A DNA stretch of 64,000 nucleotides from Clostridiales bacterium (lineage in GTDB: Bacteria; Bacillota; Clostridia; Oscillospirales; Oscillospiraceae), in NCBI GenBank assembly GCA_022775085.1, contig JALFJQ010000028.1, positions 62,001 to 126,000 of the forward strand. Reading direction: 5' to 3'. Below the pieces are notes generated by a model. It searched no databases. It was not told the DNA's origin and saw only the letters and a list, made by a program, of their open reading frames with translations. The stretch's first letter is position 1; each line of letters begins with the position of its first letter. This document shows, one piece after another, positions 1 to 64,000 of the stretch. The position numbers and the translations under genes were made by a program.

Positions 1-1
1 A

Positions 2-283
2 GAATCTACGATCTTACCGGAAGCAGAGAACGCTGCTCCCGAATACCGTTTCTCCCTGCAATCCGAAAAACAACGGTGTGGAAATTATTGGTTCGGTGAG
101 GACGGTCGAATCCATGTGAAGAATCTCTCCGCCTACTGGATTCCCCAGCTTACCATCACGGAAGAAATCTCCGGGACAGTTTACACCGTCACCGGCAGCT
201 TTGAGGGAACGGACAGTCTGCTCCGCAAGCTGGAACGCATCACCGCCAAAAAGTTTACAGAAAAAGTGGAGGATTCCCAATGA
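2..283 (+). CDS. C-terminal part of a mobile-element accessory protein
   Basis: An open frame runs in from the window edge and stops at 281-283; its start lies outside the window. The visible 93 residues end in a beta-rich stretch (ISGTVYTVTG) followed by a short helix with Leu-Arg-Lys repeats. From memory this resembles the small accessory proteins encoded just before large serine recombinases in clostridial transposons, such as the TnpW type, but I cannot confirm a family. The stop overlaps the ATG at 280 (ATGA), so it is translationally coupled to the frame leading into the recombinase. Confidence 0.5.
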   Translation, partial: ESTILPEAENAAPEYRFSLQSEKQRCGNYWFGEDGRIHVKNLSAYWIPQLTITEEISGTVYTVTGSFEGTDSLLRKLERITAKKFTEKVEDSQ

Positions 284-360
284 CAAACACCACGAATTTT
301 GATACAATAGAGCCAACCAATCCTGTACTGACAGTTGCTCCATCTAAGGAGGAAACAGAA

Positions 361-1998
361 ATGTTAGGAGCAACCGAAAAAATCACCGCCCTCTATTGCA
401 GACTGTCTCAGGAGGACGAGCGGATGGGCGAATCCCTGTCCATCGAAAATCAGAAATCCATCCTTTTGCAGTATGCAAAAGAGCATCATTTCCCGAATCC
501 GGTATTCTTCGTGGATGACGGTTTCAGCGGCACGAATTATGACCGTCCCGGCTTTCAGAGTATGCTGGAACAGGTGGAATCCGGCAAGGTGGGGATTATC
601 CTTTGCAAAGACCTTTCCAGACTGGGCAGAAACTCCGCACTGACTGGGCTGTACACCAACTTCACCTTCCCACAGAACGGCGTTCGCTTCATTGCCATCA
701 ATGATGATTTCGATTCCGCCGATCCCAACAGTGTCAACAATGACTTCGCCGGAATCAAAAACTGGTTCAACGAATTTTACGCCCGTGACACCAGCCGGAA
801 AATCCGGGCAGTCAACAAGGCAAAAGGCGAACGGGGTGTTCCGCTGACCACCAATGTTCCCTACGGCTATGTGAAAGACCCAGAGAATCCCAAGCACTGG
901 ATCATTGACCCGGAAGCCGCCAAGGTTGTAAAACACATCTTTGACCTGTGCATGGAAGGACGTGGCCCATCGCAGATTGCCAACCAGCTGAAAGCGGAAA
1001 AGGTGCTGACTCCTACCGCATATCACAAGAGCCACGGAAGGAATACCCCCAATGCTATTCCAGAAAATCCATGCGGATGGCACAGCAGTACGGTAGTGCA
1101 TATTCTGGAACTGCGGGAATACACCGGCTGTACGGTCAACTTCAAGACTTATACCAATTCCATCTGGGATAAAAAGCAGAGGCACAATTCCGATGTGGAC
1201 AAGGCAATTTTTTATGATACCCACGAAGCCATTGTTTCAGAAGAGGTATTCGAGAAGGTTCAGCAGATTCGGGAACAGCGGCACCGCAAAACCAAATCCG
1301 GCAGAACCAGTATGTTCTCCGGCCTGGTATTCTGTTCTGACTGTGGGGAAAAGCTCTACTATGGCGCAACCAACAATTATAAGCCGGAAGGTGCTTTCTT
1401 CGAGTGTTCTCTGCACTGGAAGCACAAAGAAAAGTGCGGTGCCCACTTCATCCGGGAAAAGGTTTTGAACCATCTGGTTCTGCGGCACATTCAGTTGGTC
1501 ACCGGCTATATTTTGCGGCATCAGCAGCACTTTATCTCCGTCATGGAGCAGCACCTGCGGGTGGAATCCTCTGAGAAAATGGAAATCGCCCGGAAGCAGT
1601 TGGAGCGGAATGAGAAGCGGATTGCCGAACTGAAACGGCTGTTCATTAAGATTTACGAAGACAACGCCAAGGGCAAGCTGAGTGACGAACGCTTCGACAT
1701 GATGAGCCAGACCTACGAAGCCGAACAGAAGCAGCTGGAAGCGGAGGTCGTCACGCTCCTTCAGGAAATGGAAGTACAGGAACGACAGAACGAAAACATT
1801 GAGAAGTTCATCCAGAAAGCGCACAAGTATGTAGGCATTGAGGAGCTTGACCCCTATGCCCTGAGAGAACTGGTGAAGGCAATCTATGTGGATGCCCCGG
1901 TGAAGGTCAACGGCAAGCGCACCCAGCACATCCACATCCAGTATGACGGCATCGGGTTTATCCCTTTGGACGAACTTCTGAAAGAAGAAACGGCGTGA
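361..1998 (+). CDS. large serine recombinase of a mobile element
   Basis: Site-specific DNA recombinase, 545 residues, that would excise and integrate the element whose end lies here. The N-terminal resolvase domain has the catalytic serine in YCRLSQED (Ser16). A recombinase domain follows (about 185-290), then a zinc ribbon with CSDC at 325-328 and later cysteines in FECS and KCGAHF, a coiled coil rich in Lys/Glu (about 400-490), and a C-terminal DUF4368-type domain. I chose the ATG at 361 because AAGGAGG lies at 346-352 with ideal spacing; the same frame is open from the ATG at 280, but those 27 extra residues look like a remnant of another small gene. Family assignment is strong; the element and its target are unknown. 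Confidence 0.93.
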   Translation: MLGATEKITALYCRLSQEDERMGESLSIENQKSILLQYAKEHHFPNPVFFVDDGFSGTNYDRPGFQSMLEQVESGKVGIILCKDLSRLGRNSALTGLYTNFTFPQNGVRFIAINDDFDSADPNSVNNDFAGIKNWFNEFYARDTSRKIRAVNKAKGERGVPLTTNVPYGYVKDPENPKHWIIDPEAAKVVKHIFDLCMEGRGPSQIANQLKAEKVLTPTAYHKSHGRNTPNAIPENPCGWHSSTVVHILELREYTGCTVNFKTYTNSIWDKKQRHNSDVDKAIFYDTHEAIVSEEVFEKVQQIREQRHRKTKSGRTSMFSGLVFCSDCGEKLYYGATNNYKPEGAFFECSLHWKHKEKCGAHFIREKVLNHLVLRHIQLVTGYILRHQQHFISVMEQHLRVESSEKMEIARKQLERNEKRIAELKRLFIKIYEDNAKGKLSDERFDMMSQTYEAEQKQLEAEVVTLLQEMEVQERQNENIEKFIQKAHKYVGIEELDPYALRELVKAIYVDAPVKVNGKRTQHIHIQYDGIGFIPLDELLKEETA

Positions 1999-2012
1999 CA
2001 AAAGCCACGCCG
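1991..2012 (+). terminator. stem-loop at the end of the recombinase gene
   Basis: CGGCGTG at 1991-1997 pairs with CACGCCG at 2006-2012, and the recombinase stop codon lies in the left arm. No T-run follows, so this is a weak terminator or an mRNA-stabilising hairpin. A second inverted repeat, GAAAACC/GGTTTTC, lies at 2019-2035. Confidence 0.4.
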
Positions 2013-2056
2013 TCCCTTGAAAACCAATGGTTTTCAGATTTTGGAATTTAACTGTC

Positions 2057-2083
2057 TTACGAACACCCCGCTAAAGGGGAGCT
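2057..2083 (-). pseudogene. 3' fragment resembling the 47-residue small gene at 60,746
   Basis: The bases at 2048-2067 match 60737-60756 at 18 of 20 positions. On the minus strand both copies end an open frame with Cys-Ser-stop, preceded by similar residues (SSPLAGCS here, TAPKVRCS there). Upstream of 2083 the similarity ends and the frame soon hits a stop, so only the tail remains. It lies between the recombinase and the first chromosomal gene, so it may mark what the element inserted into or carried in. Confidence 0.35.
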
Positions 2084-2140
2084 TTTTTCTTGTCTACTTT
2101 ACTCCTCGCTGGAAGCTATTTTTTTGACCAGCATGAAATC

Positions 2141-2174
2141 GCGTCCATGAATGGCAGTCAGCCTTCATGGACGC
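2141..2174 (-). terminator. stem-loop downstream of the ApbE gene
   Basis: A perfect 11-base inverted repeat, GCGTCCATGAA and TTCATGGACGC, with a 12-base loop lies a few bases after the ApbE stop. No clean T-run follows on the minus strand, so termination is plausible but not certain. Confidence 0.45.
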
Positions 2175-2179
2175 ATTGT

Positions 2180-3205
2180 TTATTGGCAGATCCAGTCTTC
2201 AAAGCCGTCGGTGTAGAAACGGTTCCCCTCCGTGTCCAGCCACATGGCTTCCGCTCCGCATTTCTTAGCCAGTGCCTCCCCTTCCGGCTGCGGCAGGATG
2301 AACAGAGCCGTGGACAGGGCGTCGGCAAGGCCGGAATCGCCGCAGATCACGGTGACGCTGCGGAAGCGTTCCGCCGGATACAGGGTCTGGGGATCGATGA
2401 TGTGGTGGAAGCGCTTTCCGTCCACCTCATAATAGCGCTGGTAGTCGCCGCTGGTGACAATGGCGCTGTCTGTATCATACAGGGTGTGAAGATACCCCTC
2501 TCCCCCGTCGGGATCGGTAATCCCCACCACCCAGGGGGTGCCGCTGCCGTCCTTCGGCCCGGTGGCGCAGACGTTGCCGCCCACACTGATGAGGAAGCCC
2601 TCCGGAGCCTTCTCCGCCGCCCTCTGGGCGGACCAGCCCTTGGCCACCGCCCCCACGTCCAGCCGAAGCCGGGGGTCGGACAGATATACGGTACCCGCTT
2701 CCTCGTCAATCTCCACGGACGCCCAGTCTGTGTGGGCAGCCGCTTCCCGCAAAGCCGCTTCCTCCGGCAGGCGGGCGTGGTCCGGATCCTCCAGGCCTGC
2801 GGTCCTGGCCTCGTGCCACAGGAAAAGAACGCCGCCCATAGCCACGTTCACCGCGTGGCCTGTCAGTTCATAGTAATCCCGACAATCCTTCAGAAGCCGG
2901 ATGATCTCCCCATCCACCGCCACCGGGGCAGCGCCTGCGCTGTCGTTGACCGTTTTCAGGTTGTTCATTCCTTCGTAGTCGTTATAAATATCGAACAGCC
3001 GGTGGTATTCCAGCAGCTGGCTGTGAATCTGTTCCGCCTGTTCCCGGAAGACATCCTCACTGTCCGATACCGCGCTGATGCTGGTCACGGTGTCGAATAC
3101 ATCCAGATAAGCGGCCTGGTACTGCTGCCTTTTCTTCCCCGGCAGTACGCAGCCGGCAAGCGTCAGGCTCAGAACCAGCAGAATTGTCATCAGTTTGCGG
3201 CCCAT
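2180..3205 (-). CDS. apbE: ApbE-family FAD:protein FMN transferase lipoprotein
   Basis: Family members attach FMN covalently to threonine residues of exported flavoproteins such as Rnf, Nqr or extracellular electron-transfer subunits. The 341-residue protein has a lipoprotein signal (hydrophobic run ending LAGC, Cys19), so it would sit on the outer face of the membrane. Family landmarks are DVFDTVTSI near the start, LDVGAVAKGW, the ISVGGNV segment, and HHIIDPQT near the end. The start ATG at 3205 is preceded by AGGAG; a longer frame upstream lacks a ribosome site and would bury the signal peptide. It is transcribed away from the polysaccharide operon. No flavoprotein partner is visible in the window. 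Confidence 0.9.
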   Translation of the reverse strand: MGRKLMTILLVLSLTLAGCVLPGKKRQQYQAAYLDVFDTVTSISAVSDSEDVFREQAEQIHSQLLEYHRLFDIYNDYEGMNNLKTVNDSAGAAPVAVDGEIIRLLKDCRDYYELTGHAVNVAMGGVLFLWHEARTAGLEDPDHARLPEEAALREAAAHTDWASVEIDEEAGTVYLSDPRLRLDVGAVAKGWSAQRAAEKAPEGFLISVGGNVCATGPKDGSGTPWVVGITDPDGGEGYLHTLYDTDSAIVTSGDYQRYYEVDGKRFHHIIDPQTLYPAERFRSVTVICGDSGLADALSTALFILPQPEGEALAKKCGAEAMWLDTEGNRFYTDGFEDWICQ

Positions 3206-3371
3206 AGCGGTCTCCTGTCCCTGTTTTTGCGGTGCGTATAGCCGCCCCGCATGTTCTCCATCATATACGCCGCCGGTGCCGCTGTCAACCCCGAAAGCCA
3301 GGGAAGCTCTGAACAAATTGGCAAAAAGGTTCACCGTCCAGCCGCAGCCGATTTATTCAGAGGTTCCCTGA

Positions 3372-3400
3372 TTGACGTGCCGGGGAAAATACTGTATAAT
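3372..3400 (+). promoter_or_regulatory. promoter of the first polysaccharide operon
   Basis: TTGACG at 3372-3377, 17-base spacer, TATAAT at 3395-3400. The spacer end plus -10 (GGGGAAAATRCTGTATAAT, 3382-3400) is repeated almost identically at 18674-18692 before the second polysaccharide operon. The ATG at 3444 follows 43 bases later. Confidence 0.85.
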
Positions 3401-3443
3401 GGACACGATTATAGACACAGGACAGGAAGGAAGTGGACAGCAT

Positions 3444-4583
3444 ATGCCAGACAAACTGCGCATCGCCATGCTGGGACACAAGCGCATCCCCTCCAACGAG
3501 GGCGGTGTGGAGGTGGTGGTGGAAGCGCTGTCCGCCGGTCTTGTGGCGCGGGGGCACGGCGTGACCTGCTACAACCGGGCGGGCCACCACGTCAGCGGTG
3601 CGGAGCATGAGCTGCCTGCGGGCAGCGTCTACCGGGGCATCCGGCTGGTCACGGTGCCCACGCTGGAGCGCAAGGGCTACGCCGCCGTGATTTCCTCCTT
3701 TTTTGCCGCCCTGCGCAGCGCCTTCGGAACGTATGACGTGGTGCATATCCACGCGGAAGGCCCCGCCTTTTTCTGCTGGCTGCCAAAATTGTTCGGCAAG
3801 CGGGTTGTTGTCACCGTTCACGGTCTGGATTGGCAGCGGGAAAAGTGGAACGGGGGCTTTGCATCCAAATTCATCCATCTGGGGGAGCACGTGGCGGTGC
3901 GGTTTGCCGACGAGATCATCGTCCTGTCGGAAAACGTCCGGCAGTATTTCCTTGACACCTATGGAAGAGCCACCCGCTTTATCCCCAACGGCGTGTCCGC
4001 GCCCACTCTGGAAAGCCCCCGGCGTATCTGCGAAAAATGGGAGCTGCAGAAGGACGGCTACATCCTGTACTTAGGCAGAATTGTGCCGGAAAAGGGTGAA
4101 ACCTATCTGATCGAGGCATTTAAGCAGGTGAAAACCAGCAAAAAGCTGGTGATTGCCGGGGGCAGCTCCGATACGGACAGCTACCTGCGGGAGCTGAAAG
4201 CACTGGCAGCGGGGGATGACCGTATTCTGTTCACCGGCTTTGTGCAGGGGAAGCTGAAGGACGAGCTGTACAGCAATGCCTATGTGTACACCCTGCCGTC
4301 AGACTTGGAGGGTATGCCTCTGAGTCTGCTGGAAGCCATGAGCTACGGAAACTGCTGCCTGGTCTCGGACATTCCCGAATGCACCGAGGTTGTGGAGGAC
4401 AAGGCCGTACACTTCCACAGGAGCGACATCGAAGACCTGCGGGAGAAGCTGCAAATGCTCTGCGACCAGCCGGAAACGGTGGACGAATATAAGAAAAACG
4501 CCGCCGGATTTATCCTGAACAAATACGGCTGGGACGACGTGGTGGACAAGACGCTGGCGCTGTACCGGGGGAAACAGATATGA
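3444..4583 (+). CDS. glycosyltransferase, GT4 type with DUF1972-like N-terminus
   Basis: Retaining glycosyltransferase of the GT-B fold, 379 residues, likely cytoplasmic and membrane-associated, adding a sugar to a lipid-linked glycan. The N-terminus (MLGHKRIPSNEGGVEVVVE) is typical of the DUF1972 subgroup, some of whose members are rhamnosyltransferases. The C-terminal domain has YLGRIVPEKG and a donor-site stretch ending DLEGMPLSLLEAMSYG with the usual acidic pair. The start at 3444 was preferred over an upstream ATG at 3372 that lies inside the promoter. First gene of the operon; its stop overlaps the next gene by four bases. Sugar specificity cannot be read; rhamnose is a guess given RmlC downstream. 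Confidence 0.88.
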   Translation: MPDKLRIAMLGHKRIPSNEGGVEVVVEALSAGLVARGHGVTCYNRAGHHVSGAEHELPAGSVYRGIRLVTVPTLERKGYAAVISSFFAALRSAFGTYDVVHIHAEGPAFFCWLPKLFGKRVVVTVHGLDWQREKWNGGFASKFIHLGEHVAVRFADEIIVLSENVRQYFLDTYGRATRFIPNGVSAPTLESPRRICEKWELQKDGYILYLGRIVPEKGETYLIEAFKQVKTSKKLVIAGGSSDTDSYLRELKALAAGDDRILFTGFVQGKLKDELYSNAYVYTLPSDLEGMPLSLLEAMSYGNCCLVSDIPECTEVVEDKAVHFHRSDIEDLREKLQMLCDQPETVDEYKKNAAGFILNKYGWDDVVDKTLALYRGKQI

Positions 4584-5782
4584 AAGTTCTGATGATTAAC
4601 AAGTTTCTCCACCCCAACGGCGGGTCGGAGACCTATATTTTCAGGCTGGGCGATTACCTGAAATCCCAGGGCCACGAGGTTCAGTATTTTGGCATGGAGC
4701 ACACGGGCCGCTGCGTGGGAAACCGGGTGAACGCCTACACCTCCGACATGGACTTTCACGGCGGCTCCAAGCTCAGCAAGCTGACTTACCCCATCAAGAC
4801 CATCTATTCTTCCGAGGCCCGGAAAAAGCTGCGGCTGGTGCTGGAGGATTTTCGGCCCGACGTGTGCCACCTCAACAACTTCAACTACCAGCTGACCCCT
4901 TCCATCCTGCTGGAAATCGCCAAGTGGAAAAGAGAAGGCCACCCCTGCCGGGTGGTCTATACTGCCCATGATCTTCAGCTGGTGTGCCCCAACCATATGT
5001 GCAGCAATCCAAATACCGGGGAAAACTGCGAAAAGTGCCTCGGCGGGCATTTTCTGAACTGCATGAAGGGAAGGTGCATTCACGGTTCTCTGGCAAAAAG
5101 CGCCGTCGGTACATTGGAGGCAGTGCTGTGGAACGGCTGCGGCGTCTATAAAAATATCGACGTCATCATCTGCTGTTCGGAATTTTTGAAGACAAAAATG
5201 GGCACAAATCCCCTGTTTGCGGGGAAAACCGTAGCGATGCACAACTTCGTGGACAGAATTTCCTATGAGAAAGCGGAGAAAAAGGACTATGTTCTGTATT
5301 TTGGCCGGTTCAGCCGGGAAAAGGGCATTGATACGCTGATCCAGGTGTGTAAAGCCCTGCCGGAGATCCCCTTTATTTTCGCGGGCACCGGCCCGCTGGA
5401 AGAGGAGATTGCCGGGGTGCCCAACATTCAGAATGTGGGCTTCCAGCGGGGACAAGCGCTGGAAACCCTCATCCGGGAGGCACGGTTCTCTGTTTATCCT
5501 TCCGAGTGGTATGAAAACTGCCCCTTCTCCGTGATGGAAAGTCAGATGTACGGCACCCCGGTGCTGGGGGCAAATATCGGCGGCATCCCGGAGCTGATCG
5601 AGCCGGGCAAAACCGGCGAGCTGTTTGAAAGCGGAAATGCCGCCCAATTGAAAGAAAAAATTCAGGCCCTGTGGGAAAACCGGGAGCTGACCGACCGCTA
5701 CAGTGAAAACTGCGCGGATGTCCGGTTTGACGACGTGGCGCGCTATACGGAAAAGCTGATGAAACTGTATAAAGGAGAATAA
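4580..5782 (+). CDS. glycosyltransferase family 4
   Basis: A 400-residue GT-B enzyme. The N-terminal acceptor domain begins KVLMINKFLHPNGGSETY, with a Gly-rich loop. Residues about 130-165 carry a Cys cluster (LVCPNHMC, ENCEKC, LNCMKGRC) common in this clostridial subgroup, perhaps a structural zinc site. The C-terminal domain has YFGRFSREKGIDTLI and the donor motif EWYENCPFSVMESQMYGTPV. ATGA overlap with the preceding gene and only 7 bases to the radical SAM gene indicate one transcript. A paralogue with the same Cys-rich middle lies at 20251. Donor and acceptor unknown. Confidence 0.88.
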   Translation: MKVLMINKFLHPNGGSETYIFRLGDYLKSQGHEVQYFGMEHTGRCVGNRVNAYTSDMDFHGGSKLSKLTYPIKTIYSSEARKKLRLVLEDFRPDVCHLNNFNYQLTPSILLEIAKWKREGHPCRVVYTAHDLQLVCPNHMCSNPNTGENCEKCLGGHFLNCMKGRCIHGSLAKSAVGTLEAVLWNGCGVYKNIDVIICCSEFLKTKMGTNPLFAGKTVAMHNFVDRISYEKAEKKDYVLYFGRFSREKGIDTLIQVCKALPEIPFIFAGTGPLEEEIAGVPNIQNVGFQRGQALETLIREARFSVYPSEWYENCPFSVMESQMYGTPVLGANIGGIPELIEPGKTGELFESGNAAQLKEKIQALWENRELTDRYSENCADVRFDDVARYTEKLMKLYKGE

Positions 5783-5789
5783 GGAAACC

Positions 5790-7028
5790 ATGGCGAAGAA
5801 AACCGCAGAAAAGAAACTCAACGGCACGGTCATCGTGACCTACCGCTGCAACGCCCGGTGCTCCATGTGTAACCGCTATAAGGCCCCCTCCAAGCCGGAG
5901 GAGGAAATTTCCATCGAAACCATCCGCAAGCTTCCCAAAATGTACTTTACCAACATCACCGGCGGAGAACCTTTCATCCGCACGGATTTGAAGGACATCG
6001 TTCGGGAGCTGTACAAGAAGTCCGACCGCATCGTCATCTCCACCAACGGCTTCTTCACCGACCGCATTGTGGATCTGTGCAAAGAGTTCCCCCAGATCGG
6101 TATCCGCATTTCCATAGAGGGTCTGGAAGCAACCAACAACGAGATCCGGGGCCTGCCCAACGGCTACCAGCGGGGCTACCAGACGTTAAAGACGCTGCGG
6201 GACATGGGCATGAAGGACGTGGGTTTTGGCATGACCGTGCAGGACAGGAACGCCCCCGATCTGGTGCCGCTGTACAAGATCTCTGACGAGATGGGCATGG
6301 AGTTCGCAACCGCGTCCCTGCACAACTCTTTCTACTTCGTGGAAGCGAAAAATATCATACACGACCGGCCCATGGTGGCACAGAATTTTGAAGATTTGGT
6401 CAATGAGCTGCTGAAAAGCAGCAGCCCGAAAAAGTGGTTCCGGGCCTACTTTAACCACGGCCTCATCAACTATATCTATGGACAGAAACGGCTGCTGCCC
6501 TGCGACATGAGCTTTGACACCTTCTTCATCGACCCCTACGGCGATGTGATGCCCTGCAACGGCACCAAGGATAAAGAAGTCATGGGCAACCTGAACCGGC
6601 AGAGCTGGGACGCGCTGTGGAACAGCCCGGAAGCGGAGGCCGTGCGGAAGAAGGTTCGCTGCTGCGACCGGGACTGCTGGATGATTGGCTCCGTCAGCCC
6701 CGCCATGCACAAGTATATCTGGGTGCCCGCAGCCTGGGTCGTCTGGCATAAACTCAAGGCCCTGTTCCTGAAAAAGCCTTACTCCATGTACGAAAATAAA
6801 ATCTGCCGGGACTATCGGGACGGCAAGGTCAGCAAGGAAGAATTGGACGCCTGCTCCACCTGCGATATGCACTGTGAGGTCAACAACGGCCTGAGCGAAG
6901 AAAGCATGGAACAGCTGAAGGACAAGACCGGCGAGGAAATCGTGGACGCAGACATCGCGTCCCAGCTGGGAACGCGAAATGACAGTCTGACGGCAACAAA
7001 ACTACCGGAGGGAGAGAAACCGGAATGA
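5790..7028 (+). CDS. radical SAM/SPASM-type protein in the polysaccharide operon
   Basis: Radical SAM enzyme of 412 residues. The cluster motif YRCNARCSMC gives Cys20, Cys24 and Cys27 (CX3CX2C), followed by NITGGEPFIR. After the barrel there is a SPASM-like segment with CDMSFDTFFIDPYGDVMPCNG and further Cys-rich stretches (RCCDRDCW, ACSTCDMHC) that could bind extra Fe-S clusters. Family members use 5'-deoxyadenosyl radicals on peptides or small molecules; in envelope loci they may modify a sugar, lipid or polyol, but the substrate is unknown. It sits between two glycosyltransferases and a CDP-glycerol-forming enzyme, and its stop overlaps the next start (ATGA). Confidence 0.88.
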   Translation: MAKKTAEKKLNGTVIVTYRCNARCSMCNRYKAPSKPEEEISIETIRKLPKMYFTNITGGEPFIRTDLKDIVRELYKKSDRIVISTNGFFTDRIVDLCKEFPQIGIRISIEGLEATNNEIRGLPNGYQRGYQTLKTLRDMGMKDVGFGMTVQDRNAPDLVPLYKISDEMGMEFATASLHNSFYFVEAKNIIHDRPMVAQNFEDLVNELLKSSSPKKWFRAYFNHGLINYIYGQKRLLPCDMSFDTFFIDPYGDVMPCNGTKDKEVMGNLNRQSWDALWNSPEAEAVRKKVRCCDRDCWMIGSVSPAMHKYIWVPAAWVVWHKLKALFLKKPYSMYENKICRDYRDGKVSKEELDACSTCDMHCEVNNGLSEESMEQLKDKTGEEIVDADIASQLGTRNDSLTATKLPEGEKPE

Positions 7029-7420
7029 AACGTGTGATTACCTATGGCACATTTGATCTTCTGCATTATGGGCATATCAATCTGCTGAAGCGGGCAAAGG
7101 AACTGGGAGATTACCTGATTGTGGCGATTTCCACAGATGAATTTAACTGGAACGAAAAGCGGAAAAAGTGCTATTTTACCTATGAGCAGCGCAAAACGCT
7201 GGTGGAAGCCGTTCGGTATGTAGATCTTGTGATCCCGGAGACCTGCTGGGAGCAGAAGAAGACGGATGTCCACAAATACTGTGTGGATACCTTTGTGATC
7301 GGAGACGACTGGAAAGGGAAATTCGACTTTCTGAAGGATGAAGGGGTCGAGGTCGTGTATTTGCCAAGAACCCCCGAAACCGGAACGACACGGCGCGAAC
7401 GTGATCTCAACAAATCATAG
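7025..7420 (+). CDS. tagD: glycerol-3-phosphate cytidylyltransferase (TagD type)
   Basis: Forms CDP-glycerol from CTP and sn-glycerol 3-phosphate, the donor for phosphoglycerol in teichoic acids and capsules. At 131 residues it has the usual length. The nucleotide-binding signature GTFDLLHYGH holds the HxGH motif (His14-His17). The second signature, normally ISTTKIK, is changed to GTTRRER (residues about 121-127), keeping Thr-Thr-Arg; a related donor such as another polyol phosphate is therefore possible. It overlaps the radical SAM gene by four bases and is followed by a LicD-type transferase, consistent with making and then transferring phosphoglycerol. Confidence 0.87.
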   Translation: MKRVITYGTFDLLHYGHINLLKRAKELGDYLIVAISTDEFNWNEKRKKCYFTYEQRKTLVEAVRYVDLVIPETCWEQKKTDVHKYCVDTFVIGDDWKGKFDFLKDEGVEVVYLPRTPETGTTRRERDLNKS

Positions 7421-7439
7421 GAGACGGGAGGATAGCAAT

Positions 7440-8282
7440 ATGGACAAAAACGAGCAGCTGGAAAAGATTCACGGGCTGGAGCTGGAAATCGCGAAGGAAA
7501 TCAAGCGAATTTGCCAGATACACAATATTCCGTACTTCCTGACAGCAGGTACACTTCTGGGGGCCGTCCGTCACGGCGGGTTTATCCCATGGGACGATGA
7601 TATGGATATTGGTATGCTTCGGGAGGACTATGAGCGCTTTCTGGAAGCCTGCAAGACCGAGCTGGGAGAACGGTTCTTTCTTCAGACCTGGGACACTGTT
7701 CCCGATTATCCCATGCCTTTCGGGAAGATTTGCCTGAATGGCACCCATTTCCGTGAGGAATTTTCAGGGGACGCGAAGATTCACGACGGAATTTTTGTGG
7801 ATGTTTTCCCCTATGACAACGTCCCCGATGATGAGAAGGAGCGGAAAAAGCAAGCCAGACGGTGTCGCATATGCAAGCGCTTGCTTTGGATCAAGAAGGG
7901 CATGGGCAAACGTCTTCGGAAGGGGCCCCTGCGGGAAAAAATCAATTACTGGGGTCCCTGGCTGCTGGCGCAGATACTCCCTTACGAGGCAGTGAAAAAC
8001 TATTTCAAGCGAATCCTTGTGAAGTATAACGGTCAGGAAACCCAAAAGGTTGTCACCTGCGGCTCCTACCCCTATCAAAAGGAGTCCCTGGAACGCGACT
8101 GGGTCACCCACCTGGAGCAGATTCCTTTTGAAACAGAGATGTTTTGGGGGTATCGGGATCGTGAGGCATACTTGGTCTATTTTTATGGGGATTATCGCAA
8201 GCTTCCGCCGGAAGAGGACAGGGACAGACATCACCGGATCAATGTGGATTTTGGACCATATATTGAGGGCTGTGGGATTTGA
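7440..8282 (+). CDS. LicD-family phosphotransferase
   Basis: LicD proteins have a nucleotidyltransferase fold and move phosphocholine, ribitol phosphate or glycerol phosphate from a CDP donor to a glycan. This 280-residue protein has the diagnostic block TLLGAVRHGGFIPWDDDMDIGM, whose Asp residues bind metal, and the later DGIFVDVFPYD stretch. The ATG at 7440 was chosen for the GGGAGG at 7426-7431; the frame is open further upstream but overlaps the previous gene. With the CTP-dependent enzyme directly upstream the likeliest donor is CDP-glycerol. Acceptor unknown. Confidence 0.87.
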   Translation: MDKNEQLEKIHGLELEIAKEIKRICQIHNIPYFLTAGTLLGAVRHGGFIPWDDDMDIGMLREDYERFLEACKTELGERFFLQTWDTVPDYPMPFGKICLNGTHFREEFSGDAKIHDGIFVDVFPYDNVPDDEKERKKQARRCRICKRLLWIKKGMGKRLRKGPLREKINYWGPWLLAQILPYEAVKNYFKRILVKYNGQETQKVVTCGSYPYQKESLERDWVTHLEQIPFETEMFWGYRDREAYLVYFYGDYRKLPPEEDRDRHHRINVDFGPYIEGCGI

Positions 8283-8298
8283 GAGAAGTGAATAGCAA

Positions 8299-9378
8299 AT
8301 GAAAGTTATACATCTGCTGGTATCCGGGCAGGCAGGCGGCATTGAGAGTCTGCTCCGGGATTATGTAAACTACTCCCAGCATGAGAACCTGTTTGCATTC
8401 GCATGGGAAGGCGGCCCGGCGGCGGATCAAATGGAAGCTCACGGCTGTAAGGTATTCCGGATGTGCCAGCCCCGGGAGGGCTCGCTGCGGATATGCCGCC
8501 GGATTCTGGAAATATGCAGGCAGGAACGGGTGGAGGCAGTGGTCGTCCACCACGAGGCCCCCCTGCTCCGTCTCACCGCCCTTCTGGCAAAGCGCCGCCA
8601 CCGGTCGATCCGGGTGTTCTGCTACGCCCATTCCGATGCCCATTTCCTCTGCGGCACCGGGGAAAAAGTCAGTCTGACGGTGAAAAAGGAAATTTTCCGC
8701 TATACTTTCCGAAAGGCTGACAAAGCTGTCGCCATTTCTAACTCGGTTCGGGACAGTCTGGTGGATTATCTGGGTGTGCCGGAGGATCATATCGCGGTCA
8801 TCTATAACGGGGCGGTTTTAGAGCGGTTTCACCCCGCCCAGCGCCGCCCGGAGGGTCCTCTGCGGATCATTTATGTGGGCCGGCTGATTGAGGAAAAGGG
8901 CGTGCAGACCACGCTTCGGGCACTGAGTCAGCTGTCCAGTGCGGCATACCGGTTCATCGTGGTGGGTGACGGCCCCTATCGGGAAGCGCTGGAAGCCCTT
9001 GCCTGGGAACTGGGCATCGCGGACAAGGTGGAATTTCTGGGCACCCGGACAGATGTGCCGGAGTTGCTGGCCGGTGCGGACGTATTTGTCCATGTCCCGG
9101 ACTGTGCCGAGGGCTTCGGCATCGCCGTGGTGGAGGCCATGGCCAGCGGCCTGATCTGCGTCTGCGGCAGCCGGGGCGCCCTGCCGGAACTGGTAAAAAA
9201 CGGTGTCAGCGGCATTCTTCTTCCGGACAACGCCCCGGAAACGCTGGCACAGGCCTTGAAAAGCATCGCTCAGGCCCCACAAAATTACGAAACCATGCGC
9301 CATCAGGCGGTGGAGGACGCCCGTCAGTTCTCCATTGAGGCCTTTGCCTCCCGACTGGACAGGCTGATTGAAAGCTGA
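8299..9378 (+). CDS. glycosyltransferase family 4
   Basis: GT-B fold glycosyltransferase, 359 residues. It begins KVIHLLVSGQAGGIESLL, the Gly-Gly acceptor-domain loop; the C-terminal half has IYVGRLIEEKGVQTTLRAL, a nucleotide-binding GDGPYREALE segment and the E-x7-E motif in EGFGIAVVEAMASG. It starts 16 bases after the LicD-type gene and is followed by rmlC after 25 bases, in the same operon. The sugar is not predictable from sequence. Confidence 0.88.
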   Translation: MKVIHLLVSGQAGGIESLLRDYVNYSQHENLFAFAWEGGPAADQMEAHGCKVFRMCQPREGSLRICRRILEICRQERVEAVVVHHEAPLLRLTALLAKRRHRSIRVFCYAHSDAHFLCGTGEKVSLTVKKEIFRYTFRKADKAVAISNSVRDSLVDYLGVPEDHIAVIYNGAVLERFHPAQRRPEGPLRIIYVGRLIEEKGVQTTLRALSQLSSAAYRFIVVGDGPYREALEALAWELGIADKVEFLGTRTDVPELLAGADVFVHVPDCAEGFGIAVVEAMASGLICVCGSRGALPELVKNGVSGILLPDNAPETLAQALKSIAQAPQNYETMRHQAVEDARQFSIEAFASRLDRLIES

Positions 9379-9403
9379 AGCAAACAACAGATCGGAGAAA
9401 ACT

Positions 9404-10006
9404 ATGGGTCAGATCAAGGTAACAGCGTGCCCCATCCACGGGCTGTACATCATTGAGCCTGCCGTCCACGGCGACAGCCGGGGCTATTTTATGGAGACCT
9501 ACAACCAGAACGATATGCGTGAGGCGGGCCTTGACATGGTGTTCGTACAGGACAACCAGTCCATGAGCGTCAAAGGCGTGCTGCGGGGCCTGCACTACCA
9601 GAAGGAACACCCCCAGGGCAAACTGGTGCGGGTGATCCAGGGCCGGGTCTTTGACGTAGCGGTGGATCTGCGGGCCGGCTCCCCGACCTACGGCCAGTGG
9701 TACGGCGTGGAGCTGACAGCGGAAAATAAGAAGCAGTTTTACATTTCCGAGGGCTTTGCCCACGGCTTCCTGGTACTCAGCCAGACGGCGGAATTCTGCT
9801 ATAAGGTGACGGATTTCTACCATCCCGGCGACGAGGGCGGTCTGGCCTGGAACGACCCGGAGATCGGCATCCAATGGCCCGAGGTCACCGGCAGCTATCC
9901 CGGCAGCGCCGACCCCAGCGGCTACACCATGGCGGACGGCACTCCCCTCACCCTCAGCGGCAAGGATACACTTCTGCGGGGATTAAAGGACACTTTCCGG
10001 TTTTAA
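9404..10006 (+). CDS. rfbC: dTDP-4-dehydrorhamnose 3,5-epimerase
   Basis: RmlC step of dTDP-L-rhamnose synthesis: double epimerisation at C3 and C5 of the 4-keto sugar. The 200-residue protein is a cupin with DSRGYFMETY, QDNQSMS, the catalytic-His segment VLRGLHYQ, the YISEGFAHGFLVL strand, and the C-terminal DPEIGIQWP. The ATG at 9404 is preceded by GGAG; an upstream frame overlaps the previous gene. Last gene before a strong terminator. RmlA, RmlB and RmlD are not in the window, so the pathway must be completed elsewhere or this enzyme serves a related 4-keto sugar. Confidence 0.92.
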   Translation: MGQIKVTACPIHGLYIIEPAVHGDSRGYFMETYNQNDMREAGLDMVFVQDNQSMSVKGVLRGLHYQKEHPQGKLVRVIQGRVFDVAVDLRAGSPTYGQWYGVELTAENKKQFYISEGFAHGFLVLSQTAEFCYKVTDFYHPGDEGGLAWNDPEIGIQWPEVTGSYPGSADPSGYTMADGTPLTLSGKDTLLRGLKDTFRF

Positions 10007-10016
10007 CAAATAAGTT

Positions 10017-10047
10017 GGCTGTTTCGTGAAAGAAACAGCCACTTTTT
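10017..10047. terminator. intrinsic terminator after rfbC
   Basis: GGCTGTTTC at 10017-10025 and GAAACAGCC at 10032-10040 form a 9-base stem followed by a T-run. The convergent acyltransferase gene ends at 10068, so it may act in both directions. Confidence 0.85.
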
Positions 10048-10067
10048 ATATGCAAAATTATCCGTTT

Positions 10068-11063
10068 TTACAGGTTTCGTGGTAATTTGCTCTTACCCTT
10101 TCCTAATGCGTGCTGCGCGGCCACGCAGCACAAAATTGAAACAGCAATGGTAAGTCCCGCAGCAATGGCGCGGTTTTGCGTAATGCTCAGCAGCGCGATG
10201 ACGGAAAGCCACATCCGATGCTGAAAGTAGATCCCTGTACTGAGACTTCTGAGCAATCTCGAAACCCTCTCCGGCAGCGAAAGCGGCATTTGCAGCAGGG
10301 TGATCACAAAGCAGGCAACGAAAACCGGCAGCATAACATACAGCGCGGCATCATCCGCAGAGGGGAACGTTCGGACCACGCAGATCTCAGCAACGTACAG
10401 CAGGAAAAACAGCACCGTCCATCCCTTGACTTTTACTGCCGGAATATCAATCGTTGACAGCTTGATACCGATGGCCAGCATGAAAAAACCGACAAACACA
10501 CCGTTTCTCGCGCTTATGAAGATGCGCAGGTAGGTGTCCACGATCCAGCGGATCGGCGTTGTGAGGAAATAGTAATTATTGCAAAGCAGCGCCCAGCAAT
10601 ACAGCACGCCCCCCACGGCAAGCGCAAGGTTCAGTCGGTTCCGTTTTAAGAACGGGATCAGAAGGCACGCGCCAAGCATACTCGCGGAAACATACCACAG
10701 CGCGCCATAGGGATAAAACAGCAGGTGCTGTATGACAGTAACCGCGATATGACCGGATCCGCTTTGATACATCTTAATCATCTCAAGAACGGTATTGATC
10801 GCGCCGAACACCAGAAAAGGAGGGAGTAGCCGGGCAACATATTGTCTTATACTGGTCTCAACACTGCCGCTTTTTAGCTTCACTCCAAGAAAATATCCCG
10901 AAACGATAAAGAAAAAGGGAACGGCCAACCGCAAAATAAGCTTCTCCGCCAGGGAAGGAAGCAGTCCCGGAAGCCCCCTGTATACGTCGCTGTGCAGAAC
11001 CACAATACAGATTGAGAAAAAGAACTTTGCAATGTCAATCGAGGAAACCGGTCGTTTACTCAT
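10068..11063 (-). CDS. acyltransferase-3 family membrane protein
   Basis: Integral membrane acyltransferase, 331 residues with about ten hydrophobic segments, of the family that acetylates or succinylates sugars of surface polysaccharides. It begins SSIDIAKFFFSICIVVLHSD, where the His is the family's conserved residue, and has RLAVPFFFIVSGYFLG shortly after. GGAG lies upstream of the ATG at 11063. It is transcribed with, and just downstream of, the HTH-dehydrogenase gene, opposite to the surrounding glycosyltransferases. Substrate unknown; O-acylation of the glycan is the likely role. Confidence 0.85.
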   Translation of the reverse strand: MSKRPVSSIDIAKFFFSICIVVLHSDVYRGLPGLLPSLAEKLILRLAVPFFFIVSGYFLGVKLKSGSVETSIRQYVARLLPPFLVFGAINTVLEMIKMYQSGSGHIAVTVIQHLLFYPYGALWYVSASMLGACLLIPFLKRNRLNLALAVGGVLYCWALLCNNYYFLTTPIRWIVDTYLRIFISARNGVFVGFFMLAIGIKLSTIDIPAVKVKGWTVLFFLLYVAEICVVRTFPSADDAALYVMLPVFVACFVITLLQMPLSLPERVSRLLRSLSTGIYFQHRMWLSVIALLSITQNRAIAAGLTIAVSILCCVAAQHALGKGKSKLPRNL

Positions 11064-11100
11064 AGCATTAACTCCATAACGAAATCAGTAAGCCATCCTG

Positions 11101-12570
11101 TCAGTCCCGCTTGAAAATATCCCGGGTGTATACCTTATCCTTTACGTCGTCCAGGCAGCTGTCGTAGCGGTTGGCAATGATGCAGCCGGACTGTTTCTTG
11201 AATTTTTCCAGATTATTCACGACCTTGCTGCCAAAGAAGGTTTCTCCGTCTTTCAGTGTCGGCTCGTAGATGATGACGGTGGCGCCCTTGGCCTTGATGC
11301 GCTTCATGACGCCCTGAATGGCGGACTGGCGGAAGTTGTCGGAACCCTGCTTCATGGTCAGGCGGTACACCCCCACCACCACGTCCTTCTCCTTTTCGGC
11401 GCTCCACGCGTCGTTGGCTTCGTAGGCGCCGGCGATCTCCAGCACCTGATCGGCGATAAAATCCTTCCGGGTGCGGTTACTCTCCACGATGGCAGTCATC
11501 ATATTCTGGGGCACGTCGGCAAAATTTGCAAGCAATTGCTTGGTGTCCTTGGGCAGGCAGTAACCGCCGTAGCCAAAGGAAGGATTATTATAGTGGCTGC
11601 CGATGCGGGGATCCAGGCACACTCCGTCAATGATGTCCCGGGTAACCAAGCCCTTGGTGGCGGCATAGGTGTCCAGCTCGTTGAAGTAGCTGACCCGCAG
11701 AGCCAGATAGGTGTTGGCGAACAGCTTCACCGCTTCCGCTTCCGTAAAGCCCATGAACAATGTGGGGATGTCCTCCTTGACAGCACCCTGCTGCAAAAGC
11801 GCCGCAAACAGCTCCGCCTTTTCCCGGGTAGCTTCGTCACAGGAGACAATAATGCGGGAGGGGTAGAGATTGTCGTACAGGGCCTTACTCTCCCGCAGGA
11901 ATTCCGGGCTGAAAATAATGTTGGAGGTTCCGTATTTTTTGCGGACGGAGGCGGTGTAGCCCACGGGGATGGTGGACTTAATGACCATGACGGCATCGGG
12001 ATTGACCTTGCGTACCAGCTCGATCACCGCTTCCACCGCGGAGGTGTCGAAGTAATTCTTCTTGCTGTCATAGTTGGTGGGGGCAGCAATGACCACGAAA
12101 TCCGCATCTCGATAGGCGCTCTCGCCGTCCAGCGTGGCAGTCAGGTCCAGCTCCTTTTCCGCCAGATATTTTTCAATATACTCGTCCTGAATGGGGGACT
12201 TTCGTCTGTTGATGAGATCGACCTTTTCAGGGACGATGTCCACAGCGGTGACATGGTTGTGCTGGGCAAGCAATGTGGCGATGGACAGTCCCACATAGCC
12301 GGTGCCCGCCACGGCAATTTTGCAGGCTTTGACACCGGCCTTGGGGATCGCTTTTGTTTCGTCCACATACAGGTCGGTGACCTCAAAATCCAGCACCCCG
12401 GCAATGGCTTCCAGCTGATCCGTAGAGGGTTTGAAGGTCTCGTTTTCCAGCCGTCCGATCATGGAGCGGTTGATTCCGGTCAGATCCGCCAGCTGTGCCT
12501 GGGTCAGGTTTCTGGCTTTACGCTTTGCCCTGACGGTTTCCGCCAAACGGGCGGCAGAAAGTTTTTTCAT
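11101..12570 (-). CDS. UDP-glucose/UDP-sugar dehydrogenase with N-terminal XRE HTH domain
   Basis: Residues 1-73 form an XRE-type helix-turn-helix ([19 protein letters not shown], then [18 protein letters not shown]). Residues 84-489 form a nucleotide-sugar dehydrogenase that oxidises a UDP-hexose C6 twice with NAD+. It has the Rossmann motif GTGYVG (89-94), SPEFLRE (221-227), [18 protein letters not shown], and the catalytic cysteine in [10 protein letters not shown] (Cys338). The single frame has no internal ribosome site that would separate the parts. UDP-glucuronate is the likely product and could feed the 4-epimerase at 29400. The fusion suggests an enzyme that also binds DNA, perhaps its own promoter. 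Confidence 0.9.
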
Positions 12571-12630
12571 TGTGTATTCCCTCGCTTATTGCTGTTTCAG
12601 TTGCAGGCACATAAGTCCTGATTTCTTTTT

Positions 12631-12659
12631 ATACTAGCATATGACGCAATTGAAATCAA
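12631..12659 (-). promoter_or_regulatory. possible promoter of the HTH-dehydrogenase gene
   Basis: On the minus strand, TTGATT (12654-12659) and TAGTAT (12631-12636) are separated by 17 bases, 61 bases before the start codon. The match is only fair. The region also holds the small palindromes CAATTG and CATATG, which could be sites for the fused HTH domain, but nothing shows that directly. Confidence 0.35.
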
Positions 12660-12694
12660 GATAAATTATACAATTCTGTTTTAAGCATCATTTA

Positions 12695-12729
12695 CAAAAA
12701 AATGACGGGAGGTTTCCGCCTCCCGTCAT
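12695..12729 (-). terminator. intrinsic terminator of recQ
   Basis: ATGACGGGAGG at 12702-12712 and CCTCCCGTCAT at 12719-12729 form a perfect 11-base stem; on the minus strand a run of Ts follows. The recQ stop codon lies inside the stem. Confidence 0.9.
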
Positions 12730-14585
12730 TTCCTATGCCGTTCCAATTCCTTCAAAAACAAGTCCCCGTAGCGCTGGCCCTTGACCGCGCCCACACCGGA
12801 CACGGTGCGAAATTCCGCCATATTTTTCGGCTGCTTTTTCGCCATATCCTCCAGCGTGGCGTTGGAGAAGATCACAAAAGCGGGCACCTTTTCCTTCTCC
12901 GCCAGCTTCAGGCGCAGGGCTTTCAAAGCGGCCAGCAGCCCGGAGTCTGCGGTGACGGTGCCGGACTGGGGGAATCGCCGGGCAAGGGCGGATTGCTCCA
13001 TGGTGACAATCACCCGTTCTCCCCGGAACAGCACATTTCCCGCCGCCGCAGTCGTCTCCAATATCTCACTGCTGCCGCAGTTCAGGTATCCCCGCTGCAC
13101 CAGCTGGTCGATGATCTCCCGCAGCTCCTCCCGGCTGTAGGCATTCATCAGGCCGTAAGTGCTCAATTTGTCCAACCCGTTTTCCCGCAGGCGCTTGTCC
13201 TTGCTGCCCCGAAGCACAAGCACGGTCATGGTGATGGTGCTGCTATGCCCCAGCGCCGTGTTGATCCGTTTGATGCAGGAGAGCACCATCTGCGCTTCTT
13301 TCGTAATATCCTTCGTTCCCAGTACGTCGGGTTCCTCCGGTTCAGGCGGGGGCGTTTCCTTTTTCGGCGGCGCGCAGTTTCCGCAGTTTCCGCATTTCGG
13401 GGTGTTGTACTGGCCAAAATAGCCGAGGATGTACTGCCGCAGGCAGCCGGGGGTCTGGCAGTAGTCCACCATGTCCCACAGCCGCTTCATGTCCCGCTGC
13501 TTCAGAGCCTCCCGTTCCTCATCGGGAAGCTCACTTTCCTCATAGGATTTTTCGATGAGGAATTTTGCAGTGATGATGTCCCGTTTACCGAACAGCAGAA
13601 TACATTCTGCCGGCTCTCCGTCCCGGCCTGCCCGCCCGGCCTCCTGATAGTAGCTCTCCATGCTCTGGGGCATATTGTAGTGAATGACATAGGACACATT
13701 GGATTTGTCGATGCCCATGCCGAAGGCATTGGTAGCCACCATGACGGTTTTCCGGTCGTAGAGGAAATCCTCCTGATTCTGCCGGCGCACTTCGTCCGGC
13801 AGGCCCGCGTGATACCGGGCGGCGGCAAAGCCCCGATCCAGCAAGAAAGAACAGACCTGATCCACCTCTTTCCGGGTGGAGCAGTAGACGATGCCGCTTT
13901 TGTCCTTGCGCAGTGCAAGAAGCGTCAGCAGCGTGCCCCGCTTGCTCTCGGGTGTCCGCACCTCAAAGCGCAGATTGGGCCGATCAAAGCCCGTGACCTT
14001 CACCAGTGGATTTTGCAGGCCCAGACATTTCTGAATGTCCCGGCGGACAGCGGGGGTGGCGGTGGCGGTATAGGCGCAGACGACAGGCCGCTGGGGCAGG
14101 CTCTGCAAGAATTCAGGGATTTTCAAGTAGCTGGGCCGAAAATCCTGCCCCCACTGGGAAATGCAGTGGGCCTCGTCCACGGCAACCAGAGAAATGGGCA
14201 CTTCCCGTGCCATGGCAAGGAAGCCCTCCCCCAACAGCCGCTCCGGGGCGGCGTAGAGAATTTTGTAGCGGCCCTGCCGCAGATTCCGGAAAACCAGGCT
14301 CTGCTGCTCCAAAGACAGGGTGCTGTTGAGGTAGGCGGCGGGGATGCCGGCGGTTTTCAGGGCCAGCACCTGATCCTGCATGAGGGAGATCAGGGGAGAA
14401 ATGACCAGTGTCAGCCCGGGCAGCATCAGGGCAGGAATTTGATAGCACAGGCTTTTTCCGCCGCCGGTGGGCATAATTCCCAAAACGTCCTGCCCGGCGA
14501 GGACAGCGTCGATCAGTTCCTCCTGCGCGCCCCGAAACTCCGTGTAGCCAAAATACCTGCTCAGAATCTTCCGCTTTTCGTCCAC
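12726..14585 (-). CDS. recQ: ATP-dependent DNA helicase RecQ
   Basis: 3'-5' superfamily-2 helicase for recombination and replication repair, about 619 residues. Motifs in order: FRGAQEELIDAVLAG (Q-motif region), MPTGGGKS (Walker A), the aromatic-rich loop around DEAHCISQWGQDFRP (Walker B), YTATATP, VMVATNAFGMGID and HYNMPQSMESYYQEAGRAGRDG. A zinc-binding segment follows (GCLRQYILGYFG, then KCGNCGNC), a winged helix, and an HRDC domain near the end. I chose GTG at 14585 because AAAGGGGG lies upstream and the protein then starts at the usual place; an upstream ATG at 14657 would overlap the divergent promoter region. A housekeeping gene embedded in the polysaccharide locus. Confidence 0.93.
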   Translation of the reverse strand: MDEKRKILSRYFGYTEFRGAQEELIDAVLAGQDVLGIMPTGGGKSLCYQIPALMLPGLTLVISPLISLMQDQVLALKTAGIPAAYLNSTLSLEQQSLVFRNLRQGRYKILYAAPERLLGEGFLAMAREVPISLVAVDEAHCISQWGQDFRPSYLKIPEFLQSLPQRPVVCAYTATATPAVRRDIQKCLGLQNPLVKVTGFDRPNLRFEVRTPESKRGTLLTLLALRKDKSGIVYCSTRKEVDQVCSFLLDRGFAAARYHAGLPDEVRRQNQEDFLYDRKTVMVATNAFGMGIDKSNVSYVIHYNMPQSMESYYQEAGRAGRDGEPAECILLFGKRDIITAKFLIEKSYEESELPDEEREALKQRDMKRLWDMVDYCQTPGCLRQYILGYFGQYNTPKCGNCGNCAPPKKETPPPEPEEPDVLGTKDITKEAQMVLSCIKRINTALGHSSTITMTVLVLRGSKDKRLRENGLDKLSTYGLMNAYSREELREIIDQLVQRGYLNCGSSEILETTAAAGNVLFRGERVIVTMEQSALARRFPQSGTVTADSGLLAALKALRLKLAEKEKVPAFVIFSNATLEDMAKKQPKNMAEFRTVSGVGAVKGQRYGDLFLKELERHRK

Positions 14586-14697
14586 CCTATCCGCCCCCTT
14601 TCGCGTGAAATTATATTTTATCACAGATCCCGCCCTGCCGCAAGGGGCGGACGGCACCGAAACGGAAAAGAAAAATCCCCGGCAGTGCCGGGAATGA

Positions 14698-14726
14698 TTG
14701 ACGAAAAGCCGTTTCGGCGGTATAAT
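14698..14726 (+). promoter_or_regulatory. promoter of the GT2/flippase/LysR transcription unit
   Basis: TTGACG at 14698-14703, 17-base spacer, TATAAT at 14721-14726, divergent from recQ and 77 bases before the GT2 start. Confidence 0.85.
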
Positions 14727-14803
14727 GTGTGCTAAACACAGTTTTAGAGATTTCTATTCCCAAAAGCCAATATCGTTCCCAAACGAAAAAGGAGAAACAG
14801 CAA

Positions 14804-15688
14804 ATGGAACTTGTCAGCGCGGTGATCAGCACCTATCGGCGCCCGGTGGAGATTCTCCGTCGGGCAGTGGAAAGTGTCTTGCGGCAGACCTGGCCCGCCA
14901 TGGAATTGATCGTGGTCAACGACTGTCCGGACGACCGGGAATTGTCTGAAAGCATCCGGCAGATGCTGAACATGCTGGACCCGAAGATCCTGTATCTGGT
15001 TCATGAGAAGAATCAGGGTGCCTGCGCCGCGAGAAACACCGGTCTGGCCGCGGCGAAAGGCAGCTATATCGCCTTTCTGGACGATGACGACGAATGGCTT
15101 CCGGAGAAAATCGAAAAGCAGATGGCCTGCATGACCGGGGACGTGGCGCTGGTGAGATGCGACTCCTGGCAGATTTCGGAGAATGGCGTTCGTTACCAGC
15201 ACCTGACTGTTCCAAGCAAAGATCCTCTCAGTGCCATTCTGCGCTCCAACTTTATCGGTTCCACCTCCTTCCCGCTGCTGCGGACCGAATGCGTGCGGGC
15301 TGTCGGCGGCTTTGATCCCAATGTTAAGGTCTGTCAGGATTACGACCTGTGGATCCGCATGGTCTCCCATTACGGGCTTGCCTATGTACCCGAGCCGCTG
15401 GTAAACTATTATGTCAGCCAGGATTCCACCTTCCGCCGGGACGGCCGAAAGTACATTGAAGGGAAGCTGTTCCTGACGGAAAAATACCGGGATCTGTATG
15501 AGGGCCGCCCCGACGACTATCTGTTTGCCCTGAACAGCGGCGCGTTGACAGGCCTTCTCATGCGGCGGGACCTTTCCATCTACCGTGCGCTGAAGAAAGC
15601 CGCTTTCAGATACAAATTCTGGAATCGGTACAACTTCTTCCTGCTTCCTATGAAGGTGTTCGGAAAAATATGTCAGAAAATCAGATAA
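14804..15688 (+). CDS. glycosyltransferase family 2
   Basis: Inverting GT-A fold glycosyltransferase, 294 residues. It starts ELVSAVISTYRRPVEILRRA, with the nucleotide-binding VVNDCPDD stretch, the NQGACAARNTGL segment, and the metal-binding FLDDDDEWLP (DxD). The acceptor half has GGFDPNVKVCQDYDLWIRM, the usual catalytic acid region. The ATG at 14804 has AAGGAG at 14789-14794; an in-frame upstream ATG at 14729 lies just after the -10 box and was rejected. First gene of a unit that continues with a flippase and a LysR regulator. Confidence 0.9.
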   Translation: MELVSAVISTYRRPVEILRRAVESVLRQTWPAMELIVVNDCPDDRELSESIRQMLNMLDPKILYLVHEKNQGACAARNTGLAAAKGSYIAFLDDDDEWLPEKIEKQMACMTGDVALVRCDSWQISENGVRYQHLTVPSKDPLSAILRSNFIGSTSFPLLRTECVRAVGGFDPNVKVCQDYDLWIRMVSHYGLAYVPEPLVNYYVSQDSTFRRDGRKYIEGKLFLTEKYRDLYEGRPDDYLFALNSGALTGLLMRRDLSIYRALKKAAFRYKFWNRYNFFLLPMKVFGKICQKIR

Positions 15689-15769
15689 ATAGCTGATTGA
15701 TCAGAATCGCCTGGGAATGCCGATAAATACTGCATTGGGAGCATTATGCCATTTTTAGAGGAGCCATGA

Positions 15770-17305
15770 ATGTCAAAAAACAGAACCGATAACACCATAA
15801 AGAATATCGCCGCCGCGCTGTTCGTGCAGCTTGCCATCACGGTGCTTTCCTTTGTGACCCGGACCGCGCTGATCCGGGTGCTGGGCATTCAGGCGGCGGG
15901 CCTGAACGGCCTGTTCGTGGAGGTCATCGCGATTCTCTCGCTGACAGAGATGGGCGTAGGCTCGGCAATCATCTATAACCTCTATAAGCCCCTGTCGGAA
16001 AACGACGAAAAAAAGGTCTGCCAGCTGATGACGCTGTTCCGGACGGCATACAACTACGTGACGCTGGCGGTGCTGGTGCTGGGGCTGCTGCTGACACCCT
16101 TCATCCAGTATCTGGTGAAGGAAGTGGACTACCCTGTCCCCTATATCCAGCGGGTCTTTGTGCTGTTCGTGCTCCGGGTGGCGGCCTCCTATCTGCTTGG
16201 GGATCGTTCCTCCCTGCTGATCGCGGATCAGAAGAAATATGTGACATCCCTGATCACCCTGGGCGTGCGGGTGGTGACTGCCGCCGCCACTGTGGCGGTG
16301 CTGTACCTGACCCGAAACTTTATGGTCTACCTCTGGGTGCAGATCCTGTGCAGTCTTGGAAACAACCTGGCCGCCGCAGTCTATGTCCGGAAGGAATACC
16401 CCTATCTGCGCAAGGACAGGAGTCTGCCGAAATCAGAGAGAGCCGGTGTATTTAAGAATATCAAGTACCTCTTCGTGGATTCTCTGGCCTGGAAGATCGT
16501 GGAGTCCACGGACAACATCCTGATCTCCGTACTGGTGAGCACCCTGCAGGTTGGCTACTACTCCAACTACAATGTGCTCTTCGGGATCATCCGCCAGCTG
16601 CGCACGCAGGTCATGGGCGGGATCGCCGGCAGTCTGGGTAATCTGCTGGCCACGGAGGAGCCTAAGCACTGCGAAAAGGTACTGAACCGGATGAATTATA
16701 TTTTTTACGTGCTGGGTTTCCTCCTATGTCTGGGGATGTTCGCCTGTGTCGATCCGGTGGTCCAGCTCTGGCTGGGAGAGGACTTTTTGCTGCCCCGCGT
16801 CGTATCCCTGGTCTGCTGTCTGAACCTGTTCCTTGATATTTGCAGGATGGCGGTATGGAAAGCCCTGGCGGCCTCCGGCCTGTTCCGGGAAAATAAGAAT
16901 ATCTCCATCATAGGCGGCGCGACCAATCTGGTGGTGTCCGTGATTCTGGGCATGAAGCTTGGCATGGTGGGCATTTTCCTCGGCACCACCGTTACCACGC
17001 TGGTGCAGCTGACGCTGAAGGTCAAGCTGCTCTACCGGGAATTCTTCCATCTGCCCGTAAGGAAATTCGTCACCCGGTTCTGTTATTACCTGCTGAGCTT
17101 TCTGGCCGGGGAGGCTGGAATTCTCTGGTTTATGTCCGCAGTGCGGCTGGACAACCTGTTTCTCCAGGTTCTGGCAAACGGTACGGCGGCGGTGGCCCTG
17201 TCCATCCCCTTCTGCGTGTTGGTGTTTTTGAATACGGAGGAATTCCGTTACGCGCTGGGCCTTGTCCGGGCGCGGCTGCCCTTCGGCAAAGGACGGAAGC
17301 AGTAA
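15770..17305 (+). CDS. Wzx-type polysaccharide flippase (copy 1)
   Basis: Membrane protein of 511 residues with about 12-14 hydrophobic segments, of the MOP superfamily that flips lipid-linked oligosaccharides outward. It opens with a short polar head, then FVTRTALIRVLGIQAAGLNGLF, a signature of clostridial Wzx proteins, and LTEMGVGSAIIYNLYKPL. The second flippase at 21467 shares this opening (FLTRSIFIRVLGAEYLGLNGLF), so the two are paralogues. It lies 81 bases after the GT2 gene. Having two flippases suggests two lipid-linked substrates or a duplication in progress. Confidence 0.9.
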   Translation: MSKNRTDNTIKNIAAALFVQLAITVLSFVTRTALIRVLGIQAAGLNGLFVEVIAILSLTEMGVGSAIIYNLYKPLSENDEKKVCQLMTLFRTAYNYVTLAVLVLGLLLTPFIQYLVKEVDYPVPYIQRVFVLFVLRVAASYLLGDRSSLLIADQKKYVTSLITLGVRVVTAAATVAVLYLTRNFMVYLWVQILCSLGNNLAAAVYVRKEYPYLRKDRSLPKSERAGVFKNIKYLFVDSLAWKIVESTDNILISVLVSTLQVGYYSNYNVLFGIIRQLRTQVMGGIAGSLGNLLATEEPKHCEKVLNRMNYIFYVLGFLLCLGMFACVDPVVQLWLGEDFLLPRVVSLVCCLNLFLDICRMAVWKALAASGLFRENKNISIIGGATNLVVSVILGMKLGMVGIFLGTTVTTLVQLTLKVKLLYREFFHLPVRKFVTRFCYYLLSFLAGEAGILWFMSAVRLDNLFLQVLANGTAAVALSIPFCVLVFLNTEEFRYALGLVRARLPFGKGRKQ

Positions 17306-17328
17306 AACACCACGAAGGAGGAAACGGC

Positions 17329-18234
17329 ATGGATCTTCGCGGTCTGAATTACTTCTCGGTGGTTGCCGAGGAACTGAATTTTACCCGGGCAGCCCAGCGG
17401 CTGAACATGAGCCAGCCTCCCCTGAGCAACCAGATCCGGGCACTGGAAGAGGAGCTGGGCACTCCCCTGTTTATCCGGGGCAGCCGGAGCCTGCAGCTGA
17501 CGGAGGCGGGAAAGCTCCTTTACCGCCGGGCAGAGCAGCTGCTGGATCTGGCGGAGCGGGCCCGGGAGGAAATCGGCGCGCTGGCAATGGGCCTGTCCGG
17601 CACCCTGTGTCTTGGCAGCGTCGCCGGCCGGGCACCCTTTCTGGCTGCCCGCTGGCTGGCCGGCTTCCGGGAGGAATACCCTTTGGTGCGCTTTGAGATT
17701 GTCAACGGCAGCAGCGACGACATCATTGAACAGATCCAACGGGGCTTCATCGAACTGGGCATCATCGCCGCCCCCTACGACAGCGAGCATCTGGAGGGCA
17801 TTGTGGTAGGCGACGAGCCGTGGTGCGCCATTCTGTCCGACCGGCATCCTCTGTCGGACCGCCCGGAGGAACCGCTGCCCCTGAGAGCGCTGGCGGGACA
17901 GCCTCTGATCGTGCCCCACCGCCGCTCCCGGATTGACGAGATCCGCAGCTGGTTCCGTCTGGCCGGGGCGGAGCCGAACATCATCGGTGAACATTCCAAT
18001 TTTGTGGATGTGCTCGCCATTGCCCACGCCAATCTGGGCATCGGAATTTTTCCCCAAACCACGCCTCAGCCCATGCCCGGGATCGTATGCCGCCGGATCG
18101 TTGAGCCGTCCCGTCAGGCCCGGTATCTGCTGGTGCGCAAGCGCAGCGCCTCCCTGTCGGAGCTTTCCCAGACCTTCTGGGAATATGTTTCCGACGATCT
18201 GGAAGAGCACCCGCCGGAGCTGCTGGAAGAATAG
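17329..18234 (+). CDS. LysR-family transcriptional regulator
   Basis: DNA-binding regulator of 301 residues. The N-terminal winged HTH reads LNYFSVVAEELNFTRAAQRLNMSQPPLSNQIRALEEELGT in shape, i.e. the standard LysR recognition region at residues about 3-60; the rest is a periplasmic-binding-protein-like effector domain with HPLSDRPEEPLPL and LGIGIFP. GAAGGAGG precedes the ATG. It starts 23 bases after the flippase gene and is probably co-transcribed with it. Immediately downstream is a minus-strand unit encoding two copies of a 20-residue peptide, and a candidate LysR box lies at 18581-18599. The effector is unknown. Confidence 0.92.
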   Translation: MDLRGLNYFSVVAEELNFTRAAQRLNMSQPPLSNQIRALEEELGTPLFIRGSRSLQLTEAGKLLYRRAEQLLDLAERAREEIGALAMGLSGTLCLGSVAGRAPFLAARWLAGFREEYPLVRFEIVNGSSDDIIEQIQRGFIELGIIAAPYDSEHLEGIVVGDEPWCAILSDRHPLSDRPEEPLPLRALAGQPLIVPHRRSRIDEIRSWFRLAGAEPNIIGEHSNFVDVLAIAHANLGIGIFPQTTPQPMPGIVCRRIVEPSRQARYLLVRKRSASLSELSQTFWEYVSDDLEEHPPELLEE

Positions 18235-18241
18235 TGCAAAA

Positions 18242-18282
18242 ATAACCCCCGTCATCCGCTTGCCGCGCATGACGGGGGTTAT
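18242..18282. terminator. bidirectional terminator between LysR and the small-peptide genes
   Basis: ATAACCCCCGTCAT at 18242-18255 pairs perfectly with ATGACGGGGGTTAT at 18269-18282. On the minus strand the stem runs into TTATTTTT, so it should end the peptide transcript well; on the plus strand it follows LysR but lacks a T-run. Confidence 0.85.
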
Positions 18283-18326
18283 GAATTGTCCGTATTGACC
18301 ATATCGTTCCTCATTCCGCCCGCAGA

Positions 18327-18389
18327 TCAATGCTTGAAGGTCTCATAGTATTCTTCCAGCAGGGCTTCCAGCTTCTTCACGGTTTTCAT
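18327..18389 (-). CDS. 20-residue peptide, second tandem copy
   Basis: ATG at 18389, stop TGA at 18327-18329, with AAAGGAG nine bases upstream. The product is MKTVKKLEALLEEYYETFKH, identical to the copy at 18410-18472. The two genes differ at six codons (GCT/GCC, TTG/CTG, TAC/TAT, GAA/GAG, TTT/TTC, CAC/CAT), all silent. The peptide would form an amphipathic helix with basic N-terminus and acidic, aromatic C-terminal half; there is no signal peptide or cysteine. A strong terminator follows. I do not recognise the family. Confidence 0.75.
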   Translation of the reverse strand: MKTVKKLEALLEEYYETFKH

Positions 18390-18409
18390 GGTTCTGCTCC
18401 TTTCTCAAA

Positions 18410-18472
18410 TCAGTGCTTAAAGGTTTCGTAGTATTCTTCCAACAGAGCTTCCAGCTTCTTCACGGTTTTCAT
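18410..18472 (-). CDS. 20-residue peptide, first tandem copy
   Basis: ATG at 18472, stop at 18410-18412, with AAGGAGG about eight bases upstream and a short hairpin (CGGGC/GCCCG, 18494-18509) in the leader. The protein sequence equals that of the downstream copy, from which it is separated by 20 bases carrying its own ribosome site. Only silent differences between two adjacent copies argue that the peptide itself is selected. No clear promoter was found; TATTAT (18534-18539, minus strand) may be a -10. It lies between LysR and the GT26 fusion, divergent from the latter. Confidence 0.75.
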   Translation of the reverse strand: MKTVKKLEALLEEYYETFKH

Positions 18473-18580
18473 ATTGGTTCCTCCTTTTGCTGCCGGGCTT
18501 CGATGCCCGACGCTTTTTCTTTCTGGCATCATCATAATACAGGTATAGGAAAAAGTAAAATACCAAAATCAGAGGTGCTT

Positions 18581-18599
18581 CTATATCGTTTTGATATAG
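18581..18599. promoter_or_regulatory. candidate LysR-type operator
   Basis: A perfect interrupted palindrome, CTATATC-N5-GATATAG, which fits the T-N11-A pattern of LysR boxes. It lies between the peptide genes and the divergent promoter at 18664, 350 bases after the LysR gene. Binding is inferred only from pattern and position. Confidence 0.45.
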
Positions 18600-18663
18600 T
18601 ATTCTCCGTTTCCTCCTGTTCTGCCGTTCTCTGCCGCCGAAGGAAAGAATCTGACGGTGAGGA

Positions 18664-18692
18664 TTGCAAAACGGGGGAAAATGCTGTATAAT
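18664..18692 (+). promoter_or_regulatory. promoter of the second polysaccharide operon
   Basis: TTGCAA at 18664-18669, 17-base spacer, TATAAT at 18687-18692. The 19 bases ending at the -10 match those at 3382-3400 in 18 to 19 positions. Confidence 0.8.
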
Positions 18693-18726
18693 ATTCAAAT
18701 ATAGCGGCATGGAAGGAGTTTAAAAC

Positions 18727-20244
18727 ATGGGGACAACTGACAGGGCAAAGAAACTGGTGAGTATGGCCGCGGAGCTGCTGCTGATCATCGCATCCTACTA
18801 TGTGTGCGGCGTGATCCGGGTATTTCTACCGCAGGGAAAGCGCTACGCCTTTGCCGACACCCTGACCTACGGATACCTGGCGGTACTGTACGCCGTGGTG
18901 TTCGTGGTGATCCATGACTTCCTGGGCAGCTACGATACTATGAAATTCCGTGGGCTGCAGGGAGAACTGATCCGCATCGCCTTCGGTGATCTGTTAGGCT
19001 GCCTCGTAATGACCTCGGTAATCTATATTTTCCGGCTGGAGCAGTTCAGCCGTCTGCTGCTCATCATGTTCCTGCTGTGCTCCTCCTCGGTGCTGCTGGT
19101 AAAGCGGATTCTGCTGTCCCGGCTCTATATGAAGTATTCCGTGACCAAGGGCAGCGACAACACCCTGCTGGTGGGCGCCGGCCCCGGGACGGCGCGGCTG
19201 CGTCAGGCGCTGGCAGAGGACCAGAGCGGCGAAATTCGTTGCCTTGGATATGTGGCGGAGTCCCCCATGGAGACCATGCCGGACTATCTGGGCGGTTTTG
19301 ACCGGCTGGAGGGGTGCATCCGGCAGCTGGACATCAAAAAGCTCATTGCCGTGCAGGAAGATATTACGCCTGATGCTCTGCGGCAGCTGGTCACCGTCGG
19401 CGAGAAAAACGGCGTGGAGGTTCTGCTGGTACCCAGCTTCGGCCCCTATCTGAGCAGCCGGAGCCGGGTCGATCTGATCGGCGGCTTTCGGACAGTGCGT
19501 CTGCGGCTGTTCGACACCTCCAATATTCTGGGGGTCCGGGTCGCGGTAACGGATATGGAAAAAACCGTGGCGCTGGTGGAAAGCCAGCTGGAAAACTGGC
19601 GGGGCGAGTACATCTGCGTCGCCAATGTCCACACCACCGTGACTGCCAGCGAGGACGAGGAATACCGGAAGGTTCAGAACGGCGCGGTGATGGTGTTGCC
19701 CGACGGCGGGCCTCTGTCGGCCTACAGCCGCCGCCACGATTTTGAGGAAGCCCGGCGGGTGACCGGCCCGGATCTGATGCTCCGGCTGCTGGCAGTTTCC
19801 CCCGCGAAGGGCTACCGCCATTTCTTCTACGGCTCCACCGACGAGACGCTGGAGCGGATGCGCAAACGGCTGGCATTGGACTATCCCGGCCTGCAGGTCT
19901 GCGGCATGGTCAGCCCTCCCTTCCGGGCGCTGACACCGGAAGAGGATAATCAGATCGTGGAGCAGATCAACGCGGCGAAACCGGACTTTGTCTGGGTGGG
20001 CCTGGGTGCTCCCAAGCAGGAGATCTGGATGAACCAGCATCAGGGCCGGGTCCGGGGTCTGATGATCGGCGTAGGCGCGGGCTTTGACTACTATGCCGGC
20101 AACATCCAGCGGGCGCCCATGTGGATGCAGAAGTGCAGTCTGGAATGGCTGTACCGGTTGATGCAGGACCCGAAACGGCTGTTCAAGCGCTACCTGTATA
20201 CCAACACCAAATTCCTTTGGGATACGATTTTTAGAGGAAAATAA
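18727..20244 (+). CDS. membrane/Rossmann region fused to TagA/WecG (GT26) glycosyltransferase
   Basis: Fusion of 505 residues. Residues 1-135 contain four hydrophobic segments and residues about 140-255 a CoA-binding-like Rossmann domain (TLLVGAGPGTARLRQAL), which together resemble the N-terminal half of WbaP/EpsL-type initiating phosphoglycosyltransferases. The expected catalytic domain of those enzymes is absent. Instead, from about 265 the protein is a GT26 transferase (TagA/WecG/CpsF): ANVHTTVTASEDEEY, LPDGGPLSAYSRR, RVTGPDLMLRLL, WVGLGAPKQEIWM and VGAGFDYYAGNIQRAP. GT26 enzymes add ManNAc or related sugars to a lipid-linked acceptor. First gene of its operon; the next starts 6 bases later. 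Confidence 0.85.
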   Translation: MGTTDRAKKLVSMAAELLLIIASYYVCGVIRVFLPQGKRYAFADTLTYGYLAVLYAVVFVVIHDFLGSYDTMKFRGLQGELIRIAFGDLLGCLVMTSVIYIFRLEQFSRLLLIMFLLCSSSVLLVKRILLSRLYMKYSVTKGSDNTLLVGAGPGTARLRQALAEDQSGEIRCLGYVAESPMETMPDYLGGFDRLEGCIRQLDIKKLIAVQEDITPDALRQLVTVGEKNGVEVLLVPSFGPYLSSRSRVDLIGGFRTVRLRLFDTSNILGVRVAVTDMEKTVALVESQLENWRGEYICVANVHTTVTASEDEEYRKVQNGAVMVLPDGGPLSAYSRRHDFEEARRVTGPDLMLRLLAVSPAKGYRHFFYGSTDETLERMRKRLALDYPGLQVCGMVSPPFRALTPEEDNQIVEQINAAKPDFVWVGLGAPKQEIWMNQHQGRVRGLMIGVGAGFDYYAGNIQRAPMWMQKCSLEWLYRLMQDPKRLFKRYLYTNTKFLWDTIFRGK

Positions 20245-20250
20245 GACAAT

Positions 20251-21432
20251 ATGGACAAAAAGCTGACGATTTTACAGGTCCATAATTTTTACCGGATCCC
20301 CGGCGGCGAGGACACTGTCGTGGAAAATGAGCGGCGGCTGCTGGAAAAAGGCGGCCATCGGGTGATTCCTTATTTCCGGGACAACAAGGAGCTGGCGGAT
20401 TTTTCCCTTTTTCGCAAGCTCCTGCTGCCTCTGACCACCGTTTTCAACCCCGAGACCTACCGGCAGGTGCGCGGGCTGATCCGTCGGGAGCACATCGACA
20501 TCGTCCACGTCCACAACACCCTGAACCTTGTCAGCCCGGCGGTGTACTATGCCGCCGCGGCAGAGGGCGTGCCGGTGGTGCAGACGGTACACAATTTCCG
20601 TCTGCTGTGTCCCGGCGCCACCTTTTACCGGGACGGGCACATCTGTGAGGACTGTGTAACGAAGGGGCTTGGCTGCGCCGTGAAGCACCGCTGCTACCGG
20701 GACAGCCGCCTGCAGACCCTGGCCTGCGTGCTCAGCACCAAATTCCACCGGATGACGGGAATCTATGGAAAGCTCAGCTACATCTGCCTGACAGATTTTA
20801 ACCGTGAAAAGCTGCTGAGCCTGCCGCAGATCCGGCCGGAGCGGGTATTCGTCAAGCCGAATTTTACGCAGGCGGTGGACGCCCCCATTCTTCCCGCCGA
20901 AGCGCGGGAGAACCGCTTTGTGTTTGCCGGGCGGCTGGACAGGCTAAAGGGTATCGAGGTGCTGCTGGAAGCCTGGAAGCAAATGGGAGCGGACGCGCCG
21001 GAGCTTCTGCTTTGCGGCACGGGGCCGATGGAGGACTGGTGCCGGTCTTTTCTGGCGGAGAACAGCCTGACGAAGATCCGGATGCCGGGCTTTGTGGACA
21101 ACCGGCAGCTGCGGCATCTCATTGGCGCGTCCAAAGGTCTGATCCTGCCGACCCAGTGGTATGAGGGCTTCCCCATGAGCATCGTAGAGGCCCTCAGCGT
21201 TGGCACTCCAGTGATCTGCTCTGATCTGGGGAACGCCGGCAGCATCGTCACAGAGGGCGTATCCGGACGAAAGTTCCGGGCGGATTCCCCGGAGGATCTG
21301 ATCCGGGCTGTCCGGGCCTGCACCGGTCTGTGTCAGAGCACCTACGAAACCTATCTGTCTGAATACACGGCGGAGAAAAACTATAGCCGCCTGCTGGAGA
21401 TCTACGGCAGGGTGCTGGAAGCAAACACATGA
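20251..21432 (+). CDS. glycosyltransferase family 4
   Basis: GT-B glycosyltransferase, 393 residues, beginning LTILQVHNFYRIPGGEDTVVENE. A Cys-rich patch (RLLCPGATF, HICEDC, GCAVKHRCY) at about residues 115-150 recalls the enzyme at 4580. C-terminal motifs include VFAGRLDRLKGIEVLLEAW and the donor site EGFPMSIVEALSVGTPV. It lies between the GT26 fusion and the second flippase. Sugar unknown. Confidence 0.88.
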   Translation: MDKKLTILQVHNFYRIPGGEDTVVENERRLLEKGGHRVIPYFRDNKELADFSLFRKLLLPLTTVFNPETYRQVRGLIRREHIDIVHVHNTLNLVSPAVYYAAAAEGVPVVQTVHNFRLLCPGATFYRDGHICEDCVTKGLGCAVKHRCYRDSRLQTLACVLSTKFHRMTGIYGKLSYICLTDFNREKLLSLPQIRPERVFVKPNFTQAVDAPILPAEARENRFVFAGRLDRLKGIEVLLEAWKQMGADAPELLLCGTGPMEDWCRSFLAENSLTKIRMPGFVDNRQLRHLIGASKGLILPTQWYEGFPMSIVEALSVGTPVICSDLGNAGSIVTEGVSGRKFRADSPEDLIRAVRACTGLCQSTYETYLSEYTAEKNYSRLLEIYGRVLEANT

Positions 21433-21466
21433 CCCGTAAGTCGAGCAATCCAAAGGAGAAACAGGA

Positions 21467-23014
21467 ATGAAGCTGGAACGCACAAAAAACATGGCAAGAA
21501 ATGTGGCCTACGGCTACCTGAGCAAGATCATTCTCATGTTTTTCCCCTTCCTCACCCGCAGCATCTTTATCCGGGTCCTGGGCGCGGAGTATCTGGGCCT
21601 GAACGGGCTTTTCAGCTCCATTCTGACGGTCCTGAATATGACCGAGCTTGGCTTCGCCTCCGCCATCGTGGTCCATATGTACCGCGCCATCGCGGCGGAC
21701 GACCACGCCGGGATCAACGCCCTGCTGAGCTATTACCGAAAGATCTATCACGGAGTTGGTCTGGTCATTCTGGCTGTCGGCTGCGCTCTGATCCCCTTTC
21801 TGCCGAAGCTGATCAACGGCAGCTGGCCGTCGGACATCAGCCTGACGGCTGTGTATCTCGTATACCTGTTCGACACCTGCGCCAGCTATTTCCTGTTTGC
21901 CTACTATGCCAGCCTGGCCTCAGCCTTCCAGCGGGACGACCTGATGATCAGAGTCGATCTGTTTACGAAGATCCTCATGTATCTCGGGCAGATCGCGCTG
22001 CTGCTGACGGTTCGAAACTACTACGCCTATCTGGCCATCTTGCCTCTTTGCACCATCGGCCGGAATCTGTGCACCTACCTGTGTGTCCGGAAAACCTTTC
22101 CCCGCTATTCCCCTCAGGGTGCCATCTCCCCCCAGACCCGGGCGGACATTCTTCAGAAAGTAAAGGGTGCGGTGATCGGCAGGGTCTCCTGGGTCTGCCG
22201 CAATTCCTTCGACAGCGTCTTTATCTCCATGTTCCTGGGGCTTACCGCCACCGCCATCTACGGCAACTACTACTACATCATGAACACGCTGACAGCTCTG
22301 ATGCAAATTTTTATCAAGTCCGTAAACGCCGGTGCGGGCAACAGCATCGAGCTGGAAACCCAGGCAAAAAACCACCGTGACATGAACTGTATGAATTTTC
22401 TGTATATGTGGCTGGCGGGCTGGTGCAGCATCTGTATGCTGTGCCTGTATCAGCCCTTTATGACTCTCTGGGTCGGCAGGGATATGCTGCTGCCGGTCTC
22501 CACCATGGTTCTGTTTTGCGTCTATTTTTATCTGCTGAAAATGGGAGATGTCCTGGAAATATACGCCACCGCCAAGGGCCTTTTTTGGGAGCGCCGGCAT
22601 ATTGCTATCGCCGAGGGCATCGGAAATATCACGCTGAACTATTTTCTCGGCAAGCATTTCGGCATTGCCGGTATCCTCTGGGCCACCATTCTTACCGTGG
22701 CGGGAATCGGGCAGCTGTTCGGCTCCCGGGTAGTGTTTCGCCATTATTTTACAGATTATTCCGTAAACCGGTATCTGCTGCGGCATCTGAAATACGCGCT
22801 GATCACCACTGCGGTGGGCGCTGTGACCTACGCCGTATGCAGCCGTGTTTCTCTGACGGGGATCCCTGAGCTGCTGGCCATCGGCACGATCTGCGCGGTG
22901 CTGCCCAACTGTCTGTACCTGATAATCCTGTGTCGGACCGGCGCTTTCCGGGACACCCGGGCATGGACGCTGGAAAAACTGAAAAATCTGAGAAAAGGCG
23001 GCATAAAATCATGA
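21467..23014 (+). CDS. Wzx-type polysaccharide flippase (copy 2)
   Basis: MOP-superfamily flippase, 515 residues with about 12-14 hydrophobic segments. The opening FLTRSIFIRVLGAEYLGLNGLFSSIL and LTVLNMTELGFASAIVVHM parallel the first flippase at 15770. AAAGGAG precedes the ATG. Its stop overlaps the next gene by four bases. It would move a lipid-linked glycan made by the upstream transferases across the membrane. Confidence 0.9.
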   Translation: MKLERTKNMARNVAYGYLSKIILMFFPFLTRSIFIRVLGAEYLGLNGLFSSILTVLNMTELGFASAIVVHMYRAIAADDHAGINALLSYYRKIYHGVGLVILAVGCALIPFLPKLINGSWPSDISLTAVYLVYLFDTCASYFLFAYYASLASAFQRDDLMIRVDLFTKILMYLGQIALLLTVRNYYAYLAILPLCTIGRNLCTYLCVRKTFPRYSPQGAISPQTRADILQKVKGAVIGRVSWVCRNSFDSVFISMFLGLTATAIYGNYYYIMNTLTALMQIFIKSVNAGAGNSIELETQAKNHRDMNCMNFLYMWLAGWCSICMLCLYQPFMTLWVGRDMLLPVSTMVLFCVYFYLLKMGDVLEIYATAKGLFWERRHIAIAEGIGNITLNYFLGKHFGIAGILWATILTVAGIGQLFGSRVVFRHYFTDYSVNRYLLRHLKYALITTAVGAVTYAVCSRVSLTGIPELLAIGTICAVLPNCLYLIILCRTGAFRDTRAWTLEKLKNLRKGGIKS

Positions 23015-23508
23015 GTATCGTGAAAAATGAGGCAAAAATCAGAAATCCTCTGATTGTTGGTATCCGGGAGCAGCTGGAGCACCGTGCGTTGTGGATGTAT
23101 CTTCTGTGCGACGAGGCCGCGAAAAAAGGCCTGCCCGCGGAGGAATACGTGCCCCAGGCCATCCGCCGCTGCGGTGTGTATCAGGGCAATCTGCTGAAGG
23201 AAAAGGGCGGCATGGGCAATTCCCTGAAGGGACTGAAAAAGGCCCTGTTCGGTTTCTTTGCCCAAAAGGTGTTCGAGATGGACATTCTGCGCTGCGATGA
23301 CGACCATCTGGACATTGATTTTCACTACTGCCCGCTGGTGAAAGCCTGGCAGAAGCAGGGCTGCACCGACGAGGAGATCGCGGTGCTGTGCGGCCACGCC
23401 ATGTGCGGTGACCGGGGCATCGGCTCCTGCTTTGGCGCGGAGCTGGATCTGCCCCAGACCATTGCCAAGGGCGGGGATACCTGCCAGCTGCGCTACATCC
23501 ACAGATAA
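23011..23508 (+). CDS. L-2-amino-thiazoline-4-carboxylate hydrolase-family protein
   Basis: A 165-residue protein of the ATC-hydrolase-like family. Family landmarks are FHYCPLVKAWQKQGCTDEEIAVLC, the GDRGIGSCFGAELDLPQTIAKG block, and CQLRYIHR at the end, with several conserved Cys and His. Some members hydrolyse a thiazoline to cysteine precursors, but most genomic copies are uncharacterised. The ATG at 23011 overlaps the flippase stop (ATGA), so it belongs to the operon; a role in the polysaccharide is not obvious. A strong terminator follows. Confidence 0.8.
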   Translation: MSIVKNEAKIRNPLIVGIREQLEHRALWMYLLCDEAAKKGLPAEEYVPQAIRRCGVYQGNLLKEKGGMGNSLKGLKKALFGFFAQKVFEMDILRCDDDHLDIDFHYCPLVKAWQKQGCTDEEIAVLCGHAMCGDRGIGSCFGAELDLPQTIAKGGDTCQLRYIHR

Positions 23509-23511
23509 TAC

Positions 23512-23540
23512 TCGGCCGGAAGCGAACTGCTTCCGGCCGA
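23512..23540. terminator. terminator of the second polysaccharide operon
   Basis: TCGGCCGGAAGC at 23512-23523 pairs perfectly with GCTTCCGGCCGA at 23529-23540, followed by TGTGTTTTAT. It separates two convergent genes and may serve both. Confidence 0.85.
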
Positions 23541-23546
23541 TGTGTT

Positions 23547-24776
23547 TTATACCACCTGAAAGATGTAGAATTTCAGGTAATCCGTTTCCGGCACGTTCCA
23601 GAGGATGGGATGGTCCGGAGCCTGCTGCCGGGCCTCGATCTGCCGCAGCTCCACCCCCGCATCGAGAGCCGCCGAGCGCAGCATCTTCACGAACAGTTCC
23701 GAGGGCATGAAGTGGCTGCAGGAGGCCGTAGCGAAGTAGCCGCCCCGGGGCAGCAGCTTCAAAGCCCGGAGGTTAATCTCCTTGTAGCCCCGTTGGGCGC
23801 TGTCCACGGTTTTTCTTGACTTGGTAAAGGCCGGGGGATCAAGAATTATGAAGTCGTAGGGCGCTTTCCCCTTGGATGCCAGTTCCGGCAGCAGATCAAA
23901 CACATCCGCCACCACAAAGTCCATCCTGTCGGTCAGACCATTCCGTTCGGCGTTGGCTTTTGCCATTTCGATGGCGGAGGCGGAGATGTCCACCGCCGTG
24001 ACGTGCTCTGCCCCACCCATGGCGGCGTTCAGGGCGAAGGAGCCGGTGTGGGTGAAGCAGTCCAGAACCCGTTTCCCTTTCGCCAGCTTAGCCACAGCCA
24101 GCCGGTTGTATTTCTGATCCAGGAAAAAACCGGTTTTCTGCCCGTTTTCCACGTCTACCCGGTAAAAAATCCCGTTTTCACAGATTTCTGTCACAGTGCT
24201 TAAGGGGGGCGTTTCGCCCTCCAGCGGATACCATCCCTTATTCTGGGGCAGGCCCTCCAGCTCACGAATGGCAACGTCGTTTCGCTCATAGATGCCCCGA
24301 ATGTCCTGCCCGTCGGCCCGGAGGACCTTCACCAGCAGCGGGAACACCACATCCTTGATTTTCTCCATGCCCACGGACAGGGTCTGGGTCACGAGAATAT
24401 CGGAAAACCGATCCACGGTCAGGCCGGGAAAGCCGTCGGCCTCGCCGAAGATAAGGCGGCAGCAGGAAATATCCCCACCCATGACGGTTTTCCGGTAGTC
24501 CCAGGCGTATTGAACGCGCCGCTGCCAAAAGGATTCGTCAAACCGGTCATTGGCGTTGTGGGACAGGAGCCGCAGGCGGATCTTGCTCTGGCGGCTGACA
24601 AAGCCGGTGCCGAGGTATTTGCCCTTTTCACTGACCGCATCGGCAAGGCAGCCGTTTTCGCACTGCCCTTCCTCCCGGACAACTTCGCCCTCGTAGATCC
24701 ATGGGTGTCCCTGCTCCACCCACCGGGTGCCCTTGGCAGTGATGATAAACTTAGGGAAATTTCGTTCTGCTTTCAT
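23547..24776 (-). CDS. RlmI-like class I SAM-dependent rRNA methyltransferase
   Basis: A 409-residue methyltransferase with an N-terminal PUA domain (about 8-80, GHPWIYEGEV) and a C-terminal Rossmann fold with VLDCFTHTGSFALNAAMGGA (SAM site) and the catalytic segment FIILDPPAFTKSRK. RlmI and relatives form 5-methylcytosine in 23S rRNA. I chose ATG at 24776 because AGAAGG is nine bases upstream; a TTG three codons earlier is possible. A housekeeping gene opposite in direction to its neighbours. Confidence 0.9.
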   Translation of the reverse strand: MKAERNFPKFIITAKGTRWVEQGHPWIYEGEVVREEGQCENGCLADAVSEKGKYLGTGFVSRQSKIRLRLLSHNANDRFDESFWQRRVQYAWDYRKTVMGGDISCCRLIFGEADGFPGLTVDRFSDILVTQTLSVGMEKIKDVVFPLLVKVLRADGQDIRGIYERNDVAIRELEGLPQNKGWYPLEGETPPLSTVTEICENGIFYRVDVENGQKTGFFLDQKYNRLAVAKLAKGKRVLDCFTHTGSFALNAAMGGAEHVTAVDISASAIEMAKANAERNGLTDRMDFVVADVFDLLPELASKGKAPYDFIILDPPAFTKSRKTVDSAQRGYKEINLRALKLLPRGGYFATASCSHFMPSELFVKMLRSAALDAGVELRQIEARQQAPDHPILWNVPETDYLKFYIFQVV

Positions 24777-24805
24777 ATCGTTCAACCTTCTCTATATGGT
24801 AACCA

Positions 24806-24837
24806 TCGCAGGGCTTATGTTATGCCCCGCCCTGCGA
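24806..24837. repeat. short hairpin repeat (copy a)
   Basis: TCGCAGGGC at 24806-24814 and GCCCTGCGA at 24829-24837. Read on the minus strand, TCGCAGGGCGGGG is identical to 27030-27042, so this is a small REP-like intergenic repeat. It lies in the leader of the methyltransferase gene. Confidence 0.5.
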
Positions 24838-24922
24838 CGTGTGCTGGTTTGTTCCCAGCCAGTATACCACAGCCCGGTTCAAAAGAAAAGCCCGGAAACG
24901 CGGCTTTTCCCGCAAAGGTGGA

Positions 24923-24951
24923 TTGATTTTCCCCCGAAAATGCGGTATGAT
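24923..24951 (+). promoter_or_regulatory. promoter of the GDP-fucose operon
   Basis: TTGATT at 24923-24928, 17-base spacer, TATGAT at 24946-24951. The spacer end CCCGAAAATGCGG partly resembles the two polysaccharide operon promoters. The ATG of gmd follows 78 bases later. Confidence 0.65.
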
Positions 24952-25029
24952 AGTGCCAGTATGCCCATATTGACGAAAATGCGTTTTATATCGCCCAAGC
25001 GGCTGTGATCTTTGATTCGGAGGATTATT

Positions 25030-26082
25030 ATGTCTAAAGTTGCGCTTATCACCGGCATTACCGGTCAGGACGGCTCTTATCTGGCGGAATTTCTGCTGGA
25101 AAAGGGCTATGAAGTCCACGGCATCACCCGTCGGGCTTCCATTTCCAATACCACGAGAATCGATCATATTCTGGATAAAATTAAACTTCACGACGGCGAT
25201 TTGTCCGATTCTTCTTCCCTGATTCGGATTATTTCCATCGTCCAGCCGGATGAAATCTACAATTTGGCGGCTCAGAGCCATGTACAGGTCAGCTTTGACG
25301 TGCCCGAGTATTCCGGCGACGTGGACGCTTTGGGCGTTCTGCGAATTTTGGAAGCCTGCCGCATTCTGGGCCTGACCAAAAAGACCAAGTTCTATCAGGC
25401 CTCCACATCGGAGCTGTTCGGTAAAGTCGAGGAAGTTCCCCAGCGGGAGACCACCCCCTTCCATCCCTATTCTCCCTACGCCGTTGCCAAGCAGTACGGC
25501 TTCTGGATTACCAAGGAGTACCGTGAGGCCTACGGGATGTTTGCTGTCAACGGCATCCTGTTCAATCATGAATCCGAGCGCCGGGGCGAGAATTTTGTCA
25601 CCCGGAAGATTACGCTGGCGGCTGGACGGATTGCCGAGGGCTTGCAGGATCATCTGGAACTGGGCAACATGGATTCTCTGCGGGACTGGGGCTACGCCAA
25701 GGATTACGTCGAGTGTATGTGGATGATTTTGCAGCACGAGACCCCCGAGGATTTTGTCATTGCCACCGGCGAGCAGCACACCGTCCGGGACTTCACCGAG
25801 AAGGCCTTTGCTGCCAATGGGATGACCATTCGCTGGGAGGGTAAGGGAATTGACGAGAAGGGCTACGATGCCGAGACCGGCAAGCTGCTGGTATCCGTCA
25901 ACCCCCAGTGGTTCCGGCCCACCGACGTAGATAACCTCTGGGGTGACCCCACAAAGGCGAAAACCGTCCTCGGCTGGAATCCCCAGAAAACCAGCTATGA
26001 AGAGCTGGTGCGCATTATGGCCGTCCATGACCGTCAGCTTGCCATGCGGGAAAAGGCCATGAAGGAGGCATCCGCATTATGA
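25030..26082 (+). CDS. gmd: GDP-mannose 4,6-dehydratase
   Basis: First committed step to GDP-L-fucose: GDP-D-mannose to GDP-4-keto-6-deoxymannose. The 350-residue extended SDR has [21 protein letters not shown] (NADP site), GDLSDSSSL, the [13 protein letters not shown] block with catalytic Thr and Glu, and YAVAKQYG with the Tyr/Lys pair; [16 protein letters not shown] is a Gmd hallmark. GGAGG lies 8 bases before the ATG. Its stop overlaps fcl (ATGATG). The pair gives a complete two-enzyme branch. Confidence 0.95.
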
Positions 26083-27023
26083 TGGAGAAAAACGCGAAAA
26101 TTTATGTGGCGGGTCACCGGGGCATGGTTGGTTCCGCCATCGTCCGGGAACTGAACCGGCAGGGCTACAACAACATTGTCACTCGCACCCATAAAGAATT
26201 AGACCTGACCCGTCAGGATGCGGTCGAGGCCTTCTTTGCGGAGGAAAAGCCGGAATATGTTTTCCTGGCTGCCGCGAAAGTTGGCGGCATCGTGGCAAAC
26301 CAGAGCGCTCTGGCGGACTTCATGTATGACAACATGATTCTGGAAATGAACGTGATTCACTCGGCGTGGAAGAACGGCTGTAAGAAGCTGGAATTCCTTG
26401 GTTCCTCCTGCATCTACCCCAGAATGGCGCCCCAACCTATGAAGGAGAGCTGCCTATTAACCTCCGAGCTGGAAAAAACCAACGAGGCTTACGCATTGGC
26501 GAAGATTTCCGGCCTGAAATACTGCGAATTCTTAAATAAGCAGTACGGCACGGACTACATTTCCGTCATGCCCACCAACCTCTACGGCCCCAACGACAAC
26601 TATCATCCCACCCACTCCCATGTCCTCCCGGCCCTCATCCGTCGCTTCCACGAGGCTAAGGTGGAGGGCAAGAGCGAGGTCACCTGCTGGGGTGACGGCA
26701 GCCCTCTGCGGGAATTCCTGTATGTGGACGACCTTGCAAATCTCTGTGTGTTCTTAATGAACAACTATTCCGGTGACGAAACCGTCAATGCCGGCACCGG
26801 CAAGGAGCTGACCATCAAGGAGCTGACGGAGCTGGTTGCCAAGGTGATCGGCTATACCGGCGAAATCAAGTGGGACACCAGTAAGCCCAACGGCACCCCC
26901 CGAAAGCTGCTGGATGTGTCCAAGGCCACGGCCCTTGGCTGGACCTACAAAACCGAACTGGAAGACGGCATCCGTCTTGCCTACGAGGACTTCCTCAATA
27001 ATCCCATGCGGGCAGAGCGATAA
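26079..27023 (+). CDS. fcl: GDP-L-fucose synthase
   Basis: Epimerase-reductase that converts GDP-4-keto-6-deoxymannose to GDP-L-fucose with NADPH, 314 residues. Motifs: [16 protein letters not shown] (nucleotide site), [18 protein letters not shown] with the catalytic Ser/Cys, and [13 protein letters not shown] with Tyr/Lys. [24 protein letters not shown] is characteristic of the family. Overlaps gmd by four bases, or seven if a second ATG at 26082 is used. GDP-fucose could be a donor for the glycosyltransferases of this locus. Confidence 0.95.
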
Positions 27024-27029
27024 GCAATT

Positions 27030-27058
27030 TCGCAGGGCGGGGTCATGACCCTGCCCTG
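27030..27058. repeat. short hairpin repeat (copy b) between fcl and manC
   Basis: CAGGGC at 27033-27038 pairs with GCCCTG at 27053-27058 around an inner GGGTC/GACCC stem. The first 13 bases TCGCAGGGCGGGG recur inverted at 24825-24837. No T-run follows, so readthrough into manC is expected. Confidence 0.5.
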
Positions 27059-27082
27059 TGGTTTCAGAATCAGGAGGAACCT

Positions 27083-28399
27083 ATGAATATTATCCTGCTT
27101 TCCGGCGGATCGGGTAAGCGGCTGTGGCCCCTTTCCAATGACATCCGCTCCAAACAGTTTATTAAGCTTTTCAAAACCGAGGCCGGGGACTATGAGTCCA
27201 TGGTACAGCGGGTGTACCGCCAGATCAAAAAAGCGGATGCCGCCGCCACCGTGACCATCGCCACCTCCAAGACGCAGGTTTCCGCCATTCACAATCAGCT
27301 GGGAAATTCCGTGGGCATCTCCGTGGAGCCCTGCCGCCGGGACACCTTCCCTGCCATTGCGCTGGCCACCGCCTACCTTGCGGATGTACAGAGTGTGGAT
27401 CCGGAGGAATCCGTGGTGGTGTGCCCGGTAGACCCTTATGTCAATGATGACTATTTTGAAGCGCTGAAGGGTCTTTCTCAGCAGGCGGATAAGGGCGAGG
27501 CAAACCTCGTCCTCATGGGTATTGAGCCCACCTACCCTTCCGAGAAATACGGCTACATCATCCCCGAATCCGCGGATCCGACCGCGGTTGTCAGAACCTT
27601 TAAGGAAAAGCCCACCGCCGATGTGGCGGCGCAGTATATCGCGCAGGGTGCCCTGTGGAACGGCGGTGTGTTCGCCTACAAACTGAAATATGTGCTGAAC
27701 AAGGCCCATGAACTCATCGATTTTACCGATTATCAGGATCTGTTTAACAAATACGATACGCTGCAAAAAATCTCCTTTGACTACGCAGTTGTGGAAAAAG
27801 AGGACAAAATTCAGGTACAGCGGTTTGCAGGGCAGTGGATGGATCTGGGCACCTGGAACACCCTGACGGAGGCCATGGAGGAGCCGGTCATCGGCAAGGG
27901 CGTGCTGAATGATGTGTGTGAAAACGTGCATATCGTCAATGAAATGGATGTGCCCATTCTTGCCATGGGCCTGCACGACGTGGTGATCTCCGCTTCCCCT
28001 GAGGGCATTCTGGTGTCCGATAAGGAGCAGAGCAGCTATATCAAACCCTTTGTTGACAAATTTGTCCAGCAGACCATGTTTGCCGAGAAGAGCTGGGGCT
28101 CTTTCCGGGTGTTGGATGTGGAGGACGGCTCCATGACCATCAAGGTCACCCTGAATCCGGGCCACAGCATGAACTACCACAGCCACCAGTACCGGGACGA
28201 GGTCTGGGTGGTAATCTCCGGTGAGGGACGAACCATTGTGGACGGCATGGAGCAGAAGGTTGCCCCCGGCGATGTCATCACCATGCAGGCCGGCTGCCGC
28301 CACACGGTGCTGGCAGACACCACGCTGAAGCTGATCGAAGTACAGTTGGGTGACAATATCAGCGTGGGTGACAAGAAAAAGTACGAGCTGGAGCTATGA
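27083..28399 (+). CDS. manC: mannose-1-phosphate guanylyltransferase with C-terminal cupin
   Basis: Makes GDP-mannose from mannose 1-phosphate and GTP. The 438-residue protein has the pyrophosphorylase signature LSGGSGKRLWPLSNDIRSKQ (residues 5-24), VVCPVDPYV, a FKEKP motif, and a C-terminal cupin (about 325-438) with NPGHSMNYHSHQYRDEVWVV that in bifunctional relatives has phosphomannose-isomerase activity. It supplies gmd upstream. The stop overlaps manA by four bases (ATGA). AGGAGG precedes the ATG. Confidence 0.93.
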   Translation: MNIILLSGGSGKRLWPLSNDIRSKQFIKLFKTEAGDYESMVQRVYRQIKKADAAATVTIATSKTQVSAIHNQLGNSVGISVEPCRRDTFPAIALATAYLADVQSVDPEESVVVCPVDPYVNDDYFEALKGLSQQADKGEANLVLMGIEPTYPSEKYGYIIPESADPTAVVRTFKEKPTADVAAQYIAQGALWNGGVFAYKLKYVLNKAHELIDFTDYQDLFNKYDTLQKISFDYAVVEKEDKIQVQRFAGQWMDLGTWNTLTEAMEEPVIGKGVLNDVCENVHIVNEMDVPILAMGLHDVVISASPEGILVSDKEQSSYIKPFVDKFVQQTMFAEKSWGSFRVLDVEDGSMTIKVTLNPGHSMNYHSHQYRDEVWVVISGEGRTIVDGMEQKVAPGDVITMQAGCRHTVLADTTLKLIEVQLGDNISVGDKKKYELEL

Positions 28400-29373
28400 G
28401 AGAACCGATTTTTCTGCGGCCCACAGGGAAAGACTACCTCTGGGGCGGCAGCCGTCTCAACGATGAATTCTGCAAGGAAATCCCCATGGTACCGCTGGCG
28501 GAGACATGGGAGTGTTCCACCCATCCGGATGGCCCCAGTTTCGCCGTGGGCGGCGAATTTGACGGGCAGAGTCTGACCGAAATACTCAAAGCGCATCCGG
28601 AATTTTTGGGCACACACCCGGACAGCGGGGCCGAACTGCCCATCCTCGTCAAATTCATCGATGCCCGGAAGGATCTGTCGGTGCAGGTCCACCCCACAGA
28701 CGAATACGCCGCTGCCCATGAAAATGGTCAGCGGGGCAAGACGGAAATGTGGTATGTACTGGACGCCGCCAAGGGCAGCCATCTGGTCTACGGCCTGAAC
28801 CGGGATGTCAGCGGGGAAACTATGCGCAAAAGCATCGCCGACGGGACGCTGGGCAGTTTCCTGCAAAAGGTACCCATTCAGAAGGACGATGTCTTTTTCA
28901 TCGAAGCGGGCACCATTCACGCCATCGGTGCGGGAGCACTGATCGCGGAGATCCAGCAGAGCAGCAATCTGACCTACCGGCTCTACGACTATGACCGGGT
29001 AGATAAGAACGGTGAGAAACGCCCGCTGCACATCGGCAAGGCTTTGGCCGTTGCCAATCTGAAAACCAGCGCCGAACCCCGACAGCCCATGCGGGTTCTG
29101 CGCTATCGTCCGGGCTGTGCCAGCGAACTGCTGTGCCGGTGCAAATACTTTGAGGTTCACCGTCTGCTGGTCAACACCGAGCGGCGGCAGCGGGTGACCT
29201 TCCGGGCTGACCCCATGAGCTTCCGGGTACTTCTGTGCGTCGGCGGCTGCGGTGCTCTGGGTTATGGAACGCAGAGCCGAAACCTTTACAAGGGGGACTG
29301 TGTATTCCTCCCGGCAGACAGCGTGGAGATCCGTTTTCATGGCCAGATGCAGCTGCTGGACATCCGGGGCTGA
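28396..29373 (+). CDS. manA: mannose-6-phosphate isomerase, type I
   Basis: Interconverts fructose 6-phosphate and mannose 6-phosphate, feeding GDP-mannose. The 325-residue protein carries YLWGGSRLNDEF, WECSTHPDGPS, and the zinc-site segment LSVQVHPTDEYA, with EMWYVLDA after it and FFIEAGTIHAIGAG in the second half. Overlaps manC by four bases. The next enzyme, phosphomannomutase, is not encoded in the window. Confidence 0.92.
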   Translation: MREPIFLRPTGKDYLWGGSRLNDEFCKEIPMVPLAETWECSTHPDGPSFAVGGEFDGQSLTEILKAHPEFLGTHPDSGAELPILVKFIDARKDLSVQVHPTDEYAAAHENGQRGKTEMWYVLDAAKGSHLVYGLNRDVSGETMRKSIADGTLGSFLQKVPIQKDDVFFIEAGTIHAIGAGALIAEIQQSSNLTYRLYDYDRVDKNGEKRPLHIGKALAVANLKTSAEPRQPMRVLRYRPGCASELLCRCKYFEVHRLLVNTERRQRVTFRADPMSFRVLLCVGGCGALGYGTQSRNLYKGDCVFLPADSVEIRFHGQMQLLDIRG

Positions 29374-29399
29374 CGCGGAAAAATGAGGTGCCGAAAACT

Positions 29400-30467
29400 A
29401 TGACAAAAATCGATCTTCCAAACAAAACCATCCTCGTCACCGGTGCCGCGGGATTCATTGGCTCCAATCTGGTCTGGCGGCTGCTGGAAACACAGTCCCC
29501 GGTGAAGATCGTGGGCATTGACAATCTGAATGACTATTATGACGTGTCCCTCAAGCACTGGCGTCTGGAACAGACCGGGAAGAAGGCTGCGGAGCACCCG
29601 GCGTCCGATTGGGTATTTCTCCGGGGTGATATTGCCGACAGGGACACGATCGACAGCATTTTTGCCCAATACCATCCGGACATTGTGGTAAACCTGGCAG
29701 CCCAGGCCGGCGTGCGCTACTCCATCGTCAACCCGGATGCCTACATCCAGTCCAATCTCATCGGCTTTTACAACATTCTGGAAGCCTGCCGCCGCAATCC
29801 GGTGGAGCATCTGGTCTACGCGTCCAGCTCCAGCGTATACGGCAGCAATCAAAAGGTGCCCTACTCCACCGACGACCGGGTGGACAATCCGGTGTCCCTC
29901 TACGCCGCGACCAAGAAATCCAACGAACTGATGGCCCACGCCTATGCCAAGCTCTACAGCATCCCCTCCACAGGCCTGCGGTTCTTCACGGTCTACGGCC
30001 CCGCCGGGCGGCCCGACATGGCCTATTTCGGCTTCACCGACAAGCTGCGCAATGGCGAGACGATCCAGATCTTCAACTACGGCAACTGCGAGCGGGATTT
30101 CACCTACATTGATGACATCGTGGAAGGTGTTGTCCGGGTCATGCAGGGCGCGCCGGAAAAGAAAACCGGCAAGGATGGTCTGCCCATCCCTCCTTACGCC
30201 GTCTACAATATCGGCAACCAGAATCCGGAAAATCTGCTGGATTTCGTGGACATTCTCCAGCAGGAGCTGGTTTTCGCCGGGGTTTTGCCTGCTGATTATG
30301 ATTTCGAAGCTCACAAAAAGCTGGTACCCATGCAGCCCGGCGACGTGCCCGTGACCTACGCCGACACCACGCCCCTGGAGCGGGACTTCGGCTTCAGGCC
30401 CGCCACGCCCCTGCGGCAGGGGCTGCGCAGCTTTGCACAGTGGTATCGGGAATTCTATCTGCCGTAA
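29400..30467 (+). CDS. NAD-dependent epimerase, UDP-glucuronate 4-epimerase-like
   Basis: Extended SDR, 355 residues, with VTGAAGFIGSNLVWRLLE, DNLNDYYDVSLKHWRLEQ, LAAQAGVRYSIVNPDAYIQSN, YASSSSVYGSNQKVPYS and catalytic YAATKKSNELMAH. The NDYYD...LK and AQAGVRYS segments are typical of UDP-glucuronate 4-epimerases, which make UDP-galacturonate. The HTH-fused dehydrogenase at 11101 would supply the substrate. The ATG at 29400 follows manA by 26 bases; an upstream frame overlaps manA and lacks a ribosome site. Confidence 0.88.
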   Translation: MTKIDLPNKTILVTGAAGFIGSNLVWRLLETQSPVKIVGIDNLNDYYDVSLKHWRLEQTGKKAAEHPASDWVFLRGDIADRDTIDSIFAQYHPDIVVNLAAQAGVRYSIVNPDAYIQSNLIGFYNILEACRRNPVEHLVYASSSSVYGSNQKVPYSTDDRVDNPVSLYAATKKSNELMAHAYAKLYSIPSTGLRFFTVYGPAGRPDMAYFGFTDKLRNGETIQIFNYGNCERDFTYIDDIVEGVVRVMQGAPEKKTGKDGLPIPPYAVYNIGNQNPENLLDFVDILQQELVFAGVLPADYDFEAHKKLVPMQPGDVPVTYADTTPLERDFGFRPATPLRQGLRSFAQWYREFYLP

Positions 30468-30636
30468 ATCCACGGCCCAGAGCAAAAAATCTGTCAAAAT
30501 CTGCAACGCTTTCCTTACTTTCACTTGGATTTCATTTTCGATCCGGGAAAAGCTATGGTTGCGGAAAGAAAAAGCCGATTTCACTCCGAGACCGGTGTCC
30601 TTTCCAAAACAAACGAAAAGTAAGGAGAGAGTCCAA

Positions 30637-30741
30637 ATGAGCAGCAACAGCAACCGGATCAACGTTCCCCAGGCCAAGCAGGCCATGGAGCAGTTCAAGA
30701 TGCAGGCCGCCAATGAGGAAGATGTATCTTCTACATCTTAA
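30637..30741 (+). pseudogene. truncated alpha/beta-type small acid-soluble spore protein gene
   Basis: ATG at 30637 after TAAGGAGA. The first 28 codons encode an SASP start: RINVPQAKQAMEQFKMQAANE carries the V-P-x-A...A-M...F-K-M...A-x-E pattern of DNA-coating spore proteins. The frame then diverges and stops at 30739-30741, where the family continues with the GV...GYNGDLTSR...GSIGGQMVKKMI region. Around the break lies an 8-base inverted repeat (AAGATGTA/TACATCTT). The rest of the gene was not found in the window. Insertion of the accessory region to the right is the simplest reading, and the organism is inferred to be a spore former. Confidence 0.75.
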
Positions 30742-30823
30742 AGGCAGCCCCATTATGTAACACAAATAAAATAATACACCAGCGTTTTTTCCAATTTGCT
30801 TACATAATCGGGAATAACTGAAT

Positions 30824-31058
30824 ATGAATGATCTAAACCTATTGGAGCCAGTACGATGATGTCGTAATCCTAAACGAGTTTTGCAAAATGCTCGGCGGTT
30901 TGGGAGAGGTTCAGGCCAGACGGCTGCTTCAAAATAAAACTGTTAAGAGTTTCAAAATTCGTGGCGAGTACCACATTCCGAAGCAATGTGTCATCGACTA
31001 TGCACCGAGCACGCACTATGCAAAGTACCGACAAATCCTCAAGGCTCAAATACCATAA
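30824..31058 (+). pseudogene. excisionase/MerR-like HTH gene with a frameshift
   Basis: From 30837 to 31058 an open frame encodes YDDVVILNEFCKMLGGLGE and then ARRLLQNKTVKSFKIRGEYHIPK, the HTH_17 layout of excisionases: helix-turn-helix, then a basic wing ending IPK. That frame has no start codon before the domain. The ATG at 30824 begins a second frame that stops at 30857-30859 and would join correctly after a one-base shift near 30850. Read together they form a roughly 77-residue excisionase that looks inactivated. Confidence 0.6.
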
Positions 31059-31081
31059 CTGAAATCAATATGCTTCTCTCG

Positions 31082-31110
31082 AAAGGGTGTCGCGAAACGC
31101 GACACCCTTT
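31082..31110. repeat. 27-base palindromic repeat, copy 1
   Basis: AAGGGTGTCGCG, spacer AAA, then its reverse complement, with T-run after it. It sits 24 bases after the excisionase remnant and could act as a terminator. Confidence 0.85.
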
Positions 31111-31165
31111 TTCATATCCCCAAACGCCCACTTAAATCAACAAAACGCATTAGGAGGTGTATATC

Positions 31166-31537
31166 ATGATTGACCCTACAGTTTGGAATTCTATCATTTT
31201 GAAAATCACAGCAGAACAGTATCACTTTCTCAACAGGGAGTTGGGAATTACAAAGACCAAGCTGAAACTCCCCTCCTTACAAGATGTAAGCGAACTAATT
31301 GATGACCTCGCCAGTATTGCCTTCTATGAATTCAATAATGAGCACCAGCGTACTGCGAGGGCTGACTTTGCGCTCAATCTTGTCTGGTTGTTTACAGAAG
31401 CAATCCCCAAAGGGGTTATCGGAAATCCATTCGTTTCCGCTGAAGGCAACCCAAATTATTTCGATGATTACGATAATTATGATGATTATTATGATTGTGT
31501 AGATCCGAATAGACGGTGGTATGATGATCCAATGTAA
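31166..31537 (+). CDS. unrecognised accessory protein with Asp/Tyr-rich tail
   Basis: A 123-residue protein I do not recognise. AGGAGG at 31152-31157 points to the ATG at 31166; a GTG three codons upstream would be inside that site. The N-terminal 90 residues look globular and helical. The C-terminal 25 residues are acidic and aromatic (repeated FDDYDNYDDYYD), encoded by an AT-rich GAT/TAT run at 31463-31500, and may be a disordered interaction tail. A palindromic repeat follows one base after the stop. Confidence 0.7.
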   Translation: MIDPTVWNSIILKITAEQYHFLNRELGITKTKLKLPSLQDVSELIDDLASIAFYEFNNEHQRTARADFALNLVWLFTEAIPKGVIGNPFVSAEGNPNYFDDYDNYDDYYDCVDPNRRWYDDPM

Positions 31538-31538
31538 G

Positions 31539-31565
31539 AAGGGTGTCGCGTTTCGCGACACCCTT
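31539..31565. repeat. 27-base palindromic repeat, copy 2 (inverted)
   Basis: AAGGGTGTCGCG, spacer TTT, reverse complement. The TTT spacer means this is the opposite orientation of copies 1 and 4. It starts one base after a stop codon. Confidence 0.85.
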
Positions 31566-31744
31566 TGACCGCAAACTCGATATTCCAAGGAGCGCCCCTT
31601 AGTCTCGGCTTTCAAAATCATGTCAGCGTATACTGCTCCGTTTGCCAGAATGGTCGTGGTATTCAGATAGGAAATATAATACAGGCAAATATGAAATGAA
31701 ATGTTTTGAACCTTCTGCTATACTAAAAACGGAGGTGTTCGCTT

Positions 31745-32110
31745 GTGGATTATGATTTGAATTATGCGAATCAGTTTCTGGGGTTGCTCGTCAAGCAAGC
31801 CCGTGAAGAAAAAGGATGGGATCAGGAGTATCTGGCTGATGAGTTAGGCATCGATATCCGTACTGTCCGCAAGATAGAGAGCGGTCAGAGTAATGTCGCG
31901 TATGATCTACTCTCCAAAATCATTCATACGCTGGAAATTTGCCCGCAAATTCTCTTCTATGTTGATGAAGCGGATAAGGGCATGAAAATGGACAGGCTTT
32001 ATAGGGAACTGCTTCGGTTACCTCTGGAGGACATCAAGATGGTTGCCGAATCCGCCTATAAGGGCAGAAGGTGGCTCGATAACCAAGCAGTCAATTCAGA
32101 GAAAGCGTAG
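31745..32110 (+). CDS. XRE-family transcriptional regulator
   Basis: A 121-residue regulator starting at GTG 31745 with GGAGG upstream. Residues about 10-70 form the HTH (LGLLVKQAREEKGWDQEYLADELGIDIRTVRKIESGQSN), the usual Cro/CI type, and the C-terminal 50 residues are a small helical domain. Such genes control mobile elements and toxin-antitoxin systems. A palindromic repeat follows 9 bases after the stop. Confidence 0.85.
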   Translation: MDYDLNYANQFLGLLVKQAREEKGWDQEYLADELGIDIRTVRKIESGQSNVAYDLLSKIIHTLEICPQILFYVDEADKGMKMDRLYRELLRLPLEDIKMVAESAYKGRRWLDNQAVNSEKA

Positions 32111-32119
32111 TAGGTCGGT

Positions 32120-32146
32120 AAGGGTGTCGCGTTTCGCGACATCCTT
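32120..32146. repeat. 27-base palindromic repeat, copy 3 (inverted)
   Basis: AAGGGTGTCGCG, spacer TTT, CGCGACATCCTT; one mismatch breaks the right arm. Located directly after the XRE gene. Confidence 0.8.
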
Positions 32147-32172
32147 TGAATGAGATGCTATAGAGGCAAAAA

Positions 32173-32211
32173 AACAACCCTCAGTACGCCAACGCAATAC
32201 TGAGGGTTGTT
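32173..32211. terminator. strong stem-loop after the XRE gene
   Basis: AACAACCCTCAGTA at 32173-32186 pairs perfectly with TACTGAGGGTTGTT at 32198-32211. A run of As precedes it, so on the minus strand it is a good terminator. The remaining stretch 32212-32431 shows no gene. Confidence 0.75.
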
Positions 32212-32431
32212 ATTCACTCTTGGTATCTAGCATCATCGATTTGACCTCGCTTTCTACAGATTGGATATCCTTCCTCAGGCATCCTGGAGTTACATGATCA
32301 TTGGACTCACTCCTTTTCTGTATCTACATGATACTATGAAAAGCTGTGGATTACAAGACGGAATAAGTGATAAAATAATACCACAGTTTCTGTACAACCG
32401 GGAGAAATCTCAACTTCCCAGCAAGTTTTTA

Positions 32432-32460
32432 TTGACGCTGATTCTGCGCTATGCTATGAT
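32432..32460 (+). promoter_or_regulatory. promoter of the SRAP gene
   Basis: TTGACG at 32432-32437, 17-base spacer, TATGAT at 32455-32460; GGAGG and the ATG at 32527 follow. Confidence 0.75.
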
Positions 32461-32526
32461 GGTAGTGTTGGGGCGGTTGGGTGACCGGCCCTTTTTGCTT
32501 TACGATACTGACCCGGAGGTGGTTTT

Positions 32527-33099
32527 ATGTGCGGCAGATTTTATGTTCCCGAGGACAGCGAAATCGCCATGCTCCGTAAAGTAATGGAGAACCTGGAGAG
32601 CAGGAATGTGACGGTAAAAACCGGCGAGGTCAGTCCCGGAGATGTGGCAGCGGTGATTGCCAGCAATCGGGAGCTGAAACCACAGCCCTTTGGGATGCTG
32701 TGGGGATACCACCTTCCCAATGGCAAGCTGCTGTTCAATGCCCGCAGCGAGACCGCCGCACAAAAGCCCATCTTCGCAGACGGAATGGAGCACAGACGCT
32801 GCGCGATTCCGGCTGCCCACTATTTTGAATGGCAGAAGGCTGAGGCTGGAAAGACAAAGTATGCAATCGCCCCAAGAGAATCCCATGGAATGCTGTTGGC
32901 CGGAATTTATCGTTTTGAAAACAATAAGCCCGTATTCACGATCCTGACTCGCTCACCGTCTGAAGACATTGCCATGATCCACGACCGGATGCCTGTAATT
33001 CTTCCTGAGGAAGCATTAGCAGACTGGCTGAATCCAAGGTATTCGGGGAAGGAAATACTGTCGGCTGCTTTGACCAGCATGATATACCGTTCCTGTTAA
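32527..33099 (+). CDS. SOS response-associated peptidase (SRAP/HMCES/YedK family)
   Basis: The family crosslinks to abasic sites in single-stranded DNA through Cys2 and so protects replication forks. Here MCGRFYVP places Cys2 directly after the initiator Met. Other landmarks are FGMLWGYHLP, FNARSETAAQKPIF, RRCAIPAAHYFEW (catalytic Glu region), LAGIYRFE, FTILTRSP and IHDRMPVIL with the conserved His. At 190 residues it is slightly shorter than E. coli YedK. It has its own promoter and stands alone in an accessory region, as is common on mobile elements. Confidence 0.92.
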   Translation: MCGRFYVPEDSEIAMLRKVMENLESRNVTVKTGEVSPGDVAAVIASNRELKPQPFGMLWGYHLPNGKLLFNARSETAAQKPIFADGMEHRRCAIPAAHYFEWQKAEAGKTKYAIAPRESHGMLLAGIYRFENNKPVFTILTRSPSEDIAMIHDRMPVILPEEALADWLNPRYSGKEILSAALTSMIYRSC

Positions 33100-33210
33100 T
33101 CACCTTATGTCAAGTAGAATTTATGGCTCGGTTTTTATGAATCCTGCCTATTGATTCCCCATGCGGAAACTGATACAATGCTCCATGTTTGTGTTCAGGA
33201 GGTAATTCAG

Positions 33211-33534
33211 ATGGAAAGCATGGTAGTCTATCTTGGCAGTGATCATGTCATTAAAACCCCGGATTTTGATTTCCGAAAGCAGTCGCTTCGTGTGTCCACA
33301 ACATTTGAGGACGCAAAGAAGCAGGCGCATAAGAAGGTGGGTATTGGGGTCGTCAGTGTATACCAGCTTGATCTGGAACACCTTTCCTCCATTTAAGACG
33401 GACAGAGCGTGCTGGATGGCTTTGAGAATGTGGATGTCATCCAACACACCTGCCAGGATGCGTGCAGCCTGTCCCTCTGTTCAGAACGAGCACTTAAGTC
33501 TTTGACTTTTCTTGAGGCAACATTCACAAATTAA
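33211..33534 (+). pseudogene. DUF3990-like gene interrupted by an in-frame stop
   Basis: AGGAGG at 33197-33202 precedes ATG 33211. The first 61 residues (VVYLGSDHVIKTPDFDF, STTFEDAKKQAHKK, VVSVYQLDLEHL) resemble the DUF3990 family, whose members begin LYHGS and have an ADP-ribosyltransferase-like layout; the His of HGS is Leu here. A TAA at 33394-33396 ends that part, but the same frame stays open to 33534 and encodes CSERALKSLTFLEA, which fits the usual C-terminus of the family. Missing residues in the Gly-rich region also suggest decay. Family assignment is from memory and moderate. Confidence 0.5.
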
Positions 33535-33724
33535 CGAATTTCATAATGGTATGGCATAGCCGAGATCATCACGATCCCGGCTATTTCGATAGAATATGGT
33601 ATTTTTTCCGAAGGAGGATGCCATCAGTTACTATCCCTTCAAGATTGCAATGTACCTGGGGTGTTAAAATAAGTGCAATCTTGCAATCTTCCACTGGATA
33701 TGGTGGCGAACTGAATACACATAC

Positions 33725-33778
33725 ATAGAGCGGTTATGAACTACCGAAGTTTTTCGGTGGTTGGTAACCGCTCTTTTT
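33725..33778 (+). terminator. long terminator hairpin
   Basis: AGAGCGGTTA at 33725-33734 pairs with TAACCGCTCT at 33763-33772 around an inner AACTACCGAA/TTCGGTGGTT stem, followed by TTTTTG. The stretch 33535-33724 before it shows no convincing gene; a smaller hairpin (ATAGCCG/CGGCTAT) lies at 33556-33584. Confidence 0.8.
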
Positions 33779-33857
33779 GTTTTTCTACAGAAAAACAAAA
33801 CAAATCATCTCAAGGTGATCGAGCCACCGAAACAGCCTCGAAAAGAAAGGATGAAAA

Positions 33858-34460
33858 ATGAGTAAAAACGAAAACCTGAGCCTCGAAGTGTTTGACAACC
33901 CCGAATTTGGCCAGATGCGGATTTTGCGGGAGGGAGATAAGTACCTCTTCTGTGCCAATGATGCAGCAGTCGCGCTTGGCTACTCCAACCCCCGAGCTGC
34001 GTTGCAGCGGCACTGCAAGGGTGTCGCGAAACGCGACACCCTTACTCCGGGCGGTGTTCAAAGCCTGTCCTATATTGCAGAGGGCGATCTGTACCGGCTG
34101 ATCATCCACAGCAAGCTGCCCTCCGCAGAGAAGTTTGAGCACTGGGTCTTTGAAGAAGTCCTGCCCTGTATTCGCAAGACTGGCGGCTACATGACCGACA
34201 ATCTCCTGAATGAACTGATGAACGAGCCTGACATCATTTACAAGGTTACTTCTGACATGCTGAAGGAGCGTGGTCAGCGGATGCGGCTGGAAAGTGAAGC
34301 GAAAGCCGCAAAACCCAAGGTGGAGTATTTCGATTCCTTCATTACCGCTGAGGACTGCACCAACATTCGTACCACCGCCAAGGAGATTCAGGTGCCCGAA
34401 AAGCAGTTTGTAGCATGGTTGCTGAAGAACAAGTACCTGTACCGGACTGCAAAGGGCTAG
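33858..34460 (+). CDS. phage-type antirepressor with Bro-N domain, C-terminus cut
   Basis: A 200-residue protein with a Bro-N domain (about 6-105: LEVFDNPEFGQMRILREGDK, FCANDAAVALGYSNPRAAL, YIAEGDLYRLIIHSKLPSAEKFEHWVFEEVLPCIRKTGGY). The C-terminal part begins an ANT/KilAC-like domain (TAEDCTNIRTTAKEIQVPEKQFVAWLLKNKYLYRTAKG) but stops where that domain normally continues for some 40 residues. The stop lies against the cut end of a minus-strand sigma-factor gene, so the 3' end was lost at a junction near 34456-34464. A copy of the palindromic repeat (34017-34043) lies in frame inside the coding sequence and encodes KGVAKRDTL. Confidence 0.8.
   Translation: MSKNENLSLEVFDNPEFGQMRILREGDKYLFCANDAAVALGYSNPRAALQRHCKGVAKRDTLTPGGVQSLSYIAEGDLYRLIIHSKLPSAEKFEHWVFEEVLPCIRKTGGYMTDNLLNELMNEPDIIYKVTSDMLKERGQRMRLESEAKAAKPKVEYFDSFITAEDCTNIRTTAKEIQVPEKQFVAWLLKNKYLYRTAKG
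34017..34043. repeat. 27-base palindromic repeat, copy 4, inside the Bro-N gene
   Basis: AAGGGTGTCGCG, spacer AAA, reverse complement; identical in core to copy 1. It keeps the reading frame, and its translation matches residues I recall as usual in this family (HCKGVxKRD), so this may be the source sequence of the dispersed copies. Confidence 0.85.
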
Positions 34461-34461
34461 C

Positions 34462-34764
34462 CATGGCCTGCTCCTGATCCGTTATCCTTTCTTCCACCGT
34501 TTTTCGGGGGTCCGGAATTTGAATTTCATCGATACTCTCCGTGGATTTTTCTTTTCGCTGATGGGATAAAAAAGCGTTGCGCGCCATGGCGCACAGCCAG
34601 GTACGAATATCGCAGTCTCCCCGGAAGGTGGGAAGCGCCTTTAGCGCCTGGAAAAACACCTGCTCTGACAGCTCTTCTGCCAGGGCCTCGTCCCGGCATA
34701 TGGCTCGCAAATACAATTCCACATCTCTGAAATAGGTTTCATATATGTGTGCAAATTCGGTCAC
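34462..34764 (-). pseudogene. ECF-type sigma factor gene, 3' end missing
   Basis: GTG at 34764 after GGAGG. The frame encodes sigma region 2 (VTEFAHIYETYFRDVELYLRAI, LAEELSEQVFFQALKALPTF, DIRTWLCAMARNAFLSHQRK) for about 100 residues, then runs into the cut Bro-N gene at 34464. Region 4, which reads the -35 box, is absent, so the product is probably inactive. An intact autoregulatory-type promoter lies upstream (34786-34813). It is the last gene of a minus-strand set with a lipoprotein and a two-component system. Confidence 0.8.
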
Positions 34765-34785
34765 GCTCTCACCTCCTTCGCTTAT

Positions 34786-34813
34786 TAGACGCACGGGCAA
34801 CGGAAATCTTACA
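34786..34813 (-). promoter_or_regulatory. ECF-type promoter of the truncated sigma gene
   Basis: On the minus strand TGTAAG (34808-34813), 16 bases, CGTCTA (34786-34791). This is the classic ECF -35/-10 pair, related to the promoters before the five intact sigma genes further right. Confidence 0.65.
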
Positions 34814-34853
34814 GGAATTAGGTAAAAATGTAGAACATGGTGGGAGGATCAAT

Positions 34854-36239
34854 TTAATACCCAAACAGCCGGCTCACCACGCTACCATCAATGGCGTTCA
34901 GGGTCAGCATGGGTTGGGTAGTGTAGTTTGCGCCTTTTCTCATAGTATCAGAGGCATCCTCCCCAGGCTCATACCAATCCCAGGTTCCCCAGAAGTCCCA
35001 GACCGGAACAATGGTGCCCTGCAGGGAGCCTTTGTCACGAATACGCATCAGAGTGAGAGAGACTTTTGTGATTTCTACATCCATATGGGTATCGAAACCG
35101 TTGATACGGTCAATGTCAACGAGGCTTCTGGCTTCCGATGGCCCTATGACTACAATGGGCAGCATAGTGTTGGCAATGGATGCGATTTCGTCAAAGGGGA
35201 GCAGGGCGGATTGGGATTCTTTTACCACGGGCTCCGTACTGGGAGAGTCCCATGTAAAGGAGAGAATACCGTCTCCTCCCACGCTGATAAAAATGATGTC
35301 CATGGGCCAGGAAACGGAATCCGGATTTGTTTCCTCTGAACAATGGTAGGTACTGTACTGGAAGCTGTTATAGGCGTTGCCCTCATGGGATTCAAAGCGA
35401 TCCTCCCGGACGCTGGAAAGACGGATGCCATTTACGGTGGGCACATAGACCAGCTGCCATTCGCCACTGTTGGGCTGCTGCTGTGCATCGTCCAGCACAT
35501 AGGCATCAAAACCAAGCTCCTGCATCAGCGCGTTGCCCTGGCGGATGGCATCCTCTTTGGAAACTCCGCCCCAGTCCTGCTTGTCCCAATACTTAAAATC
35601 GTGCCGAATGATCTGTGCCTTTGTCCAAAACTCGCCTACTTCGTTTTGAATGTTTATCTCATATTTGACCCCATCTACGGTTGCGAAGCCGCTGACTTCA
35701 TTGGGTTTACCGGAATCAGCGAACCCGTGGACAATCGGTTTCTCGTCCGGAGCCTGGGCTATTTCGGCGTTATACCAGTCATTCAGTTCCTTTCTGCGCT
35801 GTTCCAACTGCTCCGGAGAATTGGGCTTGTCCGGGTCCGATTTCCACTCCGGGGAGTTGATGTAGTCAAGCCAGTCCTGAAGCTCCTGCTTTGTTTGAAC
35901 AAAGCTGTAAAGCGGTTCTCCTTTCAGGAACACCCGCAGAAGACTATCCACATCCTCCTGGGTAAATTCTCTGGGGGTCACAGTGGCAGTGGGAAGCACC
36001 ACGCCCTGCTCTGCCACCACCTGGGCATCCGCGTGGATGGTGAGCTTGCCCTCCTGGGCTGTCCAATCCCCGGTGAATGTTTCCGGGAAAGAATAGCGTT
36101 CCTGCTCCTGAGCGCTCTTTTCAATGAGCATCGCCTGATTGATACTGGTAGCCTCTGGCTGGGTCTGATGGGCAGAGCACCCGGAAAGCATGGTAATCGC
36201 CAGTAAGCAGGACAGCATCTGCATTTTATTTTTCTTCAT
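34854..36239 (-). CDS. large lipoprotein, function unknown
   Basis: A 461-residue exported protein with lipobox (LAITMLSGCSAHQ, Cys21). The rest has no motif I recognise; two repeats of a beta-rich fold seem likely, with WDFWGTWDWYEPGED and MLTLNAIDGSVVSR near the end, similar in style to clostridial lipoproteins annotated DUF6034. ATG at 36239 follows AAAGGATG; an upstream start would add a polar leader before the signal peptide. It sits downstream of the sensor kinase gene by 75 bases and may be a regulated or sensing component of that system. Confidence 0.75.
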   Translation of the reverse strand: MKKNKMQMLSCLLAITMLSGCSAHQTQPEATSINQAMLIEKSAQEQERYSFPETFTGDWTAQEGKLTIHADAQVVAEQGVVLPTATVTPREFTQEDVDSLLRVFLKGEPLYSFVQTKQELQDWLDYINSPEWKSDPDKPNSPEQLEQRRKELNDWYNAEIAQAPDEKPIVHGFADSGKPNEVSGFATVDGVKYEINIQNEVGEFWTKAQIIRHDFKYWDKQDWGGVSKEDAIRQGNALMQELGFDAYVLDDAQQQPNSGEWQLVYVPTVNGIRLSSVREDRFESHEGNAYNSFQYSTYHCSEETNPDSVSWPMDIIFISVGGDGILSFTWDSPSTEPVVKESQSALLPFDEIASIANTMLPIVVIGPSEARSLVDIDRINGFDTHMDVEITKVSLTLMRIRDKGSLQGTIVPVWDFWGTWDWYEPGEDASDTMRKGANYTTQPMLTLNAIDGSVVSRLFGY

Positions 36240-36314
36240 GTTTGCACATCCTTTCTTTCTCCTTTTCTGGGAGATCTGATGGCTACAGCATACCACAGCC
36301 CGTCTGGAAAGAGT

Positions 36315-37712
36315 TTACCGCGATATTACCGTTTGATTACCGCTTTCGGGGAACACAAGCCGGACGGTGGTTCCCTCGCCGGGGGTGCTTTGGATATCTA
36401 GTATTGCCTTGTGAACCAAGGCAATTTCTTTTACAAGGGCAAGTCCCAAACCAAATCCGCCATTTACCTTGCTGCGGGAAGGGTCGCCCATATAGAAAGG
36501 TTCTGTGATCCTGTCTAAGTCCTTTTTGGGAATCCCCCGGCCCTTGTCAGAAACCTCCAACATATTTCCTTCTGCCCGAAGGCGGATGGTTTGCCCGGGG
36601 GCAGATGCTTTCGCACTGTTTTCAATCAGGTTGAGTAGTGCAGAACACAGAAGATCTTCGTCCATGGGAAGTATATCTGCCGTACAGGAAATTTCCAGAA
36701 TCGTCCCATACTTTTCCGAGATTTGCCTTGCCATTTTTCTGACCTGTTCCAACAGCTCAGGGACAGAGGACGGTTTTATCTGGGCAGATTTGCCCAAGGA
36801 AATCAGCTTCAGGAGCTTATGAACCATCTGCTCCAACCAATGCAGTTGACCATCCATGGATTCCAGCAGCGCCTGCTGCTTTTCTTCCGGCAGGTATACG
36901 GTACGCAGCGTATCCACATTCAGTAGCAGAGATGTCAGCGGCGTCTTTAACTCATGGGTTACGCCTCCAATAAAGAGCTGCTGCCGGATGTTTTGCTCTG
37001 TCAGGGATTGAATATGGCTTTCCACAGCCGCCGCCATATGATTAAAGTCTTCGGCAAGAAGCCCCACTTCATCTTTGGAAGAAACGCAAACCCGCTCCGC
37101 GTAGTTCCCATCCGTGATATGCTCTGCGGATTCCTGTAGCTGTGACAGCGGAGCCAGTGTCCGGTGAATCAGCCATCGTACACCGACAAGCCCCAAAACG
37201 CAGATACACAGTGCCAATAGAAGAAAACGGACAAGAAGCTCACTCAGCTCCTGACTGATAAAAGAGGCGTCCGCCACAAGATACACCTGGCATTCAACTT
37301 GCCTCAATTCCACAGCACGCCCCACGATCAGGTAATCCTTTCCTCCGGTGCTGCATCGGGTGGTCTGAACGCCATCCGTCAGATGTACATCCAGGTAGGT
37401 TCTAGGGTCAATCTGGGTTGGTGCGGACAGAAGCTCTCCCATTGCGGCAAGGACACTCCCGTCCACACCGCAATTCCGGAAGCAATATTGCAAAACTGCT
37501 TTTTGGGAGCTTGGCGTTCCTGCTGTGGAATAATTACGGGTAACGGCTTCTCCGAACGTGCTTACCAGTCCTGCCAGTTTTTCCTCGGAACGCTGGGTCA
37601 GGTTTTTGTAGGACTGCTCCCGTACCTGCCAGAGCATGGCACCGGACAGTGCTATCGCCACAAGGGACAGCAGCACCGCACATATAGCGGTCAGTTTTGT
37701 TTTCAGTTTCAT
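36315..37712 (-). CDS. sensor histidine kinase
   Basis: Membrane histidine kinase, 465 residues. Two membrane segments (about 7-28 and 160-182) flank an extracytoplasmic sensor of some 130 residues. Then comes a HAMP domain, HisKA with the phosphorylated His in GGVTHELKTPLTSLLLNVD, and an ATPase domain with N-box LLNLIENSAKAS, VSDKGRGIPKKD and FGLGLALVKEI. It overlaps the response-regulator gene by four bases, so the two form a two-component system. Signal unknown; an envelope-related cue is likely given the neighbours. Confidence 0.92.
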   Translation of the reverse strand: MKLKTKLTAICAVLLSLVAIALSGAMLWQVREQSYKNLTQRSEEKLAGLVSTFGEAVTRNYSTAGTPSSQKAVLQYCFRNCGVDGSVLAAMGELLSAPTQIDPRTYLDVHLTDGVQTTRCSTGGKDYLIVGRAVELRQVECQVYLVADASFISQELSELLVRFLLLALCICVLGLVGVRWLIHRTLAPLSQLQESAEHITDGNYAERVCVSSKDEVGLLAEDFNHMAAAVESHIQSLTEQNIRQQLFIGGVTHELKTPLTSLLLNVDTLRTVYLPEEKQQALLESMDGQLHWLEQMVHKLLKLISLGKSAQIKPSSVPELLEQVRKMARQISEKYGTILEISCTADILPMDEDLLCSALLNLIENSAKASAPGQTIRLRAEGNMLEVSDKGRGIPKKDLDRITEPFYMGDPSRSKVNGGFGLGLALVKEIALVHKAILDIQSTPGEGTTVRLVFPESGNQTVISR

Positions 37713-38371
37713 CGTTCCTCCAGCCGGTAACCGGCTTTTGAGATGGTTCGGATTTCCTCAGACAGCTCCAGCTTTTTCCGAAGATTTGCAATCCGAACAT
37801 CCACAGTTCGAATATCTCCAAAGTAGTCCTGCCCCCAGATTTCGTTTAAGATGCGATCTCTGGACACTGTACGGTTTTTATTTTTCATCAGAACAGCTAA
37901 TACATCGAATTCCAGCGGGGGTAGGGGAATTTCCGATCCGTTTCTCGTCAGCTTCCGATTAGCGGTATCCAGCGTCAAGTCCCGGAAATGGTAGACCTGA
38001 TTCAGCCGCCCGTTGCGCTGAAGTATCTTCTCCATGCGAACCAGCAGTGCCAGCATATCAAAGGGTTTTGAGATGTAATCCTCTGCGCCTCCCCGCAAAC
38101 CCTGCACCTCGTGCTGGGCATCTCCCATGGCGGTGAGGCAGATTACCGGAATGCCGTATTCCTTCAGCTTTGGCAGCAGCGTAAAGCCGTCCACCCCCGG
38201 CAGCATCATGTCCAGCAGCGCCAGATCATAGTTGTGTTCCCGCTCCAGCGCATTCCAGACAGAAAGCCCATTATCAAAAGACGTGACAGCGTAGCCCGCG
38301 CATTCCAGGTTCAATTTCAGCGTCTGGGCGATTGCCACGTCATCCTCGATGATAAGGATTCGATTTTCCAT
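37709..38371 (-). CDS. OmpR/PhoB-family response regulator
   Basis: A 220-residue regulator. The receiver domain has the acidic pocket IIEDD, the phosphorylated Asp in LALLDMMLPGVDG, Thr in CLTAMGD and Lys in YISKPFD. The C-terminal winged helix has LPPLEFDVLAVLMKN, RDRILNEIWG and RTVDVRIANLRKKLE. The ATG at 38371 has GGAGG upstream. First gene of the minus-strand set with the kinase. Confidence 0.93.
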   Translation of the reverse strand: MENRILIIEDDVAIAQTLKLNLECAGYAVTSFDNGLSVWNALEREHNYDLALLDMMLPGVDGFTLLPKLKEYGIPVICLTAMGDAQHEVQGLRGGAEDYISKPFDMLALLVRMEKILQRNGRLNQVYHFRDLTLDTANRKLTRNGSEIPLPPLEFDVLAVLMKNKNRTVSRDRILNEIWGQDYFGDIRTVDVRIANLRKKLELSEEIRTISKAGYRLEER

Positions 38372-38561
38372 ATGCCACGCCTCCGAAAGATATATGTTGT
38401 TTTCTGATGTAAGTATACCATAGTATTTGCTCGGCGGGATTACCAAAATATTACTATTTCCGATTCATTCATTACTTTGCGCTATATTCACTTTCCCTTT
38501 TGCTTCTGTGAGAATTTCCCTTATGATTTTCTTAATTTACAGCGAGAATGCAAAGGAGCTA

Positions 38562-38604
38562 TTGACAATTTGGTCTAAATGATGTAGACTATCAATAGTC
38601 TACA
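38562..38604 (+). promoter_or_regulatory. promoter and BlaI-type operator
   Basis: TTGACA at 38562-38567, 17-base spacer, TAGACT at 38585-38590. Over the -10 lies a perfect inverted repeat, TGTAGACTAT at 38583-38592 and ATAGTCTACA at 38595-38604, with the TGTA/TACA ends typical of BlaI/MecI sites. The adjacent BlaI-type repressor should bind here. Confidence 0.85.
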
Positions 38605-38630
38605 AAATGTAAACCAAAGGAGCAATCAAA

Positions 38631-38993
38631 ATGGATGATCTCAGACTTGGTGCTGTGGAATCCAGATTCGCGGATATTATCTGGAGCCATGAACCGCTTT
38701 CTTCCCGGGAGCTGGTAGCTCTCTGTCAAAAAGAGCTGGACTGGAAAAAATCCACGACCTACACCGTATTGAAGCGGCTCTGTGACAAGGGGCTTTTCCG
38801 CAATGAGGGCGGCATTGTAAGCTCCCGGATGACCAAGGAGGATTATACTTCCGCCCAGAGCGAGAAGTTCGTGGAGGATACCTTTGGCGGATCGCTCCCT
38901 GCTTTTATGGCGGCTTTTACAAAGCGGAGGCAGCTCACCGATTCGGAGATTGCGGAAATTCAGCGAATGATTCAGCAAATGGGGAGGGAGTAA
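38631..38993 (+). CDS. BlaI/MecI-family repressor (unit 1)
   Basis: Winged-helix repressor of 120 residues, DDLRLGAVESRFADIIWSHEPLSSRELVALC then WKKSTTYTVLKRLCDKGLF, the standard BlaI DNA-binding layout, with a C-terminal dimerisation helix. AAAGGAG precedes the ATG. In the known Bla/Mec systems such proteins repress target genes until cleaved through signalling by BlaR1. The next gene begins 3 bases after its stop. A paralogue occupies 44861-45232. Confidence 0.92.
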   Translation: MDDLRLGAVESRFADIIWSHEPLSSRELVALCQKELDWKKSTTYTVLKRLCDKGLFRNEGGIVSSRMTKEDYTSAQSEKFVEDTFGGSLPAFMAAFTKRRQLTDSEIAEIQRMIQQMGRE

Positions 38994-38996
38994 GCC

Positions 38997-41900
38997 ATGT
39001 ATTCTGCTTTCGTAAAGCTCCTGAATATGAGCGCCGCTTCCGGAATTCTGATTGCAGCGGTGATTGGGCTTCGCTTCCTTCTGCGGAAGGTGCCGAAAAA
39101 GTATATTTGCATTCTCTGGGCATTGGTCGCTCTGCGACTGATATGCCCCTTCTCAATTTCCTCCAGCCTGTCTGTATTCAATCACGTGGGAACATACCAC
39201 CCGGACAACGGTCAGATTGCATACATTCAGTACAATGAAAAAACGGAAAAGCCCATGGGCGAAATCCCATATTATAGCAGGACCGATTCCTCCCCGGACG
39301 GACCCACGGTGGAACATCGCACCTCCAACTTTTATCTGCCCACAGCCATGGGCATTTGGGCGGTGGGTGTAGTCGCAATGCTCCTGTATGCAGCCATCAG
39401 CTATTTTCGCATTCGCGCTCGCACCCGGGAAAACATCCGTTTTCGGCGCAATATCTACCTCTGTGACAGAATCCCCACGCCCTTTATTCTGGGGATGCTC
39501 CGCCCACGCATTTTCCTTCCTTCGGAGTTAACGCAGGAGCAAATGGACAGTGTAATCGCCCATGAGCGTGCCCACATTGCTCGACTGGATCACTGGTGGA
39601 AACCCATTGGGTTTCTCCTGCTCAGCATCCATTGGTTCAACCCGCTGGTCTGGATTGCCTATGGTCTGCTGTGCCGGGATATTGAGCTTGCCTGTGATGA
39701 GAAAGTAATTCGGAACATGACCGCTTCCCAAAAGCAGGCATATTCCGAAGTGCTTCTTTCCTGCTCCCTGCCACGGAAATTCATCACCGCCTGTCCCCTG
39801 GCCTTTGGTGAGGTGGGGGTGAAGCAACGAATCAAGGGAATTCTGAACTACAGAAAACCGTCCTTCTGGGTGATTCTGATTGCTGTAATTGCCTGCCTGG
39901 CAGTTGCGGTGGGATTTTTGACAAATCCCGAAAGAAATGAGGATTATCTGATCGTCAAAGGTCAGAAAACGAAGCCGACAAAGCCGCAAACAGCCGATTT
40001 CAAAATCAATATGGGCAATACAATCAGTACGGCAACGGTTTATGCAGAGCTGTGGCAGAACGGTGTCTGTGTGGAAAGCACGCCCCTCGTGATTCCGGAG
40101 ACGGTAAAGGAAATCCACCTTTCCATGTCCAAGGAGATGGACGGAGATTCGCTTACAGGTTACCATGTTCAAATTGATACAAAACCAAGTGACGCATCTC
40201 TGAATAAAACCATTCCTCTGCCGGAGGAGACCTATCTGTTGGAATGCTATTCGTGGTACGGTTCAAAAGATATTCAGCTTACACAAGATAAGGAAATTCT
40301 GCTGGGTGCTGCGATTTTTGATTGTGGCGGGGATGGCTTTTTCCTTTTTAATTTTGACAATGAGGACTATGGGGAATGTCGAGACAGACTTCAAAATCAG
40401 GAATGCGTCATTCTGATTTGGGCGTCCTTCCAGGAAAAGTACGCTGAAGCCATTGCCCCGGAAGAAACTCTAGGGGAAACTGCCGGGGTGCCGTCTGAAT
40501 TCCTCGATTATCTCAACCCAGTGCGGGTGGAATGGAAGGATGACACCACCATCAACCGCAGTGCTCCTGAGAAATCCATGAGCCTTGAGGAACTTGCCGC
40601 CAGTACGGACAGCTGGAAATTTGAGTACAACATTCCCGATGTAACCGGCCCGGGAACCCTTCGCCGTGCCATCAAGCTGTATTATGAAGATGGACGGATG
40701 CTGGTAATCCGTCATGATTCGGGCGCATTGTGTTGCTTCAATATTAACGGGGATTGCATTGCGCGCATTACATGTGCGTATACCGGTGAGCAAATGGTGG
40801 ATATGCTGTGGGACTGGGCGATGACACAGGGCGGCAATGGTTCGGCCTATCTGGCAGATCTGACCCTGAGCCAGTCTGAACCCCAGGGAAAACTGACCGT
40901 GATGATGCACCCCACAAGCGCCGTGAATATCGACGGTATGGGCTATGTTTGCCCGCCCAATCAGGAGGAATGGATTGAGGCTTGGAATGCCGTAACGAAT
41001 TTCCGGGAAAGAATCTCTGTGGAAGCGAACGCGGAATCCTATTATGGACTGTACATTCACTATAATGACGCGTATCTGGAAGTGCACAAGGACAGTCAGG
41101 GCCTGTATCTGCGTCATATGGGAACCACCGATGGATATTCCGTGGAAACCTCCAAACCCCTGACGGAATTGTTGGAACCCGTCTTGCAGGAGTTCGGGCA
41201 CAATCCGGTTAAACCCTCTGACCTCAAAGGCATTCAGTCCGCTTCTCTGGTGCTGGACGGTATGCAGTATTCGATTGTGAGGGGTGACCCGAAGCTTGCG
41301 CAGCTGGAAGCCATTCTCACCTCCGGGAAGCCCCTAGGCTATATGTCCGCCTGCTGGTTTACCTCTCAGCTGACGGTAACTCTTGAAAATGGTCGGGCCT
41401 ATACGGTGTCTGTTGCAACAGACAGCTGTGGTGCATATCTGTCCGATGGTGTGTGCTATGAATTCCCTGGAGACAACGAACGGTTGTATCAGCTGTTTGG
41501 TTTGAATCTATCAGAGGATACAGTGGAAAGCACCTATGAGCCGGATGATAGCCAAATTGTTCCGGTTGCTGATTTCCTTCCGGAAATCGATCAGGATCTG
41601 GCATATGCGACGAAGGATAATTTCACCCAAAAACAAATCTATGCCTTTTCGGAAGCATTTCTCCGCTATGGCACACTCCAGAAGCTGGCGAATGTTCAGG
41701 AAGCGTTGGAGCAGCAAGGATATACCTTGAAAATCTGGGACGCATACCGGCCTGTTTCTGCACAATGGGCTTTGTGGAACGCATATCCGGATCCAAATTA
41801 TGTATCCAATCCCGCCAATAGCGCATCCGCTCATTGCCGGGGTAACACAGTAGATGTTACACTGGTGAAAGTAAATGGGGAAGAAGTTCCGATGCCTAGT

Positions 41901-42278
41901 GGATTTGATAATTTTACGGCATTGGCAGACCGGGATTATTCGGATTGTACGGATGAGGCTGCTGCGAATGCCAAGCTTCTGGAAACGATTATGGAGTCAA
42001 ACGGTTTCCGAGGCTATCAGAAAGAATGGTGGCACTACACCGATACAGATTCCTATCCGGTTGAGGATACCTTTGACCCTGCACCGCGTTCCTGGTGGCT
42101 TCCTGAGTGTAATGAATTCATCAGTTTAAGAGAAGCCCCAAGTGTGCAGGCCGCAGTTCTGGAAAAGATACCGGTAGGAGATCGATTCCTGATGCTGGCA
42201 TTGGATGAGGAATATGCGTTTGTAAATTACAACGGCAGATATGGCTATGTTCTGCAATCCTATATCAAGCAGGAATGA
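38997..42278 (+). CDS. BlaR1-like M56 sensor fused to a VanX-like D,D-dipeptidase and an SH3 domain
   Basis: A 1093-residue fusion. Residues 1-315 are a BlaR1/M56 membrane metalloprotease with several membrane segments and the zinc motif HERAH (His189, Glu190, His193). A further membrane segment lies near 295-315. Residues about 320-860 are extracytoplasmic with no family I recognise. Residues about 870-1035 match VanX-type D-Ala-D-Ala dipeptidases (M15D): IWDAYRPVSAQWALW, SAHCRGNTVDVTL (Ser944, His946, Asp953) and EWWHY (Glu1010, His1013), i.e. all zinc and catalytic positions. A bacterial SH3 domain ends the protein. Known BlaR1 proteins carry a beta-lactam-binding domain instead. Its direct target and trigger are unknown. 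Confidence 0.87.
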   Translation: MYSAFVKLLNMSAASGILIAAVIGLRFLLRKVPKKYICILWALVALRLICPFSISSSLSVFNHVGTYHPDNGQIAYIQYNEKTEKPMGEIPYYSRTDSSPDGPTVEHRTSNFYLPTAMGIWAVGVVAMLLYAAISYFRIRARTRENIRFRRNIYLCDRIPTPFILGMLRPRIFLPSELTQEQMDSVIAHERAHIARLDHWWKPIGFLLLSIHWFNPLVWIAYGLLCRDIELACDEKVIRNMTASQKQAYSEVLLSCSLPRKFITACPLAFGEVGVKQRIKGILNYRKPSFWVILIAVIACLAVAVGFLTNPERNEDYLIVKGQKTKPTKPQTADFKINMGNTISTATVYAELWQNGVCVESTPLVIPETVKEIHLSMSKEMDGDSLTGYHVQIDTKPSDASLNKTIPLPEETYLLECYSWYGSKDIQLTQDKEILLGAAIFDCGGDGFFLFNFDNEDYGECRDRLQNQECVILIWASFQEKYAEAIAPEETLGETAGVPSEFLDYLNPVRVEWKDDTTINRSAPEKSMSLEELAASTDSWKFEYNIPDVTGPGTLRRAIKLYYEDGRMLVIRHDSGALCCFNINGDCIARITCAYTGEQMVDMLWDWAMTQGGNGSAYLADLTLSQSEPQGKLTVMMHPTSAVNIDGMGYVCPPNQEEWIEAWNAVTNFRERISVEANAESYYGLYIHYNDAYLEVHKDSQGLYLRHMGTTDGYSVETSKPLTELLEPVLQEFGHNPVKPSDLKGIQSASLVLDGMQYSIVRGDPKLAQLEAILTSGKPLGYMSACWFTSQLTVTLENGRAYTVSVATDSCGAYLSDGVCYEFPGDNERLYQLFGLNLSEDTVESTYEPDDSQIVPVADFLPEIDQDLAYATKDNFTQKQIYAFSEAFLRYGTLQKLANVQEALEQQGYTLKIWDAYRPVSAQWALWNAYPDPNYVSNPANSASAHCRGNTVDVTLVKVNGEEVPMPSGFDNFTALADRDYSDCTDEAAANAKLLETIMESNGFRGYQKEWWHYTDTDSYPVEDTFDPAPRSWWLPECNEFISLREAPSVQAAVLEKIPVGDRFLMLALDEEYAFVNYNGRYGYVLQSYIKQE

Positions 42279-42310
42279 GGAAATCCCAGCCTGTATGCGT
42301 GAAAAATCAA

Positions 42311-42343
42311 ACACACCGGAGTGAATGAACCGCTCCGGTGTGT
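42311..42343 (+). terminator. terminator after the BlaR1-VanX-like gene
   Basis: ACACACCGGAG at 42311-42321 pairs with CTCCGGTGTGT at 42333-42343, followed by TTTGC. Confidence 0.75.
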
Positions 42344-42366
42344 TTTGCTGTTGGTGGTGCCAAAAC

Positions 42367-42401
42367 GAAAAGTGCAGCCTCCGTAAGAAACTGCACTTTT
42401 C
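42367..42401 (-). terminator. terminator of the convergent BlaI/BlaR1 unit
   Basis: GAAAAGTGCAG at 42367-42377 pairs with CTGCACTTTTC at 42391-42401, 17 bases after the stop of the minus-strand gene. Confidence 0.7.
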
Positions 42402-42417
42402 ATTTTGGAAATATGAA

Positions 42418-44868
42418 TTATCCGATAGCTCTGCGATATTCTTTCTGAATTTCCGCATTCACTGTTTTCGGATCCATGGAAACGATGGATTCTGTGATCG
42501 AAAGCTCATTTGAGCTAAAGAGGTTTATCTGCAATTGTGCATTTACAAAGTTGCCATCAGGATCAAAATTGAAGTACAGGAAATAATGAGGATCATACTC
42601 ATCGGAATCCTTATATTTCTCATCCACACGGAGCATGACGCATTCGCCGTTTGCATCTGTCAGAGTATCCATGTAGGCAACCGCATCATCCCATTGGAAG
42701 GAAGCCAGCCATGGCTTTACGCTGTCGTTGAACGTTAGGTTGTCTTCTCTCCAATCGATGTCCGTATAGGCCTTACCCCATTTTCCTTCATTGCTATAGC
42801 GGACATTGTTTGCAACCATGAAAGCCATTCTGACAGAGTATTGTTCTCCGTCTACGATATTTTCCTTCTCCGGGTCGACATCCTCAATCATCAACCAGTT
42901 CCCGTTATTCTGATAGTAATTGGACGTGGACCAACGGCTTTGGGAATCACCTCCGCTGGACTCTTCAGCAACAATATGGCAGCTGCCATTCTGAATTGCA
43001 TCTAAGACAGCACGGCACTTTGTTAAGGCTGTCTGTTCATCCGGATTTTCCTCAATAACAGGATCCGCATTTATGGCTACGGTCTTCAGGAACCGCTCAG
43101 CGATGCCATCCGAAATTAGATTCTGGTCATACCAAACATCATACACAATATCTCCATCAATGAAGAACTCATGCTGCTCATTCAGGCCTTCCGGATTTCC
43201 ATCCCAGAAGATTTCATATTCCATATCTCCATAAGCAGAGCTGCCGGACATATATCCAATGGGTGCCCCTGTCTCTTCCTTCTTCAATTCAACGATATCA
43301 GAGGGTTGAAATTCCGGGTAATTCCAATGTCTTATACCGCCAACAGCTATCGAGTCCTTTGTCAGCACTACTGCGTTATCCTCATTTTTGGCAGCAAATC
43401 CAGAAGGAAGCAGCATTTTCAGTGTACCATACTGAACCAGATCCGTATCAGTAATGATAACAGAACCATCTACAGTAGGCTGAAAATCACTGGTATCAAC
43501 TACAGTGATGCCATCTACGGTTTTAACATAGTCCATGACGATCCATCCCTGATCAGTCCTGCCCCATCTGTCTTTGGTTTCCAGAATGGTAATTGTTGTA
43601 CCGTTGCTGTATTGACCAACCACAGCACTGGACGCATCAGGTTCCTTGCGGATATTCAGCTTGTTGGGAACAGGTGTCGATTCGGCAGGATCATCCAAAG
43701 TGGTATCATCTATCGTAGTGACATAGTCCATGGATATCCAGCCCATATCGGTCCGGCCCCATCCGTCCTTGGTCTCCAAGATGGTAACGATTGCACCGTT
43801 ATAGTAGTTGCCAACAACAGCACTTAAGAGATCGGGTTCCTCGCGGATGTTCAGCCTATCGGCGCAGGTTATCTCACCGGTGATCTCTGTGGAGTTCTTG
43901 TCGGCTGAGGCGTCTACTGTTTTTGGATTGACTGCACAAGCTACCAAAATAGTGCCACACAGCACAAAACAAACAATACTAACCCACAGCTTGGGCTTCT
44001 TCCATTTTGCCATATTCATGACACGACCTTTCGTATCACCCTCGCCAAAAGCCAGGGGCATGCCGGCAATGATCTTTTTATGGGTGGCCAGCCGCAGAAG
44101 CGATGCGGAATAATCCGCCCGGATCTGGGAACCCATACGCTTGATCACCGCTTCATCACAGCTCATCTCCATATCTTTGCCTGCCAGAATGAATGCAGCC
44201 CACACCAGAGGGTTGAACCAATGGATGCAGAGCGCAAAATACGCCAGCAGTTTGATGATATGGTCACAACGGCTGATATGGTGCCGTTCATGAGCAATGA
44301 TGTACTTTCGTTCATTCGTGGGTACATCGGAGGGCAAATAGATTTTAGGGCTGAAAATCCCCATAACAAAGGGAGTATCAATGTAATCGGCACGATACAC
44401 ATTTCCCCTGTAAGCCATAGCGCCAATCAATTTCAGTCTTAGGCGGACATACTGGATGACACTATACGCAATCATGATACCCGTTCCGGCGAGCCAGACA
44501 TAAGAAGCAACCGTCATAAGATCCAAGCGAGTATGCTCAGGCTCCTCTACCTGCACTGGCTCCGTCCCAGACTGATTTTCAGCCGGAACAAAAGTGAAAT
44601 CCGGATTCTGGTTAACTTCAGCTGGAATGAAATAAATCACACTGGTTGATTCCGATGCTTCCTGAACCTTCGGTTCCAATGCATTTAAAACCGAAACAGG
44701 CGCAGTCAATGCCACCGGGCAAAGGAGTCGGAACAGCACCACGGCCCAGAGTGCATAGGAAAAGATCTTCGGCGCTCGTTTCAAAATGAGTCTGGCCAGC
44801 ATAACAAGTAAAATCACAATACTGCCTGTCATGCTCATATTCAAAACAACCGAAAACAGATTACCCAT
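42418..44868 (-). CDS. BlaR1-like M56 sensor with two SH3 domains
   Basis: An 816-residue protein. Residues 1-300 are a BlaR1-type membrane metalloprotease with HERHH (His193, Glu194, His197), IHWFNPLVWAAF and CDEAVIKRMG; a membrane segment lies at 294-313. Two tandem bacterial SH3 repeats follow (about 334-385 and 402-450; RLNIREEPDLLSAVVG and KLNIRKEPDASSAVVG, each ending GWxxMDYV). The remaining 365 residues are extracytoplasmic, without a penicillin-binding domain and without a family I recognise. It overlaps its BlaI-type repressor by 8 bases. SH3 domains usually bind peptidoglycan, so a cell-wall signal is likely. Confidence 0.87.
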   Translation of the reverse strand: MGNLFSVVLNMSMTGSIVILLVMLARLILKRAPKIFSYALWAVVLFRLLCPVALTAPVSVLNALEPKVQEASESTSVIYFIPAEVNQNPDFTFVPAENQSGTEPVQVEEPEHTRLDLMTVASYVWLAGTGIMIAYSVIQYVRLRLKLIGAMAYRGNVYRADYIDTPFVMGIFSPKIYLPSDVPTNERKYIIAHERHHISRCDHIIKLLAYFALCIHWFNPLVWAAFILAGKDMEMSCDEAVIKRMGSQIRADYSASLLRLATHKKIIAGMPLAFGEGDTKGRVMNMAKWKKPKLWVSIVCFVLCGTILVACAVNPKTVDASADKNSTEITGEITCADRLNIREEPDLLSAVVGNYYNGAIVTILETKDGWGRTDMGWISMDYVTTIDDTTLDDPAESTPVPNKLNIRKEPDASSAVVGQYSNGTTITILETKDRWGRTDQGWIVMDYVKTVDGITVVDTSDFQPTVDGSVIITDTDLVQYGTLKMLLPSGFAAKNEDNAVVLTKDSIAVGGIRHWNYPEFQPSDIVELKKEETGAPIGYMSGSSAYGDMEYEIFWDGNPEGLNEQHEFFIDGDIVYDVWYDQNLISDGIAERFLKTVAINADPVIEENPDEQTALTKCRAVLDAIQNGSCHIVAEESSGGDSQSRWSTSNYYQNNGNWLMIEDVDPEKENIVDGEQYSVRMAFMVANNVRYSNEGKWGKAYTDIDWREDNLTFNDSVKPWLASFQWDDAVAYMDTLTDANGECVMLRVDEKYKDSDEYDPHYFLYFNFDPDGNFVNAQLQINLFSSNELSITESIVSMDPKTVNAEIQKEYRRAIG

Positions 44869-45232
44869 GGGATTCCCCCCTCATTGCATCGATGACTTTC
44901 TGCAGCTCATCGATTTCCGCATCCGACAGCTTTTTACGGCTACCAAATGCAGTTAAGAATGCAGGCAGAGAGCCGTGGAATGTCTCATCAACGAACATCT
45001 CGCTCTGACGGGCATAGAATTCTTCCCGGCTTACCAGAGAAGTTACCTTACCTCCCTCATTCTGGAACAGCTCTCGATCACAGAGCCGCTTCAAAATCGT
45101 ATAGGTGGTAGTACGCTTCCAGTTCAAGCGTTCTTCCGCCAGTTCCGTCAAACGGCGGGAAGACACAGGCTCATTGTCCCAGATGATATCTGCAAAAATG
45201 GTCTCGATTTCACCAAGCTTATATTCAGCCAT
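44861..45232 (-). CDS. BlaI/MecI-family repressor (unit 2)
   Basis: A 123-residue winged-helix repressor: LGEIETIFADIIWDNEPVSSRRL, then WKRTTTYTILKRLCDRELFQNEGG. Its sequence parallels the copy at 38631 closely, so the two units are paralogous. GGAGG lies upstream of the ATG at 45232. Two operator-like repeats flank its -10 box. Confidence 0.92.
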   Translation of the reverse strand: MAEYKLGEIETIFADIIWDNEPVSSRRLTELAEERLNWKRTTTYTILKRLCDRELFQNEGGKVTSLVSREEFYARQSEMFVDETFHGSLPAFLTAFGSRKKLSDAEIDELQKVIDAMRGESHG

Positions 45233-45251
45233 AATGTTTGCCTCCTTTCAC

Positions 45252-45290
45252 TCTACTGCCAGTAGACAATTATACTCTACTGCATGTAGA
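45252..45290 (-). promoter_or_regulatory. promoter with two BlaI-type operators
   Basis: A TATAAT -10 (minus strand, 45269-45274) lies between two inverted repeats: TCTACT-N3-AGTAGA at 45252-45266 and TCTAC-N5-GTAGA at 45276-45290. The core TCTAC/GTAGA is shared with the operator at 38583-38604, so either repressor might bind either site. Beyond it, 45291-45520 shows no gene. Confidence 0.75.
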
Positions 45291-45523
45291 CAAAAAAGTC
45301 AAGACATTTTTATAGTATTAATAGAACTTTAAGAATATGACAACGCACAGTTCCTAAAATGAGAAGCTTGCCAGTTCTGATCTTCCACCTTTTATACATT
45401 GATACTTTCGATAGGGAGCCGCTTCTGACGAATCAATGAAAAGTGATTGCAGTATAAAACAGTGACCCGTTCCTTTATGGGTTCACATTTTATTTGAAAT
45501 GTGATAAAATTTTTTGAAATATG

Positions 45524-45560
45524 TGCAACCAAATGGAAATCTCTCCGTATATAAGGGTGA
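45524..45560 (+). promoter_or_regulatory. shared-type sigma-operon promoter (copy A)
   Basis: TGCAAC at 45524-45529, then 17 bases, GTATATA (45547-45553) and AGGGTGA (45554-45560). The layout matches four minus-strand copies with one base less in the last interval. Confidence 0.65.
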
Positions 45561-45591
45561 AACACTCAGAGAGAAAAGGAGGACCTCTATT

Positions 45592-46146
45592 ATGGAGGAT
45601 AATCAGATCATCAAACTATATTTTGACCGCTCGGAGCAGGCAATCAAGGAAACGGACACCAAGTATGGCGGCTACTGCTACAGCATCGCTTACAACATCC
45701 TGACCAATCAGGAGGATGCGGAAGAAAGCGTCAGTGATACATACCTGTCCGCGTGGAATTCCATGCCTCCCCGGCGTCCCCCGGCACTGGCGGCATTTCT
45801 TGGGAAAATCACCCGGAATATTTCCATTGATCGGTGGAGAAAGTACCGCGCTTTCAAGCGGGGCGAGGGTCAGATCGAAATTGCGCTGGACGAGTTGAGC
45901 GAATGCGTTGGTGGAGAAAGTGCTGAAGATGTAGCTATTCGCAAGGAAATACTGGCCAGTTTGAACCGCTTTCTTGGTACGCTGAAAGAAACGGAGCGGA
46001 GTGTATTCCTCTGCCGCTACTGGTATCTGGATTCCACCGAGGAAATCGCGGAAAAGTCTGGTTTTAGCGTCAGTAAGGTAAAGTCTATGCTATTTCGTAT
46101 CCGCAAGCGGCTCTATGCCCAGCTGCAAGAGGAGGGCTTGGCATGA
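45592..46146 (+). CDS. ECF-like RNA polymerase sigma factor (copy A)
   Basis: A 184-residue sigma factor: IIKLYFDRSEQAIKETDTKYG, the region-2 core with QEDAEESVSDTYLSAWNSMPP, and region 4 with LCRYWYLDSTEEIAEKSGFSVSKVKSMLFRIRKRLY. AAAGGAGG precedes ATG 45592. It ends in a four-base overlap with a membrane protein that is the likely anti-sigma partner. It has the same length as the four minus-strand paralogues. Confidence 0.9.
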   Translation: MEDNQIIKLYFDRSEQAIKETDTKYGGYCYSIAYNILTNQEDAEESVSDTYLSAWNSMPPRRPPALAAFLGKITRNISIDRWRKYRAFKRGEGQIEIALDELSECVGGESAEDVAIRKEILASLNRFLGTLKETERSVFLCRYWYLDSTEEIAEKSGFSVSKVKSMLFRIRKRLYAQLQEEGLA

Positions 46147-47012
46147 CCAATCTGGAACTGTTGGATATTCTGGGTGGCGTACAGGGAAAATACATATTGG
46201 AAGCACAACAGCTTCGTGCAGGCAGCAAGAAACCGCATCGCCTGCGCTATATGCGACAGCTGGCGGCAGTAATTGTATTGATCCTGATGCTGACCGTATT
46301 CTTGAACACCGCTCCCGGTGTGGCAGCTGTAGAATATGTGAAAGAAAAGGTTACCAGCCTGATTGAAGCCCTTTTCCCGCCAAAGAAAATGACCATAAAT
46401 ATTGAGGGAATGGAGTATGAGGGCGATTATGTAGCAGATGGTGTGGAACCGGAAGCTACTGCCGAAGCACCTCAGCCGGGATTTGCAATTTACTACGATG
46501 TTGACAGCTATACTATGGTGAAGGAGGGCGACATCACCTATATTCGTCCGTATTTGAAGTCAATGACACGGGAAGAAGTACTGGAAATTTATGGGGATTA
46601 CCTTTCCTTGCTGTCCGAAGAAGAACGGGAGCGACAGATTGCTTCCCTTATGAATCCTCAGCCAGACCCCTCTCTGCCTAACTGTGAGATTGAAATTATC
46701 CATTTGGACATTCCCTATGAGCAGACAGCTTCTCAGGAACGGGCAGAATTGGAAAGCCAATGGGAGATTACGGAAGCAGTTGCTGGAAACCGAATCACTT
46801 TCTCCATGCGCAACGGTCAAGAATGGGACTCCCCTGTTGAAGTCCGGGACTACATCTCCGACGAACAGGGTGGTTGCTTCCGCATCACCAGTCGGTATTA
46901 TCTGGAAGCAGCAGAGGGGCATGGCGCGCGGTTTGCAGCCATGGTGGATACATTCGCCGTAATCCCGCCTCAGGAAGGTGCCGACTCGATATTGGATGAT
47001 GATGCGCCATAA
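46143..47012 (+). CDS. membrane-anchored partner (putative anti-sigma factor) of sigma copy A
   Basis: A 289-residue protein with a cytoplasmic N-terminus (about 1-38), one membrane segment (LAAVIVLILMLTVFLNTAPGV) and a large external domain. The first 22 residues (TNLELLDILGGVQGKYILEAQ) align with the starts of the four minus-strand partners, suggesting a short sigma-binding motif. The external domain carries YYDVDSYTMVKEGDITYIRP, an arrangement seen in clostridial DUF4367-like proteins. Function inferred from overlap with the sigma gene. Confidence 0.75.
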   Translation: MTNLELLDILGGVQGKYILEAQQLRAGSKKPHRLRYMRQLAAVIVLILMLTVFLNTAPGVAAVEYVKEKVTSLIEALFPPKKMTINIEGMEYEGDYVADGVEPEATAEAPQPGFAIYYDVDSYTMVKEGDITYIRPYLKSMTREEVLEIYGDYLSLLSEEERERQIASLMNPQPDPSLPNCEIEIIHLDIPYEQTASQERAELESQWEITEAVAGNRITFSMRNGQEWDSPVEVRDYISDEQGGCFRITSRYYLEAAEGHGARFAAMVDTFAVIPPQEGADSILDDDAP

Positions 47013-47090
47013 GCAAAATTGGATTGCTCGATTACTTATCTGGAAAATTAGCTGAATCTATATTATCACAAGCCACAAGGAGAATCAGAA

Positions 47091-47774
47091 ATGAAAAAAG
47101 CAAGATATTTTTTTGCTTGCAGTATTATTTGTGCGCTGCTGTGTTCCTGCGCAATACAAAGCCGCATTCCCTCAAACACAGATCCACAGGCATCGACCCA
47201 TCTTATAGAAAAGCCATCCTTTCCTGCAGAAACACAACCATACAGGGAAATCGATCGTTGGGAGACCATTCAGACAAAGCTTTTAGAGGTCATTTCAGGC
47301 GCGAATACATTTTTTAGCCACGATTTTGAGAAAACATTAACCATTGACGATTACTGCTCGACTTATGGTATGGACGATGCTGTAAAAATTACAAAATATG
47401 CTATTATTGATTTGGATCAGGATAATGTGCCCGAGATTGTGCTTGGGATAACAGAAAACGAACAGTCTGACTTTGGTTTCTTAGTGTTACGGTATGAAAA
47501 TGACAGCGTGGTTGGCTATGACTTTACCTATCGCCAAATGATCGACTTAAAGAAGGATGGCACATTTGGTTACTTGGGAGGCGTGGCCGATACAGGATAT
47601 GCCCGCCTGAATTTCACAGACAATAGCTGGGAATACATAAAAATCTGCAATGTGACCGAGACTGCTGATACAGTCATGTTCTTTTGCAACGGGCAAGAAG
47701 TTTCGAAGGAAGCTTATTGGGAAACCGTGGCAGAGCAGGACAGCAAAGAAGAAGTCGAGTGGCTGACCTACTGA
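47091..47774 (+). CDS. lipoprotein with a calcium-loop-like segment
   Basis: A 227-residue lipoprotein: signal ending ICALLCSCAIQS, with the lipid-attached Cys near residue 20. YAIIDLDQDNVPEIVLGI resembles the Asp-rich calcium-binding loops of FG-GAP or EF-hand-like repeats, shared with the lipoprotein at 49531 (HDFEGDGTPELIFG). AAGGAG lies before the ATG at 47091. Function unknown. Confidence 0.75.
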   Translation: MKKARYFFACSIICALLCSCAIQSRIPSNTDPQASTHLIEKPSFPAETQPYREIDRWETIQTKLLEVISGANTFFSHDFEKTLTIDDYCSTYGMDDAVKITKYAIIDLDQDNVPEIVLGITENEQSDFGFLVLRYENDSVVGYDFTYRQMIDLKKDGTFGYLGGVADTGYARLNFTDNSWEYIKICNVTETADTVMFFCNGQEVSKEAYWETVAEQDSKEEVEWLTY

Positions 47775-47782
47775 CCAACATC

Positions 47783-47983
47783 TCTCCTGCGGCTGTGACC
47801 ACAGAGCCGGAACAAGAGGTAATCAGGGGGATTTCCGAAACAACAGCCCCATTGCAAACGGATAACTCCGACAATGGGATACCATGAAATGACCCTCGCA
47901 GAGTATATCAACTGGCGCAGAATACATCCAAGGGACAGCTATACAAATTGGAACCCGTCAATGATTATTTACTAATGAAATAG
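47783..47983 (+). pseudogene. remnant of a lipoprotein paralogue
   Basis: The stretch 47783-47900 repeats, at roughly 85 percent, the bases encoding residues 19-50 of the lipoprotein at 49531 (AVTTEPEQ...ISETTAPLQTD.SDN.IP). A TGG-to-TGA change creates a stop at 47886; the same frame then continues to 47983. No start or signal peptide remains, so this is a decayed, internally fused copy. Confidence 0.65.
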
Positions 47984-47992
47984 GAGAACACT

Positions 47993-48688
47993 ATGAAAAC
48001 AAGAATTTTTACCCTTTTAATATTGCTTTTATTTCTTCTAACTGCCTGCGGGAAAGCCGACCCCGCAGTGGCAAACACCAATGCACCCTTGGAAACAGAA
48101 ATGCAGGGTAAAGCTGGCGATTCCATCGCTGTAATTCCGCGTCAGGAAAGCGGCGACTCGGCATCAAACAATGCTGATTCTCAAACAAAACCGGCTTCCA
48201 ATTCGTTCCACAGTGAGCCTGTGACCTTCGATGGGTATTCACTCACCCCAGAGGGGGATTCTGTTCCTGTCAGACTGACAATGGCGGTAGAAAATGTTCT
48301 GGAAGGGGAGGCTGCTTGGCAACAGATGATTTCTCAGGGGACACAGCTTCCAGCGCCGGAGCAAGGAAAGGAATATATCCTGGTTACATTGAAGGTAACA
48401 TATGAGGATGGTGATCTAGAAACTCTTTACTTTGCGGAGAACTATCCTGCATCGTGGGCAGCTGCCAGAGTCCACTTCCTTATTCCTTGTGAAAACAGCA
48501 ACAGTTTCATTAAAGATGTGACCCGCCAACTACCCAACTGTATATGGGGGCCAGATGAATTTGAAGGGCGGACTTTATCAAAAGGAGAAAGCATCACCGG
48601 TGATGTGGCATTTCTTCAGGATGTTGAAAACACGGCACCGCTCTATTTTGAAGGTTATAACCAGGTTGTAACTTTCCAGATTCATTAA
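47993..48688 (+). CDS. lipoprotein of the mosaic cluster (copy 1)
   Basis: A 231-residue lipoprotein with signal FTLLILLLFLLTACGKADPAV (Cys20 or close). The leader and first 15 mature residues are nearly the same as in the gene at 48928, but the rest differs: EYILVTLKVTYEDGD and NCIWGPDEFEGRTLSKG suggest a DUF4352/DUF5067-like immunoglobulin fold. AGGAG precedes the ATG. Function unknown. Confidence 0.78.
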   Translation: MKTRIFTLLILLLFLLTACGKADPAVANTNAPLETEMQGKAGDSIAVIPRQESGDSASNNADSQTKPASNSFHSEPVTFDGYSLTPEGDSVPVRLTMAVENVLEGEAAWQQMISQGTQLPAPEQGKEYILVTLKVTYEDGDLETLYFAENYPASWAAARVHFLIPCENSNSFIKDVTRQLPNCIWGPDEFEGRTLSKGESITGDVAFLQDVENTAPLYFEGYNQVVTFQIH

Positions 48689-48690
48689 CC

Positions 48691-48795
48691 GAGAATGGGG
48701 ATAATTTTACACATTTTTATGTGGAAGTAATCATTGTAAACAGGGCAGACTTACCCAATGATGTTGAAGATTGTGTTTATCGTCCCCTGGATTAA
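48691..48795 (+). pseudogene. 3' remnant of the lipoprotein at 48928
   Basis: The frame encodes THFYVEVIIVNRADLPNDVE and CVYRPLD-stop, matching the last 30 residues of the gene at 48928 (THFYVEVIIVSRADLPDDVE). There is no start codon. It is fused directly after the unrelated lipoprotein ending at 48688, so a gene with that tail was lost or replaced here. Confidence 0.7.
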
Positions 48796-48927
48796 AGAGT
48801 GATGGATGCGAGGCGAAATGCCGAGCCATACACAATGTGAAAAAACTTGCTTCAGTTTTCAGTCAATATACTCTGCATACTGGAAACTCAGAGCTGATGA
48901 CACAAAAACGGAAATGGAGAAAGACTA

Positions 48928-49518
48928 ATGAACACGAGAAAATTATGCTTATTCGTATTGCTTACGCTTCTTCTCACCGCCTGTGGAAAAGCCGACCCCG
49001 CAGTGACAAACTCCAATGCACCTTTGGAAGCAAAAATATCAGAATCAACCGGCGCACAATTGCCAGCTGATCCTGCTGTGCCGCAGAATCAGGGCGATTC
49101 CATTGATTTTCGTTACCTCTATCGAGGTTTTTCCACAATCTCATTAGACGATATGGCAGCCTTTGAAGCTTTTTCGGGATTTGGAACGAAACTGATTCTG
49201 AATGAAGAGGACTGGAGTACATTCATGGATTCCTATTGCCCTGGAATCCCATATTATGACACCTGTGATTTTTCTAAAGAATGTCTCATTGCCTCAGTGA
49301 TTCAGGGCGCCAGACCTACATATGCAAACTCAAACACCATCACCAGACTATCTTGGGGGGAAGGTTATTTTGTGTTTGAGTACGATAACAACCCTGCCAA
49401 TTATATTTACGCACTGAATGGGGAAAATGGAACACATTTTTATGTGGAGGTAATCATCGTAAGCAGGGCAGACTTACCCGATGATGTTGAAGGTTTTGTT
49501 TATCGTCCGCTGGATTAA
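48928..49518 (+). CDS. lipoprotein of the mosaic cluster (copy 2)
   Basis: A 196-residue lipoprotein, signal TRKLCLFVLLTLLLTACGKADPAV. The leader matches the neighbouring genes; the mature part (DFRYLYRGFSTISLDDMAAF, EVIIVSRADLPDDVEGF) is distinct and I do not recognise it. GGAG lies before the ATG. The last 30 codons are repeated as a remnant at 48691. Confidence 0.78.
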   Translation: MNTRKLCLFVLLTLLLTACGKADPAVTNSNAPLEAKISESTGAQLPADPAVPQNQGDSIDFRYLYRGFSTISLDDMAAFEAFSGFGTKLILNEEDWSTFMDSYCPGIPYYDTCDFSKECLIASVIQGARPTYANSNTITRLSWGEGYFVFEYDNNPANYIYALNGENGTHFYVEVIIVSRADLPDDVEGFVYRPLD

Positions 49519-49530
49519 GGAGCAATGAAC

Positions 49531-50295
49531 ATGAGAAAGCTATGCATATTCGTATTACTTGCGTTTCTTCTCACTGCTTGCGGAAAATCCTCTCCCACGG
49601 CTGTGACCACAGAGCCTGAACAAAAAATGACCGGGGTGATTTCCGAAACAACAGCCCCATTGCAAACGGATGGCTCCGACAATAGGATACCATGGAATGA
49701 CCCATCCTCTATTGGTGGCTCTACTTGGCAGGAAGCCTACCTTTCCGTAATCAAATGTGACCGGCAGCAGCTTCTTGCAGACCCGGATAACTTACGCTAT
49801 CCGGAAGATACCTATGTGTATCTGGGCATCCATGACTTTGAAGGAGACGGTACACCGGAGCTGATCTTCGGCGATGGAGTCAGTCTGGCAGTATTTACCT
49901 ATGCCGAAGGACGGGTGGAACGAATTGCGGATCTGTATTTTCCCGGAAATATCTGGTGTGTCAATGGTATAGCCATTCATGGTAACGGCATGAGCGTTAT
50001 GTGTGCTGGTTCTGGAGGAATGGATTGTGTAAACTTCGGCTACATAGACGGGGAGTATGTTCTGGGCCTGTACGCTCCGCGAGCGCATATGGAACCGACC
50101 ATCAATGGAGAAGTTTGTACGGTTGATGACATCAACCGAATTCACACCACGGATTACAATGAGATGGCACCGGAGGAGTTCCGGGAGAAGATTCAATTGC
50201 TATTTGAAAATGGGCAATGGGTACTGAAGCTTCCCTCCGGCGAGGTGCTTGCCGCAGACGTAACCTTAGATTTTAGCCGGTTTTTATGGGAATAA
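49531..50295 (+). CDS. lipoprotein of the mosaic cluster (copy 3)
   Basis: A 254-residue lipoprotein, signal RKLCIFVLLAFLLTACGKSSP. I chose ATG 49531 over 49525 because AAGGAG is too close to the latter. After a low-complexity Thr/Pro/Glu linker, the folded part has YVYLGIHDFEGDGTPELIFG, a calcium-loop-like motif, and beta-rich repeats. Part of its linker occurs again as a remnant at 47783. Function unknown. Confidence 0.78.
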   Translation: MRKLCIFVLLAFLLTACGKSSPTAVTTEPEQKMTGVISETTAPLQTDGSDNRIPWNDPSSIGGSTWQEAYLSVIKCDRQQLLADPDNLRYPEDTYVYLGIHDFEGDGTPELIFGDGVSLAVFTYAEGRVERIADLYFPGNIWCVNGIAIHGNGMSVMCAGSGGMDCVNFGYIDGEYVLGLYAPRAHMEPTINGEVCTVDDINRIHTTDYNEMAPEEFREKIQLLFENGQWVLKLPSGEVLAADVTLDFSRFLWE

Positions 50296-50371
50296 GTGGG
50301 AATAAGTGGTGCTCCACCAGAGCCAATTACTTGAAGGCAGGAAGAATTCCGCAATGCTGACCTACTTGTGC

Positions 50372-50446
50372 GTCGTCATGCGACATTCTCCTAATGCTAT
50401 TATCGACTCCTATTCACCAGGCAGCCAGCTACGCATCTTAGCTGCT
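50372..50446 (+). other. degenerate copy of the junction between two right-hand genes
   Basis: Bases 50372-50446 resemble 61862-61922, which holds the end of the LURP-one-like gene and the start of the metallophosphoesterase gene: both have TCGTCATG, ATTCTCCT, CTATTCAC, GGCAGCC and GCTACGCAT in order, with a short insertion here. No coding sequence remains. The rest of 50296-50511 shows nothing recognisable. Confidence 0.5.
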
Positions 50447-50511
50447 GCTTGCCACAGTAGAGGCATAAAGGTCCAGCGCTCCCTGATAGAATCTGAAGTA
50501 TTATTCAAAAA

Positions 50512-50543
50512 ATCACGCAGGAACTAAATGGCTCCTGCGTGAT
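50512..50543 (-). terminator. terminator of sigma pair B
   Basis: ATCACGCAGGA at 50512-50522 pairs with TCCTGCGTGAT at 50533-50543; on the minus strand six Ts follow. Confidence 0.9.
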
Positions 50544-50556
50544 TGTGTATGGAATG

Positions 50557-52362
50557 TTACTGCGTATTGGTTGCCGGCAGTTTGGTGCCGTCGGGCAGGA
50601 GGACATAGTCTACCTGATCCAAATCGACGACCTTATTCCTGATCGGAAGGTCGATCTTTGCACCATCTTTCATAGCGACACAGGCAGAGTGGTATCCTGA
50701 TTGGTCAGACCAGCCATAAAAGTCAGCGGAGGCGCCAAAGTCCTTGGTTCCATGGTAGTCGGGAATCAAGTCCCACTGCAAGCTGCTGCTGAATTTGCGG
50801 AGCTTGAAGGATGTGACGGTAAACGCCTCCAGCGCATCTGTTCCGTCCTCACTCCAGCCAATGCACGCCTTCAGTGTCATGGGACTTGCCAGCAGTTCCA
50901 TTTCCCGATAGTCGCCGTTGGTTTCATCAAAGGTGATGGAGAACTGCCATTCTCCCTCGGCAAGTATATCCTTCACCAGGTGGCTGTTGGCAGCGTCCCA
51001 ATTGGAATAAACGATGTCAACCAAATACAGATTCCAAGTGGTTCCGTCAGAAAAAGGCGCGCTTCCGTCTGCCATGGTGCAATCCATCACCAATAACAGA
51101 TCAATGGTGTTATCTCTGCCATCGCCATCGTCGATGGTTTCAATGGTTCCGCCGCTGTCACTGACGGAGCCGCTGGCGGGGGTCAGATCTCCCCACTGAT
51201 TGGCGAAAATGAGGTTGCCCTCTGTGGGAAGCACCGTGCCTTCGGGAGCGGTGACGCCCAAAAGAATCCGGGCGACATAGCCATCGGTTTCCACAGATTT
51301 CATCCGCAAAGTATAGCCATTCTGTGTGGCTTCCTGCGGAATCTCCGCCTGAGCATCCACATCAGCCTGGGTGGGAATCTTGGGCTGGATTGCAAAGTCA
51401 ATGGCATCCGCTACCAACTCAATCTGTCTGTCAGTCATATGTTGATATTCGGCTGTAACAACACCATGATCCTCACTGAGAATCTCGATATTCACACTCA
51501 AACTCAGGCTCATCAAAGCATCCCCTCTGTCACAGAGGATATATCCAGTCTCCTGAGTTGGGGATTGGAGGATCAGCACCTTACTGCCGGAAGCGGTAGT
51601 ATAGTTCCGTTCAATCCAGTCGCCCGTATCCACCAAAGCAACATAATCCTGGCTGAAGCAGTCCGTCCGGTTCCAGCGGAGATATCCAGATGTGCTCAAC
51701 ACCTCATAGTTCCGTTCTTCCGGGAAATCAAAGTCGAAATACAGGTAGAAGTTACCCGTATTATAGCAGCTTCCCCCGGAGATTCTGGCGCTAATCTCCT
51801 CAGACTCCTTCACAAACCGCTCAATTCCAAGCGCATCACACATATTTCTGGTGGTACGGAAGTTCAGATATTCTCCTTCTGGTTTCAGACCATATTGTGC
51901 GGCCAATTCTGATGCCTTTTCATTCATGGCCTTGCCGTAAGTGTCGTTTTCAAAGAAGTCTTCTGGCAGGGTGCCGTTGTTCATCATAGTTTCCATATTC
52001 TGCGTATATTCTTCTTTGAAGGCGAAGAAATCTGCGCAGGCCTGATACGCCTTGGTTCCTTTCAGCCCTGCAAGTGTCAGCACATTCTGATTGACCTCAT
52101 GGGGATCCTCCACATAGGTTCCATCCACCAGACGATAGTCGCGAGTCTCAGTTGCCTCCCCGATCTTCACATCCTGCATTCTCAGCACATAAACCACCGC
52201 GCAGCCCACCAGGAGCAGCATCATGGCGATGATTGCAGCCACCAGAAGCGGTCTTCGGATGGTTCTATGGACCGTTTTTTCCGGGAACACGCCGAATTCA
52301 GCTTCTTCGATAATATCCTCATCGATATAGCGTAATCCCATGAAAATATCTTTTCCATTCAT
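50557..52362 (-). CDS. membrane-anchored partner (putative anti-sigma factor) of sigma copy B
   Basis: A 601-residue protein: cytoplasmic N-terminus NGKDIFMGLRYIDEDIIEEAE, basic patch, one membrane segment near 38-60 (LLVAAIIAMMLLLVGCAVVYV), then a very large external region. The second half (about 335-590) resembles the DUF4179/DUF5643-like immunoglobulin folds of clostridial anti-sigma proteins and ends with VDYVLLPDGTKLP. It overlaps its sigma gene by four bases (GTATGA). Role inferred. Confidence 0.78.
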   Translation of the reverse strand: MNGKDIFMGLRYIDEDIIEEAEFGVFPEKTVHRTIRRPLLVAAIIAMMLLLVGCAVVYVLRMQDVKIGEATETRDYRLVDGTYVEDPHEVNQNVLTLAGLKGTKAYQACADFFAFKEEYTQNMETMMNNGTLPEDFFENDTYGKAMNEKASELAAQYGLKPEGEYLNFRTTRNMCDALGIERFVKESEEISARISGGSCYNTGNFYLYFDFDFPEERNYEVLSTSGYLRWNRTDCFSQDYVALVDTGDWIERNYTTASGSKVLILQSPTQETGYILCDRGDALMSLSLSVNIEILSEDHGVVTAEYQHMTDRQIELVADAIDFAIQPKIPTQADVDAQAEIPQEATQNGYTLRMKSVETDGYVARILLGVTAPEGTVLPTEGNLIFANQWGDLTPASGSVSDSGGTIETIDDGDGRDNTIDLLLVMDCTMADGSAPFSDGTTWNLYLVDIVYSNWDAANSHLVKDILAEGEWQFSITFDETNGDYREMELLASPMTLKACIGWSEDGTDALEAFTVTSFKLRKFSSSLQWDLIPDYHGTKDFGASADFYGWSDQSGYHSACVAMKDGAKIDLPIRNKVVDLDQVDYVLLPDGTKLPATNTQ

Positions 52363-52913
52363 ACTCTGATTCCCTCCTTTTTCAGATACACACGGAGCTT
52401 GTCTCTTGTTCTGCTGAGCCGGGTCATGACAGCACTTTCACTGATACCATACCGGGCTGCAATGTCTGCTACTGTGTCCACATACCAGTATCGGCGGACG
52501 AATACCATCCGGTTTTCCGGTGTCAGCGTTCGCAGAAATGTGGAAAGAATTCTACCCAGTTCCTTCCCTTCCAGCTCTGCATCCCGGCTCATATCCGGAA
52601 TGCATAATTCCATCTCCTGGGTCAGACTGACCACTTCCGCATTCCGTTTGGCCGCAGCCTTCCAATCCAGCTTCTTCAGAGCAAAGTTCCTGCAGATCTT
52701 GGCTAAGTAAGCAAACAGGTGCACGGGCTTCTTAGGAGGAATCGTATCCCATGCTTTCATGTAAGTATCGCTTACGCTTTCTTCCGCATCCTGATCGTTT
52801 CTGACGATGTTGTCTGCCAGAACAAAGAGCCGGCGGCCATAGGTATTATCCGTATGCTTGATGGCATCTTCATTTCTGGCGAAGAACAGTTCAATTATTT
52901 TGCTATCGTCCAT
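52359..52913 (-). CDS. ECF-like RNA polymerase sigma factor (copy B)
   Basis: A 184-residue sigma factor: KIIELFFARNEDAIKHTDNTYG, QDAEESVSDTYMKAWDTIPPKKP (region 2), a linker with LTQEMELCIPD, and region 4 FVRRYWYVDTVADIAARYGISESAVMTRLSRTRDKL. Ends EGIRV, where GTATGA overlaps the next start. A strong promoter of the shared type lies upstream. Confidence 0.9.
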   Translation of the reverse strand: MDDSKIIELFFARNEDAIKHTDNTYGRRLFVLADNIVRNDQDAEESVSDTYMKAWDTIPPKKPVHLFAYLAKICRNFALKKLDWKAAAKRNAEVVSLTQEMELCIPDMSRDAELEGKELGRILSTFLRTLTPENRMVFVRRYWYVDTVADIAARYGISESAVMTRLSRTRDKLRVYLKKEGIRV

Positions 52914-52943
52914 TTGGGGTCACCTCACTTATGTTTTCGTTCC

Positions 52944-52981
52944 TCACCCTTATAGACCGTTTTTTATCTTAAAACCTTACA
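52944..52981 (-). promoter_or_regulatory. shared-type sigma-operon promoter (copy B)
   Basis: Minus strand: TGTAAG (52976-52981), 17 bases, then GGTCTATA and AGGGTGA (ending 52944). Same 38-base span as copies C, D and E. Confidence 0.65.
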
Positions 52982-53015
52982 CCTAATTATATTATTTTTT
53001 CAGAATAAGAAAAGA

Positions 53016-53041
53016 GCCTGCATCCTATTTTGGATGCAGGC
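53016..53041 (-). terminator. terminator of sigma pair C
   Basis: GCCTGCATCC at 53016-53025 pairs with GGATGCAGGC at 53032-53041; on the minus strand a T-rich run (CTCTTTTCTT) follows. Confidence 0.8.
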
Positions 53042-53061
53042 GTGGAAATATTCAGTAATTG

Positions 53062-54054
53062 TTATTTATTCTCTAAATCTGAAAACGCAAAGCAGTCACA
53101 AACCTTTTCCAGGAATTGCTTATCATTGGGGAGCCCAGTAAAAACCATATTGGAATCAGGAACTTCGTCAATAATGATAGAAATAAAACGTCCTTCGTTT
53201 TCCACAAAAATCAATCCAGTCGTATCATTTAGTGCTAACAGAGCACTGTATCCGTCTTGTGTCGTATAATTCCACTGTACATAGTTAGAAATATTGTTCA
53301 ATCCGAGATGAACAGTATAAAATGCATCTTTTTTTATGTTATGCATTTGAAATTGAACTATTTTTTCGTAGTCGCCGGAAAATTCTAATTCTCCCGAAGC
53401 AACGAAGCTTCCGTCCTGATAAAGATGTCCGTAAAAACAGCGAGGTGCTACCTCCTCAGAAAGAACATCTGACAAACCATTTGCTTCCATCCCTTCAGCA
53501 TCAATTATAAATAAGGACTTGCCTAAAAGATGTAACCCGTATTTGCTGCAAATTTCGTCCACTTTATCCACCATTTCCTGAGAATAACAGGGATAATCTG
53601 TGTATGCCTCTGGACGCTGGAAGTCATTCGAGAAACGGACTTCGGGATTACGAATAATGTAGTCTGTAACATATGTCAGCCATTCCTGCAAAGCATTATA
53701 TGCAGGACTACCCTCATACCCCTGTATAGAGAGAACTTTTTCTGCTACAAACGGCCCCGGGGTTATTTCTGGGAGTGTTTCCGTACTTTCGTCAAGAATC
53801 GTTTCTGACTTGCCATTTTCCAACGCAGAAACCATTTCATCTGTATGATCAACCACGATAAGTCGTTCTAAGCTCAGGACATAGATAACTGCACAGCCCA
53901 CCAGCAAAAGCGTCAATGCAATCACTGCCGCAATCAACAGGGGCCTACGCAGGGACTTGTGTCCCTGCGAGGAAGCAATGGTATCATTTTCCGCTTCATC
54001 GTAGTATTTTGGGCTGATATTGCCCAACGCGATGAACAAATCTTTCCCAGTCAT
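53062..54054 (-). CDS. membrane-anchored partner (putative anti-sigma factor) of sigma copy C
   Basis: A 330-residue protein: N-terminus TGKDLFIALGNISPKYYDEAE, a basic stretch, a membrane segment near 37-60 (LLIAAVIALTLLLVGCAVIYV) and an external domain. Residues about 110-330 share a layout with the partner of copy D: YSQEMVDKVDEICSKYGLHLLG here and a similar YTQEMVDKVDAICQKF stretch there. Overlaps its sigma gene by four bases. Role inferred. Confidence 0.78.
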   Translation of the reverse strand: MTGKDLFIALGNISPKYYDEAENDTIASSQGHKSLRRPLLIAAVIALTLLLVGCAVIYVLSLERLIVVDHTDEMVSALENGKSETILDESTETLPEITPGPFVAEKVLSIQGYEGSPAYNALQEWLTYVTDYIIRNPEVRFSNDFQRPEAYTDYPCYSQEMVDKVDEICSKYGLHLLGKSLFIIDAEGMEANGLSDVLSEEVAPRCFYGHLYQDGSFVASGELEFSGDYEKIVQFQMHNIKKDAFYTVHLGLNNISNYVQWNYTTQDGYSALLALNDTTGLIFVENEGRFISIIIDEVPDSNMVFTGLPNDKQFLEKVCDCFAFSDLENK

Positions 54055-54605
54055 ACGCGAATCCCCTCCTTTTCAAGGTAGGTGTGAAGCTTCTGTCGGC
54101 TGCGGTGGAGCTGGGTTTTGACCTTGCTTTCGCTGATGCTGTACCGCTGCGCAATCTCCGCTACGGAATCCACATACAGATAGCGGCGCAGGAAAATCAG
54201 GCGGCTTTCCTTGGACAGGCTTTCCAAGAAACTTTCCAACACCCGCCGCAGCTCCCGGCGGTCAATTTCCGATTCCTGCCGCCTGTCCGGGATACAGCTT
54301 TCCATCTCCTGCGTCAGCGCCACCACCTCGGCGTTACGCTTTGCCGCCATCCGCCAGTCCAGCCTGTTCAGGGACAGGTTGCGGCAAATGGATGCCAGAA
54401 AGGCATAAAAGTAAGTTGGCTGTTTGGGAGGAATCGATTTCCAAGTTTCCATGTAGGTATCACTCACGCTTTCTTCCGCATCCTCACGGTTACCCAGTAT
54501 TCGGTTGGACAGGCCGTAGAGCTTGCCGCCGTAGGCAGTATCGGTCTCCTTGACCGCCAGCTCATTCCGCTCCCAGAACAAAGCGATGATCTTTGCGTCT
54601 TCCAC
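54051..54605 (-). CDS. ECF-like RNA polymerase sigma factor (copy C)
   Basis: A 184-residue sigma factor: KIIALFWERNELAVKETDTAYG, REDAEESVSDTYMETWKSIPPKQP, a linker with LTQEMESCIPD, and region 4 FLRRYLYVDSVAEIAQRYSISESKVKTQLHRSRQKL. Ends EGIRV with the GTATGA overlap. GGAGTGGTT precedes the start. Confidence 0.9.
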   Translation of the reverse strand: MEDAKIIALFWERNELAVKETDTAYGGKLYGLSNRILGNREDAEESVSDTYMETWKSIPPKQPTYFYAFLASICRNLSLNRLDWRMAAKRNAEVVALTQEMESCIPDRRQESEIDRRELRRVLESFLESLSKESRLIFLRRYLYVDSVAEIAQRYSISESKVKTQLHRSRQKLHTYLEKEGIRV

Positions 54606-54632
54606 ACAGAACCACTCCTTTCTTTTTGTTCC

Positions 54633-54670
54633 TCACCCTAATAGTAAGAATCCAATGCGAAAAGGTTACA
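54633..54670 (-). promoter_or_regulatory. shared-type sigma-operon promoter (copy C)
   Basis: Minus strand: TGTAAC (54665-54670), 17 bases, TTACTATT, AGGGTGA (ending 54633). Confidence 0.65.
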
Positions 54671-54700
54671 CCCATCATAACATTTTTTGCAAAAAAGAAA

Positions 54701-54734
54701 AGAGCCAGCTTTCCTACACTGGGAAGCTGGCTCT
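54701..54734 (-). terminator. terminator of sigma pair D
   Basis: AGAGCCAGCTTTCC at 54701-54714 pairs with GGGAAGCTGGCTCT at 54721-54734; a T-rich run follows on the minus strand. It overlaps the promoter zone of copy C by position only. Confidence 0.85.
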
Positions 54735-54778
54735 GCGTTCATCGGCTGGTACTTTGATTGAAAAGAGAAATGCAATTG

Positions 54779-56344
54779 TTAACTCATCGGAAAATCCTTA
54801 ACAGGCTTCATTTCCGGCAGCTCAACATGGGCATAGGAATTCATGATTTCAAAGGCTTCCGCCTCTGTGATTTCTTTTATATCATTTCCTTTCTGGTAAC
54901 GCCAGACCCCATCACTGGGATAGTAGGAAATCTCCCCCAATCCCTCTCCGGTTATCAGGCTTGTGTAGCTATGGTAATGGGAACCGTCTTCCCGAACTGC
55001 GAACTCAAAAATATATCCTTCACAAAGGTAACCTTGCGCCCAGCTGCCCTGAAGCCCGGCGGTTTTTCCGTCTTTCATGGTCCAGATTGCGTTAATATTC
55101 CCGTTTCTTCCAAGAATCAGATCTTCTGTGCCATTCCCGTCTGCATCCATCAAGCAGTATTCCATGGTCTCCCAGAAGTCCAGATAGGTATTGCCGCTGT
55201 ATCTGGTGAAATATTCCTCATTGTCCCGCATATCGGCAATCAAATCCGCAAAGCTGTCATGCCGTTCGTGGGCTTCAAATTCCGCCTCTCGGCGGGCCTC
55301 TTCTTCGGGATCCACAGCGGTGGGGGCACGATACAGTTCATCCAGCTCTAAAGCCAGAGCGTGCATATTCTCCACCTTGTCAGGCTTCAGGGTATAATCC
55401 AGAACCTCCGCAAACGCTTCCATATCCGCTTTTGTCATATTCGGAAGGTCTTCCAGCTTGCTGCCAAGGGTTATTTGCAGGAATGCATCTTCCCGGTCAC
55501 AGAAGATGTAACCACGGTCAACCGTTTTGACCAAAAGCAGTTGTGTACCATCCTCCGTTGTGTAATTCCATTCCTGAACCTTTTCCGATTCTTCAATCGT
55601 CAAATACATTGTGCTGAAATACGCCTTGTCTGCATAAGAGTATCCCACAAAAACCTCCTGGAACCCATTTGCCGTGATCCGGTAGTCCAGATTGAAGTTT
55701 CCGCATTCATAGAACCTGCCTCCAACATAGGAAGCTTGCGCCGAAGTCCCTTTCTTCAGAATTCCGTCGATGCCAAGGATCTCCGGGATACGGTCCTCCA
55801 CCTGTGTCAACAGCAAAGCGCCTTCTCCCGCCAATTTCAGATCAAATTTCTGACAGATCGCATCTACTTTGTCAACCATCTCCTGGGTGTATACCCCATA
55901 GGCATGATAAGCAGCAGGTATGGAAAAATCCTCAGCATGATTGGCTAAGGCACGATCCTGGTCGTAGGACTGGAGAAAATCATACCATTCTTTTGCTGCC
56001 TGCTGATTGGGACTCTCGGCAATGCCCTGCAAAGCGATAATCTCTTGAACCTTTTCCGTTGCTGGGGTTTTGGTTCCATCTTCCAGGTAAAGAGGATGCT
56101 GGGTGTAGGTTCGTTCACCTATTTTCAAATCATTCAGATGGAGCAGTACCACTGCAGCACAGCCCATCAGAAAAAGCATCAGAGCAACAATGGCTGCAAT
56201 TAGCAGAGGCTTGCGAAAAATCTTTCTCCCCTGCGTAGGTTCTTTATGGGTACTGTTCTTGGTACCAATCGTGTCATTCTCAGATTCTTCAATAAACTTT
56301 CGATCAATATGGCTCAGGCCAATCAGCAGATTCTGTCCGTTCAT
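54779..56344 (-). CDS. membrane-anchored partner (putative anti-sigma factor) of sigma copy D
   Basis: A 521-residue protein starting at ATG 56344. N-terminus NGQNLLIGLSHIDRKFIEESE, basic patch, membrane segment near 45-67 (LLIAAIVALMLFLMGCAAVVL), external domain like that of copy C, and an extra C-terminal domain (about 370-521) with CLMDADGNGTEDLILGRNG, a calcium-loop-like motif also seen in the lipoproteins at 47091 and 49531. Overlaps its sigma gene by four bases. Confidence 0.78.
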   Translation of the reverse strand: MNGQNLLIGLSHIDRKFIEESENDTIGTKNSTHKEPTQGRKIFRKPLLIAAIVALMLFLMGCAAVVLLHLNDLKIGERTYTQHPLYLEDGTKTPATEKVQEIIALQGIAESPNQQAAKEWYDFLQSYDQDRALANHAEDFSIPAAYHAYGVYTQEMVDKVDAICQKFDLKLAGEGALLLTQVEDRIPEILGIDGILKKGTSAQASYVGGRFYECGNFNLDYRITANGFQEVFVGYSYADKAYFSTMYLTIEESEKVQEWNYTTEDGTQLLLVKTVDRGYIFCDREDAFLQITLGSKLEDLPNMTKADMEAFAEVLDYTLKPDKVENMHALALELDELYRAPTAVDPEEEARREAEFEAHERHDSFADLIADMRDNEEYFTRYSGNTYLDFWETMEYCLMDADGNGTEDLILGRNGNINAIWTMKDGKTAGLQGSWAQGYLCEGYIFEFAVREDGSHYHSYTSLITGEGLGEISYYPSDGVWRYQKGNDIKEITEAEAFEIMNSYAHVELPEMKPVKDFPMS

Positions 56345-56895
56345 ACGTAGATTCCCTCGCTTTCCAGATAAGTGCACAGCTTTGCCCGGGTGCGGCTCAG
56401 CTGCATTTTTACTTTGCTTTCGGAGATCCCATACCGGGCTACAATTTCTGCTATGGTATCCACATGCCAGTAGCGCCGCAAGAAAATCAGTCTGGTGTCC
56501 TTGGGCAGGCTCTCCAGGAAAGCATTCATCACACGCCCCAGTTCCTTGCCCTCCAGTTCTCGATCACGACTGGTATCCGGAATGCACATCTCCATTTCCT
56601 GAGTCAAAGTGACAACCTCAGCATTCCTTTTTGCTGCCAGTCTCCAATCCACCTTGTGGAAGGACAAATGCCGGCAGATGGATGCCAGAAATGCATAGAA
56701 ATAATTTGGCCGCTGGGGAGGAATGATTTCCCAGGTTTTCATATAAGTGTCACTCACGCTTTCTTCCGCGTCTTCTCGATTGTTCAGAATCTTATTAGCC
56801 AGCACATGAAGTTTTCTGCCATAGGCTTTATCCGTCTCCTGGATAGCATCTTCATTTCTCGCCCAGAACAAATCGATGATCTTTGCATCGTCCAC
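56341..56895 (-). CDS. ECF-like RNA polymerase sigma factor (copy D)
   Basis: A 184-residue sigma factor: KIIDLFWARNEDAIQETDKAYG, REDAEESVSDTYMKTWEIIPPQRP, a linker with LTQEMEMCIPD, and region 4 FLRRYWHVDTIAEIVARYGISESKVKMQLSRTRAKL. Ends EGIYV with GTATGA. Shared-type promoter upstream. Confidence 0.9.
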   Translation of the reverse strand: MDDAKIIDLFWARNEDAIQETDKAYGRKLHVLANKILNNREDAEESVSDTYMKTWEIIPPQRPNYFYAFLASICRHLSFHKVDWRLAAKRNAEVVTLTQEMEMCIPDTSRDRELEGKELGRVMNAFLESLPKDTRLIFLRRYWHVDTIAEIVARYGISESKVKMQLSRTRAKLCTYLESEGIYV

Positions 56896-56922
56896 TTATG
56901 ATCACATCCTTTCTTTTGTTCC

Positions 56923-56960
56923 TCACCCTAGTAGTACGATTCTTATCTGGATACGTCACA
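56923..56960 (-). promoter_or_regulatory. shared-type sigma-operon promoter (copy D)
   Basis: Minus strand: TGTGAC (56955-56960), 17 bases, GTACTACT, AGGGTGA (ending 56923). Confidence 0.65.
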
Positions 56961-56999
56961 CTATATCATAGCACTTTTCTTAAAATTGAGAAGATGTAA

Positions 57000-57035
57000 A
57001 AACCCGGAACCATATCTGCATACAGTCCCGGGTTT
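57000..57035 (-). terminator. terminator of sigma pair E
   Basis: AAACCCGG at 57000-57007 pairs with CCGGGTTT at 57028-57035; five Ts follow on the minus strand. Confidence 0.8.
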
Positions 57036-57048
57036 ACTTTATCAAGTT

Positions 57049-58887
57049 TTACTGCTTCTGAATGCTCTCAGCCATCTTCAAAAGTTCGTCAACGGTAAAC
57101 TGCTCGCTGAACAGTTGGAAACTGACACCCTTGCTTACGTCGCCGTTCATCCACGCAACATAAGCTCTGTTTCCATCCTGCATGGTTATGCCTGGATAAC
57201 CGTTAATGGTCACAAATTCAGGCTCTGCCATTCCGCTTACAAACAGCCTGAGAACATCTTCTTCTGTAGAGCAGTCGGTTAGATAGGTCTCGTAGGTAAA
57301 ATAGACCTGATCATTATTGGTCTTGTCATAATACCATCTGCGGACATAGGAATACCAATCGTCTTCGCCCTCCAGCGGAGCACCGGAGAGGCCGTCTTCC
57401 ACCATCTTGTCTGGCAAATCAGTAATTTGATAATCACCCAGCTGCTCAAGGGCTTCTGCGGTGGTATCGTTTGTAAATTCCAGTTCCGGGCCAGGGCCAA
57501 CAGATTCTGCCAGCGCGATCAAATCCAGATCGCCAGTAACATGCAGATCATAGGCAAATCCCAGTTCTTCATCGGTCCAAAGGAGACTATTTCCATCCCG
57601 GTATCCGGTGTGACCATTGATAGATACAACTTCCGGCTGACCGAAACCGTCAAACTCCCGGCCATACTGTCCGAGGCGTAAATACAAAGTATAGGTTATG
57701 GTTTCGCCTGCGGAATTCTGCCAGACAATGGTCTGCTGTCCGTATGCCCGATCGCCAACGGTATCCAACTCATATCCTGCTGGTATCTTCTGAGGATATA
57801 CGCTCTGCCACTCAATATAGGTTGTAGGCTCCTGTTCCAATTCAATAGTATAGTCCGGCCCAAAGTAAGATTTAGAAACTTCCATTTTCTCGCCAGGACC
57901 AACACTCTCGGCCAGTGCTTCCAGATCTATTGTTTCATCCATAGTTTCAAGGAAAGCGTAAAATCCTTCTTCTTTGTTTTCCCAGAAAAGCGTTCTCTGT
58001 GTGGTTTGATTACGCAGGATTTTCGCTGCTGTACCATTTACTTCAGTGTCTTCCCAGTATCCTTCCTCACTGATTGAGCCGGGGACTAAGTCTCTATTTG
58101 TAGAGATGCCATATCGAATAGTATTACTGCCATTTGTGTAGGTAAAGCTCTGATAACCGTCAGAAACAGGAGCCACTTCGGTACTGGTGTAACCTTCCGG
58201 CAGAGTCTGAGGATACCAGGGATTCCATTCCTGTCCATGGTGATACCAAACAGAAATAGGAATAGATGAACCAAAGCCTACGCTATCTGCCATTGGCAAC
58301 AGATCAATATTCACATCATCGGTGAACAGACTAGCGGAATAACCGCTATCTTCATCAGTCCATTTCAGAACCTGTGCATCCTCGTTCCTTCGCAATCTCG
58401 CTTCTCCGCAGGAAAGCATCAATGTAGATTCCTCTACTGGAGGTTTCAGTGGTACGGATTCATCTGTCGCAATCGTAGAAATCCAGAAAATTATGGAGTT
58501 TCCATCACTATTACGATAGTCAATATTCCGAGAAGTATAGCTCAGAGGACTGCCGCACAGAATTTTATAACCCTCTGGAATAGCCTGCGGATAACAGTCA
58601 GTCAGAACATTTACGAGAAGTGTTTCGACAGACTGCTCTATATCGGTATTGATTGTTTCAGTCTGGGCAGACGCATTATGCTGTACCAGATTCATTTTGA
58701 TACGCTGAATTGCATAAGCACAGGCTGTGATGGTAATCGCAAGTAAGGAAATTACTGCAGCAATTAACAGAACCTTCCGAAAGGATACAACTTTACGCTC
58801 CCCTTTCAGCTCTTTTACTGTTTCTGCCTCATTGACAAACTTTGCATTTACATAATTCATGCCAAGAAACAGGTCTTTTCCATTCAT
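57049..58887 (-). CDS. membrane-anchored partner of sigma copy E with DUF4367-like repeats
   Basis: A 612-residue protein: N-terminus NGKDLFLGMNYVNAKFVNEAE, membrane segment near 37-60 (VLLIAAVISLLAITITACAYA), then four external repeats of about 120-130 residues. Repeats show the same elements: YPQxxPEGYxxxxV, a YTNGSNTIRY or WQNSAGETITY strand, a G-x-A/T-G turn with a W-(T/E)-(D/N) strand (LLWTDEELGFAYDL), and an ending LxLxALAESVGPG. This is the DUF4367 pattern. Overlaps its sigma gene by four bases. Role inferred. Confidence 0.8.
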   Translation of the reverse strand: MNGKDLFLGMNYVNAKFVNEAETVKELKGERKVVSFRKVLLIAAVISLLAITITACAYAIQRIKMNLVQHNASAQTETINTDIEQSVETLLVNVLTDCYPQAIPEGYKILCGSPLSYTSRNIDYRNSDGNSIIFWISTIATDESVPLKPPVEESTLMLSCGEARLRRNEDAQVLKWTDEDSGYSASLFTDDVNIDLLPMADSVGFGSSIPISVWYHHGQEWNPWYPQTLPEGYTSTEVAPVSDGYQSFTYTNGSNTIRYGISTNRDLVPGSISEEGYWEDTEVNGTAAKILRNQTTQRTLFWENKEEGFYAFLETMDETIDLEALAESVGPGEKMEVSKSYFGPDYTIELEQEPTTYIEWQSVYPQKIPAGYELDTVGDRAYGQQTIVWQNSAGETITYTLYLRLGQYGREFDGFGQPEVVSINGHTGYRDGNSLLWTDEELGFAYDLHVTGDLDLIALAESVGPGPELEFTNDTTAEALEQLGDYQITDLPDKMVEDGLSGAPLEGEDDWYSYVRRWYYDKTNNDQVYFTYETYLTDCSTEEDVLRLFVSGMAEPEFVTINGYPGITMQDGNRAYVAWMNGDVSKGVSFQLFSEQFTVDELLKMAESIQKQ

Positions 58888-59438
58888 ACCGTGATGCCCT
58901 CCTTACTCAGATAGTCAGCCAGCTGATTCCGGGTTCTATGAAGCCGCATTTTTACCTTGCTCTCGCTGATATCATATCGCTCAGCGATTTCTGCAATGGT
59001 ATCGCAGAACCAGTACCGCCGCATGAAGATCACACGGCTCTCCTGAGAAATACTCTCCAGGAACGCGTTCATGGCTCTCCCGATTTCTTTGCCTGTGGCT
59101 TCTGCTTCTTTTCTCTGATCCGGAATACACAGCTCCATTTCCTCTGTCAAGGACACCACTTCTGCCTTTCGTTTGGCCGCCGTTTTCCAATCCAATTTAC
59201 CCAGAGCGAAATATCTGCACAGCTTTGCGAGATACGCATAGAAATACGAGGGTCTTTGGGGAGGAATGGTCTCCCAGGTCTTCATGTATGTATCACTGAC
59301 GGTTTCCTCGGAATCCTGCGCATCATGAAGGATTCTGTCAGCCAACGCAAACAGTTTTTTACCATAGGCTGCATCTGTCTGACAAATAGCATCCTCGTTT
59401 CTAGCAAAGTACAGATCGATGATTTTTGCATCTTCCAC
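58884..59438 (-). CDS. ECF-like RNA polymerase sigma factor (copy E)
   Basis: A 184-residue sigma factor: KIIDLYFARNEDAICQTDAAYG, QDSEETVSDTYMKTWETIPPQRP, a linker with LTEEMELCIPD, and region 4 FMRRYWFCDTIAEIAERYDISESKVKMRLHRTRNQL. Ends EGITV with the GTATGA junction. AAGGAGG precedes the ATG at 59438. Confidence 0.9.
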   Translation of the reverse strand: MEDAKIIDLYFARNEDAICQTDAAYGKKLFALADRILHDAQDSEETVSDTYMKTWETIPPQRPSYFYAYLAKLCRYFALGKLDWKTAAKRKAEVVSLTEEMELCIPDQRKEAEATGKEIGRAMNAFLESISQESRVIFMRRYWFCDTIAEIAERYDISESKVKMRLHRTRNQLADYLSKEGITV

Positions 59439-59466
59439 TCAGGTTCACCTCCTTGTTTATTGGTTC

Positions 59467-59504
59467 TCACCCTATAAGAGGGATTTTGGATTGGATCGGT
59501 CACG
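59467..59504 (-). promoter_or_regulatory. shared-type sigma-operon promoter (copy E)
   Basis: Minus strand: CGTGAC (59499-59504), 17 bases, CCTCTTAT, AGGGTGA (ending 59467). Confidence 0.6.
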
Positions 59505-59557
59505 CATATTTTACTTTTTTCTTTTGAAAAAATCAATTTTCATTATGGAGGATTTAT

Positions 59558-59589
59558 AAAGGCTCGGAGAGGTATTTCTCCGAGCCTTT
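59558..59589. terminator. stem-loop right of the sigma array
   Basis: AAAGGCTCGGAGA at 59558-59570 pairs perfectly with TCTCCGAGCCTTT at 59577-59589. No intact gene ends beside it. Confidence 0.65.
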
Positions 59590-60005
59590 GAGGGATTACT
59601 TGATCATTTCAATACTTGAAGCGTTTATGTGGTGGTATTCCTGTTTTCTAATGCCGTGTATCAGAAGCATTCTTTCAGAATGCGCAGCCATCCCGCAGCG
59701 CAGGGATGATCTTCGGGGATTGGGGGATTCGCCCCAACAAGCAAAATAAGGCTGGGTAGCACCCAGACACTGCTTGCCAATTTCTGAATCCCAAAAAACA
59801 CTTTAGAAACCCTTTGTTGATAAGTTACTGAATCATCTCGAATGAAAAGACCTGCAGAACCCGCCTCCCATTATTACCAACTCATTGAATAGCTCCCTTT
59901 ATGCCCATCAGCATGAATTCTCACTCGGACACTGCCCGGAATTTCGATGGGAAACGATGAGGTTGGAATCTTTGAATGACCTCCCTAGAAATTTAGATGC
60001 AAAAA
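59590..60005. other. intergenic stretch without a recognised gene
   Basis: No convincing gene on either strand. On the minus strand a frame between about 59820 and 59680 ends in HPCAAGWLRILKECF-stop, which reads like the tail of a protein but has no start or family I can name. Probably a remnant. Confidence 0.4.
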
Positions 60006-60186
60006 GACCGCCAGCATTTACTGACGGTCAGACTCACGATATAAAACCTGGTCAGCGGGAACGGTTTGTAAAACCGTTTCTGCTGACTAAGTCTGCACGG
60101 ATAGCCGCTTAGAGGCCCAAGGGGTGCAGCCCCTCGTTCGGAACGGAGTGACGCAAAACACCCCGGACACCTGAAAGTCCGGGGTG
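60006..60186 (-). ncRNA. candidate structured RNA or 3' UTR
   Basis: Three strong hairpins follow one another on the minus strand: CACCCCGGAC/GTCCGGGGTG (60159-60186), a 17-base near-perfect stem between 60051-60067 and 60071-60087 with a 3-base loop (GTCAGC...GCTGAC ends), and GACCGCCAG/CTGACGGTC (60006-60029) followed by TTTTT, an intrinsic terminator. The stretch lies 85 bases after the stop of the membrane protein at 60271, so it is its 3' UTR or a separate small RNA. No known RNA family recognised. Confidence 0.4.
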
Positions 60187-60270
60187 CTCAGTCACACAGC
60201 GCATATACGGGAGTTGCCCCGCATAGAAGTGCGCCCTTGTATCTGTTCGACAAACTGGTATTTGACTATA

Positions 60271-60615
60271 TCAGATTTCCTCTTCTTGAGATTCGATAGT
60301 GGGACTGGACTTAATTTTCTCGTCCAAAATCTTTCCAAATGCTTCAAAACCGCCAGAACTACAAAATGTGTCCATCAGTTCATTGAACTCTTGATTATCA
60401 CTATGTGCCACGGCAACTTTACGGATACGCAACTGATCAACGATTGAAAGAATCACATCAAGTCCCAAGACGGCAAGTCCAATCCACAGGCAAGACTTCA
60501 CCCAAATTCCGACGATACAAAGGATAATTCCAGGAACCGACAAATAGAAAAAGTGGAACATGAAATTTGTAAGAACAAAGAACCAAAACATTTTTGTGGG
60601 ATATTTTCTTTCCAT
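60271..60615 (-). CDS. small membrane protein, function unknown
   Basis: A 114-residue protein with two or three hydrophobic segments (FFVLTNFMFHFFYLSVPGIIL, IVGIWVKSCLWIGLAVLGLD) and a cytoplasmic tail rich in Glu and Lys. GGAGG lies before the ATG at 60615. It stands alone between a structured stretch and a small ORF. I do not recognise the family. Confidence 0.7.
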   Translation of the reverse strand: MERKYPTKMFWFFVLTNFMFHFFYLSVPGIILCIVGIWVKSCLWIGLAVLGLDVILSIVDQLRIRKVAVAHSDNQEFNELMDTFCSSGGFEAFGKILDEKIKSSPTIESQEEEI

Positions 60616-60745
60616 ACTGTACCTCCGAGATAAAACGAGATAGATAAATTCCGATTTGTCGGTCTGTTCGGTTCCATATTATCACATAACAGAAAAAATA
60701 CACGAACAGCCACAGCAGTTCAAACTACTGTGACTGTTAACCGTC

Positions 60746-60889
60746 TTATGAACACCGCACTTTAGGAGCTGTCGTTTGTGCAGGGGCAAATGAGATATTG
60801 ATGAATGGCAACTTAACGGTTGTGCTTGTGTATTTATGACCGGTGACCTTAACAAGTAGTTTATTAGCGTACATGAAAATTTTAGACAT
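60746..60889 (-). CDS. 47-residue small protein, function unknown
   Basis: ATG at 60889 with a very strong ribosome site (AAGGAGGGGG, 7 bases before it). The product is basic, with KIFMYANKLLVKVTGHKYTS and IPF-like PFINISFAP, and ends KVRCS. No signal peptide is evident. A promoter (60982-61009) and a leader hairpin (60943-60980) precede it. A fragment resembling its 3' end lies at 2057. It may be a small regulator or part of a mobile element; no family recognised. Confidence 0.6.
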   Translation of the reverse strand: MSKIFMYANKLLVKVTGHKYTSTTVKLPFINISFAPAQTTAPKVRCS

Positions 60890-60942
60890 CAACGCTCCCC
60901 CTCCTTTAGCAGTTCTCTCATTTGCTTTTATTCCTGCAGGAT

Positions 60943-60980
60943 CTGGTGGACCAAAGAGGGGGCAGACCTTGGCCCACCAG
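60943..60980 (-). promoter_or_regulatory. leader hairpin of the 47-residue gene
   Basis: CTGGTGGACC at 60943-60952 pairs with GGCCCACCAG at 60971-60980 (one G-T pair) in the 5' leader, between the promoter and the ribosome site. It could be an attenuator or a protein-binding site. Confidence 0.45.
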
Positions 60981-60981
60981 T

Positions 60982-61009
60982 ATTATATCATATCGTTTTG
61001 AAAAAACAA
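60982..61009 (-). promoter_or_regulatory. promoter of the 47-residue gene
   Basis: Minus strand: TTGTTT (61004-61009), 16-base spacer, TATAAT (60982-60987), directly after the metallophosphoesterase stop. Confidence 0.55.
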
Positions 61010-61018
61010 GTGGTGTAA

Positions 61019-61870
61019 TTACTGACGAATTAATTCAACAACGACGATCTCCGGGCGATTATTGAACCGCAACGGGATGATACTATTGCCCACTCCTCTG
61101 CTGACGACCATAGTCGTGTTTTCTTTGGAGAAAAGTCCTGCATCATACTCCGGGAAAAATCCCTGATTCGGAGCCACCAGGCCGCCGATGAATGGCAGCC
61201 GGAACTGACCACCATGAGCATGGCCGCTGAACACCAGATCGATTTGAGAATCAACATACACATCGAACAGCTCCGGCCGGTGAGACAATAATACCGTATA
61301 TCTGTCAGACTCATTTTGAAGTTCACTGAGAGTAGCTGCAGCTACAGATTCGGCTTCGCCAAATAAATAATCCGTCGTGAAGCTGGGATCATGAATGCCC
61401 ATCAGAGTGATATATTCCTCATCACGCTCAAGCTGGACTTTCTCGTTTTCCAGAATCATGATACCATTTTTCTCCAGACCTTTTTTCAAATCTTCATATT
61501 CTGTCACCCGGGCCTCATGATTGCCGGTGACATAATAGACTGGAGCGATTTCGATTGCTGATTCACAGAATTCAAGCGCGATTTCAATATCAGTATGACG
61601 GGAGTCAATCAGATCGCCTGTGATCACGATGATATCGGGATCAGTCTGAGCAAGCAGGGATAACAACCCTTCATTACCTTCACCGAATTGCGCATTATGC
61701 AGGTCTGAAATCTGGGCAATCCGGAAGCCTGAAAAGGCTTCCGGAATCCGGTTACTTATCATCTCATACTCATTTAGTTCCAGTGCAGTATTGCCCCACC
61801 ATATCCAACTACTAAAAAGCAGTAAGAATGCCACGATGCTGGCAACCATATATATCTTCTTCATCGTCAT
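61019..61870 (-). CDS. membrane-anchored metallophosphoesterase (YaeI-like)
   Basis: Calcineurin-like phosphoesterase of 283 residues with an N-terminal membrane segment (residues 4-25), so it acts at the membrane surface. Metal motifs: ISDLHNAQFG (DxH), VITGDLIDSRH (GDxxD), VTGNHEA (GNHE), LLSHRPELF and FSGHAHGGQFRLP (GHxH). Relatives such as YaeI or YkuE hydrolyse lipid or nucleotide phosphates. AAGGAG precedes ATG 61870. It ends the five-gene set to its right. Confidence 0.9.
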   Translation of the reverse strand: MTMKKIYMVASIVAFLLLFSSWIWWGNTALELNEYEMISNRIPEAFSGFRIAQISDLHNAQFGEGNEGLLSLLAQTDPDIIVITGDLIDSRHTDIEIALEFCESAIEIAPVYYVTGNHEARVTEYEDLKKGLEKNGIMILENEKVQLERDEEYITLMGIHDPSFTTDYLFGEAESVAAATLSELQNESDRYTVLLSHRPELFDVYVDSQIDLVFSGHAHGGQFRLPFIGGLVAPNQGFFPEYDAGLFSKENTTMVVSRGVGNSIIPLRFNNRPEIVVVELIRQ

Positions 61871-61915
61871 GAGGCATTCTCCTTACCTATTCACAAAGGC
61901 AGCCCGCTACGCATT

Positions 61916-62404
61916 TTAGCTACTGGATGCGGCAGTAGCGGCGGCCTCCATCACACAGTCTATTGTCAGAACTACAGCCAGTGCAACGATCTCATCAGAA
62001 GGATTTGTTATGTTCAGCTCGTAGCTGTCACCCCAGGTCATCCATTCCTTACTGATACTGACGATTGTCCGACCAGACTGTGTGATCTCATACTCATGGG
62101 CCATGAAGCTGCCGTTAATCTCCCAGCCGAGACCATCAATCCTGTATTTCGGGAAGAAGAAGGTAAATTCCTTCTTGATCTCTGCAACCTGTCGGTCGCC
62201 GCAGAAAACATAGTATCTGGGGAGAAAACTCCATACTTCCTGCTTGATGAAGGCCACTTCTCTGCCGATCATATCGTAGACATGGAGCTTCTTGCCCCAG
62301 CTGAAAACTTCACCCTCCACCACATACCTATCATTACCGCGTTCGTCCTTTACCGTGAACTGATCACCCCAGGTAAAGACCTTTTCCTTTATGTAGAGTT
62401 TCAT
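61916..62404 (-). CDS. LURP-one-related (YxjI-like) protein
   Basis: A 162-residue protein of the LURP-one/tubby-like fold: KLYIKEKVFTWGDQFTVKDERG, then repeated beta units (YVVEGEVFSWGKKLHVYDMIG, VAFIKQEVWSFLPRYYVF, ISKEWMTWGDSYELNI). Such proteins may bind phospholipids at the membrane. The last residues are Ala/Ser-rich. It lies 45 bases before the metallophosphoesterase gene. A degraded copy of its 3' border lies at 50372. Confidence 0.85.
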   Translation of the reverse strand: MKLYIKEKVFTWGDQFTVKDERGNDRYVVEGEVFSWGKKLHVYDMIGREVAFIKQEVWSFLPRYYVFCGDRQVAEIKKEFTFFFPKYRIDGLGWEINGSFMAHEYEITQSGRTIVSISKEWMTWGDSYELNITNPSDEIVALAVVLTIDCVMEAAATAASSS

Positions 62405-62415
62405 ATTCTTACCTC

Positions 62416-62583
62416 TTATTGGATTCCAAATCCTTCGGAGCCTTTATCAATGGCGAAACGGAGCATCTCCTCATGGGATGGATACTGCAGTTCTTCAAAC
62501 CCATCCGCCTTCTGAAATGAGATCACCTGTTCTTCCCAGTTCACCCAAATAGAGCAGCCAATCTTTTCTTTCTCAACTTCCAT
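62416..62583 (-). CDS. 55-residue protein between AIM24 and LURP-one genes
   Basis: ATG at 62583, stop at 62416-62418. The sequence has a compact beta-alpha layout (KIGCSIWVNWEEQVISFQKA, then EELQYPSHEEMLRFAIDKGSEGFGIQ). There is no good ribosome site, but it starts 5 bases after the AIM24-type stop, so translational coupling is likely. Family unknown to me; the position in a tight operon and normal codon use support it as real. Confidence 0.6.
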   Translation of the reverse strand: MEVEKEKIGCSIWVNWEEQVISFQKADGFEELQYPSHEEMLRFAIDKGSEGFGIQ

Positions 62584-62588
62584 AAGAA

Positions 62589-63269
62589 TCAGTTGTTACC
62601 CGTGGGGATGTATGGGCGAATGGCGTTTGCCACGTTGTAGATAGGCATGGTTTGCAGCCACACGCGACCGGGGCCGGTCAGAACGGTATTGAAAACGCCC
62701 TCGCCGCCAAACAGCATATTCTTGGCACCGGGAACCGTCCGGATATCCATCTGGACGCTGGAGCTAAAGCCTGCCACATTACCGGTGTCCACCACCAACT
62801 GCTGGCCGGGTTTCAGCTCATACTCGATGAGGCCTCCGTCAATCTCTACAAAGGCTGTGCCCTGCCCGGACAGACGCTGCATAATGAAGCCCTCACCGCC
62901 GAAGAAACCCGCACCCAGCTTCTTGCTGAAGTGGATAGACAGCTCCACCCCTGCCTCTGCCGCAAGAAATGCGCTCTTCTGCAAGATCATCTCCTGACCA
63001 GGGCCGATCGTGATAGCTTTGATCTCTCCCGGGAAACTGGAGCCAAAGGCAATCATTCCTGCTCCGCCCCGCGCTGTATAGTGGTTCTGGAACATACTTT
63101 CACCGGAGAATGCCTTGGAGAACATTCTTCCCAAACCGCCGCCGTGGGTTTCCATCTGCATATTGGGACTCATCCAGACCATCGATCCCTTTTCGGTGAT
63201 CATCTTCTCTCCGTTTTCCAGATTGCAGATGACTACGGGAAAATTCCCGCCTTTGATTTCATATCGCAT
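62589..63269 (-). CDS. AIM24/TIGR00266-family protein
   Basis: A 226-residue protein with the family pattern: MRYEIKGGNFPVVICNLENGE, SMVWMSPNMQMET, GESMFQNHYTARGGAG, SIHFSKKLGAGFFGGEGFIMQRLSGQG, GLIEYELKPGQQLVVDTGNVAGF, and a final GPGRVWLQTMP. The fold is a double beta-helix; the function in bacteria is unclear. GGAGG-type site before the ATG. Part of the set with LURP-one, zinc ribbon and DUF2500 genes. Confidence 0.92.
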   Translation of the reverse strand: MRYEIKGGNFPVVICNLENGEKMITEKGSMVWMSPNMQMETHGGGLGRMFSKAFSGESMFQNHYTARGGAGMIAFGSSFPGEIKAITIGPGQEMILQKSAFLAAEAGVELSIHFSKKLGAGFFGGEGFIMQRLSGQGTAFVEIDGGLIEYELKPGQQLVVDTGNVAGFSSSVQMDIRTVPGAKNMLFGGEGVFNTVLTGPGRVWLQTMPIYNVANAIRPYIPTGNN

Positions 63270-63302
63270 AGGTTACCTCCCAGCACAAAAATGCAGTTTA
63301 TC

Positions 63303-63515
63303 TTAATTTCTTTCCTTCAATTTTGGAATATCTTTCTGATCGATCCACTCTTCACTGTAGCCGCAATTGCAGCAGAGATATCTGTGCACCAGCACCGCAG
63401 AGAAGATGGTCATTCCGGTCATAATATTGTTACCGGTGCCATAGGCGCCGGCTTTTCCCTCTATGCGAAGGATGTCCGTGCCGCCACATTTGGGACAAAT
63501 ATGGGTTCGTTTCAT
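63303..63515 (-). CDS. zinc-ribbon protein
   Basis: A 70-residue protein with CPKCGG at residues 7-12 and CCNCGY at 49-54 (CxxC...CxxC), enclosing a Gly-rich hydrophobic stretch. It overlaps the preceding gene by four bases. Likely a small adaptor of the envelope-associated proteins in this operon; function unknown. Confidence 0.8.
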   Translation of the reverse strand: MKRTHICPKCGGTDILRIEGKAGAYGTGNNIMTGMTIFSAVLVHRYLCCNCGYSEEWIDQKDIPKLKERN

Positions 63516-63928
63516 TGTAACCGCTCCTTTCGGGCAAAGCCAAGGTATCTTGTTCCCTGAAAGCTGAGATCTCCCTGATCTCCTTCCACCAGCAGGCCAT
63601 ATTCCTGTCCAGAGACATGAAACTCTATCCGGTCACCACTGTCCACTTGAAAGGTCACATAGTAACTGGTAGAGGTGTGATGATGATGGAACCCATCGGC
63701 ATCATTCTGGTGATGCCGGGTCACATCCGTGCGCTTGGTCACGATGGTCGCAGGAACGGTCAGTCTGGGTGAATGGTTATTCGTGTTCCATTCTCCGATG
63801 CCCTTTATGAGAATCACAACAAATGTTCCAATCACCAGCAAGAACACGATGGTAAACATGATGCCGAACAGACCAAATCCGCCGAATCCGCCCATGCCGC
63901 CAAACCCGGGGCCGTAATAGTAGTTCAT
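63512..63928 (-). CDS. DUF2500-family membrane protein
   Basis: A 138-residue protein: Gly/Phe/Tyr-rich N-terminus, one membrane segment (residues about 23-44, LFGIMFTIVFLLVIGTFVVIL), then the DUF2500 domain (PATIVTKRTDVTRHH, YYVTFQVDSGDRIEFHVSGQEYGLLVEGDQGDLSFQGTRYLGF). A His-rich stretch (HHHH) lies at about residues 80-84. Ribosome site GGAAGGAG. First visible gene of the operon; its stop overlaps the zinc-ribbon start (ATGA). Confidence 0.88.
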   Translation of the reverse strand: MNYYYGPGFGGMGGFGGFGLFGIMFTIVFLLVIGTFVVILIKGIGEWNTNNHSPRLTVPATIVTKRTDVTRHHQNDADGFHHHHTSTSYYVTFQVDSGDRIEFHVSGQEYGLLVEGDQGDLSFQGTRYLGFARKERLQ

Positions 63929-63955
63929 AGTCTCTCTCCTTCCATTTTAGAAGCA

Positions 63956-63979
63956 GGGCCTCACATCACTGTGAGGCCC
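63956..63979. terminator. stem-loop at the right edge
   Basis: GGGCCTCAC at 63956-63964 pairs perfectly with GTGAGGCCC at 63971-63979. It would end a transcript entering from the right, before the DUF2500 operon. Confidence 0.55.
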
Positions 63980-64000
63980 ATTGTGATGTTTACGAATTAC

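Follow-up and report, generated by a model that had tools for sequence, protein, structure and literature searches.

What does a Clostridiales genome do with two adjacent genes for one and the same 20-residue peptide? In the 64-kb stretch of DNA analysed here (the window), two open reading frames (ORFs) on the minus strand, at 18410–18472 (ORF 1) and 18327–18389 (ORF 2), both translate to MKTVKKLEALLEEYYETFKH (20 residues), as a reading of the DNA by itself (the sequence-only reading) had claimed. Six nucleotides in six codons differ between the ORFs and all six changes are silent, again as claimed; in a simulation, an all-silent outcome for six random substitutions has p of approximately 4.5e-5. 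The separate ribosome sites described for the two ORFs can be read directly from the sequence, with the Shine–Dalgarno motif AGGAGG at 18480–18485 (minus strand) for ORF 1 and AGGAG at 18397–18401 (minus strand) for ORF 2. The terminator said to end the pair is also there (18237–18282, minus strand), consisting of a hairpin at 18242–18282 followed by a T-run (−33.3 kcal/mol, z = −7.4). The observation as a whole is thus confirmed, and the feature extends further than the sequence-only reading had it, since the operator/promoter (18531–18597) and a mini-ORF (18279–18302) were absent from that account. The mini-ORF, on the minus strand, encodes MVNTDNS (seven codons plus stop), has its own GAGG-type ribosome site, and overlaps the terminator stem; within the genus, it is conserved at six of the seven array loci, with the consensus M(T/V)(N/S)TDNS.

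The peptide recurs in related genomes, where the sequence-only reading had suggested looking for it. When the genus (136 genomes) was searched with a peptide alignment, arrays turned up in 7 (G000, G009, G019, G493, G513, G515, and G516; G-numbers denote genomes, L-numbers loci or fetched stretches). Each of these 7 species has 2 to 3 copies, giving 17 ORFs in total. Within arrays, pS is 0.61 and pN 0.06 (pN/pS approximately 0.10; 13 non-independent pairs from the 17 ORFs), and between genomes pS is 0.69 and pN 0.10 (approximately 0.14; pairs of the 17 ORFs, likewise non-independent). The selection on the peptide that had been proposed is therefore borne out by a codon-based comparison.

Diverged relatives are found in other genera and in Lachnospiraceae-type metagenome-assembled genomes (MAGs), either linked or unlinked to a LysR gene. 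Run on a 400-genome sample of the family, the peptide model hit 27 genomes (E ≤ 0.3), and tandem tiny ORFs were accepted in 7 (G000, G347, G696, G764, G791 with two loci, G822, and G862, the last accepted partly because its promoter matched). For the other 20, tiny ORFs were listed around one match each, giving no such array. At the level of the order, a narrower model matched 59 of 394 genomes at E ≤ 1; the loci of the window's genome, G347, and G060 were examined, and the other 56 genomes were judged from match rows only, as partial matches mostly within long frames. Named relatives came from a scan of genome contigs with the LysR alignment (best 80 matches), and among the matches listed are Pseudoflavonifractor phocaeensis An858 (L088), whose array holds three copies, and an Oscillibacter sp. 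(L089). Also among the matches listed, a single tiny ORF divergent from LysR is present in L099, L100, L102, L103, L105, and L110, which are Lachnospiraceae, Oscillospiraceae, or Clostridia MAGs, and 10 of the best 24 LysR loci (L087–L110) have such a tiny ORF nearby, as judged by motif and reading. Among the genomes behind the other 14 loci, a wider peptide model located arrays away from LysR in two (G878 and G890); G877, behind one of the ten, has two further peptide loci. We recognised tiny ORFs by their motif and a ribosome site, and many of the genomes are draft MAGs of 70% to 100% completeness.

Across this set, the peptides are 16 to 27 residues long and share the consensus MKK..(I/L)..LL..YYx(T/S)F. 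They are amphipathic: for 16 of the 22 examined, the helical moment exceeds that of at least 95% of shuffled sequences. Their overall hydrophobicity is close to zero. The 20-mer has no Pfam or NCBIfam match at E 0.001, a weak test at such peptide length, and a literature search found none of three peptide strings of the family in the papers covered; a known peptide or RNA family was ruled out, the feature matching none. A further tiny ORF, MEQN(V/I)L(R/K)HVVGA..GNCQTS, lies 5′ of the YYxTF ORFs in G347 and G822 (L088, approximately 4841, minus strand; L083, approximately 6783, minus strand). A small RNA-like hairpin, GUGAUCCAUCC(A/G)UCA(C/U), was seen in L088, L083, L081, L082, L178, and L183.

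The array of the window faces a LysR-type regulator (LTTR) gene on the plus strand (17329–18234), which converges on it. Its product has an N-terminal HTH_1 domain (PF00126) and a C-terminal LysR_substrate domain (PF03466), both above cut-off. In the genus, this LysR (E ≤ 1e-60) is present in the same 7 of 136 genomes as the arrays and in none else (Fisher p approximately 7e-12, kinship ignored), and linkage is kept, as expected from the earlier suggestion of a LysR link. Six of the genus arrays converge on the LysR gene, and that of G493 is on a separate contig; elsewhere, the two are divergent (G347, G822, G696, and G764) or co-directional (G791). In the family sample, the LysR (E ≤ 1e-80) occurs in 17 of 400 genomes, including all 7 with arrays (Fisher p 6e-11, kinship ignored). 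The polysaccharide locus, to which the feature had also been tied, did not hold up: four flanking proteins of that locus gave no tblastn hit at E ≤ 1e-10 in stretches fetched from six genomes (G009, G019, G513, G515, G516, and G493) to cover the surroundings of the array or LysR. A gene that we take to be CbiM-like adjoins the arrays of G009, G493, G513, and G515, and the G019 array is near a contig end. A polysaccharide function was rejected because the neighbours are not conserved, and to judge from these genomes the polysaccharide neighbourhood is incidental.

The promoter gives a further context. Upstream of ORF 1 lies a putative LysR-type operator, the palindrome ATATC-AAAAC-GATAT (18583–18597, minus strand; E 1.6e-13 with the promoter model), followed by the conserved GTATTTTAC (18555–18563, minus strand; 34 nt from the operator start), which overlaps the −35 region, and by a predicted −10 hexamer, TATGAT (18531–18536, minus strand). 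The −35/−10 pair of the window is at 18559/18531; the region has two promoter-like pairs versus 0.8 expected, which is weak taken alone. LTTR recognition sites are expected near −65, and the dyad ATATC-N5-GATAT, of the T-N11-A type, is centred at approximately −66 when the start is inferred from the −10 hexamer; it fits a LysR activation site. All 26 array loci (23 genomes) have an ATAYC-N5-GRTAT-like dyad, 19 nt, and then GTATTT, in a fixed 34-nt register, with 3 to 5 of the 5 dyad pairs complementary. The promoter alignment is gapless over 70 columns, with ATA-N9-TAT and GTATTT invariant, whereas the first peptide start codon lies anywhere from 64 to 224 nt beyond GTATTT, depending on which of the 26 loci is considered. 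The operator played no part in choosing these loci, except partly for G862. The promoter is also kept where no LysR gene adjoins, namely in G493, G862, the second G791 locus, two G877 loci, and G890.

With a weight matrix trained on 22 of these 26 loci (the window's included), the site of the window scores 35.9, the next best in the 64 kb 10.6, and the best in each of five base shuffles 9.3 to 11.7. With stricter filters, a sequence-only promoter model (R1) was run on 80 genomes, 45 with the LysR and 35 from the genus without it. Sites at E ≤ 1e-4 were obtained in 42 of 45 LysR-bearing genomes versus 0 of 35 without LysR, and in 19 of 22 LysR-bearing genomes outside the training set; the misses among LysR-bearing genomes are G879, G889, and G891. 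Weak matches occur in 12 of the 35 controls (E 0.0038 to 0.097). The window's genome has one site at E ≤ 1e-4, that of the array, and the whole-genome R1 search found no second strong operator there. Several other candidates were discarded. Four weak matches in the window's genome (best E 8.7e-4, same model range 16–56) are repeat-like, with no convincing promoter in L297, and a 95% operator match elsewhere in that genome falls within a coding sequence, presumably of an SMC-like protein. The match G009:C132 (E 1.1e-4), flanked by a different LysR gene on one side and a MATE-like gene on the other, probably serves that other LysR, and G890:C4 (E 0.003) has no operator on inspection. A similar palindrome with shorter spacing is present in L293 (approximately 2602, minus strand), between another LysR gene and a MATE-like gene.

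What else might this regulator control? In relatives, the operator lies directly 5′ of the gene for type III glutamine synthetase (GSIII) in L291, L288, and L298 (Pfam PF12437 and PF18318), in L094, L097, L098, L289, L290, L292, and L294 (tblastn with a GSIII query), and in L093, where the gene was named by its N-terminus. Gene labels not marked as checked were read from N-termini. Asparagine synthase follows GSIII in L288 (checked) and others. The operator is also directly 5′ of gltB, which is divergent, in L104 (checked) and L106, and of amtB in L286 (checked; E 1.9e-6) and, with a weaker operator match (E 0.001), in L295. Less certain targets are purA in L285 (checked), where the operator is approximately 400 nt upstream with terminator-looking sequence between, purA in L107, with a weak operator, and a branched-chain aminotransferase in L287 (checked; operator E 1.1e-5). 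In L284, the operator alone predicted a further YYxxF peptide, MKKIFVSIKEFLEQYYSSFAVTGTSAK (E 3.1e-7). Among the 10 family genomes with the LysR and no array found, 3 (G613, G747, and G738) have a site at GSIII, and 5 (G606, G662, G706, G744, and G779) have the operator, a short transcript, a terminator-like hairpin, a T-box (5/5, Rfam), and asnB (5/5, tblastn). In the remaining 2 (G353 and G722), the operator precedes a transcript without a recognised gene. In three genera of the family (g171, g234, and g250), the LTTR occurs together with an operator that adjoins or precedes enzyme genes, and the search there turned up no peptide.

Several of these loci have features of their own. In L170, L171, L172, L174, and L175, the order of operator, short transcript with a terminator-like hairpin, T-box, and asnB is divergent from LysR; asnB, lying beyond that hairpin, is a possible rather than an assured target of the operator. 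A conserved leader of approximately 60 nt, TTGAAATC..GCATTGAA..TCAATAC..TTT, separates the operator from gltB or amtB in L104, L106, L286, and L295 and could be a leaderless ORF of 18 to 20 codons or an RNA element. The AmtB of L286 (962–2728, minus strand) has a C-terminal PII-like domain that is below curated PII cut-offs.

In a LysR tree, the 45 regulators fall on one side of a branch versus four other LysR proteins (support 100/100). Carriers of arrays, GSIII, and gltB are clustered, with several switches between array and enzyme targets; the tree has a midpoint root and long branches, which limit claims about direction. Ten GSIII/amtB stretches, drawn from every one of the seven genus members with arrays and covering some of the GSIII copies, have no operator (best score 14.7, versus at least 21.0 for the arrays), and the whole-genome R1 search gave no further site near E 1e-4 there except G009:C132, so that the tie to GSIII and amtB comes from the relatives. 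GSIII is present in 124 of 136 genus genomes, including all 7 with arrays, and its presence therefore cannot discriminate. The amtB gene is found in 31 of 136, namely in 6 of 7 array genomes (it was not found in G516) versus 25 of 129 others (Fisher p 5e-4, kinship ignored). At the level of sequence, the regulatory link of the array to a nitrogen regulon is well supported. As to the earlier interpretation, selection and the LysR link stand and the polysaccharide link falls; its guesses at function (a signal, a regulator of a membrane enzyme, or a structural helix) had omitted the nitrogen-assimilation regulon to which the promoter points.

We lean towards the view that the feature is an LTTR-activated microprotein operon in an ammonium-assimilation regulon, with a peptide that acts after translation on nitrogen assimilation; put more generally, the peptide probably helps to control nitrogen metabolism under a nitrogen regulator. 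The LTTR would bind the palindrome at approximately −66 and activate a transcript of approximately 290 nt, encoding the 20-residue amphipathic peptide twice, with a ribosome site for each copy; we infer the translation of these copies, the binding and activation by the LTTR, and the response to nitrogen. The regulator is a member of a clade whose operator, in relatives, precedes GSIII with asparagine synthase, glutamate synthase, and AmtB. No strong site other than the array promoter was found in the window's genome, and the peptide would therefore be the main output of the LTTR there. Activation would occur when ammonium assimilation is needed, because the operator of relatives precedes assimilation genes and because GltC of Bacillus subtilis, a better-known LTTR of this pathway, responds to 2-oxoglutarate and glutamate (PMC6794564). 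The presence of more than one copy on a transcript suggests a need for amounts near those of an abundant protein, and the peptide would most likely act stoichiometrically on an ammonium-assimilation protein. Our guess at the target would be GSIII first, by analogy with IF7/IF17 and sP26, and AmtB-GlnK or AsnB next, and the sign of the effect, equally a guess, is likely positive because the co-regulated genes are assimilation genes. The target may also be another protein, the LTTR itself included.

Known systems resemble parts of this arrangement. GltC is described as a LysR-type activator of gltAB that binds boxes in the intergenic region of its divergent target (PMC6794564). Like it, the LTTR would serve nitrogen assimilation, and the relatives L104 and L106 have a divergent gltB behind the operator; however, the LysR of the window scores 125.5 bits against a GltC cut-off of 350 (NCBIfam NF053705), and its target is the peptide array rather than gltAB. 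In cyanobacteria, the glutamine synthetase inactivating factors IF7 and IF17 are small proteins controlled by a nitrogen regulator; they are reported to be 7 and 17 kDa, encoded by separate genes, and repressed under nitrogen limitation (PMC6316151). By contrast, the array peptides have 16 to 27 residues, are often tandem, and have an activator-type promoter, and the 20-mer shows no Pfam or NCBIfam match to the IF family, bearing in mind that this test is weak for a short peptide. The 23-residue sP26 of Methanosarcina mazei is reported to interact with glutamine synthetase, in an account that calls its effect small and states that no structure with sP26 was obtained (PMC11957540). Its length fits the array peptide, but sP26 is archaeal. 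The 61-residue sP36 of M. mazei is reported to control ammonium assimilation via AmtB1 and GlnK1 (PMC10714827); it is three times longer, its target is AmtB1, and the abstract mentions no tandem copies.

Could the RNA rather than the peptide be the main product, or an equal one? The transcript would then be an LTTR-driven small RNA that also encodes peptides in many species, like SgrS/SgrT, an RNA that also encodes a peptide. We consider this unlikely, yet not negligible. RNA may matter because 7 of the family's 10 array-free LysR genomes have, behind the operator, a transcript in which neither a peptide nor an enzyme gene was recognised: in G353, the promoter stands without a peptide, G722 likewise shows nothing recognised, and the five genomes of a further genus have an operator-driven short transcript, apparently terminated, ahead of the T-box and asnB. 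In another genus, six operator-driven transcripts keep the hairpin loop UCCAUCC(A/G), and two of them (G722 and G791-C6) have no peptide ORFs. However, the array loci of the window's genus did not yield that hairpin motif, the five short transcripts have no clear common sequence before the hairpin, and between ORF copies the silent sites are mostly changed (pS 0.61) with the residues kept.

Less likely again is a feedback peptide that would bind to the LTTR and adjust its activity, in the way that glutamate dehydrogenase acts on GltC in B. subtilis, where GltC is inhibited by the bound protein (PMC6794564). The perfect co-occurrence of array and LysR in the genus, their linkage in varied orientations, and the single strong operator in the window's genome would all suit such a loop, but a regulator whose sole output is its own inhibitor would have to act on something else as well, for which the window's genome offers no candidate site; the LTTRs of g171, g234, and g250, with their enzyme genes and no peptide found, also argue against it. 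We regard as very unlikely a secreted peptide, either a pheromone or an amphipathic peptide resembling phenol-soluble modulins. The peptide is short, often tandem, amphipathic, and without an evident leader, its gene often adjoins the regulator, and in G791 an ABC-transporter-like ATPase (read from DNA) is upstream of LysR. The PSM-alpha operon likewise has tandem leaderless amphipathic peptides, and in SHP-Rgg pairs a peptide gene lies beside its regulator. Yet the type of regulator and the regulon differ, the array regulator being LysR-type rather than an Rgg/TPR protein of the Rgg/SHP or RRNPP kind, and no exporter common to the arrays is seen among the ORF lists examined. The near-zero hydrophobicity and an operator that is that of the nitrogen regulon likewise speak against secretion.

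The microprotein operon in an ammonium-assimilation regulon is thus the reading that we carry forward. A broader version is more tentative, and we hold it possible but rather doubtful: in several lineages, the regulator would have swapped its output from the genes for glutamine synthetase, glutamate synthase, or AmtB to multi-copy peptides of approximately 20 residues that control ammonium assimilation by binding an enzyme or transporter, and these would form an unrecognised microprotein family, widespread in Clostridia and encoded, in some species, by an RNA with a second role as a small RNA.

To our knowledge, the control of ammonium assimilation via GSIII in anaerobic gut and rumen Clostridia has been little studied, and a literature search for a connection of LysR regulators with GSIII or with a regulon of this kind found no paper. 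A candidate regulator clade, its operator, the genes that it probably controls directly, and a family of peptides that routine annotation would miss for their shortness can now be named. The promoter signature is precise and finds further members, and a named isolate, P. phocaeensis An858, carries it. The locus would offer a testable case of a transcription factor that gives up enzyme genes as targets in favour of a microprotein with a post-translational role.
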